A stretch of 47,502 nucleotides of DNA from a candidate division WS6 bacterium OLB21. GTDB taxonomy: Bacteria > Patescibacteriota > Dojkabacteria > B142 > OLB20. Made by a program: the position numbers and the translations under genes. The notes under the pieces are model-generated. The model did not search any database and was not told the DNA's origin. It saw only the letters and a list, made by a program, of their open reading frames with translations. Shown piece by piece: positions 1 to 47,502 of this stretch; position 1 is the first letter of the stretch, and each line of letters starts with the position of its first letter. The DNA lies in NCBI GenBank assembly GCA_001567305.1, contig JYPD01000029.1, positions 1 to 47,502 of the forward strand, written 5' to 3'.

Positions 1-57
1 AAGTCCGCAGGAAATGTCAGAAAACGTGTGAGCCGCTCTGGACGCGAGGGTATTTTG

Positions 58-66
58 TGGTACAAT
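58..66 (+). promoter_or_regulatory. Extended -10 promoter ahead of rpmG
   Basis: A TGG-TACAAT extended -10 element lies 50 bases before the rpmG start. The -35 region (near 38-43) is poor, as expected when a TG motif is present. It probably starts the rpmG/tRNA-Trp/secE/nusG transcript. Confidence 0.5.
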
Positions 67-115
67 ATCACCTGAATTCCCGCACTAAGGGTTAATAATT
101 TTTTACGCATCTGGA

Positions 116-283
116 ATGGCGAAGAAAGGCAACCGGATACTGATAAAACTCGTAAACAAGAAGACTGGCACGTTTTATGTGACGAGTAAGAACCGGATCA
201 ACACCAACGATAAAATCGCAATGACCAAGTTTGACCCCAAGACGGGCAAACACGAGAAGTTTGAAGAGACCAAGATCAAATAA
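116..283 (+). CDS. rpmG: 50S ribosomal protein L33
   Basis: The 55-residue product begins MAKKGNRILIKLVNKKTG and carries the L33 pattern of a basic N-terminus, a TFYVTSKN segment and a C-terminal FDPKTGKHEKFEETKIK. L33 is a small protein of the large ribosomal subunit near the E site. The length is normal for the family. The zinc-binding cysteines of the four-Cys L33 type are absent, so this is the Cys-free type. It stands directly before tRNA-Trp and secE-nusG, the usual rpmG-secE-nusG context. The gene is too small to dominate its locus in a simple ORF scan, but its start at 116 is unambiguous. Confidence 0.93.
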   Translation: MAKKGNRILIKLVNKKTGTFYVTSKNRINTNDKIAMTKFDPKTGKHEKFEETKIK

Positions 284-289
284 GCTCAT

Positions 290-364
290 AGAGCCATGGT
301 GTCAATGGTAGCACGGCGGTCTCCAAAACCGTTGGTAGTGGTTCGAATCCACTTGGCTCTGCCA
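290..364 (+). tRNA. tRNA-Trp(CCA)
   Basis: Acceptor strands AGAGCCA and TGGCTCT pair with one G-U. The anticodon loop CTCCAAA gives anticodon CCA, and the T-loop is TTCGAAT. Discriminator G361 and an encoded CCA (362-364) follow. It sits between rpmG and secE, as in many bacteria. Confidence 0.95.
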
Positions 365-392
365 TAGTGGAATAATATTGTAGAGTATCAAA

Positions 393-605
393 ATGAAAAA
401 AATATTAGGTGTACCAAAATCTATAGCGAACTTCTTGCAGGAAGTCATACAAGAAATAAAACTTGTAGAATTTCCATCTAGATCAGAAGTTGTTCGTAAA
501 ACAGCAATAGTTTTTGCTGTATCAATTACGATGGGAATTATTCTCTTAGGTCTTGATACTCTACTCGTTGCTATTCGCAACTATCTAACTAGTTTAACCA
601 TTTAA
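393..605 (+). CDS. secE: Preprotein translocase subunit SecE
   Basis: This 70-residue protein has the SecE layout: an amphipathic cytoplasmic helix with the conserved EIKLVEFPSRSEVVRKT stretch (roughly residues 21-37), followed by one membrane helix (about 38-58). SecE clamps the SecY channel. The length matches short single-helix SecE proteins. nusG begins two bases downstream, so the two are surely co-transcribed. Confidence 0.95.
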   Translation: MKKILGVPKSIANFLQEVIQEIKLVEFPSRSEVVRKTAIVFAVSITMGIILLGLDTLLVAIRNYLTSLTI

Positions 606-607
606 TT

Positions 608-1211
608 ATGGCAACTGCAAAAAAAGAAAAACAAACTGTTAAAGAGAAACAAAGCGTTAAAGAAGAACCTGTTAAGGTGGTCAATGACTCACATAAATGG
701 TATGTGATCAATTCTTACGCCGGACACGAAAAAAAAAGTTTCTAACCAAATCATGCAAAGAGTAAAGGCTAATAATCTTGAAGACCAAATTTCCGAGGTT
801 GTAGTGCCTACACAAGAGAAAATCGAAGTTCGCGAAGGAAAAAAACGAACAGTACAAGAAAAATTCCTACCAGGATATGTTCTGGTAAAAATGGAAATGA
901 ACGAAAACACCTGGCAAGTAATAAGAAACACAGAAGGTGTAACCGGTTTTGTCGGAACAGGAAAAAAACCGACGCCTCTAAACCCGGAAGAAGCAAAAAG
1001 AATTCTTGCCTACATGGATGTTGAACAGCCTGCATTCCAAACCAGCTTTGCTGTTGGAGATGCTGTAAAAGTAGTAGATGGGCCGTTTACGGACTTTGTA
1101 GGAAGTATTTCAGAAATAAATACCGACAAAGGCCAAGTAAAAGTTCTTTTGTCTGTGTTTGGCAGAGAAACACCTGTGATTCTTGATTTTCTTCAAATAA
1201 CCAGACTTTAA
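608..1211 (+). CDS. nusG: Transcription termination/antitermination factor NusG (frameshifted in this sequence)
   Basis: NusG binds RNA polymerase and couples it to the ribosome or Rho. The frame opening at 608 carries a lysine/glutamate-rich N-terminal extension of about 29 residues, then the NGN domain start ([14 protein letters not shown]). It runs into a stop at once because the A-run 729-737 has nine A. With eight A, the reading continues as [18 protein letters not shown] through [20 protein letters not shown] to a C-terminal KOW domain ([18 protein letters not shown]). The repaired protein has 200 residues, a normal NusG length. The extra base is most likely a sequence error. It is followed 20 bases later by rplK. 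Confidence 0.92.
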
Positions 1212-1231
1212 TCAATCAAAATATACGAGCT

Positions 1232-1666
1232 ATGGCAAAAAAAGCAAAACCAATTAAAGTAACAATGAAACTCGAAATTGAGGCCGGTAAGGCTACCCCT
1301 GCTCCACCAATCGGACCAGCCCTTGGTCAACATGGAGTAAATATCGGAGAGTTTGTTACAAAGTACAACGACATGACCCGCGAAATGATGGGAGATGTTA
1401 TTCCCTGTATTTTGACAGTTTATGAGGACAGATCGTTCGACATTACCTTAAAAACACCACCTGTTGCCAGTTTAATTAAGAAAGCAGCAGGTATTCCAAA
1501 AGGTTCAGCAACACCAAATACAAATAAGAAAGGGAAAATTACTCCCAAACAGGTTAGAGAAATTGCCGAAAGAAAACTCAACGATTTAAATACAAACAAT
1601 ATTGAATCAGCAATCAAGATAGTCATGGGAACAGCTAAATCTTTAGGTGTAGAAATTAGTAGTTAA
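1232..1666 (+). CDS. rplK: 50S ribosomal protein L11
   Basis: The 144-residue product shows the full L11 signature: N-terminal [20 protein letters not shown] (the proline-rich helix that contacts release and elongation factors), [13 protein letters not shown], and a C-terminal rRNA-binding domain with the [14 protein letters not shown] stretch. L11 forms the GTPase-associated centre with 23S rRNA and L10. The gene is intact and is followed 23 bases later by rplA, the usual order. Confidence 0.97.
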
Positions 1667-1689
1667 TAAATAATTAGTAATTATCAGAA

Positions 1690-2373
1690 ATGAAAAGATC
1701 AAAAAAATATACTGCAGTCGCCAAGCTCATTAAAAAAAATACAAACTATAAAACCCTAGAAGCAGCAGATCTTGTTGGAAAGCTTTCAACAACAAAGTTT
1801 GCTGGGGCTGTAGAGCTTGCAATTCAATTAAAACTAACAGAGAAACAGAAGAAAGAAACAATCAGAGGCACCTATTCTCTTCCAAATAAATTCGGTAAAG
1901 AGGTAAAAGTATTACTATTTGCAGACTCTGGCTTCAGCGCAAGCAATACAAATGCAGACATCGTCGGAGGAGAAGAACTTATTGCTGACATAGAATCAGG
2001 GAAACTAGAGTTTGACGCAGTAGTCGCTACTCCAGCAATGATGCCTAAAATTGCCAAACTTGGTAGAACACTTGGAAGCAAAGGCTTAATGCCTAATCCT
2101 AAGAACGGAACAGTCACAGAAGATCCTAAAGCGGCTATAGAAAAATTAAAGTCCGGACAACGAAACTTTAAACTAACAGATGCTGGTAGAATAACAGTGG
2201 TGGTTGCAAAATCTGACATGAAGGCTGAACAGATAGCAGAAAACATCAAGGCTTTTGCACAAATTATTTCGCCAGAGATTGCTAAATTCGGCAATCATTC
2301 AATAAAAAAAATAACACTCTGCCCTACAATGGGACCTGCAATATCATTAGATACAGCAGACTTTCTGAATTGA
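1690..2373 (+). CDS. rplA: 50S ribosomal protein L1
   Basis: The 227-residue protein carries the L1 hallmarks: the basic N-terminus MKRSKKYTAVAKLI, the FAGAVELAIQLKL segment, LGRTLGSKGLMPNPKNGTVT in the second domain and the C-terminal TLCPTMGPAISLD. L1 binds the mobile L1 stalk of 23S rRNA, and in many bacteria it represses its own L11-L1 mRNA. The length is normal. Presence of L1 is informative, because ribosomal protein loss varies between CPR lineages. The last codons run straight into the L10-type leader. Confidence 0.97.
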   Translation: MKRSKKYTAVAKLIKKNTNYKTLEAADLVGKLSTTKFAGAVELAIQLKLTEKQKKETIRGTYSLPNKFGKEVKVLLFADSGFSASNTNADIVGGEELIADIESGKLEFDAVVATPAMMPKIAKLGRTLGSKGLMPNPKNGTVTEDPKAAIEKLKSGQRNFKLTDAGRITVVVAKSDMKAEQIAENIKAFAQIISPEIAKFGNHSIKKITLCPTMGPAISLDTADFLN

Positions 2374-2384
2374 CAAAAACTGCC

Positions 2385-2485
2385 AATTGAGATAGTATTA
2401 CCATGTAAATCAGAGTTTCTGTCAAAGACAGTAGGCAAATAAATAAGTCCTACCGAGACGGGGATAATTATATTAACTAAAATAT
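2385..2485 (+). promoter_or_regulatory. L10-type ribosomal protein leader
   Basis: The rplA-rplJ gap holds the L10-leader consensus core: the AAGACAGTAGGC segment at about 2424-2441, then CCTACCGAGACGG at about 2450-2462, which closes the helix by pairing GTAGG with CCTAC. This kink-turn-containing element binds the L10(L12)4 complex in many bacteria, so excess protein shuts off rplJL. Here it is followed by competing hairpins (see next entry). Confidence 0.8.
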
Positions 2486-2510
2486 AATATGCCGTCAGGC
2501 ATATTTTTGT
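2467..2510 (+). terminator. Attenuator terminator with overlapping antiterminator in the rplJ leader
   Basis: A hairpin AATATGCC/GGCATATT (2486-2493/2498-2505, GTCA loop) followed by a T-rich tract looks like an intrinsic terminator 12 bases before the rplJ start. Just upstream, ATTATATT (2467-2474) can pair perfectly with AATATAAT (2481-2488), which shares three bases with the terminator arm, so the two cannot both form fully. This fits attenuation control as known for the Bacillus subtilis rplJL leader. The mechanism here is inferred. Confidence 0.65.
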
Positions 2511-2521
2511 TTTATAAACAG

Positions 2522-3048
2522 ATGGCAAAAACAAAAACACAAAAAAAGAACTTGTTGCTGACTATGTTGCCAAACTAGATAAGGTAAACACAATATACTT
2601 TGTGAAGCCTTTAGGTTTGGGCGTAAATCAAACAACCCTGCTCAAAAAGGCTCTGTACGGACACAATACAGACTATCATATTGTAAAAAACACATTATTC
2701 AAAATTGCTTTAGAGCAAAAAGGACTTCCTGTTCCCTCCTCTTTAGATAACGGCGAAAATGCTGTTGTATTCTGTTCCGACGAAGTTAGCGAGATTGCAA
2801 AATTAATCAAAGAACACGCCAAAGAAACAGAGAAACTCTCAATTCTAGGCGGTATCTTAAATGGTGAACTAATCTCAGGTGATCAAGTAGAAGCACTTGC
2901 AAGTCTTCCATCCAAGGATCAACTACTTGGTCAGTTGCTTAGCGTATTTAACGGACCTATGCGTGGACTCGTTACTGTATTATCGGGCAATATGCGCGAA
3001 TTTGTGCAAGTATTGTCTGCAATTCAGGATAAAAAGTCCGAAGCATAA
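2522..3048 (+). CDS. rplJ: 50S ribosomal protein L10 (frameshifted in this sequence)
   Basis: L10 is the base of the ribosomal stalk and binds L7/L12 dimers through its C-terminal helix. The start at 2522 reads MAKTKTQKK and then fails. Adding one A to the seven-A run 2541-2547 continues it as ELVADYVAKLDKVNTIYFVKP and onward through LLKKALYGHNTDYHIVKNTL (the L10 rRNA-binding segment), giving 175 residues, a normal length. The conserved FNGPMRGLVTVLSGNMREFV segment precedes the C-terminal tail. It is controlled by the leader upstream and followed by rplL 33 bases later. Confidence 0.93.
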
Positions 3049-3081
3049 TTTTAATTAAATTATTTATTTATCAATATCAAA

Positions 3082-3491
3082 ATGGCAGACGAAACAAAAT
3101 CAGTAGAACTTACTGGTGATGCAAAGAAAATTGCAGATATGCTCGAAAAAAATGACTGTTCTTGAGGTATCAGAACTTGTCAAAGCTCTAGAAGAGAAAT
3201 TCGGCGTATCAGCAGCATCTCCAGCTGCAGTAATGGCAGTAGCTCCTGCAGGAGATGCTGGCGCAGCAGCAGAAGAGAAAGATTCTTTTGATGTCGAGCT
3301 TGCAGAAGCTGGCGGAAATAAGATCTCAGTCATTAAAGTTGTAAAGAATGCAACTGGACTTGGACTTAAAGAAGCTAAAGATCTTGTAGAAAGCGCACCA
3401 AAAATGGTAAAAGAAAGGTCTTAAAAAAGAAGAAGCAGAAGCTCTTAAGAAAGAACTAGAAGAAGCTGGCGCAAAAGTAAATCTTAAATAA
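3082..3491 (+). CDS. rplL: 50S ribosomal protein L7/L12 (two frameshifts in this sequence)
   Basis: The stalk protein recruits translation factors. The start at 3082 reads [20 protein letters not shown]. The seven-A run at 3146-3152 must lose one A to continue as [20 protein letters not shown]. The three-A run at 3414-3416 must lose one A to give the invariant end [20 protein letters not shown]. The repaired product has 135 residues: dimerisation domain, an alanine-rich hinge (about residues 50-70) and the C-terminal [16 protein letters not shown] factor-binding domain. Two extra bases in one 400-base essential gene argue strongly for sequence error. Confidence 0.94.
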
Positions 3492-3512
3492 GATTTGTTA
3501 TAGTTAGCTATG

Positions 3513-3549
3513 AGCGGGTTCGGATAAATCCGAACCCGCTTTATTATTT
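3513..3549 (+). terminator. Intrinsic terminator of the ribosomal protein operon
   Basis: Perfect 13-bp arms AGCGGGTTCGGAT (3513-3525) and ATCCGAACCCGCT (3528-3540) are followed by TTATTATTT. It lies 21 bases after rplL and closes the rplK-rplL unit. Confidence 0.92.
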
Positions 3550-3577
3550 GGACTTTTCGCTAGTCAGCAAGTATAAT
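3548..3577 (+). promoter_or_regulatory. Promoter of the 7TM/ATP-grasp cluster
   Basis: A perfect -10 TATAAT lies at 3572-3577 with a weak -35 TTGGAC at 3548-3553 (18-base spacer), placed directly after the terminator. Transcription would begin near 3584, and an AGGGA Shine-Dalgarno-like stretch (3602-3606) precedes the ATG at 3614. Confidence 0.6.
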
Positions 3578-3613
3578 TCAGGTGCATTTTGATTTTAAGT
3601 TAGGGAACAATTT

Positions 3614-4288
3614 ATGCAGGATTTTCTTCTTTCAGCTTCCGTCGAACCGTTGGTAATTATCCTGCTCTTCACCTTACCAATAGCAGTTACCATCATTGGT
3701 ATCACAAAACACATTATTGGACTAAAGTCCTTAAGCGTATTCATTAGTCTGGCGATGATTTTTGTCTTCTTTGAATTTGCAACAGATACAACAACAAACA
3801 CCATTGATATCCAGGCTGGGCTTAGATATGGATTGGTACTATTCTTTTTGACTTTTATATTGGCAACTGTCGCTTATGGAATAATCAAATCTCTTGCCCT
3901 ACACTATTATCCAAAACTCGCTCTAGTAATATCTTTTGTTTCTTTTGGTTACTTGGCAATCTTATTCCTTGCAGATTATTTCAATGTAATGTCTCTGATC
4001 AATTTCAATTTGTTTGCTTTACTTCTTTCTGCCCTAATTTCTGAAAGAATTATGAACCTGCTTGCCAGAAAGCCTTTTAAAACTGCGGTTATGGCAATGC
4101 TTGAAAGTACAGTTACAGCATCGCTTTGTTTTATTGTAATTGCTCTTCCTTCTGTTCAAAGCTTCATCATCAATTATCCTTTATCTCTAATCCTGCTCTT
4201 CCCTATCAACTATTTTGTTGGAAGATTCACAGGTCTTAGAATCAGAGAATATATTCGTTTTCGCGATATATTAAATGAAGACCAATAG
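3614..4288 (+). CDS. Seven-helix membrane protein of the 7TM-transglutaminase family (transglutaminase domain absent)
   Basis: This 224-residue protein is almost entirely hydrophobic, with seven predicted membrane helices (about residues 9-35, 40-57, 70-92, 102-123, 130-149, 160-182, 188-205). Its end, VGRFTGLRIREYIRFR, matches the C-terminal signature I know from the family in which an inactive transglutaminase is fused to seven helices. That family is normally encoded beside a glutamate-ligase-like ATP-grasp and a retropepsin-like protein, exactly the partners that follow here, starting 5 bases downstream. The usual N-terminal transglutaminase is missing. Its role is unproven: perhaps a membrane anchor or export channel for the product of the ligases. 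Confidence 0.8.
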   Translation: MQDFLLSASVEPLVIILLFTLPIAVTIIGITKHIIGLKSLSVFISLAMIFVFFEFATDTTTNTIDIQAGLRYGLVLFFLTFILATVAYGIIKSLALHYYPKLALVISFVSFGYLAILFLADYFNVMSLINFNLFALLLSALISERIMNLLARKPFKTAVMAMLESTVTASLCFIVIALPSVQSFIINYPLSLILLFPINYFVGRFTGLRIREYIRFRDILNEDQ

Positions 4289-4293
4289 ATTCA

Positions 4294-5749
4294 ATGGGAA
4301 TCTTAACCATTTACAAAAATCGAAAGAAAGTCCTCGGATTAAATGAAAGATCTTTAAACTATATCCGCAGATATAACAAGAAGAAGGCCGTCGAAATTGC
4401 TGATGATAAACTCCTAACAAAAAAAAGTACTTAACAAAGCAGACATACCTACTCCTGCACTAATAGCAACTATAGAAAACTCAGCTGATCTTGAATCTTT
4501 CAACTGGGATAGTCTTCCTCCAAGTTTTGTAATGAAACCAGTACAAGGTTTAGAAGGTGGAGGAATTGAGATACTCTACAATCGCGACAAAAACGGAGAA
4601 TGGATAAAGGCCGACAGAGAAAGAGTTAGTATCGCAAAGTTGAGAATGAAAGCTAAAAGCATCCTTGACGGCAGATTTTCATTGCATAATGCACCAGACA
4701 GAATCATGTTTGAAGAAAGAATCAAACCGCATAAATCTTTTAAGTACTATACATACAAAGGAACCCCAGATGTTCGTGTGATTGTTTTCAATAATGTTCC
4801 TATTATGGCCATGTTAAGGCTACCTACCAGAGAATCAGAGGGTAAGGCTAATCTGGATAAGGGCGCCCTCGGTTTAGGCATAGATATGGCAAAAGGAGCT
4901 ACAACTTATGCAATTTCTGGAAAAAGTGGCAATATCGAAATGATCCCCGGCACAAAACTTCGAGTCGGAGGTTTGAAAATCCCCTTCTGGAATCAAATAC
5001 TTGAGAATGCAATTAAAGCTCAAAAGGCAACCAACCTAAATTTTGCCGGTATTGATTTTCTAATAGACAGAGAAAATGGTCCTGTCATTGTTGAAATGAA
5101 TGCTAGACCAGGGTTATCAATACAGCTCGCCAATGAAGACGGTATGCGCTGGAGACTTAAAAAGGCCGCTTTTCTTAAAGTGAAAACTGCAGAAAAAGGT
5201 ATTAGACTTGCCAAAGACCTATTTGGAGGAGAGATCGACGAAGAGATTGCCTCAATTTCTGGTAAGCAGGTTATCGGCATTTACGAAAACATTAAGCTTA
5301 TTGGCAAAGACATGAAAGAAGTTCTAGCCAAAGCCAAAATTGATACGGGAGCAGACAGTTCGTCAATCGATATAGCAGTTGCAACAAAGCTTGGTTTTGG
5401 AGACCTGATTAATGAATGGGCTGCAATTAAAATCGACCAGAATATTTCTAGGGATGATTGGTTGAAGATGGAGGCAGAATTAAAGGCAAAATACCTAAAC
5501 AAGTTTGAAGACCTGGTTAACTTAGACTATGTTAGATCATCCCACGGTGCAAGTATTCGTATATATGTACGCATAACTATGCAAATACAAGAAACAAAGT
5601 TTGAAACAATAGCCTCGATATACGATAGAAGTAAGCTCACCTATCCCGTTATAGTGGGGAGGAAATCTCTAACTAGGTTCTTAGTTGATCCAAGCCAAAG
5701 AAAGTCACAAAATAAATGCTTTCCAAAGATACATTTCCAAAAGTCTTAG
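4294..5749 (+). CDS. Alpha-L-glutamate-ligase-like ATP-grasp enzyme fused to a retropepsin-like (RimB-type) domain (frameshifted)
   Basis: The first frame (MGILTIYKNRKKVLGLNERS, then NKKKAVEIADDKLLTK) breaks in the eight-A run 4419-4426. Removing one A joins it to the rest, giving 484 residues. Residues about 1-310 are an ATP-grasp ligase of the rimK-related glutamate ligase type: SFVMKPVQGLEGGGIE (ATP lid), TPDVRVIVFNNVPIMAMLRL, a glycine-rich KGALGLGIDM and the metal-binding end VIVEMNARPGLSIQLAN. Residues about 325-480 form a RimB-like domain with the aspartyl-protease motif KIDTGADSSS and a C-terminal YPVIVGRKSLTRFLVDPS. The two domains are usually separate genes, so the fusion is notable. 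The ligase half should couple an amino acid to a carboxylate with ATP; the second half may cut that bond. Substrate unknown. Its end overlaps the next gene by 34 bases, so the very C-terminus could be affected by another indel. Confidence 0.85.
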
Positions 5750-6990
5750 TTACAGGAACCAAAGGTAAAACCAGCATTGTCCATCTGATTTCGACGATTC
5801 TTAGATCCACAAGAAATAATATTCTTAGAGTTGATACGGGTGGTTCTTATCTTAATGAAAAGCAAATAACAAGCTACGATGACTCTGTCAGGAATTTTGG
5901 AAAATCTCCTAATGTCAGACCAGGCAGATACCTTTACTGGCACTTAAAAAATCTACCCTCAAACGAAATCAATACTTTTATGACTGTTCTCGAAGGGGCT
6001 TTGAGCTGTTCACATGAAGGTACTGGGCTTGAAGAATATGGAGGCCATGATATAGGAATCCTATCAAATATCTTTCGCGATCATATAAATTTTGAAACTA
6101 TAAAAAACGAAGATGATATTTATGACAGGAAATCATTTGTGTTCAAACAGATTTGTAGTAATGGATTATTCATCACTACACTCGACAACAAATACAATCT
6201 CCGCGCTTTAAACGAAAGCACTCTACAAGAAAAATCAATTCGTAAAATTGCAATCAGTATTGACATAAAACCTGAACAAGTCCATGAAACTATGCATAAA
6301 TATAACCTTGAAGACATACTATATTTAGATAATGGCGAAGCAAAGAGTGAAAGAAAAGGCAAGATATTTAAATTAACTGATTATCCTTACTATCTTGACG
6401 GTTTTGGAACGGCTATGCTTACAAACGCCTTGATCGCTTCAGCTGCCTGTCTAGAATACCTCAATCCTAAAACAATAGAGGAGGTGCTTACTTCTTATAG
6501 AATCCCCAAGGAATATGGCAGAATGCTTGTCTATAAGAGAGGAGAACAACACATAGTTCTTGATTATGCACATGAGATTGAATCACTAAAGATCGTTACT
6601 GAGACATTCAGAAAATATTACAAAAAAGATCCATACATCATTACGAGAGTGGCTTCAGATAGAAAAGATGGATTTCTGAAAGAGTTTGCAGATAAGCTCA
6701 GCTTATTGGAAAACATAAAGGGACTTACAATCTACGATAGAATTGATGGTATCAATTCCAAGATGTATCGTGTTGGAAAACTTAAACGCGAGATTGGAGA
6801 GAGCTCAGGACTAATTTACAAAAGACTGAAGAATAATAATCCTCTCTATCCCATAAAATGGATACTGAATGAACAAGATGCTCTATCTGATGCTTGTGCA
6901 AACGATCAGAAACTAATCATTCTAATACATTCGAATCTGGACAAGTCAATCAAACTACTCGAACAAAATGGTTTTGTACGAGATAAATAA
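5716..6990 (+). CDS. Mur-ligase-family enzyme like cyanophycin synthetase C-half / CapB
   Basis: The 424-residue protein opens with a P-loop, VLVTGTKGKTSIVHLI, in the place of the Mur GTNGKT motif. It continues with VLEGALSCSHEGTG, the HDIGILSNIFRDHINFETI segment (equivalent to the TNI-x-x-DH metal motif of CphA/CapB) and IVLDYAHEIESLK, the DYAHN-type motif. It therefore has the central and C-terminal Mur folds but no UDP-sugar N-terminal domain, as in PgsB/CapB and the C-terminal half of cyanophycin synthetase. Such enzymes activate a chain-end carboxylate as acyl-phosphate and add an amino acid. Here it lies between two ATP-grasp enzymes, a split version of the CphA arrangement. The product is unknown. 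Confidence 0.8.
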   Translation: MLSKDTFPKVLVTGTKGKTSIVHLISTILRSTRNNILRVDTGGSYLNEKQITSYDDSVRNFGKSPNVRPGRYLYWHLKNLPSNEINTFMTVLEGALSCSHEGTGLEEYGGHDIGILSNIFRDHINFETIKNEDDIYDRKSFVFKQICSNGLFITTLDNKYNLRALNESTLQEKSIRKIAISIDIKPEQVHETMHKYNLEDILYLDNGEAKSERKGKIFKLTDYPYYLDGFGTAMLTNALIASAACLEYLNPKTIEEVLTSYRIPKEYGRMLVYKRGEQHIVLDYAHEIESLKIVTETFRKYYKKDPYIITRVASDRKDGFLKEFADKLSLLENIKGLTIYDRIDGINSKMYRVGKLKREIGESSGLIYKRLKNNNPLYPIKWILNEQDALSDACANDQKLIILIHSNLDKSIKLLEQNGFVRDK

Positions 6991-7006
6991 GAGTTTAAAT
7001 AATATT

Positions 7007-7988
7007 ATGCATACAAAGAAACTATTCGATGCAAAAGAGGTATTATTTTTGCAGGATCCGAAATATCAGGACACAGAGAATATTTTAAACAGACTTGTCC
7101 CAGGATACAATAAAATATCGTTAACAGAATTATTCATTTCTCCAGATAAGCTATATAAACCCAATGGTGAGTCGTTAAGCCTCGAAGAAATCAAACTTAT
7201 CATATTTGCTCCCGGGCTCAATTATACTTATAAGCATTCATTAATAAAAGTTCTTAAACATCATTACCCAGAAATTCTATTACGGAATATTGATACTGTA
7301 CCTTATTCAAACTGGCACTGGGAGAACAAATTTGAGCTTTTTTCGGCGCTCATTCACAAATCCGTAGAAACAGTAAAGCTTCCTCAAACTTATGTCATAA
7401 ATCCTCAAGCAAGTAAAGAAATAACCCAGCAATTTAGAGAAAGTGTGATGCCTAACTTTCCATTTGTACTGAAAGCAGCACTTGGAAGCCAAGGGAAGAG
7501 TGTAAAAAAGATAAACAATGCTCCAGAGTTTAATATTTTTCTCGATTCAATCCTCAATATTGAGGGTTTTGATTCTAAGAGAAATTATTATCTGATGCAG
7601 GAAATGATCTATTCTCCTATGAGATCGGATTATCGAATAATTGCAATACAAGGGAAGATAATTGGGGGAATGGAAAGAATCTCAAATAAAAAAAGACGAA
7701 TTTAGAACTAACTTCTCGTTAGGAGGAGATATAAGAAAGATGGAATCAATTCCAGAAGATATAGAAGATGCAGTGAAGGAAATCTATGAAAAAACACGGC
7801 TAACAACAATAGGATTCGACTTTATTCGAGACAATAATAGCGATCTTTATTTACTCGAAATAACAACGGCCCCTCAGAGAGATGGTTTTAACAGCTTACA
7901 TGGGTTTGATGCTCTAGAAATAAAGTTGCTCAAGCTTCTAGAAAGAGACCAACTTAGAACAATCAACTACCCCGTAAACTTCTCTTGA
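7007..7988 (+). CDS. RimK-like ATP-grasp ligase (frameshifted)
   Basis: Two frames join in the seven-A run 7688-7694 when one A is removed, giving 326 residues from the ATG at 7007 (an in-frame ATG at 6968 would add 13 residues overlapping the Mur-like gene). The ATP-grasp core is clear: NFPFVLKAALGSQGKSVKKI (lysine plus glycine-rich lid), YYLMQEMI, RSDYRIIAIQGKIIGGMERI, then the RTNFSLGGDIRK and TTIGFDFIRDNNSDLYLLEI motifs. These are the RimK/LysX hallmarks, with the basic RTN segment and the metal-binding Asp/Glu. It should add an amino acid or amine to an acidic peptide or protein tail. It closes the cluster and ends 26 bases into the convergent mreB gene. Confidence 0.83.
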
Positions 7989-8967
7989 TAACATCAAGAT
8001 GTTCTAATGATTCACTTACACCATTAACGACTGTATGCAGAGGGTTATCAACTACATGTGCTGGTACACCTGTAGCCTTAGTGAATAGCTCATCAATGTT
8101 TCTGATCAAAGCAGTACCTCCGGATAACACCATTCCCCTATCTATTATGTCTGAAGATAATTCTGGTGGAGTCTTTTCGAGGACATTCTTAATTGAACCT
8201 ATGATTTGATTAAGTACAACTTTAATCGAATCAACAATATCGTTGGAATTCACAACAACCGAAATAGGCATACCCGATGTTGCATCACGACCTCTGACTT
8301 CCATCTCTAAAGGCGTATCAAGTAAAGTTGCACTTCCAATTTCAATTTTGATTTTTTCAGCCATTTGCTCTCCAACTAGAATATTGTGCCTTCTGCGCAT
8401 ATGGTTTGCGATTGCATCATTTACTGCATCTCCAGCGATTCTTTTAGACTCAAAAGTGACAATTCCGTTCATAGATATAACAGCGATTTCCGAAGTGCCC
8501 CCGCCCATATTAACAATCATGTTTCCTGCCGAAGTGCTGATAGGGAGTTTTGCACCTATTGCAGCCGCAATCGGCTCAGGGATCAAATAGATTTTTCCTG
8601 CACCTGCCGATGCCGCAGCTTCGATGACAGCTCTTTCTTCAACTGATGTAACACCAGCTGGAACACTAATCATAACTTCTGGTTTGAAGAATCGCGTTCT
8701 GCCAAGTGCCTTATTCAAGAGATTGCTAATTAATGCTTCTGTGAGTTTATAACTTGCGATAACACCCTGTCTGATTGGTCTTCTAGCGACGATATTTCCG
8801 GGAACCTTTCCCAACATTTCTTTAGCTTCTTCACCAATAGCAAGAACCTGTTTATCATCTAATGAAATTGCCACTACTGTTGGCTCTGAAACAACAACAC
8901 CCCTACCCTGCACTGCTACAAGCGAATTGGCCGTCCCCAAATCAATAGCTACTTTTTTACCTGCCAT
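7963..8967 (-). CDS. mreB: Rod-shape-determining actin homologue MreB
   Basis: The 334-residue product has the actin-fold phosphate loops IDLGTANSLV (N-terminus) and VNMGGGTSEIAVI, the adenosine motif MVLSGGTALIRNID and the MreB-typical EPTVVAI, RPIRQGVIASY and PEPIAAAIGAKLP segments. MreB filaments guide sidewall peptidoglycan synthesis at the membrane. MreC, MreD and RodA are not adjacent. It is convergent with the ATP-grasp cluster (26-base overlap) and divergent from the PEGA gene, with which it shares a 60-base promoter region. Confidence 0.95.
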   Translation of the reverse strand: MAGKKVAIDLGTANSLVAVQGRGVVVSEPTVVAISLDDKQVLAIGEEAKEMLGKVPGNIVARRPIRQGVIASYKLTEALISNLLNKALGRTRFFKPEVMISVPAGVTSVEERAVIEAAASAGAGKIYLIPEPIAAAIGAKLPISTSAGNMIVNMGGGTSEIAVISMNGIVTFESKRIAGDAVNDAIANHMRRRHNILVGEQMAEKIKIEIGSATLLDTPLEMEVRGRDATSGMPISVVVNSNDIVDSIKVVLNQIIGSIKNVLEKTPPELSSDIIDRGMVLSGGTALIRNIDELFTKATGVPAHVVDNPLHTVVNGVSESLEHLDVIKRSLRGS

Positions 8968-9027
8968 AGTTTACTTGGAAGCTTGTCTAATAATTGATAT
9001 ACTCAGTCCCAGAATCATAGTACATGC

Positions 9028-10488
9028 ATGCTAAAAAGTAAATTTCTAACAATCATGGTTGTGCTTGCCGTATTCCTACTGTTTGCAGGAATAGCGGCTA
9101 TTGCGATTATTATATCACGCGGAGGAACTCTTACTGACTCTGGGCTGGTTCTCGAATCAGGGGTTGTTCGAATACAAACAGATCCTGCTGATTTAATTGC
9201 AAATTTCTATCTTAATGATAAAGAAATTAAACTACAAGACAAGCGCATAAACGGTCTACTAGCTGGGGAATACACAATCCGTATTGAGGCAGAAGGTTAT
9301 TCGTCTTGGGAAAAAACCATTAAAGTTGACTCGGGAATAGTTTTAGACATCAGCGCAAAACTCTATCCCGTTGAACTTGCTCTTTCACAGCTTACAAATA
9401 CCAATATTGATCGAGCATTCTTCTCTGAATCGGGAGAATATGTATATTATACGGTTACAAATTCCCAGTTTGGTTCAGATATTGGTATCTGGCGCATGAG
9501 ACTTGCACAGAGCCAATTTATTTTTAGCCCCAATCAAAACCAGCCTGAAAAAATCTCTAATCTAACTCCGGAACTTAAAGATTTATTCTCTGCAGGCTCT
9601 TATGAGCTTATTCCAAGCCCAGATAACAATCGTCTAATGATCAAGGACGATAATAACACCATATTTGTATTAAGCATCGCCTCTAATCCATCTGTAAGTC
9701 CGACCAACCTAGAAACAACTCTAGGGTTTCGAATTGATCATGCAGCTTGGTTTAACAATTCTGGCTCTATTGTCGTTCGCAGTGGAAAGCTATTAGTTGA
9801 ATACAATCTTAATAACTCAATTACCACTTTAGTAAACTTTGCAAACGAAGATGATCTTATTTACGCCGCAAACAATTTTGTAGTCTATGTCATAAGAGAT
9901 AATGCAATTTGGCAGTATCAAAATTCGGTTCTTACACCTCTTAAGCTAGAAAATATTCAGTTACCCGAGCAAATAGATTCTATCTACACACCAACCAATA
10001 ATAGGCGCTTTCTAGCGCTAAAATCGGGTGAGAATTATTACTATCTTGACTCAGAAAAAAGTCTGCTCTATAAAATCGAAGAGCCTGATTTGGAATACTA
10101 CGCCTTTTCTCAAGACGGCAGAGCCCTATTGTTTAAGAACAATGATTTACTGCTTGCTTTCAGTGTAAGAGAAATTATTGCTCTAAATACAATTGAAACC
10201 AAACTTATCAATACAGAACTTGCTATTGTTAAAGACAAAGATATTGCGAAATTTGTTCCTCAGTCATCACATTTTCTACACTATAAAAATGGTGACGATC
10301 ATGTGATTACAGTTACAGAAAAAAACGGATCGAATCAGATCACATTGCTAAATAATGCAGGAATAAAAAATTCAGACTTCGGATTTGACTCAACTGGAAA
10401 CAGATTCATTGTTTTACTTCAAGATGAATCTGCAGATATTGAGAATGCAAGTTCCAACTTGTATACGATTAACCTTGAGAAGCCTTAA
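9028..10488 (+). CDS. Membrane-anchored protein with PEGA domain and beta-propeller-like repeats
   Basis: The 486-residue protein has one N-terminal membrane helix (about residues 8-29) acting as signal anchor. A PEGA domain follows (about 45-112: VRIQTDPADLIANFYLND, KRINGLLAGEYTIRIEAEGY, then WEKTIKVDSG). The rest has repeated strands with YVYYTVTN, RLMIKDDNN, SIVVRSGKL and GNRFIVLL segments, as in WD40/TolB-like propellers. The bulk is probably extracytoplasmic. PEGA proteins are common surface proteins of CPR and other bacteria; the ligand is unknown. It stands alone between mreB and tRNA-Arg. Confidence 0.78.
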   Translation: MLKSKFLTIMVVLAVFLLFAGIAAIAIIISRGGTLTDSGLVLESGVVRIQTDPADLIANFYLNDKEIKLQDKRINGLLAGEYTIRIEAEGYSSWEKTIKVDSGIVLDISAKLYPVELALSQLTNTNIDRAFFSESGEYVYYTVTNSQFGSDIGIWRMRLAQSQFIFSPNQNQPEKISNLTPELKDLFSAGSYELIPSPDNNRLMIKDDNNTIFVLSIASNPSVSPTNLETTLGFRIDHAAWFNNSGSIVVRSGKLLVEYNLNNSITTLVNFANEDDLIYAANNFVVYVIRDNAIWQYQNSVLTPLKLENIQLPEQIDSIYTPTNNRRFLALKSGENYYYLDSEKSLLYKIEEPDLEYYAFSQDGRALLFKNNDLLLAFSVREIIALNTIETKLINTELAIVKDKDIAKFVPQSSHFLHYKNGDDHVITVTEKNGSNQITLLNNAGIKNSDFGFDSTGNRFIVLLQDESADIENASSNLYTINLEKP

Positions 10489-10499
10489 GGAAACATTTT

Positions 10500-10576
10500 G
10501 CACCAGTAGCTCAGACGGATAGAGCAAGGCACTCCTAACGCCTAGGCCGCAGGTTCGACTCCTGCCTGGTGCACCA
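10500..10576 (+). tRNA. tRNA-Arg(CCT)
   Basis: Acceptor GCACCAG pairs with CTGGTGC. The D-arm is GCTC/GAGC, the anticodon loop CTCCTAA gives CCT, the T-loop is TTCGACT, and discriminator A plus CCA is encoded (10574-10576). The last anticodon-stem pair is an A-C mismatch. Confidence 0.93.
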
Positions 10577-10601
10577 ATAGCATTTCACACTGACGAGATA
10601 G

Positions 10602-11201
10602 TTATTTCTTGCCAAGCCTGCCTTCAACACCTGTGAGTTTTGCGCTATATGTTGAATAATCCATAACCTCAATGTTCTCAAACCATAAGGCCATTTCTTC
10701 GTCTGCCTCAGCAACTTCACCGGATGCATGAACTAGGTTATAGAATGGGCGTTTGTGGGCATTTGCAAGTTCTGCGTTATCGATCGAAAAATCTCCTCTT
10801 ATAGTCCCTGGCAGTGCGTTCGCAGGATTAGTCTCTCCAACAAGTTTTCGACCTATCTTAACTGCTCCAGGACCTTCCCAGACCATAGCTAAAACGGGGC
10901 CAAAAGTTAAATATTCTACATTCCACTGTTTTATCAGCTTCCCAATCTCTATCGGATCTTCTGATCCAAGCTCCTTGATTGGATCGATTCCTTTTTCTTT
11001 ATACTCACTGAGTGTCCTTTCCCCTACTTTTCGATACCACTTTTCTGAGTCTGGATAGTGTGACTTGCCCATGTCTTCTGTTCCTTGAATAAATTCAAGT
11101 GCGACAAGCTTCAGACCTATTCGCTCGAACCTCTTAATTATTTCTCCCATAAGCCCCCTGGCAACTCCATCGTGTTTAATAATAATTACTGTCTTTTCCA
11201 T
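10602..11201 (-). CDS. ndk: Nucleoside diphosphate kinase (second copy, divergent)
   Basis: The 199-residue protein begins MEKTVIIIKHDGVARGLMGE, the NDK start with TVIIIKHDGV in place of TxxxIKPDGV, and ends its core with GTIRGDFSIDNAELANAHKR and the histidine segment NLVHASGEVAEADEE. The His that carries the phosphate is kept, but the usual SDS after it is changed to SGE. NDKs are normally about 140 residues; the extra length lies in a mid-protein insertion (SEKWYRKVGERTLSEYKEKG onward) and the tail. The enzyme transfers phosphate from ATP to other NDPs. It lies 20 bases after the first ndk in the same direction, and the two share the insertion. Confidence 0.88.
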   Translation of the reverse strand: MEKTVIIIKHDGVARGLMGEIIKRFERIGLKLVALEFIQGTEDMGKSHYPDSEKWYRKVGERTLSEYKEKGIDPIKELGSEDPIEIGKLIKQWNVEYLTFGPVLAMVWEGPGAVKIGRKLVGETNPANALPGTIRGDFSIDNAELANAHKRPFYNLVHASGEVAEADEEMALWFENIEVMDYSTYSAKLTGVEGRLGKK

Positions 11202-11220
11202 AATGTCAGTTGATAATAAA

Positions 11221-11844
11221 TTAGGTAAGAGCTTCGTATGAACCGGTGTAATCTAAGCGCTCATAATCGCTTAGATCTTTGTATTTGTCTCCGAACCAAT
11301 GCTTGATTTCTCTCTTTGCCTCTTCTGCAGAATCTGAACGATGCACCAAGGTTGAGAATACTATTCTTCCTGATTTAACCGCAAATTGAGGAGTATCAAA
11401 TCCGAAGTCACCTCGAATCGATCCCACATCTGCAACTGTTGGATCTGTCCTACCTACAAGTTTCTCGATCACCTTTACTGCTTGATTGCCTTCCCAGACA
11501 GAAATAACGACTGGGCCACTTACAAGATATCGTACTAACGAATCATAGATTTTGTTTCCAATTTCGAGTTTATCGACTGTGCCTAGATCAGTGAGTATTT
11601 GTTTGGCATCATTGTTGTAATTATTGTAGGTTTTCTCTCCCATCGTGGTAAGCCATTCTGTAGTTCCGGGATAATTACCTCTGGCTTGTGCTTCTGTCGC
11701 CTGAATCATTCTTGCCGCTACAAGTTTGAGACCAATTCTTTCCAGTCGAGAGAATATCTCTCCGACGAGTCCTCTTTTTACGCCATCTGGTTTTATCATT
11801 AAAAAAGTTTTCTCAATATTACTGAACTGTTTCTGCGGCATCAC
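11221..11844 (-). CDS. ndk: Nucleoside diphosphate kinase (first copy)
   Basis: The 207-residue protein has the standard NDK motifs: TFLMIKPDGVKRGLVGEI, RLERIGLKLVAARMIQ, GSIRGDFGFDTPQFAVKSGR and the catalytic-histidine motif LVHRSDSAEEAKREI. Like its neighbour it carries an insertion (YPGTTEWLTTMGEKTYNNYN and following) not found in the short canonical form. This copy keeps the HxSDS-type motif and so is the more canonical enzyme. It is 8 bases downstream of tmk and probably co-transcribed, forming a dNTP-supply unit. Confidence 0.93.
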   Translation of the reverse strand: MMPQKQFSNIEKTFLMIKPDGVKRGLVGEIFSRLERIGLKLVAARMIQATEAQARGNYPGTTEWLTTMGEKTYNNYNNDAKQILTDLGTVDKLEIGNKIYDSLVRYLVSGPVVISVWEGNQAVKVIEKLVGRTDPTVADVGSIRGDFGFDTPQFAVKSGRIVFSTLVHRSDSAEEAKREIKHWFGDKYKDLSDYERLDYTGSYEALT

Positions 11845-11851
11845 AAAAAGG

Positions 11852-12475
11852 TTAAGATTTAATATAGGGATTAGCTATCGAGATAATACTATCTCTAACT
11901 TCTTCTATAGATTTGTCTCCATTTATAACAACCCATTTTCCGAAAATATTGTCGCTGGCCATGTTTTTGAATGCTTTTCGCAGTAACTCCTGTTTTTTTA
12001 TACTTCCTTCGTATTTATCAAGTCCTTCTGTATGTCCCTCTTCATTAAGCTTTCGCTGCATAGCAATCTTAGGATCAACATCAAGAAAAATTACAAGATC
12101 TGGAACAGGAATGCTAAGCAACTTTGCATAATCAAGGGCATCTTCTACTTGTAGAGCCTTCTCCAAAATACATTGATAAGCTATATTTGTGGTGAAGTAG
12201 CCATCGGCAATGAAATGCTCAGTTTTGCTTTTAACAGTTTTCTTAATCTTCTCCTTCCATAGAAGCTGATCTAAAGCAAAGGCACTAAATAGCGTCTTAG
12301 AGTCGATACTAATTTCGTCATGAATTGCAGGATGAATAACATGGTGATAAATAACACTATCGTGATCTGGGAAACCAACCGTATCGATGATTTGATCAGA
12401 GGATAACGCTGCAACAAGTTCTTCTCTTTGCCTTCCCTTGCCTGCACCATCGATGCCTTCGATTACGATAAACAT
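11852..12475 (-). CDS. tmk: Thymidylate kinase
   Basis: The 207-residue P-loop kinase starts MFIVIEGIDGAGKGRQREEL (Walker A GIDGAGKG). It has the HFIADGYFTTNIAYQ segment in the position of the DRYxxSxxAYQ motif, with Gly instead of Arg, and a C-terminal LVIFLDVDPKIAMQRK. It phosphorylates dTMP to dTDP, feeding NDK encoded just downstream. The loss of the DR arginine is unusual because that residue contacts the phosphate donor or acceptor site in TMPK; a related dNMP kinase cannot be excluded. Confidence 0.87.
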   Translation of the reverse strand: MFIVIEGIDGAGKGRQREELVAALSSDQIIDTVGFPDHDSVIYHHVIHPAIHDEISIDSKTLFSAFALDQLLWKEKIKKTVKSKTEHFIADGYFTTNIAYQCILEKALQVEDALDYAKLLSIPVPDLVIFLDVDPKIAMQRKLNEEGHTEGLDKYEGSIKKQELLRKAFKNMASDNIFGKWVVINGDKSIEEVRDSIISIANPYIKS

Positions 12476-12523
12476 ATTGGATTATGAATGATTTAGGCTA
12501 TTTTAGCAGATAGGAATTCAAGT

Positions 12524-14858
12524 TCAATGCTTAAACCAGTATTTTTTCCCATCAGAATAAATATGAACGGTGTTATTCTGATCAGTTCTATAAACATCTA
12601 TGCCTGAGTCTTGCAATCGTTGAAGCACTTCTGGATGCGGATGATTAAATTTATTATTCTTACCTGCGGATATTATTGCAACCTCAGGATTAGTTGACTC
12701 GAGGAGCTTATTTGAAGTACTTGTTTTACTACCATGATGAGCAATTTTCAGCACATCAATGTCAGATACCAGTATTTCTGCTTCTATTTTCTCTTCAATA
12801 TCTCCAGTAAAAAGCATATCGAAATCGTTATAGCGCAATTGAAAAACCAACGAATTATCGTTTGCTGACAATGTGCTTCTATCTAAGCTTTTATCAGGCC
12901 AGAGAAAATCAAGAACCGTACAGCATCCAAGAACAATTGATTCTCCTGCAAATTTAGTTGTTGATTTTACATTTGACATGAGCTTTTCAAGAAAAGCGTA
13001 AGCTTGAGAAGAAGATTTGTGATCAGAGATTATTAAATTCTTAATCTTGTATCGAGCTAAAACTTCAACAGCTCCGCCAAGATGATCAAGGTCTGGATGA
13101 GTTATTACTAGATAATCTATCTCTCTTATCCAAACCGGAAGGATTTGTCCAAGCCTGGATAATACTGATGCGTCGGGACCTCCATCAACAAGAAGATATT
13201 TTCCGTCTGCAGACCTGATAAGTATCGAATCTCCTTGTCCAACTTCTAGAACACTAATTTGTAGGATATTTTGCTGTTCGTACTTTAGATAAGGAAAGTT
13301 AGTGATTACTAATAACAGAACCATTAGGAGTTTTATCATCGGAAAATTTGTGAAATAAATAAAGAATTACCAAAAACAAGATAAACATCATAGATAAAGT
13401 GTCCCTGTTGTCGTTTATTGTAATAACTCCATTCTCAATTGCAGAAAGAGCTTTGACAACTTGTACAAAATATTCCAACACGCTCCATAAGGGGATGTAA
13501 ATTAATACTACAAATGTTGGTAGAACGAAACTAACTGCTATTGCTGCAATTCCTAACAACATAATTATGGGGATACACCAAGCGATTAATACATTTGCAA
13601 TCGGACTAAGAAGCGGTATTGAGCCGAATGAATTAAACGATATTGGAAGAGTTGCGAGCGTTGCCGCAACAGTTACAGCAAATTCTGACCTTATATTCTC
13701 TCCAAGTAATTTAGGAAGGAAGCGTTTTACAACAGGTTCAAGCAAGATGAGACCAAGCGTTGCCGCAAAGGACAGTTGGAGGCTTAAAGAATAAAGCATT
13801 AAGGGATTAATTATTAGCATTGTTATCATTGCTAAAGAAAGCGATGCACTAACCGCCCCTCTTCTGCCGGATAGTTTTCCAAGTAACATTGCATAACCCA
13901 TGATAGTTGCTCGAAGTGCAGGAAGATTGTCTACACCAACTAATACTAAAAATGTGCTTACCAGAATGATTGATGCATATAATAAATGCTTTCTATTAAA
14001 CACACCAGCTAAAGCACAGACAGATGTTATTAACATTGTGACATTAAATCCGGATACAGCAATAACATGAGTTGTTCCAGTTCTTGAGAGGTCGTTTCCG
14101 AAACCAAGCATGAATTCTTCTCTTGTACCAATCAGCATACCTATGGCGAGTGCGGCATGAGGTTCGGGTAAATTCGTTTGCATCTGATTTCTAATGTAGT
14201 TTCGGAGATCGCGAATCATAACTCGAATATCTGCAGATTCTTGAGGAAAAAGTTTATAATCATGAACATCTGCCAAGGCGAAAACACCCTTGGTCTTAAG
14301 GAATAATGGATAGTCAAACTCTTCAAGCTTTTCGGGAGTTTCTAATAACGACCTAAACTCTATTTCTTGATATTGATCAATCTCTGAATATCGACTAAGT
14401 CGAATCTGAACTAATCCTCCATTAATGCTAGTTTCTGCTTCATTTAAAGTTTTTACCGAGGTTGGACTTATTAGGGCATACTTAAACCTGCCCTGCTGAT
14501 AAGGGATTGAGGACACGAAGCCTCTGACAGTCACCTCATTTTCTAAATAATTTGCTATATGCCCTTCTCGGGAATGAATCTGGATAGATTCAGTCAAAGA
14601 AATTGAAGTAAGGAAACACAGAAATATAAATATAAAAGAGAATCGAAAATTATTGAATACAAACATACCCATTGAAACCATTGTTATTGCATTAGCCCAA
14701 TAAACTAAACCCGAAACATGGAGATATATAGTTACAACAATTAAAAGATAGCTGATCGGAAGCGGATACGCTTTTAAATAGCCTCCTAATATAGACAAGC
14801 TATAAACTGATTTGGGATTTGAGTTTCTCGAAAGTTGCATTGCCAATACCTGATACAT
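12524..14858 (-). CDS. comEC: DNA-uptake channel ComEC (probable single gene broken by one indel)
   Basis: Two overlapping frames make one ComEC. The N-terminal frame (13299-14858, 519 residues) has two early helices, a DUF4131-like extracellular OB region and the Competence multi-helix domain with HAALAIGMLIGTREEF and TGTTHVIAVSGFNVTMLITS. The C-terminal frame (12524-13339) has a membrane helix followed by the metallo-beta-lactamase domain: EVGQGDSILI, VITHPDLDHLGGA, LFTGDIEE and KIAHHGSKTS. Removing one base in the A/T run 13343-13349 fuses them into 777 residues, a normal ComEC length and domain order. It imports single-stranded DNA, and the MBL domain is proposed to degrade one strand. 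A true two-gene arrangement with overlap is the alternative. Confidence 0.85.
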
Positions 14859-15396
14859 TTAACAAGTCTTCAAGAGTTTTGTATGGTCTGGAATCGATTA
14901 TTTTTTGAGCTGTGGAAGGCCCTACCCCGCTTAATGTTTGCAATTCTTGCATTGACGCTGTATTAATCGAAACAGCAGTAGCGGAAGTTGTGCTATTGGT
15001 TGAGCTGGTTTGAGTTTTTGCAGGAACGAATAATTTATAACCAGGTTCAGAAACTGCTGAGAGTTTTACATCTTTGTGAACAAACTTCATATCTGCTTCT
15101 GGATGAAGCCCTCCTGCTAATTGGATAAGCTCAATAACTAAGAGGTCTTTAGATAGTTCGTATACACCAGGATTATTAACATAACCTGTTATTTCGACAA
15201 AATAGGAGCTATTGATAACATTATCGCTAACGGCTTCTTCTGCAATCTGCTGCTGTTCGATAGCAACAGAACCCTGAAAATCTGAATTTTGATGGATTAC
15301 AAAGACAGCAATAACTACTATAACTGACAATATTGCTATCTGACTTTTGTATTTGTTGGCGAAGATTTTTATCTGTTCAAGTATTTCCATAGGCAA
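14800..15396 (-). CDS. comEA: Competence DNA receptor ComEA
   Basis: The 198-residue protein has an N-terminal membrane helix (about residues 17-34), an SLBB-like domain (YFVEITGYVNNPGVYEL to LFVPAK, about 64-125), a Ser/Thr-rich linker and a C-terminal helix-hairpin-helix pair (VSINTASMQELQTLSGVGPS, then DLLNVSGIGNATFEKLKS). This is the standard ComEA plan: it binds double-stranded DNA at the outer face of the membrane and hands it to ComEC. It overlaps the comEC start by 59 bases, so the two are translationally linked. A second in-frame ATG at 15390 is an equally good start. Confidence 0.93.
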   Translation of the reverse strand: MPMEILEQIKIFANKYKSQIAILSVIVVIAVFVIHQNSDFQGSVAIEQQQIAEEAVSDNVINSSYFVEITGYVNNPGVYELSKDLLVIELIQLAGGLHPEADMKFVHKDVKLSAVSEPGYKLFVPAKTQTSSTNSTTSATAVSINTASMQELQTLSGVGPSTAQKIIDSRPYKTLEDLLNVSGIGNATFEKLKSQISL

Positions 15397-15424
15397 ATAC
15401 TAAAACAGATTTATGAATTGATTA

Positions 15425-16204
15425 TTAACGATCTCGTATTTCTAACTCAATCTCATTAATTACTATTGTCTGGACTGGTCTTGAGAAAGTACTTAGTGGA
15501 TTGTCAATTTCAATTTTTGACATATCGTTGATTAAGGATGAGTTCTGCACAACTTCGCCAAATACTGTATGACGGCCTCAAGATATGCAACTCTTGGATC
15601 TGTCGACTCACCAAGCACAATAAAAAATTGACTGCCGATCTTGTTCGGTCCAGCAGCCGCCATTGCTACACGATACTTGGCTATTCTCTTAGAAACTAAC
15701 CCCTCGGTACTTGAATACCCTTCTACAGTAAGCTCTTGCCTTAGATCGCTCGCATAATTAAGACTATCCCAGTTTATTTCATGGTTGATCGTATAACCAG
15801 GACCTCCGAACTGATCGTCTTCGTTATTATTATTCAGCGTATTAGGGCTTCCTCCTTGGATAAGCACATTCGGGATGAGTCGATGAAAGGTAAGTCCATT
15901 ATAGAAATCATTTGATGTCAGATAGAGGAAATTTTTTGACAGTGTTTGGAGCAGAATCTTCGAATAGGTCGATTGTAAAATCGCCTAAGTTCGTTTTAAT
16001 AATTACTCGATAATCTTTTGTCGGATCAAGGTCTGAGTTGACAATAAGTTCAGTAGGAGTTGGGGTTACAATCGCTTGTCTACCAAATCCGAAATCACTT
16101 AAGTTAACCGCTGTAAAATAGTTACTCATGATATAAAACAGCACAAACATCAACACTATTGTGCCAAGAATGCTCAACCAGAAGGCTCGATTATCTTTAA
16201 ACAT
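15425..16204 (-). CDS. Membrane-anchored cyclophilin-type peptidyl-prolyl isomerase (two indels)
   Basis: An N-terminal membrane helix (about residues 9-29) leads to a Pro/Thr linker and a cyclophilin domain starting [20 protein letters not shown]. The frame is lost in the six-T run 15932-15937 (one T too many) and regained as [20 protein letters not shown], with the [37 protein letters not shown] (cyclophilin AxxGPNxxGSQFFI core) motifs. A second shift at 15576-15577 (one base missing) restores [14 protein letters not shown] to the stop at 15425. The repaired length is 259 residues. It isomerises Xaa-Pro bonds, most likely outside the membrane. Confidence 0.87.
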
Positions 16205-16216
16205 ATAAAATATTTT

Positions 16217-18632
16217 CTAAGTAACAATATTCAAAATTTTATCTTGGACATAAATAACTTTTCTAATAGGTTTTTCGGCTATATGTTTCTGAATTGATTT
16301 AAGTGCGAGAGCCTTTGCCTCGACATCCGCTTGACCAGTTCCAGAACTTAAATTAAGTGTGTCTCTAAGTTTACCATTGACCTGAATGGCAATTGTAACT
16401 TCTTCTTCGAATAATAATTTTGAATCAAAACTTGGCCATCTCTGAAGATGGATCGATCCATTTGAATCGATATTGCTCCAGATTTCTTCGGTTAAAAATG
16501 GCGCATATGGAGCCAGCAACAGTAGGTAAGCCTTCCAATCCTCAAGAGAAACAGACTCTTTATTGTCTTCGAATATGTTTAGCTGCTTCATGAAGTCTGC
16601 GATGGCAACATTAAATCTCATTTCTTCGGTAGACTTAGTGATTCTGGAAATTAGTTTATGCATATTGTTGCTAAGTCCTTTATCCGAGAATTTAACTTTT
16701 GAGAAATCGTTAACTCTTTGCAAGAACCTTCTAACACCCTGAACCGCATTGTCATTCCAGGACTTATCTTGCTCTAGTGGTCCCATAAACATTTCGTACA
16801 TTCGAGTCGTATCTGCGCCATATTTTTCAATAACATCAAGAGGATTGATTACATTACCCCAGCGTTTGCTCATCTTTCTGCCGTCTTCTCCATGGATTAA
16901 ACCCTGATGACGGTGGAAAATGAAAGGTTCGTCAAACTTAATATATCCGGCATCAAATAGTACCTTAGTAAAGAACCTTGAATACAACAAATGCCCATTT
17001 ACATGTTCTGGGCCTCCGATATAGAAGTCTACCGGCATCCAGGTATTTAGCGCTTCTTTAGAAGCAAATTCGTTTTCGTTGTGAGGATCGATGTACCTAA
17101 GGTAGTACCAACTCGAACACATGAATGTATCAAGGGTATCGACTTCCCTTTTCCAACCTTTTCCGTATTTCCTTTCAACGCCTTTCTGGAATTCCGCAGA
17201 ATATGTCAGAGGTGACTGTCCTGTTGGCACGAATTCAACATCGTCTGGTAATAATACAGGTAGATCTTCAAGCTTTAATGGGTGAATTTCACCTTGCGGA
17301 TCATAAACAACTGGAATTGGAGCGCCCCAGAATCTTTGTCTTGATACAGACCAATCTCGCAATTTATATGCAGTTTTTGCATAACCAGTACCAGACTTTG
17401 TAAGCTTTTCAAGGATTGCAGGCCTTGCTTCAGCAAAACTAAGCCCATCAAATTCGTCTGAATTTGCAATGCTATATTTTTCGAGATTCGATTTTATCTC
17501 TTGTGAATAGCTAACATACTCTTGTTCCTTTGTCAGATACTTAATTTCAAGATCATGCTTGTTCGCAAATTCGTAATCTCGATCATCATGCCCCGGGACA
17601 GCCATAATCGCTCCCGATCCGTACTCAACCAGCACATAATCTGCAACAAATACAGGAATCTTTGATCCATTGATTGGATTAATGGCATTAATTCCTTCAA
17701 GTTTTAATCCTGACTTATCTTTATTCTGCTGTCTTTCGAGTTCTGTTTTATTGCGTGCTTTCTTTATGAAAGATTCGACATCCTTACTATTTTCTAATTG
17801 CTTCAGAACCTGATCTATGAGCTTATGTTCCGGTGCAATCGCCATAAATGTTACTCCATAGATTGTGTCGTGAGCTGTAGTGAAAACTTCGAGTTCTTTA
17901 ATCTCTCCAAGATTACCCTCCAAAGGGAATTTAACCACTGCCCCTTCTGATTTCCCAATCCAATCTCTTTGTCTTTTTATTGTTTCTTCTGGCCAATCTA
18001 CCTTATCTAAATCTGTGTGCAACCTTTCGGCATAGTCGGTGATCTTCAGATACCACTGTTCCATCTCTCTAAGTTCTACTTCAGAACCACATCTTTCGCA
18101 TAATCCATCTTCTACCTGTTCATTGGCAAGAACCGTTTTATCTTGATCACACCAATTAACAATTTGCTTCTTTCTGTATGCCAACCCTCTTTCTAGCATC
18201 AATAAAAAGAACCACTGCGTGAACTTATAATAGTCTGGATTATGGCTTCCAACTTCTCTATCCCAATCTAAACTTAGTCCGAGTGATTTAATTTGTTCAC
18301 GAAAATTATTGATTGCCTGATCGGTGCTTTGGGCGTGGGTGAATATTGGGTTTTAATTGCATAATTTTCTGCCGGCAAACCAAACGAGTCCCAGCCAATA
18401 ACCTGAAGCACATCGAATCCTGACATTCTTTTGTATCGTGCGAATATATCGCAAGCTGTATAACCTTCTGCATGACCGACATGCAACCCTGACCCAGAAG
18501 GGTATGGTAATTGTGGAAGAATATAGTATTTCTTGCTGGGATCAGGTTTCTCTTTTGCCTTATAGATCTTGCTTTCCTCCCAGTTATTACGCCACTTTTT
18601 TCTCGATCTTTTTTATGATCAAATTTTTGCAT
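16217..18632 (-). CDS. leuS: Leucyl-tRNA synthetase (four indels near the 5' end)
   Basis: The 661-residue intact part carries the editing domain ([20 protein letters not shown]), [33 protein letters not shown] and the [12 protein letters not shown] signature (KMSKS variant KMSKR), then the anticodon-binding domain. The first 140 residues are spread over three frames. Removing single bases in runs 18609-18614, 18596-18601, 18348-18350 and 18328-18330 gives [20 protein letters not shown], then [19 protein letters not shown] (HIGH-like motif HVGH) and [20 protein letters not shown]. The repaired 803 residues match class Ia LeuRS length. Four indels in 300 bases mark a low-quality patch. A TATAAT -10 box lies 28 bases before the start. 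Confidence 0.93.
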
Positions 18633-18659
18633 ATTAAAGTTACTTGAAAACTACTCACA

Positions 18660-18665
18660 ATTATA
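18660..18665 (-). promoter_or_regulatory. -10 box for leuS
   Basis: TATAAT on the minus strand, 28 bases upstream of the leuS ATG; the matching -35 is weak. The remaining sequence to 18907 (about 240 bases, AT-rich) holds no gene that I can see and must carry the promoter of the divergent 18908 gene. Confidence 0.5.
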
Positions 18666-18907
18666 CTTGATTTGTTATGCAATTACAGTTTCACAGAGAG
18701 AATAATTGTCGACACGAAAAGAATAAATATCCTTCTCAATGATCGTAATATCTTATAGTATTTCAGTACCGAACATCTAACGAACCTATATTTACAATAG
18801 AGTTTGCTTATTTAGCTCCTGAGCTCTTTTTTTCTACTATTCTTGAGTAATCAGTCATTATTATTGCTAAACTGTATTAAAGAGTGTTTTAGAACGATTT
18901 TTTAGAA

Positions 18908-19486
18908 ATGCCAACGAAAAGTAAAGCGACAGAATCGATTACTAGACAGAAGTCTCTCACCAAGAGATATCTGGATAAACGCAGAATCGGAACTGCAATA
19001 GAAACCAAAGAACCTATTCTTGTTGAAACCGAAAGAGAAGAAATCAGCTATAGCATTCCTGAAGAAATAGAATCTATCACCGAAGATACTTACGAGATAA
19101 ATGGCAAGGATCGAAACCTTGAAAGCACAGAAGTTACCGAACCTAAGACTCCCCTATCTCAATTTAGGATTATAACGATGGTAATCAGTTTTCATGTAGC
19201 GTTATTCATATTAATTCTGGGCGCCCAAAGAATGCAGCTAATGGGAGATTTATCGGCACAAACCCTTTCTAATAGTAATAACTTTTATTTCGAACCCGAT
19301 AGCACCTTAGCCAATCTATCTCGAATTTATAATCTGCCTAAAGAAGAACCAAGAATTTCTATTCCGGAATCACCTATAAACGAGATAACTCCAGAAAATG
19401 GGGACTATCTGATCGAATTTACACATAGCGGAAAAATTCTCTTATATCGATCTTCAAAAGATCAGCTAATTGAGATCGAGAACTAG
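18908..19486 (+). CDS. Hypothetical single-pass membrane protein
   Basis: I do not recognise the family. The 192-residue product has a charged, Glu-rich N-terminal half (about residues 1-85) that looks disordered, one membrane helix (about 91-112, ITMVISFHVALFILILGAQ) and an outer segment of about 80 residues with YFEPDSTLANLSRIYNLPKE and a C-terminal YLIEFTHSGKILLYRSSKDQ strand pair. The N-in, C-out layout resembles small cell-division or envelope proteins such as FtsL/DivIC, but there is no coiled coil to support that. It stands alone before tRNA-Ala. Confidence 0.62.
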   Translation: MPTKSKATESITRQKSLTKRYLDKRRIGTAIETKEPILVETEREEISYSIPEEIESITEDTYEINGKDRNLESTEVTEPKTPLSQFRIITMVISFHVALFILILGAQRMQLMGDLSAQTLSNSNNFYFEPDSTLANLSRIYNLPKEEPRISIPESPINEITPENGDYLIEFTHSGKILLYRSSKDQLIEIEN

Positions 19487-19494
19487 AAGAAATA

Positions 19495-19567
19495 TGGAGT
19501 TGGGGGGAATCGAACCCCCGACCTTCGCAATGCGAATGCGATGTTCTACCAGTTGAACTACAACCCC
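19495..19567 (-). tRNA. tRNA-Ala(CGC)
   Basis: On the minus strand GGGGTTG pairs with CAACTCC and contains the alanine identity pair G3-U70. The anticodon stem TCGCA/TGCGA encloses loop TTCGCAT (anticodon CGC), and the T-loop is TTCGATT. Discriminator A is present; CCA is not encoded (TAT follows). Confidence 0.92.
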
Positions 19568-19722
19568 TTTGCTTTAATAGCTAGATTATACAATTTTTAC
19601 TAGGGAATAATTAAGCTCGCCCATCCTGAATGGTCACGCCAAAACACTATTTATGTGCATAACCTACACAGGAAGCAACTGCATATTGAGTATATTTACT
19701 GAACAAGGCGACTGAGCAACTT

Positions 19723-19778
19723 GTTATACATAGACAAATTTATTTGTACATTTCAAAAAGAGGTTATACAGACAAATT
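19723..19778. repeat. Pair of short direct repeats in a 244-bp gap
   Basis: GTTATACATAGACAAATT (19723-19740) and GTTATACAGACAAATT (19763-19778) recur 40 bases apart; the second lacks TA. The first continues into an inverted repeat, ACAAAT TT ATTTGT. They lie between tRNA-Ala(CGC) and the zincin gene. The rest of 19568-19811 shows nothing else. A protein-binding site is possible. Confidence 0.45.
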
Positions 19779-19811
19779 GCTCGTACGAGTTACACAAGAT
19801 ATCATAGAGAA

Positions 19812-20195
19812 TCAATAAACAATCCCTCTTTCTGACTCTGCTTTTCTGACCTCTTCTTCAGTGTACCCAAAATAGTGTGCAATTTCGTGCCATATAACAT
19901 TGGCTACAAGTTGCCTGAGATGTTCTTCATCTCTAGCATAGTTGACTAATGGTTGTCGAAATAGGGTGATTTTATCTGGAAGCACCATAGAATAAGAACT
20001 TGTTCTTTTGGGTAATGGAACTCCTTCGTATAAGCCAAATAACTGCCACTTATGTTTTAGACGCATCTTATTGAATTGATGAGCTGTGGGAAAATCTTCA
20101 ATTACTAAACTGACATTTTCTAGATGCTCTCGAAAGTCTGCAGGGATTCTGGTAATTCCTTCTTGAACATATTGTTCAAATTGATCTAGTTGCAT
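19812..20195 (-). CDS. Zincin-type metallopeptidase-like protein
   Basis: From the ATG at 20195 the product is about 127 residues, starting MQLDQFEQYVQEGITRIPAD. It ends with the zinc motif VIWHEIAHYFGYTEEEVRKA (HExxH plus a downstream acidic residue) as in the small Zincin_1 family (PF06262) found beside many housekeeping genes. LYEGVPLPKRTSSYS and DKITLFRQPL are also typical of that family. The open frame extends upstream through the tRNA-Ala gene, but that part cannot be coding. It begins 14 bases after the tRNA and is probably co-transcribed with it. The substrate is unknown. Confidence 0.83.
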   Translation of the reverse strand: MQLDQFEQYVQEGITRIPADFREHLENVSLVIEDFPTAHQFNKMRLKHKWQLFGLYEGVPLPKRTSSYSMVLPDKITLFRQPLVNYARDEEHLRQLVANVIWHEIAHYFGYTEEEVRKAESERGIVY

Positions 20196-20209
20196 ATTTT
20201 TTGAGGAAA

Positions 20210-20285
20210 TGGTGGACCTGACGAGATTCGAACTCGTGACCTCTGCTATGCCATAGCAGCGCTCTACCAACTAAGCTACAGGCCC
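20210..20285 (-). tRNA. tRNA-Ala(GGC)
   Basis: GGGCCTG pairs with CAGGTCC, including G3-U70. Anticodon stem CTGCT/AGCAG encloses ATGGCAT (anticodon GGC), and the T-loop is TTCGAAT. Discriminator A and CCA are encoded. Confidence 0.95.
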
Positions 20286-20352
20286 AAATATCTTGGTAAT
20301 TTTACAATAAATTGCTTAAATTAGACAACGAAACAGACCGCTTTATTTATGA

Positions 20353-21549
20353 TTACCTTACACGAACATAGGACTCGGGATTAACCCTTACGCCATTGAC
20401 GACTACCTCGAAATGCAGATGCGTACCTGTGCAGTAACCTGTGCATCCCATATACAAGATTGACTGACCCGCAGTTACTGTATCACCCGTGCTGACACCG
20501 AATTGTCTTGTACCGTGATAATACCTTGTCCAAACTCCTCCACCGTGATCAATTACAACATGAAAACCTTCTCCGGCATAGCCCCAACCTGCTCGCAACA
20601 CTCTACCGTTACCTGCGGCATTGATCCAGCATCCACCGGCCTTGGCAAGGTCGACTCCACCATGCCACGGCGAGAAACCACGAATATATACATAACCTGG
20701 ACAATTACTTAAAGGGTTAATGAATGTTCCAGAAGGAACGACTACAGCTCCACCCGTAGCAGGTCTAGGAGCAGCTGCATATGTTCTTGCAACAGGAGCT
20801 GCAGTTGGCAAAGGAATTTCTCCGCCAGGGATGAATAACTCCATACCTTCTGTTAATACTGGATTCTGAGGATCAATAATGTTGCTATTTAAGTCAATAA
20901 TATCTGCAACATTACCTTTGTTTCTTTGGGCAATTCTTTCAAGTGTATCGCCCTTTTTCACCTGCACAAAGGCTCCATCAATACCAGGGATCCTAAGGAT
21001 TTGTCCTACGCGGATTGTATCTGTGGACATACTGTTCGCCCATCGTATTGTAGAAGATTTGATTCCGTATTTTTCTGCTATTTCGGATAATGTCTCACCC
21101 TGCTCAACCTTGTGTTTATAAACCGGGTAATCTGGTTGATTAGCGCTGGCTATAAATATGGTTTCTGCAGTTCCGGATTGAAAAATCACATCTTGTCTAC
21201 CAATTATTCCGGAATTGGATTCAAGAGAACTTGATGCCGATATTATATTGAGTCGGGTTGATATTCCGGAAAGGACTGCAATTATTGTGACCAGAGAAAC
21301 GACAAAATGAAATGAGCTTCTATATAGAGAACTTCTGCCCCAAAACATTCTTTGCACTGCCCAGGCCTTAACACCTGCACCAGCAGAAATAACGACCTCG
21401 AGAAATGCACTGGAAAAAACAACAGTTTGTCTAAAGCGTAGAACTAAATACTTACTGAATACTTCAGAAAATTCACGCACTACCATTTTATCTTTCTGGT
21501 CTCTTTGCTTTGGCGAAACATAGAATCGCTGATTTGTTCCTAAAGCCAT
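20353..21549 (-). CDS. LysM-domain M23-family peptidoglycan endopeptidase
   Basis: The 398-residue protein has a long basic N-terminal segment, a membrane helix (about residues 78-96), two LysM repeats (about 145-190: HKVEQGETLSEIAEKYGI; and 194-242: VQVKKGDTLERIAQRNKG), a Pro/Ala linker and a C-terminal M23 domain with the zinc ligands in WHGGVDLAKA and GTHLHFEVVVNG. It should cleave peptide cross-links in the cell wall while bound to glycan by LysM. Being anchored, it works on the outside of the membrane. It fits the peptidoglycan-growth role of mreB in the window. Confidence 0.92.
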   Translation of the reverse strand: MALGTNQRFYVSPKQRDQKDKMVVREFSEVFSKYLVLRFRQTVVFSSAFLEVVISAGAGVKAWAVQRMFWGRSSLYRSSFHFVVSLVTIIAVLSGISTRLNIISASSSLESNSGIIGRQDVIFQSGTAETIFIASANQPDYPVYKHKVEQGETLSEIAEKYGIKSSTIRWANSMSTDTIRVGQILRIPGIDGAFVQVKKGDTLERIAQRNKGNVADIIDLNSNIIDPQNPVLTEGMELFIPGGEIPLPTAAPVARTYAAAPRPATGGAVVVPSGTFINPLSNCPGYVYIRGFSPWHGGVDLAKAGGCWINAAGNGRVLRAGWGYAGEGFHVVIDHGGGVWTRYYHGTRQFGVSTGDTVTAGQSILYMGCTGYCTGTHLHFEVVVNGVRVNPESYVRVR

Positions 21550-21622
21550 ATCGAATTGTTTTGGAAACTAAGAGTTTAAATCAGACAGTATAATATTTTA
21601 CCATAACTAGCAGAGGTTGGTA

Positions 21623-21655
21623 GAAAACGAATATGCGAGGCCTTTAGGCCTCGCA
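21623..21655 (-). terminator. Terminator after rho
   Basis: A perfect 9-bp hairpin TGCGAGGCC/GGCCTCGCA (21634-21642/21647-21655) lies 18 bases after the rho stop. On the minus strand it is followed by TATTCGTTTT, a moderate U tract. Confidence 0.7.
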
Positions 21656-21673
21656 CATAATAGTTCACAAATT

Positions 21674-23098
21674 CTACATATCTTCGTGTAAAGTTGCCAA
21701 GAACTCTTTGTTGTTCTTTGTCTTCTTAATCCTTTCTAGGAGTAAGGCCGTTGCATCTTCATCTTTTAACGCATCTAACATTCTTCTTACTCTCCATGAG
21801 CTGTTTAAGACATCTGGAGCAAGAAGTCTATCGTCATTTCTGGTGCTTGAAGCCTTTACATCGATTGCTGGATAATAGCGTTTTTGTGCAAGCTTTCTGT
21901 CGAGTTTAAGTTCCATGTTTCCAGTTCCTTTAAACTCTTCAAAAATAACTTCATCCATTCTGCTTCCAGTTTCTACTAGTGCTGTTGCAATAATTGTAAG
22001 GCTTCCGCCGTCTTCAAAGTTTCTGGCAGCTCCAAAAAACTTTTTGGGAGGATAAATTGCAACTGGATCGAATCCTCCAGACAGGGTTCTGCCAGATGGA
22101 GGTGCAGTTATATTGTAAGCTCTGGCAAGTCTGGTAATACTATCCATAAGAATAACAACATCTCTACCCGACTCAACCAGTCTTTTTGCTCGTTCTATAG
22201 CCATTTCTGCCAATCTAGTATGAATCTCGGGAGGTTCATCAAAGTTAGCAGCCACAACTTCTCCGTCGACTGAACGCTCCATATCTGTAACCTCTTCTGG
22301 TCTTTCACCAATCAAGACAACCATAAGATGAACATCCGGATGGTTAACACTGATTCCATGAGCAATCTCTTTAAGCAACCATGTTTTACCAACTTTTGGT
22401 GGAGCAACAATCATACCTCTTTGGCCTTTACCGATTGGAGATAAGATATCAATCACCCTATTAGATAAATATTGAGGTTCAGTTTCTAGTTTTAATTGTT
22501 CGTTTGGAAATATTGGTGTGAGCTTATTAAATGTTGGTCTTGAAAGAGCAGCATCTGGACTTGCGTTGTTAATTGCTTCGATACGCAACATACTTAGATA
22601 ACGCTCACCTTCTTTTGGTGCTCTGGCCTGTCCAGAAATAAAGTCTCCAGGTCGCAGATTAAACCTTTTTATTTGTGAACCGGACACATACACATCGTTT
22701 GCCCCAGGTAATAGTTTTAGGGAACGAAGAACTCCGTGACTTCCATCGTTAATAATTTCTAGGACTCCTTCGGCAAAGATATTTCCACCTCTTCTGGTTT
22801 GCTCTTCAAGAATCTTTATAATAAGTTCTGACTTTCCATAATCTGACATTCCTTTAATCTCTAGGTTATTTGCCAGTTTTCGCAAGTCTGCAAGCGACTT
22901 TTCGTCTAGCTCTTTTAGCGTCATTGCTTTAGCTATTGAATCTGGTTTTGTTCTGGTGTTTGTGCTTGAGGGTGGTTGTTGAATCTGTGTAACTATTGGT
23001 TTTTTTGGATTTGCCACAACTTGTGCTTCGTCTGTTTTAACAACAGCAAGCTCTTTCTTTTTTAACGGCCTAATTGCCTTGGCTACTTTTTCTGCCAT
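21674..23098 (-). CDS. rho: Transcription termination factor Rho
   Basis: The 474-residue protein has a lysine-rich N-terminal extension (about residues 1-55), the Rho N-terminal helix bundle ([20 protein letters not shown]), the RNA-binding cold-shock-like domain ([32 protein letters not shown]) and the hexameric ATPase domain with Walker [27 protein letters not shown] and the Q/R-loop stretch [20 protein letters not shown]. Rho terminates untranslated transcripts. The gene follows a -10/-35 pair and an unusually long structured upstream region. Confidence 0.96.
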
Positions 23099-23209
23099 GT
23101 GATTTGGATATTAATTAAATAGAGAAATAACGACATTACTAAAAAAACGATTTTATTGTATGCGGGAATCGTTACTAATACCTTGAGGTAAGATTTTCTT
23201 GTCAGAACA

Positions 23210-23239
23210 AGTATAAAATCAGATAAGTCAGCTTGTCAA
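23210..23239 (-). promoter_or_regulatory. Promoter of rho
   Basis: On the minus strand TTGACA (23234-23239) and TATACT (23210-23215) are 18 bases apart, 112 bases before the rho start. The strength suggests that rho has its own promoter, separate from the structured RNA upstream. Confidence 0.7.
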
Positions 23240-23249
23240 GATACCAGTG

Positions 23250-23451
23250 AAAACGAATCGCTGCGGCCTTTAATAAGGAAGGGATCGGTACTGCCCCAAC
23301 CGACCCCTATGACAACCCCCGATAACGGATGCATACATAGAATTCTGTTGGTACAGGTGTGTCCAAGAGCCCAGTTGTAAAACCTCTATCGAGGTATGTA
23401 CGCGAACCAGACCCTGGGACACACCTGCAATTTAGTATCAGACACTAAATT
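23250..23451 (-). ncRNA. Unidentified structured RNA upstream of rho
   Basis: About 200 bases with no open frame but dense pairing, read 5' to 3' on the minus strand: an AT hairpin at the very start (23444-23451/23429-23436), an 11-bp perfect helix (23417-23427/23354-23364) closing a large internal loop and an apical ACCTC-type hairpin (23391-23395/23382-23386), a CTATG/CATAG stem with an inner CCG/CGG pair (23307-23340), and a GGGTCGGT/ACCGATCCC hairpin (23281-23306). It starts about 7 bases after an excellent promoter. I find no match to SRP RNA, RNase P RNA, tmRNA or 6S RNA signatures. The 3' end is uncertain. A long rho leader is the alternative. Confidence 0.6.
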
Positions 23452-23457
23452 ACAGAT

Positions 23458-23486
23458 ATTGTACCCTATAATAACTATGGTGTCAA
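23458..23486 (-). promoter_or_regulatory. Near-consensus promoter of the structured RNA
   Basis: On the minus strand a perfect -35 TTGACA (23481-23486), a 17-base spacer and -10 TACAAT (23458-23463). It is the best promoter in the window and does not serve an adjacent protein start. Confidence 0.82.
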
Positions 23487-23541
23487 GCCTATAGTCGAAA
23501 TCTTACGGTCAAAAAAAATGATGAACCAGGCTAGTGAGGCA

Positions 23542-24846
23542 CTAAATACTGCTAAACAATGCAGAAATATGATTAGACCCATTTGTTTCTTTAAGGAAAT
23601 TTGTATAACCAAGTCTTTTCAGTTCTGACTGACGCAATTCGTGCCTTATCGTTTTGCGCACCTCCCCTGTTAAAGAGACTTCTCCGAATGCTACCACTCT
23701 TTTTTTGATGGGTTTATTCTTTAAAGACGATACTATAGCCAGAACAACTGCTAGATCTATAGCTGTGTCTTTTATGCGCATTCCTCCGGCGATATTAACA
23801 TAAATATCTTTTGTACCAAGATCGACCTTACCATATTTAGTAATAATTGCCGCAAGCAATTCTAGCTTTGACTTAGAGATACCTTCTGCAACCCTTTTTG
23901 GCAGACTGAAAGGAGTGTTAACTATTAAAGCCTGAACTTCGATTACAATCGCTCTATTCCCTTCTAGAACTACAGCAGGACAGACACCAACTCTTGGGGC
24001 AGAATCAGAATCCAGAAAGAATTTTGATGGGTCGGCAACATCGTGCATACCGTTTTCTGTCATCTCAAAAATACCGATCTCGTTAGTGGAACCGAATCTG
24101 TTTTTTAGTGATCGCAAAATTCGGAATCCGTGCTTTTCGTCTCCTTCGAACTGAAGTACTGCATCGACAAGATGCTCTAAAAGTTTGGGGCCAGCGACTG
24201 TACCTTGCTTAGTAATATGCCCGACAATCACAACAGCAACACCTGTTTCTTTAGCATAAGTAACGAGTTTTGAGGCAACAGTTCTGATCTGAGCAATACT
24301 ACCAGGCAAACTTGAATTATCTTGGGAATATAGTGTTTGTATGGAATCCATAATCAACAAGTCTGGCTTGTCGGCTGAAACCTTGTTTAATATTGAATCC
24401 ACCTCGAATGCAGATACTATACTAAGCTTGCTGTTTTGTGACTTTACAACCCGTGAGGCCCTAAGCCCAATTTGACCTACCGACTCTTCTGCAGATACAT
24501 AGACTGCCTTTTTACCCATAGAATCAAGATTAGCGGCCAACTGAAGAAGTAAGGTAGATTTACCTATACCTGGGTCACCCGAAACAAGAACGACCTCAGC
24601 TTCGACAAGACCACCTCCAAGCACTCGATCAAGTTCACTTAGCCCCGTTGGAATTCGTTGAATTTGCGAATTGTTAATATCTGCAAGCGAATGAACAACA
24701 ACATTTTGGTTATATTCCATCACTTTAGGAAGCGAAACTGTCTCCGAGAATACCCCGTACTCCTTGCAATTAGGGCATTGCCCCATCCATTTACCAGATT
24801 CGTAAGCACAATTATTGCAAATATAAATTGAAGTTTTTTTCGCCAT
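23542..24846 (-). CDS. radA: DNA repair protein RadA/Sms
   Basis: The 434-residue protein has the N-terminal zinc ribbon (CNNCAYESGKWMGQCPNC), the RecA-like ATPase (VSGDPGIGKSTLLLQLA), the RadA-specific KNRFGSTNEIGIFEM motif and a Lon-like C-terminal domain (YVNIAGGMRI, AFGEVSLTGEVR). RadA is a hexameric helicase that promotes branch migration in recombination and natural transformation, which agrees with comEA and comEC in this window. It lies 34 bases downstream of clpC, as often seen. After its stop the 440 bases to rho hold the structured RNA and two promoters. Confidence 0.95.
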   Translation of the reverse strand: MAKKTSIYICNNCAYESGKWMGQCPNCKEYGVFSETVSLPKVMEYNQNVVVHSLADINNSQIQRIPTGLSELDRVLGGGLVEAEVVLVSGDPGIGKSTLLLQLAANLDSMGKKAVYVSAEESVGQIGLRASRVVKSQNSKLSIVSAFEVDSILNKVSADKPDLLIMDSIQTLYSQDNSSLPGSIAQIRTVASKLVTYAKETGVAVVIVGHITKQGTVAGPKLLEHLVDAVLQFEGDEKHGFRILRSLKNRFGSTNEIGIFEMTENGMHDVADPSKFFLDSDSAPRVGVCPAVVLEGNRAIVIEVQALIVNTPFSLPKRVAEGISKSKLELLAAIITKYGKVDLGTKDIYVNIAGGMRIKDTAIDLAVVLAIVSSLKNKPIKKRVVAFGEVSLTGEVRKTIRHELRQSELKRLGYTNFLKETNGSNHISALFSSI

Positions 24847-24880
24847 GAAGCTATATTAGCATAATACTCTTATCGTTTTC

Positions 24881-27387
24881 TTAATCTTCGAAGCGAACGA
24901 TTTCTCCGTCTTTAACGATTCGAACCAACTTAGGTTGCTGATGCCTATCTTTTTTTGTGAACCCATTGGCAATAATCCAATCAGCTAAGGGGTTTTCGAT
25001 CAATTCTTGCAACTTTCTGCGTAAGTTTCTGGCTCCGTAATCTTTGCTGAAACCTTTTTGAGCGATTAAGGCAACAACACCGGGAGTCGGAACAAGTTGC
25101 ACTCCTCGTTCGACAAGTCTTTTGTTGGTTTCTTCAAATAGAATTTTTGTTATTTTTTTGCTGTCAGTTTCATCAAGCCCACGAAAGACAATTACATCAT
25201 CGATTCTATTTAAGAATTCAGGAGGCAGTGTGTCTTTAAGCTCTTCAAGTACCGTTTCTTCTAACCTTTGATAGGCACTATCCATCTCTTTTAAATCTTG
25301 GGTTTCGTCTTCGATTCCAAAGCCAAGTAGTGAATCTTTGCCGATTTCGTCGGCACCGATATTGCTTGTTAGAATTATAATTGTATTTTTAAAATTTACC
25401 CTTCGACCTTTTCCATCTTGCAGATGGCCTTCTTCAAGAATCTGAAGCAGAATATTTACCATGTCCGGATGAGCCTTTTCAATTTCGTCGAATAAAACAA
25501 CACTATATGGTCTGCGCTTCACTTTTTCTGTAAGCTGCCCACCTTCTTGGAACCCTACATAACCTGGAGGAGAACCAATTAGTTTACTGATACTGTGTTG
25601 CTCCATAAACTCACTCATATCGACCTGTATGAGAGCATCTTCATCACCAAACATAGTCCTGGCAATTTCTTTTGCTGATTCGGTTTTTCCGACACCGGTA
25701 GGCCCCAGAAAGAGGAAAGAAGCCATCGGTCTATTGGCATCAGAAATCCCGACCCTTGCCCTTTTAAGAGCTGCTGCCACTTGAGATATTGCCTTATTTT
25801 GTCCAATGATCCTTTTGCCAAGATTTTTTTCAAGATCCTGTAGAGATCGAATATCGGTGCTGGTCATAGTTGTAACAGGAACTTTGCTCCACGAGGCAAT
25901 AACTTTTCTAATATCTTCGGCATTCACAAGTTTTTTTGAGCCGGCTGAAGCGCTTTGTTTGCTATTTCGCTCATTCATCATTTTAATTCTGCGCATAAGC
26001 CGTTTTTCTTCTTTGCGGAACTGCGCAGCCTGTTCTAAATCGTTTTCGTCTAAAGCCTTGTTCTTTTTTTCTGTTGTTTCTGCCAGTTGCTGTTTATAGT
26101 CAGAAACGCTTGGTCCAAATTTTTCTAGTGCGATTTTTTTTGCAGAAGCTGCCTCGTCGATTACATCTATTGCTTTATCGGGTAAATATTTATTGGTAAT
26201 GTATCGATCAGATAATATGACAGCCTCTTCAATAGCTTCGTCTGTAATCTTAACCTTATGAAATCTTTCAAATTCAGGTCTTAGCATTTCTAAAACTTTA
26301 AGGGCATCGTCCAAACCAATTTCGTTTACGGGCACTGGTTGGAACCGTCTGGCAAGAGCATCATCTTCTTCAAAGTATTTTTGGTATTCGTCCCAGGTTG
26401 TAGCTCCAACGACTCTTAAGTCTCCGTTCGTAAGATAGGGCTTAAGAATATTGGCAATATCCATAGAATTGCCCGAACCGGCAGCTCCGGCGCCAACAAT
26501 CATGTGAATTTCGTCAATGAACATAATAAGATCTTTATCCTGAGCCATTTCGCCGACAATACCAAGAAGCCTTTCTTCAACATCTCCACGGATCTTGCTT
26601 CCGGCAATGATAGCTGAAAGGTCGAGTTGAACTACTTTTTTGTTTTTGAATGATCTGGGTACATCTCCCTTGATTATTCTTTGCACCAAACCTTCAACAA
26701 TTGCTGTTTTGCCAACTCCTGCCTCTCCTACGAGAATTGGGTTATTTTTGGTCCTTCGAGATAGTATATGAATCAATCGTTCAATTTCTTGATCGCGCCC
26801 CCATACTTTTAAAAATCTACCTTCGTTGGCTAAATCGTTCATATTGCGGGCAAAGAAACTTAGAGACGATTGCTGTTGATCGTCGTCTTCTGGTTGTTCG
26901 ATTGCTCTGCTGAATATTCCCGGTTGGTAGATTCCGAAATTAAGAATAGATTGTTTTACAAAATCGAAATTGAATCCCATCTCTGCTAGATCTCTAACAA
27001 ATTCAAGATCATCTTGTCGCAGAATTGCAAGCAACATATGTTCTGTGCCTACATAAACATGATTAAGTTCGCTTGATAAAAGGAACTGCTTGTTAACAAT
27101 TGTTTTGCTTCTTCGCCGAAGGCAACTTCGAGATCTGCATTTTGCTGATTATATTGGCCAAGCATTGATTCTTTTGTGGCATCTACATCTACACCTAATT
27201 TTTCTAAAAGTCTGGCAGCGATATTGTTGCGATGTTGTAAAATAGAAAGAAAAACATCCATTGCATTTAAATGAGTTGCATTTCTTTTATTTGCCAGTTC
27301 AAATGCACCGATAAGTACCTCTGATAGATTGCGACTTATTCTGCCCAGTCCACGAATATTTTGATCTTGAGTTTCGTTATTACCCAT
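24881..27387 (-). CDS. clpC: ATP-dependent Clp protease ATP-binding subunit ClpC (one indel)
   Basis: The N-terminal frame (27049-27387) holds a Clp N domain start ([40 protein letters not shown]). Restoring one T at 27090-27091 (reading ACAAAGCAG) joins it to [20 protein letters not shown] and the rest, 835 residues in all. AAA1 has Walker [16 protein letters not shown] and Walker [17 protein letters not shown] middle domain with a UVR-like stretch follows ([20 protein letters not shown]). AAA2 has [18 protein letters not shown] and [16 protein letters not shown]. It unfolds proteins for ClpP, or acts alone. Length and order are those of ClpC. Confidence 0.94.
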
Positions 27388-27444
27388 ATTATTGCTAATT
27401 TCTATTTGTTAATTCTAACATGCTAAGACTATATGCTGAAGAAA

Positions 27445-27483
27445 AAATTAAAAAACGCCCCTAAGATTCTAGGAGCGTTTTTA
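27445..27483. terminator. Bidirectional terminator between clpC and the S1 gene
   Basis: Arms AAAAACGCCCCTA and TAGGAGCGTTTTT (27451-27463/27470-27482) pair with one mismatch, flanked by A-runs and T-runs on both sides, so that the minus-strand S1 transcript meets a long U tract. Confidence 0.85.
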
Positions 27484-27497
27484 GGTATGTGCAGCAA

Positions 27498-28762
27498 TTA
27501 TTTTTTATCGGCTTCAGTTTCGCCGTCTTCGTCGAGATACTCTGATAGTCTAGCCATCTCTGGAGAGACCTTTTCAACAGTATCCTTTTTGACTGGCTCA
27601 TCGGCATCTTTCTCTTTTACCGGAGCTTCATCTTTTGTGCGCTTGAGACTTAAACCAAGATGTCTTTCTTCTCGGGACATAGAGATTATTTCTAAGTCAT
27701 AAGTCTGACCAATCTCTACAATCTTTGAAGGATCTTTGACAAGCTTATCTGATAACTCAGAGATGTGGATTAAACCATTCAAACCATCTTCTATACGGAC
27801 AAATGCACCGTAATCAACGATTTTTGTAATTTCTCCTTTTACTCTCTGACCTACCTTGTACTTGGTGATAATTTCTTCCCAAGGATCTTTTTGAAGGCGT
27901 TTTATTGAATAGGCAATTCTTTTACCGCCGTCATCTACCCCAATAAGTTGAACCTTAACTTTATCGCCAACTTTATGGAAATCTGCAGGATTTGTTACTT
28001 TATCCCAAGAGATTTCGGATAGGTGGACAAGACCTTCGAGACCGTCTGCGCTCACAAACAGACCAAATGGTGCAATACCGGTGACTTCACCACTGAGGGT
28101 GTCTCCGACATTGACCGCTTCAAGAGTTTTTTCTCGCTTTTCGGGGTCTAGATCAGAAGTTACTTGTTTTTCAGAGAAGATCACTCTATTTTTTTCGCGA
28201 TCAATCTCGATAACTTTAACCTCAATATCTGTACCGATAAGTTCGGCAAGTTTGGATTGAAGCTCTTTTCCGGCTTCTTCTTTACTTGTGTATCCGCCTA
28301 GAGGATAAATTCTGGCGTTATCAAGTTGTGAAGTAGGAATAAATCCTCTAAGACCTCCACCGATGTTAACAATAACTCCACCGGTATTAGCCTCTATTAC
28401 CTGAACAGAAAGTGAGGCATCACTTTCTTGAGCTTTTTGCAGATCGAACCACTTACGAGCAGTGCCTGTTCTTCGAATTGAAAGTTCGATTTGACCTAAG
28501 TCGTTTTCTCCTTTGATAACATAGACAAGGATTTCGTCACCGACCTTTTTATCGAACTTTTCTCCTTCGAGTTTCATTTCCTTTCCGGAAACTACCCCTT
28601 CGGCTCGTCCTCCGACATCAACAAGAACTTCGCCTTTTGTAATAGAGACGATAATTCCTTTGATAATTTGACCTCTTTCGAAAGTTTTTTGGAGGTTCTT
28701 TTAAGACCTTCAAGGTATAACGCTAATTGCTGCTGCAGCTTATTTTGAGCTGTATCTGACAT
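27498..28762 (-). CDS. rpsA: S1-domain RNA-binding protein (ribosomal protein S1 type, one indel)
   Basis: From the ATG at 28762 the first 20 residues (MSDTAQNKLQQQLALYLEGL) are separated from the rest by a missing base in the four-T run 28699-28702. Repair gives 421 residues with four S1 folds: ERGQIIKGIIVSITKGEVLV; DASLSVQVIEANTGGVIVNI; NVGDTLSGEVTGIAPFGLFV with LVHLSEISWDKV; and VGQRVKGEITKIVDYGAFVR with LIHISELSDKLV. The first two domains are the divergent ribosome-docking type, the last two bind RNA. An acidic/lysine tail ends it. Four domains is common in Gram-positive and CPR S1 homologues. Confidence 0.9.
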
Positions 28763-28832
28763 GTTGAAATATAACTATACTTGTGGATTTTTTGTACTAG
28801 ACAAAAGAAGCATAGCCCTTTCAATGGAGACA

Positions 28833-28841
28833 ATTATAGCA
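28833..28841 (-). promoter_or_regulatory. Extended -10 promoter of the S1 gene
   Basis: TGC-TATAAT on the minus strand (-10 at 28833-28838), 71 bases before the S1 start; -35 is poor. Confidence 0.55.
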
Positions 28842-28954
28842 CAATATTGCTTCCGAAATAACAAAAGCAGGTGGGATTTTCAAAATTCTCACTAGCCACT
28901 TGAACAAAAATATTGAACAGACTGTTTTCAGAGATAACTATCAAACCCTGCAAC

Positions 28955-28963
28955 TTATCCACA
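28955..28963 (+). promoter_or_regulatory. DnaA-box-like nonamer
   Basis: TTATCCACA, a perfect match to the consensus DnaA box, lies in the 236-base gap between the S1 gene and the 106-residue gene. Only one degenerate second copy (near 28785) is nearby, so it is not by itself an origin. Confidence 0.35.
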
Positions 28964-28998
28964 ATATTTTGCGTATTTAATGATAAGAATCGGGGATT

Positions 28999-29319
28999 TT
29001 ACTGCACGGAAGATTCAGAATTATCCATCCTTTTTTGGATCTTCTCTTCTAAATAAGAGATAAGGTCTAACATTCCTTTTTTACTTCGAGGTTGTAAGTT
29101 AAGTTTCTCTATTCCTTCTTTGAACTTTTTCAGCGCTTCTTTGGCCAGAAAGAAGTCGGTTCCATAATCTTGGTTTTCTTCACCATAGGTTTCGTTAAGT
29201 GCTTCACCGACGATGGCAAGATTGGCGATTCTTTCTTGAGTTGCCGCATCAGGATCGACAAGATTTGCCTGCATTTGTTCAGACAAAGGATCAACAAGAG
29301 GCTTGTTAGGATCAATCAT
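28999..29319 (-). CDS. Hypothetical soluble protein
   Basis: I do not recognise it. The 106-residue product starts MIDPNKPLVDPLSEQMQANL and is predicted helical with DFFLAKEALKKFKEGIEKLN near the centre and a charged C-terminal helix. There is no membrane segment or cysteine. It is divergent from the GHKL gene, with 115 bases between them. Coding use resembles its neighbours and the start is clear. Confidence 0.6.
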   Translation of the reverse strand: MIDPNKPLVDPLSEQMQANLVDPDAATQERIANLAIVGEALNETYGEENQDYGTDFFLAKEALKKFKEGIEKLNLQPRSKKGMLDLISYLEEKIQKRMDNSESSVQ

Positions 29320-29434
29320 TATGCATCGTTAATTAGCTTATTGTACATTATCTTTTAGTAATTGCTAAGAAAAGTCCGTTACACAAACCAAGTTTTTTGC
29401 GTATGTACTGATTGTATACTTATGAATTTCTATC

Positions 29435-30791
29435 ATGTTATTGACACAAGCTCCGACAGAAAGAATAAATATTATTTCTGCTCCATCTCCAGAAGCAGGC
29501 CTTAATATCCAGTTAGCTCTCACGGATAGACTCATTCAAAACAATTTAAGGATTTCTAACTTGGAGCCTGTGGGCGAAAATCCCGAAACAAATCAACAAA
29601 TCATTGCAGAAAAAAGATCAATTATTGAAGATTCTTTGACTCAACTAGCCAGAACCTATGGATTAAGTGGAGCAACAATACTCGAGCAATCTGTTAACGA
29701 ATCAGGTCAAATTGTTTACAGAGTAATGGCGAGATCAAGTCGTGAAGAGATCGGTCCAGCTCCCGAAGGTACAGACAGAGTTGACTTTCAAGTTCAAGAG
29801 CTATTAGATCCGATTGTTTATCCATATGCAAGCGAGCTTGCAGCTAAAAATGCAGGCTGCAGGTTGGGTAGAAATACCCAGTAGCATATCAATATCGCGC
29901 CTAAGCACAAGAAGAGATACTCTCCTATTATTAGAATCAGACACACTTCTTGAACAAGACGAAGTCGCAGCCATAATCGAGTCCTCTGTCTCAGCAAGAA
30001 ATACTCTTGCAATAATGGCGTCTGATCTTGAAAACACAACACTAATAGCAGAAGAACGCGCTGAATATTCAGAAGTACGAACAGGTTATACTAGACTATT
30101 ACGAGAGAATCAAGAATTACAACTTCTTGCAGCAGACGATCGAGACAGGTGGCATACCCTAAAAAACATTTTAGCATCAATGGTTACACACGAATATATT
30201 CTTACCCGACTACTCGGCATGGGCGACATAGATTCCGTAAAAGCTGTGGCCAGCGAAATAGGATGGACAATATCAAAACTGACATCTTTTATAAAAGATA
30301 TTCATCGCACATCTCTAAATGACCCTGAACAACTAGCTTATTCTGAGGTCGAAGTTAACGAATTTCTGACAGACATCACTTCTCTTGCTAATAAACGAAG
30401 AGACTCGATCACAAACAGACAGAAAATTCGTTTTATGAAAGAAGATGAGAAGCCCTTATCTATAAGGGTAGATCAAGGCAGATTTACAACAATGGTCGTT
30501 AACCTGATAGATAACGCTTCAAGACATGCAGATCCAGATTCGGAGATAATAATAAATATCAGCACCTTTGATAAGAATCTTGTTTTAGCAGTAACAAACA
30601 AAGGAAAACCTTTACAGCCAGATGTAATCGAAGGCGTATTAAAAGGTGAAAGATTTGGTGGTTCTAAATCAACGGGAATGGGTTTATTAAGTGTTCGCAA
30701 CCATGCCAGGGCTCATGGAGGTGACATACTATTCAGCCATGATTCAGAACGAAATTTAGTTACAATAGGTTTTAGAATAAAACTTGGATAG
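29435..30791 (+). CDS. Soluble GHKL-type histidine kinase-like ATPase (one indel)
   Basis: Two frames join at the five-A run 29846-29850 (one A too many) to give 451 residues. The N-terminal 230 residues are unrecognised, helical and lack any membrane segment. Then comes a possible dimerisation helix (DRDRWHTLKNILASMVTHEY, with candidate H in WHTLKN or VTHEY). The C-terminal GHKL ATPase has an N box (MVVNLIDNASRHADPDSEII), a short lid (KGERFGGSKSTGMGLLSVRN) and the G2 box RAHGGDILF. No response regulator is adjacent. TATACT lies 15-20 bases before the ATG, so the mRNA may be nearly leaderless. Confidence 0.8.
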
Positions 30792-30811
30792 TGTTTTACC
30801 AGATTATGGAC

Positions 30812-30843
30812 AAAAAAAAATCTACCTTACGGTAGATTTTTTT
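30812..30843. terminator. Bidirectional terminator between the GHKL gene and 5S rRNA
   Basis: AAAAAATCTACC and GGTAGATTTTTT (TTAC loop) form a perfect hairpin with A/T runs on both flanks. It can end both the plus-strand kinase gene and the minus-strand 23S-5S transcript. Confidence 0.9.
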
Positions 30844-30846
30844 AGT

Positions 30847-30962
30847 TCTGGCAATGACCTATTTTCCCAGCCAGCTTCCCGGCAAGTATCGTCGGCGCTG
30901 CTGCGTTTCACTTCTCTGTTCGGTATGGGAAGAGGTGGTGCCACAGCGCTACTATCACCAGA
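30847..30962 (-). rRNA. rrf: 5S ribosomal RNA
   Basis: About 116 bases: the ends TCTGGTG and TGCCAGA pair, and the conserved loop B/C segment CCATACCGAACAGAGAAGTG is present. It follows the 23S gene on the same strand by about 140 bases and lies next to the terminator. Confidence 0.93.
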
Positions 30963-31103
30963 CTTCCGATACTATAACTAGCAGCGGATGTCTGTTGACA
31001 GACATTTTCTGAATAATTGATCACTGAACTTCATTCATCCGTGGAGGCAAATGTTTTGGGCGTAAATGTATTTTTGTTAAAACCATTCACACAATAAGCT
31101 TTT

Positions 31104-34170
<3,067 letters not shown>

Positions 34171-34207
34171 AAAAGCTTATTTTCTACTCGTTCTTAACGA
34201 ACATTAA

Positions 34208-34253
34208 TTACCACAAAAAACAAAAAAACCTCCACGAACGAATATCGTTCGTG
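34208..34253 (-). terminator. Terminator-like hairpin in the 23S leader
   Basis: CACGAACGA/TCGTTCGTG with a three-base loop (34233-34253), followed on the minus strand by GGAGG and two T-rich tracts. It sits between boxA and the mature 23S 5' end, so it would stop transcription unless antitermination acts. Confidence 0.6.
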
Positions 34254-34266
34254 ATCAATTATTCAG

Positions 34267-34279
34267 TTATTAAAGAGCA
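34267..34279 (-). promoter_or_regulatory. rRNA boxA antitermination site
   Basis: TGCTCTTTAATAA on the minus strand differs by one base from the canonical TGCTCTTTAACAA boxA that loads NusB/NusE in rRNA leaders. It lies 100 bases before the 23S 5' end. Confidence 0.78.
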
Positions 34280-34429
34280 CACGATACCGCGAATCTGGTC
34301 TTAATTCTTGGTCGAGAAAAAAACCGTTCGACTTAATGTAATCGTGCATCAAAATATATTGGAAATAGTAGAGGTTTGCCAATGTTGCCGTGCGGCAACT
34401 AAATCATGGTAAACATACCAATGTAGGAG

Positions 34430-34438
34430 ATAATATCA
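34430..34438 (-). promoter_or_regulatory. Probable promoter of the 23S-5S unit
   Basis: TGA-TATTAT extended -10 on the minus strand (34430-34435); a weak TTGTGT lies 18 bases further upstream. It is just after the stop of the 217-residue gene. The 34170-34480 gap thus holds promoter, a small GTTGCCG/CGGCAAC hairpin, boxA, leader hairpin and the 23S processing stem, and no gene. Confidence 0.5.
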
Positions 34439-34480
34439 CAAAAAGAAGAAATAACACAAGCTTTTGCGTAAGAAAAACTA

Positions 34481-35134
34481 TTAATTATTTATCGACTGCT
34501 CTCCGATTTGCCCGCCTAAATGTAGCTTGGGCACTATCCTTTGTTCCAGATGATCATCATTCGAACTAGCTTGATCAACAAAGTTTCCGGCTTGCGTAAC
34601 CGGCTGCTGGGTAACGATCGCATTCAACTCTTCTTCATCGAGAAGCTCTTTACCTGCCTTTTGCTTAATTAGCTCGTATATCCTTGGCAGATATGGTTTA
34701 AGGGATTCAATTTCTCGCGTAATTATCCGAAGTGAGTATTCTTCGGCCTCATTCTTTCCTTTAACAAGTTCAAGGTATTCGGCAAGTTCTCTCTTTTGTT
34801 CTTCGCTCATAGATTTCTCAAATTCATCGTAAACGCCACTTACAAAATCTGCCCTAATTGAACCTGCGATCTCAACTAGTTCTGGATTTTTGATCAACTC
34901 CTTAAATTTGGCAAAACGAATATCCCCTTTAACACTATCGGTTGCACCTTCGTTAAAAATCTCTTCAACAAAATCACGATCGAGACCTTTTTCGATTAGT
35001 GATTCTTCAAGAAAGATTTGCTGCGTTTTCGTAATAAACCATTCGATCTCGACATATCTGGATTCCAGCTCTTCGTCGTGCATGCCGCTTAGTATTTCTA
35101 GAACTTTTTTATCAAAATGTTTAATATTTGTCAT
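34481..35134 (-). CDS. Hypothetical helical protein (last gene of a five-gene operon)
   Basis: No family recognised. The 217-residue product starts MTNIKHFDKKVLEILSGMHD and is highly charged and helical, without membrane segments; helices run to about residue 175 and a Gln/Asn-rich tail follows (TQQPVTQAGNFVDQASSNDD). It starts 5 bases after the stop of the 655-residue gene, so the two are co-translated. Nothing indicates an enzyme; a scaffold or regulatory partner for its neighbour is a guess. Confidence 0.65.
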   Translation of the reverse strand: MTNIKHFDKKVLEILSGMHDEELESRYVEIEWFITKTQQIFLEESLIEKGLDRDFVEEIFNEGATDSVKGDIRFAKFKELIKNPELVEIAGSIRADFVSGVYDEFEKSMSEEQKRELAEYLELVKGKNEAEEYSLRIITREIESLKPYLPRIYELIKQKAGKELLDEEELNAIVTQQPVTQAGNFVDQASSNDDHLEQRIVPKLHLGGQIGEQSINN

Positions 35135-35139
35135 TAATT

Positions 35140-37108
35140 TTAAGCCCCTGCTTGGGCAGGAACGGCAATTCCGCTATCGGTATAACTAAAAATATTAGCC
35201 AGATTAGCCATATTACCGAATCTGGCTTGCAAATGTCGCAATAATTGTGTCTTATTATCTGCTGCAAGATCTGGATAAGCTCCGTCAATAATAATAGTTT
35301 GTAACCCTTCAATAATTTGTTTGTAGCGATTCAAAAGATTTTTATCATCATCTGACCTCTCCTTGGCCATAGTCTCGATGATTTTTGCTCTTTCCATTAT
35401 CAAACGCCTGTATTCAAGTTCATGCTTTCTCATATCGTCGGTTATTCTTCCGTAATTCTCAAGATAATATTTTGATCCGTAGATTGCAGCAGAGAAACCA
35501 CCGGCAGCGAGAAGTAGGTTAACTTGTGCCAAGCCTGCAACTCCAGAAACGCCAGCAATCCCAGCACCTGCCCCCGCAGCAATTAGCACTGGAACCATTA
35601 CTCTTTGTGTCTTTCTAAGCCGTGCATAAAATTCTTGCCTTTTAGCTTCTAATAGAGCCTTTTCTGTCCCATAGGCACTATACTCTTCACGAGCAGCTTG
35701 AAATTCTTCTCTGAATTTAACCTTTACATCACTGCCACCTTCTCCTTTGATCGTCATGGTACCTAGTTCAAGCTCAAGTTTTCGAAGTATTGCCTCTCGA
35801 ATAGTCGTTGGAAGCCTTTTAAAGGCGGCTGACTGCTCTAGATTAGCCTTCATTGTATCGAAATCCATTGCTCCATCCGAGTCACCGGCAACTTCTTCTA
35901 CCTGATCTCTGAAATTGACGATTTGTAAGATCTCTGCCCGTAGAGTTGGATTAATAGAAAGTTTGCCAATAAGATTTCTGACCTGCTCTGCCGTAAGACT
36001 GGTTCTACTGTTTTCAAATTCTCGCTTTATTAGACCGGCAATTGCATCAGCGTGCTTGATCTTGTCTGCTTCAGAAAGATTATTGATTGCTTGCACCCGA
36101 CCAATCAATCCGTCAATACTACTTTCTGTGAGTTGTGCCGTATCGACAGCTTGAATAAGACCTGCCGCTTCTCGATCTGCTTTTATTGTCCTGATTACTG
36201 ATTTTTGCTCGTCGGAAATATCTGCATCATCTAACAAAGCATCGAGATCTTGGTCGGTAAGATTGCCCGCTTTTTAGACTTTCTCTAATTGTGGTTTCAT
36301 ACTGCTTAATTGCTTTTCTCTTATCAATCAGTTCTTGTGTTTTGTCAGGTGGTGCCGTGACTTGATCAGGGAGTGTCGTTGTATCAACTGCATCAGCCCT
36401 ATCTAGAGCAACATCAGGTGTGGGAGCATCAGCAGGTGTGGAATCAATATCAGGTGTGGGATCATCATCTGCGTCTTCGAGACTACCTGCAGTACTGGTA
36501 GCCACATCTATAGTCAGTTCGTACTCTTTTATCTTTTCAACAATTCCCGACTTAAGTTCTCTGAGCTCCACCAAATTATTATTAACTGCTAATATGCTAC
36601 CAAGTAACTCAGTCAGAGCCTTAGCATCTTCGATGTTTGTAGCATCAACATTCCCTTCATCTATCAGTCTAGCCTGTTGTATACGCGAACCAATTTCCGT
36701 AAGAATTTTTCGTTTTAGTTCACCATCTTCTATTCCTTGAGTATTCATTGCATAATAAGCAAGCGTATCTGGTCTTAGACTTGCAGGGTCAAGAAGGTTC
36801 TTGTCGAATAGTTTCTTTAATACTTCGAATTTTCTTGCTTTCTTCTTTTCATCTCTTCTATCTTGGGGGATTGATTGATCGTTATCGATTTGTGCGTCGA
36901 TTGAACCTAGATTCAGCTGATTGGATATAACAGGTTTTAATGCCTCGACCTGATCATCGGGGACATTTATCTCTCCACCAGCGTAAATGCCCACAAGCTG
37001 GACATTCGCCTCGTTTACTAATTCTTCTTGTTTATCAGCTTCAGTAACCCCTGTTCGTGTTTCTGTTATTGATTCTAGAGTTGGTCTTGGAGATGAATCT
37101 GCACCCAT
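35140..37108 (-). CDS. Hypothetical 655-residue protein with a C-terminal membrane hairpin (one indel)
   Basis: Two frames join at the three-C run 36266-36268 (one base too many): ESLKSG is followed by NLTDQDLDALLDDADISDEQ. No family recognised. It has a helical N-terminal part (to about residue 200), an Asp/Pro/Ala/Thr linker (about 205-255; DDDPTPDIDSTPADAPTPD), a second helical region (about 290-500), a glycine/alanine-rich hydrophobic stretch able to make two membrane helices (about 505-550; VPVLIAAGAGAGIAGVSGVA and VNLLLAAGGFSAAIYG) and a helical tail. There is no signal peptide, so the long N-terminal part is probably cytoplasmic. Confidence 0.68.
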
Positions 37109-37378
37109 TAATTCTTTTTATAATTTTCTAAATATTCTTGAGTGATACTTCCTCGTTCTACATCTTTATCAAAATTGAGTACCATCTCGATAACCTTCTT
37201 ATCATCATAGCCTTTTTTTGCGCAGGTTTTGAACAAATCTTCGCAAGAAAGAATTGCTCATACGAGGTGCAGTGTAGATTGCTTTTTCTGCAGGCTTATC
37301 TAGATTAAGAGACGAAGTAGCTCCTTCTGCCATTGCCTTCAATATTTCTTCGGGTGACTGTGATTGTTGCATATTCAT
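37108..37378 (-). CDS. Small hypothetical protein (one indel)
   Basis: The 89-residue frame begins MNMQQSQSPEEILKAMAEGA and, after removal of one base in the three-A run 37248-37250, continues CEDLFKTCAKKGYDDKKVIE and ends GSITQEYLENYKKN. Its stop shares one base with the ATG of the 655-residue gene (TAATG), a translational-coupling layout that supports both the frame and the repair. Family unknown; it is small, soluble and helical, with two cysteines close together. Confidence 0.62.
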
Positions 37379-37407
37379 TTCTTAAGCTAATTTATTATAC
37401 AGAAATA

Positions 37408-40400
37408 TTATTGTCTTGGAACATTCCTAAGTCTGGCTATACTAAGCGCAATTTCGTTAGCTTGGTCCGCATTGTACCCTTTTGTTGCGAGTAGAGCACG
37501 AACATTAGCATCGTTGACTGCGCCGGCCTGAGTAAGAGACCGCTCAAGTGCAGTCAGCGAAGCATTGTCACTTATCAGTGTTTGATACTCAACGCGTTCA
37601 TAGGTCTTAAATCCAGGGAACCTACTTAATAAATTGCGTTCTTCTTGCAAGCGAAGATATGCAGCCTCAAGAGTATTCATATAATCGAAAGTTCTTTTAC
37701 CTGTCAGCTCAGTCACAATCTGCTGCCAAGTCTGGTTAGTTAAATCTGCCGGCAATGTTTCTGCAAGTTCTCTAATTGAACCACTTGTGCTATTTCGTAA
37801 TATTACAGCAACGGAATATTCTGCCTGAACCTGTTCATAATTGAGAAGTTTTATTAGTTGACCTTTTATACCTAGATCTAAGCGAGTTAACTGTACTTCT
37901 CTCATAAACAATTCAATCGCATTCTCTTTCGACACGACACCTTTAGATACAATTCTATCGATATAATCCCCTAAAAATTCTGAGTATCTAATCTGCTTGT
38001 AAGCATCTCCGTCGATAGTTTGGACAAGTCTTGCAAAGAAAGAAATATCGAAAGGATGATCAGCAGCTGATGGGAACTTAAGACTATTCGTGAAAATAAT
38101 ATTTAGAATTGGAAGATCTTCATCTTCGACCCCTCGTCTAGCCAGAACTTCTTCTAATACCGCTTCTGGCTTAATTCGACTTGTTTCAGTATGCCTATCT
38201 TCTGCCATCGAAAACGCCTCTTGATGTAAAATCAGAATCTCGGCTGCAACATCCATCAAATCTCCGAAATCAAGCCTATGCTCAAGTAGCTCGTCCCTGT
38301 CTTGAATGCTTTTTTCTGTAATCTTAGCACCTAGCAATGAAGCATATGCTGTTCGGGTTGTATCATTAATGACCTTTGATTCATAATCTGCTCGTGTATA
38401 GTTTTTCGGTCTCTCGGATCTGCCAGTATGTTGCACTTTGATTCCTTTGGATCGCATTAATGCACGGATTTTATCTGGCGAAGAAAAGTATGAAAGCTGT
38501 GAATCATTTCCGACCTCTACAGAAGATTCAATTCTCCTAAGTGCCTCGTTGAATAGCCTCTCTTGGAAACTATCGTAGAGAGATTCGTAGAAATATTGAT
38601 TCTCTTCATTCATCAGATTCTGATCCTCCGCTTGTTCGATAGCTTGCAGTATATATCGGTACTCTCTAATTGATTCGACCCTCTGATCTAGGGCTGGAGC
38701 TGCTGTTTCGGGCTGTGCCCAAAAACGGAATGACCTTCTTCTTGTTGGTTGAGTAGTTCCAGCAGTTTGTCTAGCAAACTCTGCTCTAGCCTTAGCTCTA
38801 GCAATCTTTTGCAGGTCAGAGTATATCTGCCGAGTCTCGTTTCTTAGTTTTGCGTTCTGTTCATCTTGAGGAAAGCGAACGATTTGCTCTTGCAGAGCCC
38901 TCCGTCTAAGTTCAATGTTGTGCGGGCTAATCACCATTAAAATACTTCTATTTGAGTGGACCTCTTGGGTGAGTATTCTAGCGAGTACACGCATTTCTGA
39001 AAAACCCAAGCCATACCTAAACGCATAATCACGGATATAATTACCCAGATCAGGTTTGAGTTTACTTTCTCTTGCTTGAAGTTTTGCACTTTCAAACTGT
39101 TCTGCGATTTCATCGGCAAGGTAAAGGAGCTCGGGGTAACCGATAGTCTGATCGTTACTTCTTAGACCAAGATATGCTTGGTTTATTCTATAAGCATAAG
39201 AATTCTGGTTATTAACTTCTTTTCGATGTTCATCTAGAAAATCATCTACCGTCGCTTTTAGATTTGCATATCTTTTCAGATAATGCACAGATCCTACAAC
39301 CCGCTCATTTAAGAAGCCAGCACCAGCATGCCTAAGCTCTTGTATGCTAAATAAATCGTCCGGATCCTCTGGTCTTAGACCGAATGTCAACATATCTTGC
39401 TTAAGCCTTAAGATTTGTTCTTGATCGGCCCCTTGACTAATCAGATAATTGATCCGATCATTAAAAGCTTCTCTTGTAAATTCCTGTAAAAGTGCTACTT
39501 CCTCATCTACAAGATCACTTCTCTGGCTTTCTGCTCTAATTTCTCTTACGATTTTCTGAAATATTTTCCCTGCCTTATCTTCGGCTTCGCTAAAACTTAA
39601 CGGAGAATTTGTGTCAAACTCTGCGTAATTCTTGCTGGTACCAAGTACAACTTTTGTCGTTTTACTTGTGTACAGATTTTTAAAGTTGATAATGTTTCCA
39701 CCTGCAGGTAGTTGAAATGAACACTCTAGAATCAAAGCTTCAAGCTCTCTGTCACTAAGAGGTACGAAATATCTTCCTCCTGCAATTTCTGCTAGAAAGC
39801 TTTCGAAAAATTCTCGGTCAACTGGTTTTCCTAAACTTATTGCCTTCTCTTTAGCCAGCTGAAGCTGTTTAGAAAAAATGTCGCGATATATTCTTTTCTG
39901 AAAATATGATTGCTCAACAAGGGTATTTGTTCGTCGTCTAATATCTACTCTGCCTTCTGCAATTTTGTTCCTAGCACCTCTAGTTTCTTCGCTCTCGTGA
40001 GCACTTTGTCCTCTTCTTATGTTAGCTAAAGCCGCCTGAGCTATATTAAATTCATCTTCTGATAAGACTGCTTCTGTGTCTGTTTGACTGGTTTCTGCTC
40101 TTAGATCAGGTGTTGAAGCTTGATTAGAAGACCAGATATTTTGTATCTCTTGCGCCGTTAGATGGTAACCATGCTTTTCTGGATCAATCTTTTCTGCAAT
40201 AAGAAATGCATCTAAAACACCGATAGTACGCTCTAGATCAGGTGGCATTCTTTTGCCTTGCTTTAGATAAGCTGATCCCCTTTCTTGAAGTTGTTTTAAT
40301 TTAGCGGTAACAGCCATTGCCTCTGCAACTTCTAATGTGTCTCGATTAGGGTTAAAGCCTTCTGTTCCGTACAAATCTGTGATTTCAATGTTTCTCAACT

Positions 40401-41202
40401 TTATCTCAACTCCATCGCTAATACCTTCTGTTGCCGCTACTGTTAATTGACTAGCAGAATCTTCTCTGCTAATCTTTTCGTTCAATACCTGCATGGAAAC
40501 TATTGCCAGATAATCTTCTTGTGAAAACTGGATACTAGAATTTGACCCTTGTGCCAACAACAAGGGCGAGATTTGTTCGGTTCTATCTATCGTTTGCGTT
40601 ATAACCTGTCTGAGCAATGCCTCTCTCACTCGAGGAGTTAATGGTTGTTTCTTTGCAATTTTTTCAATCTCGGAATTTACAGAATCAAGATATACGGTAA
40701 TTTCAAGTGGTGCCTGATTTGTTCTTAGCCCAGAAAACAAGGCTTGCTTAAAGTTTTTAAGGCTGCTGATTCCAGACTGCACAACCCTCTCCGGTCTAGT
40801 TGGATTAATTGTTCGTAAGATTTGTGTTTTTGCCTTTTGACGAATTCGGCTACCTTCGAGAATTAAAAGCTGAGGATCAGGCAGTTCAGCTGTTTCTTGA
40901 GAGGGACCAAGCCAGCTATTGCTTTCTTGCTGCGAAACCTTGAATAACAAATTCGTAAGATCGGTATTCAGTTTAGTGGCATCTTGGTCACTTAGGCTTC
41001 GTTCTTCAGCATTAAGCAATTGCAATGTTTCTACGAACAGATCGTTTGCATCAGAAATATTTACTTCAGGACTTGTCTGAGTTGACTCGTCATCTGGCCT
41101 TAACAAGCTGTTTATTCGAGCAGATAAACTAGCTGCCGAACTTTCCGGAGTAACACTAAATCCTTCATTTATTCTTCTTTTTGGCAGATCATTCATAGGC
41201 AA
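37408..41202 (-). CDS. Very large hypothetical helical protein (1264 residues)
   Basis: An uninterrupted frame of 1264 codons, the largest gene here and one without any indel. I recognise no domain. The sequence is rich in Glu, Arg, Leu and Gln, predicted almost wholly helical, with no membrane segment, signal peptide, P-loop or repeats that I can see. Near the middle a basic stretch (about residue 820; TTQPTRRRSFRFWAQPETAA) looks like a flexible linker. The gene lies 54 bases after the transglutaminase-like gene and 29 bases before the 89-residue gene. Such giant soluble helical proteins suggest a structural or scaffold role; this is inference only. Confidence 0.75.
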   Translation of the reverse strand: MPMNDLPKRRINEGFSVTPESSAASLSARINSLLRPDDESTQTSPEVNISDANDLFVETLQLLNAEERSLSDQDATKLNTDLTNLLFKVSQQESNSWLGPSQETAELPDPQLLILEGSRIRQKAKTQILRTINPTRPERVVQSGISSLKNFKQALFSGLRTNQAPLEITVYLDSVNSEIEKIAKKQPLTPRVREALLRQVITQTIDRTEQISPLLLAQGSNSSIQFSQEDYLAIVSMQVLNEKISREDSASQLTVAATEGISDGVEIKLRNIEITDLYGTEGFNPNRDTLEVAEAMAVTAKLKQLQERGSAYLKQGKRMPPDLERTIGVLDAFLIAEKIDPEKHGYHLTAQEIQNIWSSNQASTPDLRAETSQTDTEAVLSEDEFNIAQAALANIRRGQSAHESEETRGARNKIAEGRVDIRRRTNTLVEQSYFQKRIYRDIFSKQLQLAKEKAISLGKPVDREFFESFLAEIAGGRYFVPLSDRELEALILECSFQLPAGGNIINFKNLYTSKTTKVVLGTSKNYAEFDTNSPLSFSEAEDKAGKIFQKIVREIRAESQRSDLVDEEVALLQEFTREAFNDRINYLISQGADQEQILRLKQDMLTFGLRPEDPDDLFSIQELRHAGAGFLNERVVGSVHYLKRYANLKATVDDFLDEHRKEVNNQNSYAYRINQAYLGLRSNDQTIGYPELLYLADEIAEQFESAKLQARESKLKPDLGNYIRDYAFRYGLGFSEMRVLARILTQEVHSNRSILMVISPHNIELRRRALQEQIVRFPQDEQNAKLRNETRQIYSDLQKIARAKARAEFARQTAGTTQPTRRRSFRFWAQPETAAPALDQRVESIREYRYILQAIEQAEDQNLMNEENQYFYESLYDSFQERLFNEALRRIESSVEVGNDSQLSYFSSPDKIRALMRSKGIKVQHTGRSERPKNYTRADYESKVINDTTRTAYASLLGAKITEKSIQDRDELLEHRLDFGDLMDVAAEILILHQEAFSMAEDRHTETSRIKPEAVLEEVLARRGVEDEDLPILNIIFTNSLKFPSAADHPFDISFFARLVQTIDGDAYKQIRYSEFLGDYIDRIVSKGVVSKENAIELFMREVQLTRLDLGIKGQLIKLLNYEQVQAEYSVAVILRNSTSGSIRELAETLPADLTNQTWQQIVTELTGKRTFDYMNTLEAAYLRLQEERNLLSRFPGFKTYERVEYQTLISDNASLTALERSLTQAGAVNDANVRALLATKGYNADQANEIALSIARLRNVPRQ

Positions 41203-41256
41203 ATTATTGCAAAAACAACGATGAATAGCTAGATGAATAGGATTTTGACAGATTGA

Positions 41257-42913
41257 TTAAACAGCTCTCGAGAAATCTGAATATACCGCCAAGAATGACT
41301 TTACTGCAGGATTATCTTGATCGTCTGACTTGCCTAATTTAACTTTAGGAATTTGTGAATTATTAGATACAACTATTTCGGCAAAAGCTCGATGTAGATC
41401 AAGCCAAGCATTAAAATTAACACCTTCATTTTTATCTGCAAGGGCCACCGGTACAGAGAAGATCTCGTTTTCTAATTTTATTCGGGCCCACCGTCTAAAC
41501 TTTTCATACCCAGCCTGCATTTTAATTTTTCTAAGAATCTCTGTATACCTCAACATATGCTCAATACTGATGTACCCTTGTATAGCTAGTCCATTAACTG
41601 TATCGAACGAAGTGAGCAGTAAATCTGGAGACAGTTCCTCATCTTTATCTAAACCGGATAGAAGATAATCTAAAGCCCTAGAAAAATAATTATCAATTTT
41701 GTCTCGATGCGCTGTTATCGTTCCCAGAATTTCGCCGAGGACTTGCATTTGCTCATCCACTGCAGTAATTACCTGAGCTGAATGGTCTGAAAGTTCGGAA
41801 ATATTTTCATTTGCTATTTTATTGTATGCGTCTCGAACTATCCCCTCTTTTTCCTTTCCCTCATCAATAACCGAAGCGATTCTCTTTACCTTCACCTCTT
41901 GATTTTTCACCAACTGTTCTAAAAACGAAATGTTCGATCTGACCGAAGCTGTAGCGACTGAACTGTTTCTGAATAGGTCGTCAGTTTGGAAGGCCATCAT
42001 ACCTAAGGCACTAAATAACAAGAGGGCATCCTGGTCGGTTTTGGGATCTAACAACCCCTTTTTCTCTAGCTGTGCAATTGCCCTTTTTGATTACGACTAT
42101 GTTTTCGGAGCTAATATATTTCCCATCGCTAGAGGAACTAATAATAGCTGAGTATGCGGTTACTAAAGCATCAAGTCCCCTCACCCTAGTGAAGTCCAAT
42201 GCAATAATGTCATCAGTTTGCATCGAACCATTTGTGATTGTCGTATGATATGGATCTATTGTTCCAGTAATTATATCTCCTTGTTCATTAGCAGATAGGA
42301 TAGTTATATGGGCATGACTCTGATTCCATCTAGGTAAGAATCCGCCTGAAGCCATATACTCCCTAGATACATCTGGTGCATACTTTACACCCGACAATAG
42401 AAGACGATGTTGATCCAATAATTGTGGATTTAGTTTCTCGGCTAAAGTTTCAAAAACCATAACATACAACTGGTTAAATGCTCTACAATTTGTATGCTTT
42501 CCCCTCTCTGGATAGCCAATACAATCAGATATACTCCCTCTGGTAAAACTATTCATACCTTCTTTGTGAGACCCTGATGAAGACCACAGAATGTTATTTG
42601 TTAACGCCAGCAAGTCTTCTAAGGTAATTCCAGCTTGCGATTCAGAATTCTCCCAAGAGTGTAATAAGTGGTGATACTGATTATTCTGTTCTAGATACGG
42701 AACAATAACATTGCTTTGTAGGTATTCGCTCTCACCTTGAAATACTTCTGGTGTAGCTTCTAATGTTAAATCAAAAGGTTCTCTTTGCTTGTCAAGAAAT
42801 TCGCGAATTGGTAATGGAATCTCACCTTTTTGCTTAGAGTGCTCTGTAAGAGGGAGAATCTCGACATGAGATTCATCACTAACTGCAGTTTCAGGATTTA
42901 GGTCCGATATCAT
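41257..42913 (-). CDS. Transglutaminase-like/cysteine-protease-like protein with helical C-terminus (one indel)
   Basis: Two frames join in the five-T run 42084-42088 (one base too many), giving NIVVIKRAIAQLEKKGLLDP and 551 residues. In the N-terminal 270 residues a Cys143 (GKHTNCRAFNQLYVMVF), His202 (NQSHAHITILS) and Asp220 (ITGTIDPYH) occur in the order and spacing of a transglutaminase-like catalytic core; Cys131 is a second candidate. This assignment is by motif only. The C-terminal half is a long helical region (about 300-550). No signal peptide. It is the first gene of the operon and may process or cross-link the proteins encoded after it. Confidence 0.6.
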
Positions 42914-43072
42914 AGCAATACTCGAATAATATTCAAGCTAACATAATTCAGTTATTGAATCTACTAGTTTGAAGAAGGAGAAATTTGGTGGAGGCAGTAT
43001 GAAGATTTTGTAATGACAAGATCTACTCTTACTGCACGCATCATTGTATTTTCTCACTTTGTTCGAAAACAA

Positions 43073-43149
43073 TGGTGGAGCTGGTGGGATTCGAACCCAC
43101 TACCTTCGCATTGCAAATGCGACGTTCTAGCCAAGTGAACTACAGCCCC
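43073..43149 (-). tRNA. tRNA-Ala(TGC)
   Basis: GGGGCTG pairs with CAGCTCC with the G3-U70 identity pair. Anticodon stem TCGCA/TGCGA encloses TTTGCAA (anticodon TGC), and the T-loop is TTCGAAT. Discriminator A and CCA are encoded. Confidence 0.95.
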
Positions 43150-43153
43150 GATT

Positions 43154-43218
43154 TGGTGGAGCCCCAGGACTTGCACCTGAAAGGAAGCTTTATTGGAGAC
43201 CAATATTCTTCCAGCCCC
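43154..43218 (-). other. tRNA-like element without a D-arm
   Basis: A 65-base element on the minus strand, placed between two tRNA genes. GGGGCT can pair with GGCTCC (with G-U pairs) before an encoded A-CCA. A T-arm-like CAGG-TGCAAGT-CCTG carries the T-loop pattern but with G in place of the second T. Instead of D- and anticodon arms there is one long hairpin (GGAAG/CTTCC enclosing TATTGG-TCT-CCAATA). No standard anticodon loop with T33 can be drawn. It is a decayed tRNA, a tRNA distorted by sequence errors, or a tRNA-like RNA. Confidence 0.5.
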
Positions 43219-43234
43219 ATTATTATTCTCAAAG

Positions 43235-43308
43235 TGAGCGATCCTGGGCTCGAACCAGGGACCTCGGTCTTATCAGGACCGCGCTCTAACCAGCTGAGCT
43301 AATCGCTC
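43235..43308 (-). tRNA. tRNA-Ile(GAT)
   Basis: GAGCGAT pairs with ATCGCTC. The D-arm is GCTC/GAGC, anticodon stem CGGTC/GACCG encloses CTGATAA (anticodon GAT), and the T-loop is TTCGAGC. Discriminator A; CCA is not encoded. Confidence 0.95.
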
Positions 43309-43334
43309 ACTCTGACGATAATATTGGCATAATG

Positions 43335-43363
43335 ATTATACTTGCATCAATCAAGTTGCGCAA
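43335..43363 (-). promoter_or_regulatory. Promoter of the tRNA-Ile to tRNA-Ala group
   Basis: On the minus strand TTGCGC (43358-43363), 17 bases, TATAAT (43335-43340), 27 bases before the tRNA-Ile 5' end. Confidence 0.75.
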
Positions 43364-43385
43364 GCGTTAGTGATGTTTAAACTAA

Positions 43386-43411
43386 GAGGCGCCGTCCAAA
43401 GGACGCGCCTC
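43386..43411 (-). terminator. Terminator after the FecR-type gene
   Basis: GAGGCGC-GTCC pairs with GGACGGCGCCTC (one bulge) 18 bases after the stop; the following TTAGTTT tract is short. Confidence 0.75.
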
Positions 43412-43429
43412 ACGATTAACCCAACAATC

Positions 43430-45160
43430 TTACAAGCTAACTGTTATCTTATTTGAGTACTTTTCACAAACTCCTTCTGAGTTATAAGCACACACTCGGA
43501 CACAATAGTCACCGGATCCATCAAATGCATAGATCGAGAAAGTACTGGAGAAAGTGTGCGATGCTTCTGTTGATGCACCTGTTGGATATGTAGGATACTC
43601 GTCTACTTTTGACCAAACAACCTTGAATCCGTTAGAAGAGCTTCCATTTACTGTCCAGCCAACTTTGGCTCCGCCTTTGGCAAACAGATCAATAGACGAC
43701 ACACCTGCAGAAGCCTTATTTGGAGCAGTTATTGTTACATTATTACTGTAGCTGTCACAGCTGTTCGTACTTGAATTATATCTGCATACTCTAAAGTGGT
43801 ATGTCTTTCCATCTGTCAAACCTACTTTTGCAGAACTCTTTCCTCCATCAAAATACTTTGGATTGTCTGCTGGATAGGTTGGGTTTGGATTCAAGGAACG
43901 AACAAGCTTAAACCCTTCTGAGGCATTTAATCCTGATACTGTCCAATTAAGTTGAATACCGTCAGCAACAGATGAACCGCTCAGCTTGATCCCGACGAAA
44001 GGCTTTTGTGTTGGCGCTACTGTTGGTTGAGCCTTGCGAACAACCGTAATTTTCTTCTCGGCATAATTACCGGCAGCGTCTTTAGCACCAATCTTGATTA
44101 TGTTACTTCCGACAACAAGGTCAACCTTTGCGGAGAAAGATCCTTGATTGTTTTCTACCTCGTTACCATTAACAAAAACTCTTGCACCGGCTTCTGTACT
44201 ACCGCTTAGATCAATTGTTGCTGCTTGTGTTTCAAAATTATCTGCAGGGGAATCAATTGCTAAAGCTGGAGGAGTTATATCTTTAAGAATTCCTAATTGG
44301 TTTTCTGACTTAACGATTTTTATATCTTTTTCTCTGTTCCAAAGAGCAAATTCATTCTTTTTGATTTCTTCAATGTCTAATGCAAATTTTTCTCCTTCTG
44401 CACCTTGTTCACCCTTTTTAAAGCTGTAGCCATTACCCTCTTCGACAACAAGTTCTTTACCTTGTTTTTTATTCATCTTCACTTTACTTTCGTAAACCAG
44501 CAATCCTTCTTCGTCAGTAGACTTAGAAACTTGGTAAGCAGTACCTAACGAGAAGTACTCTGCGTCTTCTGTAGCTAACGAAAAGTCTCGATCAAGTTTG
44601 ACCACCCTGGCATAAGCTGATCCAGACAATAATTCGACTTTGATGTCTTGCGGATCAAGCGATGCGAATTTTATCTCTGTAAGATGATCGATTCTAACCG
44701 CAGAGCCGTCGTCGATATTTACAATAGCTCGTGCATCTTCTTGTGAACGGATTGTGTCACCTTCTTCTATCTGTTGACCGTTACTTAAGGCGACCCACTC
44801 ATCATTGACAAAATATTCAATGGTTCCTTCTGCATAAATGACTTCTGCGCCCAATTTAGCTACTACAGAATCTTTTTGCTCAACTGTAGCTTGGCGACCT
44901 AACAACACAACTGCTCCGACTACTGCTAATACAGTTAGTGAAGCTGTAAGACCAATGACGGCCTTATTCCTAAAGATGGCGAATACTTTCGACATTCTGT
45001 TTTGGGGAGTTTCCCTATTACTAAAATTATTTAAGTACAATGCATTCAGCTCGTGCCTAAGCGATTCACGAAAAGCATTGTCAGCAATAGAGTTACTACT
45101 CACCTGCGCATGTGAGAAGAAATCTTGCGGAGTTTTACTTTTGCTTTTGTCGCTCTGCAT
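43430..45160 (-). CDS. FecR-domain membrane protein with Ig-like and FN3-like outer domains (probable anti-sigma/sensor)
   Basis: The 576-residue protein has a cytoplasmic N-terminus of about 70 residues, a membrane helix (about 72-91, VIGLTASLTVLAVVGAVVLL), a FecR-type domain (about 110-270: SNGQQIEEGDTIRSQEDARA, VELLSGSAYARV), a bacterial Ig-like domain (about 298-380: PALAIDSPADNFETQAATID, IIKIGAKDAAGNYAEKKI) and two FN3-like domains with paired cysteines (YHFRVCRYNSSTNSCDSYSN; YCVRVCAYNSEGVCEKYSN). It follows the sigma gene by 16 bases. The FecR fold beside an ECF sigma factor suggests that the short N-terminus holds the sigma factor and the outer part senses something outside the cell. 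Confidence 0.83.
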   Translation of the reverse strand: MQSDKSKSKTPQDFFSHAQVSSNSIADNAFRESLRHELNALYLNNFSNRETPQNRMSKVFAIFRNKAVIGLTASLTVLAVVGAVVLLGRQATVEQKDSVVAKLGAEVIYAEGTIEYFVNDEWVALSNGQQIEEGDTIRSQEDARAIVNIDDGSAVRIDHLTEIKFASLDPQDIKVELLSGSAYARVVKLDRDFSLATEDAEYFSLGTAYQVSKSTDEEGLLVYESKVKMNKKQGKELVVEEGNGYSFKKGEQGAEGEKFALDIEEIKKNEFALWNREKDIKIVKSENQLGILKDITPPALAIDSPADNFETQAATIDLSGSTEAGARVFVNGNEVENNQGSFSAKVDLVVGSNIIKIGAKDAAGNYAEKKITVVRKAQPTVAPTQKPFVGIKLSGSSVADGIQLNWTVSGLNASEGFKLVRSLNPNPTYPADNPKYFDGGKSSAKVGLTDGKTYHFRVCRYNSSTNSCDSYSNNVTITAPNKASAGVSSIDLFAKGGAKVGWTVNGSSSNGFKVVWSKVDEYPTYPTGASTEASHTFSSTFSIYAFDGSGDYCVRVCAYNSEGVCEKYSNKITVSL

Positions 45161-45176
45161 CGTACCTAATAATTCG

Positions 45177-45743
45177 TTAATCTAATATAAAAGTTTCAGT
45201 ATCCGGGAAATGCTTCTGAAACTGCACTTTAAACGACTGAAGCGCCCTATGCGCTAGGACTTTAACATTATCTGTGCGAATCTTCATAATCTTAGCTATT
45301 TCGTCGTTTGATAAATCTGAATAGAACTTATATGTTATGACTTCTTGGTAGCGAGAATTCAACTTAGAAAGAACAAATGCTACCTGAACCTGCAATTCTT
45401 CTTGGATAGCATCTGATTCAACGGAAAGTGATTCATCTGCAACGCTAGAGAAATCGTTCATAGAATCGTATTTACCTCTGCGGTAGTAGTCAATGACTTT
45501 GTTATGTGCAACTCTGTATAACCAAGAACCGAATCTGTAACCTTTTGTTGTATCAAAATCTGCAAGCTTTTCGACCGCAGACATAAATACCTGACTTGTA
45601 ATGTCCTCTGCTACTTCTCTTTGTGGGAGTCTGGCCGAGCAATACCTAAAGATTCCGTCGAAATACATATCATACAACTTGTTGAAAGCTTGCAAATTGC
45701 TTTTGGCTTCTTCGATTAGTTTTAATTCTTCTGCAAGTTCCAA
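45177..45743 (-). CDS. ECF-type RNA polymerase sigma factor
   Basis: The 188-residue protein has region 2 (AFNKLYDMYFDGIFRYCSAR; DITSQVFMSAVEKL; RFGSWLYRVAHNKVIDYYRR) and region 4 (LNSRYQEVITYKFYSDLSND with EIAKIMKIRTDNVKVLAHRA as the helix-turn-helix) and lacks regions 1 and 3, so it is an extracytoplasmic-function sigma. The start codon is TTG at 45743; no ATG fits. A TATAAT box 22 bases upstream implies a very short leader. It is co-transcribed with the FecR-domain gene. Confidence 0.92.
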   Translation of the reverse strand: MELAEELKLIEEAKSNLQAFNKLYDMYFDGIFRYCSARLPQREVAEDITSQVFMSAVEKLADFDTTKGYRFGSWLYRVAHNKVIDYYRRGKYDSMNDFSSVADESLSVESDAIQEELQVQVAFVLSKLNSRYQEVITYKFYSDLSNDEIAKIMKIRTDNVKVLAHRALQSFKVQFQKHFPDTETFILD

Positions 45744-45764
45744 GTATTTAGTATCAACTAAAAA

Positions 45765-45770
45765 ATTATA
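45765..45770 (-). promoter_or_regulatory. -10 box of the sigma/FecR operon
   Basis: TATAAT on the minus strand with a weak TGGTTA 17 bases upstream. I cannot say whether the operon promotes itself. Confidence 0.5.
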
Positions 45771-45816
45771 CTAGAGCAGATTTTAGCTAACCAGTATTAT
45801 ATCTGGAATTCTCAAT

Positions 45817-45848
45817 ATAAAAAAATACCACCTAGTTTAGGTGGTATT
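45817..45848 (-). terminator. Terminator of the 16S rRNA unit
   Basis: AATACCACCTA/TAGGTGGTATT (45824-45834/45838-45848) is a perfect 11-bp hairpin; on the minus strand seven U follow. It lies about 150 bases after the 16S 3' end, so 16S is a transcript of its own. The bases between hold a 9-bp hairpin (ACTTTGCAT/ATGCAAAGT) and no gene. Confidence 0.88.
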
Positions 45849-45996
45849 AATTGACAACAAAAAAGGTGACAGGCGTTCAACGCCAAGGTTAAAGGTTTTT
45901 GTTTACCTGAAGCATTCCAGCATCAGGAAGGGGTGGTCCAAAACGATAACTTTGCATTTTTACAACCCCATATGCAAAGTACCTTTTACTCCTTAG

Positions 45997-47502
<1,506 letters not shown>

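Follow-up and report, generated by a model that had tools for sequence, protein, structure and literature searches.

A stand-alone structured RNA encoded near rho in Candidatus Dojkabacteria, proposed to act as a protein-binding RNA

Contig JYPD01000029.1 of the candidate division WS6 bacterium OLB21, analyzed over positions 1–47,502 (hereafter the window), carries on its minus strand a stand-alone gene for a structured RNA, which has its own promoter and is distinct from the transcription unit of the neighboring gene rho. The function that we favor, with a probability of roughly 0.6, is that of a trans-acting protein-binding RNA built on modules of a long hairpin, H1, constituting a new class of stand-alone structured RNA. 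Neither transcript nor binding data were available for these conclusions. On the minus strand, 5′ to 3′, the order is radA, the RNA promoter, the RNA of ~180 nt, the rho promoter and rho, with the following features.

23542–24846, minus strand: radA-like gene, the upstream neighbor, with Pfam KaiC/AAA_25, LapB-type Zn ribbon and ChlI domains.
23493–23488 and 23470–23465, minus strand: two TATAGG boxes, 23 bp apart, immediately preceding the −35 and the −10 element, respectively, of the RNA promoter.
23458–23486, minus strand: promoter of the RNA, TTGACA-17-TACAAT, with −35 at 23486–23481 and −10 at 23463–23458.
23268–23451, minus strand: RNA gene; start (~23451) and end (~23268) inferred from promoter and terminator, without transcript data.
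23429–23451, minus strand: 5′ hairpin AATTTAGTGTCTGATACTAAATT, specific to this genome and replaced at this place by a boxA-like GNTCTTTNAAAA in most relatives.
23351–23430, minus strand: H1, a long hairpin of 23 scored pairs plus one conserved C·U mismatch (23416/23365), with core UCCCAGGGUCUGG / CUGGGCUCUUGGA.
23397–23406, minus strand: conserved apical UUCGCGUACA of H1; some families carry GUAAAAGAAGC instead.
23307–23340, minus strand: H2, a variable hairpin directly ahead of H3 and a weak one here.
23280–23308, minus strand: H3, a terminator-like hairpin with conserved loop GGGGCAGU at 23297–23290.
23239–23234 (−35) and 23215–23210 (−10), minus strand: separate promoter of rho, TTGACA-18-TATACT.
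21674–23098, minus strand: rho, the downstream neighbor (synteny only), with Pfam Rho_N, Rho_RNA_bind and ATP-synt_ab domains.

Both promoters had been proposed in an initial annotation and were found at the places given there, on the minus strand. Folding of the region yielded z = −5.1 on this strand, with none of 200 shuffles as good, and z = −1.8 on the plus strand, a weak fold on account of which a plus-strand RNA was rejected. No ORF longer than 50 aa overlaps the region, in agreement with the initial statement that it lacks a reading frame; the longest is a 50-codon GTG frame running across the hairpins, for which a coding role is disfavored by the compensatory changes in the stems. When the 110 nt preceding H1 were searched in relatives, the best promoter scored at least 11/12 in 64 of 71, as against 5 of 1,420 shuffles. 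Of 67 relatives, 49 have a TATRRG box ahead of the −35 element and 31 a TATRGG box ahead of the −10 element, against a background of 0.6% per 10 nt, and the RNA promoter is the sole one in the window with TATAGG-type boxes. These boxes (23464–23493, minus strand), kept across the class, may serve as an operator or constitute a promoter element specific to the lineage. Recurrent TGTGGATA and TTATCCACA strings resembling DnaA boxes were observed at the 5′ ends of RNAs of family f9 (e.g. L013 and L016) and upstream of the f26 and f42 copies.

The distribution of the RNA was assessed at several levels. A nucleotide search of 58 related genomes matched most of them through the 3′ hairpin GGGTCGGTTGGGGCAGTRCCGATCC, the core CCCAGGGTCTGGTTCGCGTACA or both, at a locus usually located between radA or clpC and rho, and an exact pattern search of named genomes returned Candidatus Dojkabacteria (WS6) plus bins labelled CPR3 and WWE3. 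Two actinobacterial pattern matches (L082 and L088) had no covariance-model match and were discarded as chance. With covariance model R2 the RNA was detected in 79 of 86 Dojkabacteria genomes, including 49 of the 53 good ones; three of the seven genomes without it also lack rho, so that these three bins probably do not cover the locus. Five of eight genomes of one other Patescibacteria class contained the RNA, and none was found in the remaining genomes of 380 sampled Patescibacteria under stricter filters that weak members could escape. Nearly all genomes have a single RNA locus, which led us to reject a repeat element or MITE.

Hairpin H1 of the window scored 61–69 bits with covariance models R1 and R2. 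The perfect 11-bp stem noted initially (23354–23364/23417–23427) was confirmed and proved to be the outer part of H1. The arms of H1 aligned without gaps across 23 diverse sequences, with 95.5% of the cells paired, 16 pairs varying on both sides and 125 compensatory cells, compared to 38 in shuffles and no more than 49 in slid frames; two-sided covariation in relatives, which had been suggested as a check of the structure, is therefore strong. Extension to 60 sequences, in an alignment fitted to the model, gave 95.7% of cells paired and 357 compensatory cells. Among non-Watson–Crick cells of the outer helix, G-U outnumbered A-C by 149 to 17 on the transcribed strand, as expected if the minus strand is the RNA strand. 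This asymmetry, together with the conserved U·G and G·U pairs, disfavored a DNA-level inverted repeat. The invariant or nearly invariant alignment columns were C13-G, C14-G, G19-C, U22·G, G23·U and G24-C; the invariant positions lie about one helical turn apart, with the pairs between and outside them free to vary. This pattern is, by inference, what a protein reading one face of the double helix would leave. One copy of H1 was present in 58 loci, two in 12 and three in one (tandem). At L115:480–580 (G024 C97) a second H1 copy, without H3, lies ahead of a gene for a csoR-type metal repressor (PF02583).

All stem pairs of H3 were kept (100%), 7 of 9 with two-sided changes, and the loop GGGCAGU was invariant. 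A T-tract follows H3 in 75% of relatives, against a background of 7%; the U-tract of the window is weak and lies near 23268. The initial annotation had placed a structured RNA at 23250–23451, and the structured RNA was upheld, but not its outline: the RNA of the window probably ends at H3 and the weak U-tract near 23268, not at 23250, and the 5′ AATTTAGT hairpin (23451–23429) is not conserved in relatives. The linker containing H2 folded with a mean z of −2.7 over 55 relatives, and with 0.1 in the window. H3 is absent from most of family f12 and from the other class, in which H1 can itself run into a U-tract. In locus L059 the loop GGGGCAGU recurs in a second H3-type hairpin whose stem differs, and a tandem duplication of H1–H3 was noticed in L104 (G428).

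Rfam 15 returned no match to the RNA at gathering thresholds in a search of the whole window; with E values up to 10, only miRNA, snoRNA and lncRNA noise (E 2–8) was obtained for the RNA region, and the locus in relatives likewise gave noise only. This absence of Rfam matches, envisaged initially as a check, combined with the carriage by 79 of 86 genomes, the strong covariation and the correct strand polarity, substantiates the early suggestion of a new RNA class of this lineage. No published description of this RNA, or of noncoding RNA of the Candidate Phyla Radiation (CPR) or Dojkabacteria, was found in the openly searchable literature, subscription-only papers excluded, and no noncoding-RNA survey of CPR bacteria was found in the literature, the one exception being a report of diverged RNase P RNAs (PMC8172020). 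The novelty is limited to the RNA family, the general idea of a structured sRNA not being new.

In the mechanism that we propose, the RNA would be transcribed from its own promoter, probably at a high level (abundance being inferred). Its fold would comprise one to three H1 hairpins, to which most members add H2 and H3, and its 3′ end would lie at H3 or, in some members devoid of it, at a U-tract following H1. The RNA would then probably act in trans, as a ribonucleoprotein or as a protein-binding RNA (scaffold or decoy). A still unidentified protein would read the invariant positions that recur on H1 at intervals of about one helical turn, and the H3 loop GGGGCAGU may represent a second protein contact. 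The analysis established the promoter, the structure and its covariation, the strand polarity, the repetition of modules, the conservation across the clade and the independence from rho. Trans action and the protein partner are inferences only: as the partner is unknown, protein binding is deduced from the distribution of invariant positions and from the repeated modules. The proposal draws support from the covariation and G-U excess of H1, the H3 stem covarying around its invariant loop, a near-consensus promoter in nearly all members, the T-tract after H3, the tandem H1 copies and second H3-type hairpin of L059, the single locus of nearly all genomes, the occurrence of the RNA away from rho, and a phage contig bearing promoter, H1 and H3. 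Several points count against a trans-acting protein-binding RNA. Most loci hold only one H1, a cis role stays possible in the lineages of the 70 genomes (of 79) in which the RNA is linked to rho, and the window has a weak U-tract behind H3, a poor boxA-like box and a poor H2.

The 5′ end of the RNA and its phage copies bear on further readings. In most Dojkabacteria the boxA-like GNTCTTTNAAAA constitutes the first transcribed bases, 4–8 nt after the −10 element; a box scoring at least 8/9 was found in 32 of 60 cases, compared to 6.4% of shuffles, and most rrn leaders read from the same genomes likewise have boxA-like boxes ahead of 16S. Enrichment of the box at the RNA 5′ end thus holds for the class, and the box is weak or absent in the other class and in the window, whose score of 6/9 does not exceed that of shuffles and reveals no convincing box. 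Two viral contigs contain H3, with a chance expectation, by our own estimate, far below 1. Phage contig L138, which encodes RecT, an exonuclease and a replication initiator, carries at 2285–2620 (minus strand) a promoter TTGACA-17-TAGTAT, a boxA-like GATCTTCCAAAAA, H1 (43.5 bits, E = 1e-9) and H3, this copy lying in the leader before the replication gene. Phage contig L137 carries at 10755–10840 (plus strand) an H2/H3 pair without H1, in the leader of an early operon. INPHARED phages gave no match to the phage copy and one weak chance match to the window RNA.

A broader role can be entertained as a tentative possibility only, namely that of a lineage-wide ribonucleoprotein or RNA-polymerase-modifying RNA, unrelated to known classes, which would serve the core gene expression of Dojkabacteria and which phages would have copied to manipulate the host. 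A different and unlikely reading takes the RNA as a boxA-dependent antitermination element, modelled on rrn boxA/nut, put of phage HK022 and the Bacillus EAR element, which would modify RNA polymerase co-transcriptionally and let it pass H3 into downstream genes. The boxA-like GNTCTTTNAAAA of most Dojkabacteria is indeed similar to the rrn-leader boxA of the same genomes, the phage copies sit in early-operon leaders and the second H1 copy of G024 lies upstream of a csoR-type gene; yet a T-tract follows H3 in 75% of relatives, a second promoter stands ahead of rho, nothing co-oriented is found downstream in several genomes, and neither the other-class members nor the window have a convincing boxA. 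Like boxA-containing rrn leaders, HK022 put and EAR, the RNA has a strong promoter, a boxA-like 5′ box in most members, a structured RNA heading the unit and phage copies; unlike them, it ends in its own terminator, the next gene has its own promoter and the RNA stands alone in several genomes.

Somewhat less likely still is a cis-acting leader or attenuator of rho, raised in the initial annotation as a rho-autoregulatory leader, in which a signal sensed by H1/H2 would decide whether H3 terminates, so that Rho would autoregulate its own synthesis. In 70 of 79 genomes the RNA is co-oriented with rho and lies no more than 2 kb ahead of it (rho itself is present in 83 of 86 Dojkabacteria genomes), and H3 resembles an intrinsic terminator, both in keeping with such a leader. 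However, a near-consensus promoter directly follows H3: within 100 nt after it a rho promoter scored at least 11/12 in 28 of 58 relatives, compared to 0.5% of shuffles. The RNA is, moreover, intact in six f8 genomes with rho ~6–7 kb off on the other strand or on another contig (in L029, of this family, rplJ is downstream, where read) and in two f11 genomes with rho 242 kb away or on another contig; one more of the 79 genomes is interrupted by a contig end. In the other class, in both members examined, the RNA follows lon and is followed by tRNA-Cys or an opposite-strand gene. The RNA is hence not constantly located upstream of rho, with 8 of 79 genomes unlinked and a different context in the other class. 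Nor was a conserved pairing alternative to H3 noticed, without a systematic search. The promoter of rho, the unlinked genomes and the lon context indicate that the RNA is its own transcription unit; its link with rho is one of synteny, not of function, and the evidence lends no support to a leader of rho as the general function. Two irregular rho genes were encountered, one in two overlapping frames (G001 C3:346381–347798), due to a frameshift or an assembly error, and one with an internal TAG (G430).

A trans-acting antisense sRNA, with the H3 loop GGGGCAGU and perhaps also the apical loop of H1 as seed, would explain why that loop is invariant while its stem covaries and why it is duplicated in L059, and is nevertheless improbable, as most of f12 and the other class have kept H1 without H3, and as the G-rich loop of H3 does not pair with the anti-SD and has no good complement in the 16S, 23S or 5S rRNA of the window or in the RNA itself. 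A search of these same rRNAs and of the RNA for complementarity to the RNA loops gave nothing convincing.

Housekeeping RNAs were surveyed in this context. SRP RNA (RF00169) was detected in none of 30 related genomes (controls, 11 of 14) and the RNA-binding (M) domain of Ffh (PF02978) in none of 8 (controls, 14 of 14; the Ffh GTPase domain was outside the search), so that there is no sign of an SRP awaiting its RNA. The signal recognition particle may have been lost in OLB21 (G000) and its relatives. RNase P RNA (RF00010) was located elsewhere in 16 of 16 genomes, on contig C23 in the genome of the window, and tmRNA elsewhere in relatives (L010). The RNA locus does not match the 6S model RF00013, and a sub-threshold 6S candidate of 40 bits, at L068:1501–1660 (G006 C10), away from the RNA locus, suggests that some Dojkabacteria have a diverged 6S RNA. 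That the new RNA is a diverged version of a missing housekeeping RNA (SRP, 6S, tmRNA or RNase P RNA), as contemplated initially, fits its size, its single copy and the lack of RF00169 matches but is very improbable given the parallel absence of PF02978, the occurrence of RNase P RNA, tmRNA and the 6S candidate elsewhere, and a fold without a GNRA-capped SRP domain, a 6S bubble or a tRNA-like domain. A long A+U-rich hairpin was also seen inside the 23S rRNA gene of the window (32803–32863, minus strand), probably an insertion or intervening sequence.

The new RNA was compared to characterized systems. Like 6S RNA (RF00013), it is a single-copy stand-alone RNA of ~180 nt, dominated by a long hairpin and broadly distributed in one lineage; unlike it, H1 has one C·U mismatch in place of a large central bubble and is followed by two more hairpins, Rfam gives no match and a separate 6S candidate exists in relative G006. 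With bacterial small SRP RNA (RF00169) it shares that, in the other class, it approaches a ~100-nt hairpin ending in a U-tract, whereas the conserved part of the new RNA lies mid-helix and is fully paired, GNRA tetraloop and symmetric or asymmetric loops are lacking, and the hosts have no Ffh M domain. As in protein-sequestering sRNAs of the CsrB/CsrC type, repeated hairpin modules suggest multivalent protein binding, but the modules are 23-bp helices with paired invariant positions instead of GGA loops; as for such a decoy, H1 does repeat, in 1–3 copies, although most loci have one and there is no known protein.

The host is a tiny uncultured bacterium, and the RNA is common to nearly all Candidatus Dojkabacteria, to some Patescibacteria of another class and to at least one phage. 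The noncoding RNAs of the Candidate Phyla Radiation have hardly been explored, and the covariance model and alignments make this one directly searchable in metatranscriptomes. Its near-universality in one class, exceptionally strong conserved promoter, modular covarying hairpins and carriage by phage suggest an abundant RNA central to cell physiology, in hosts whose signal recognition particle has apparently been lost.
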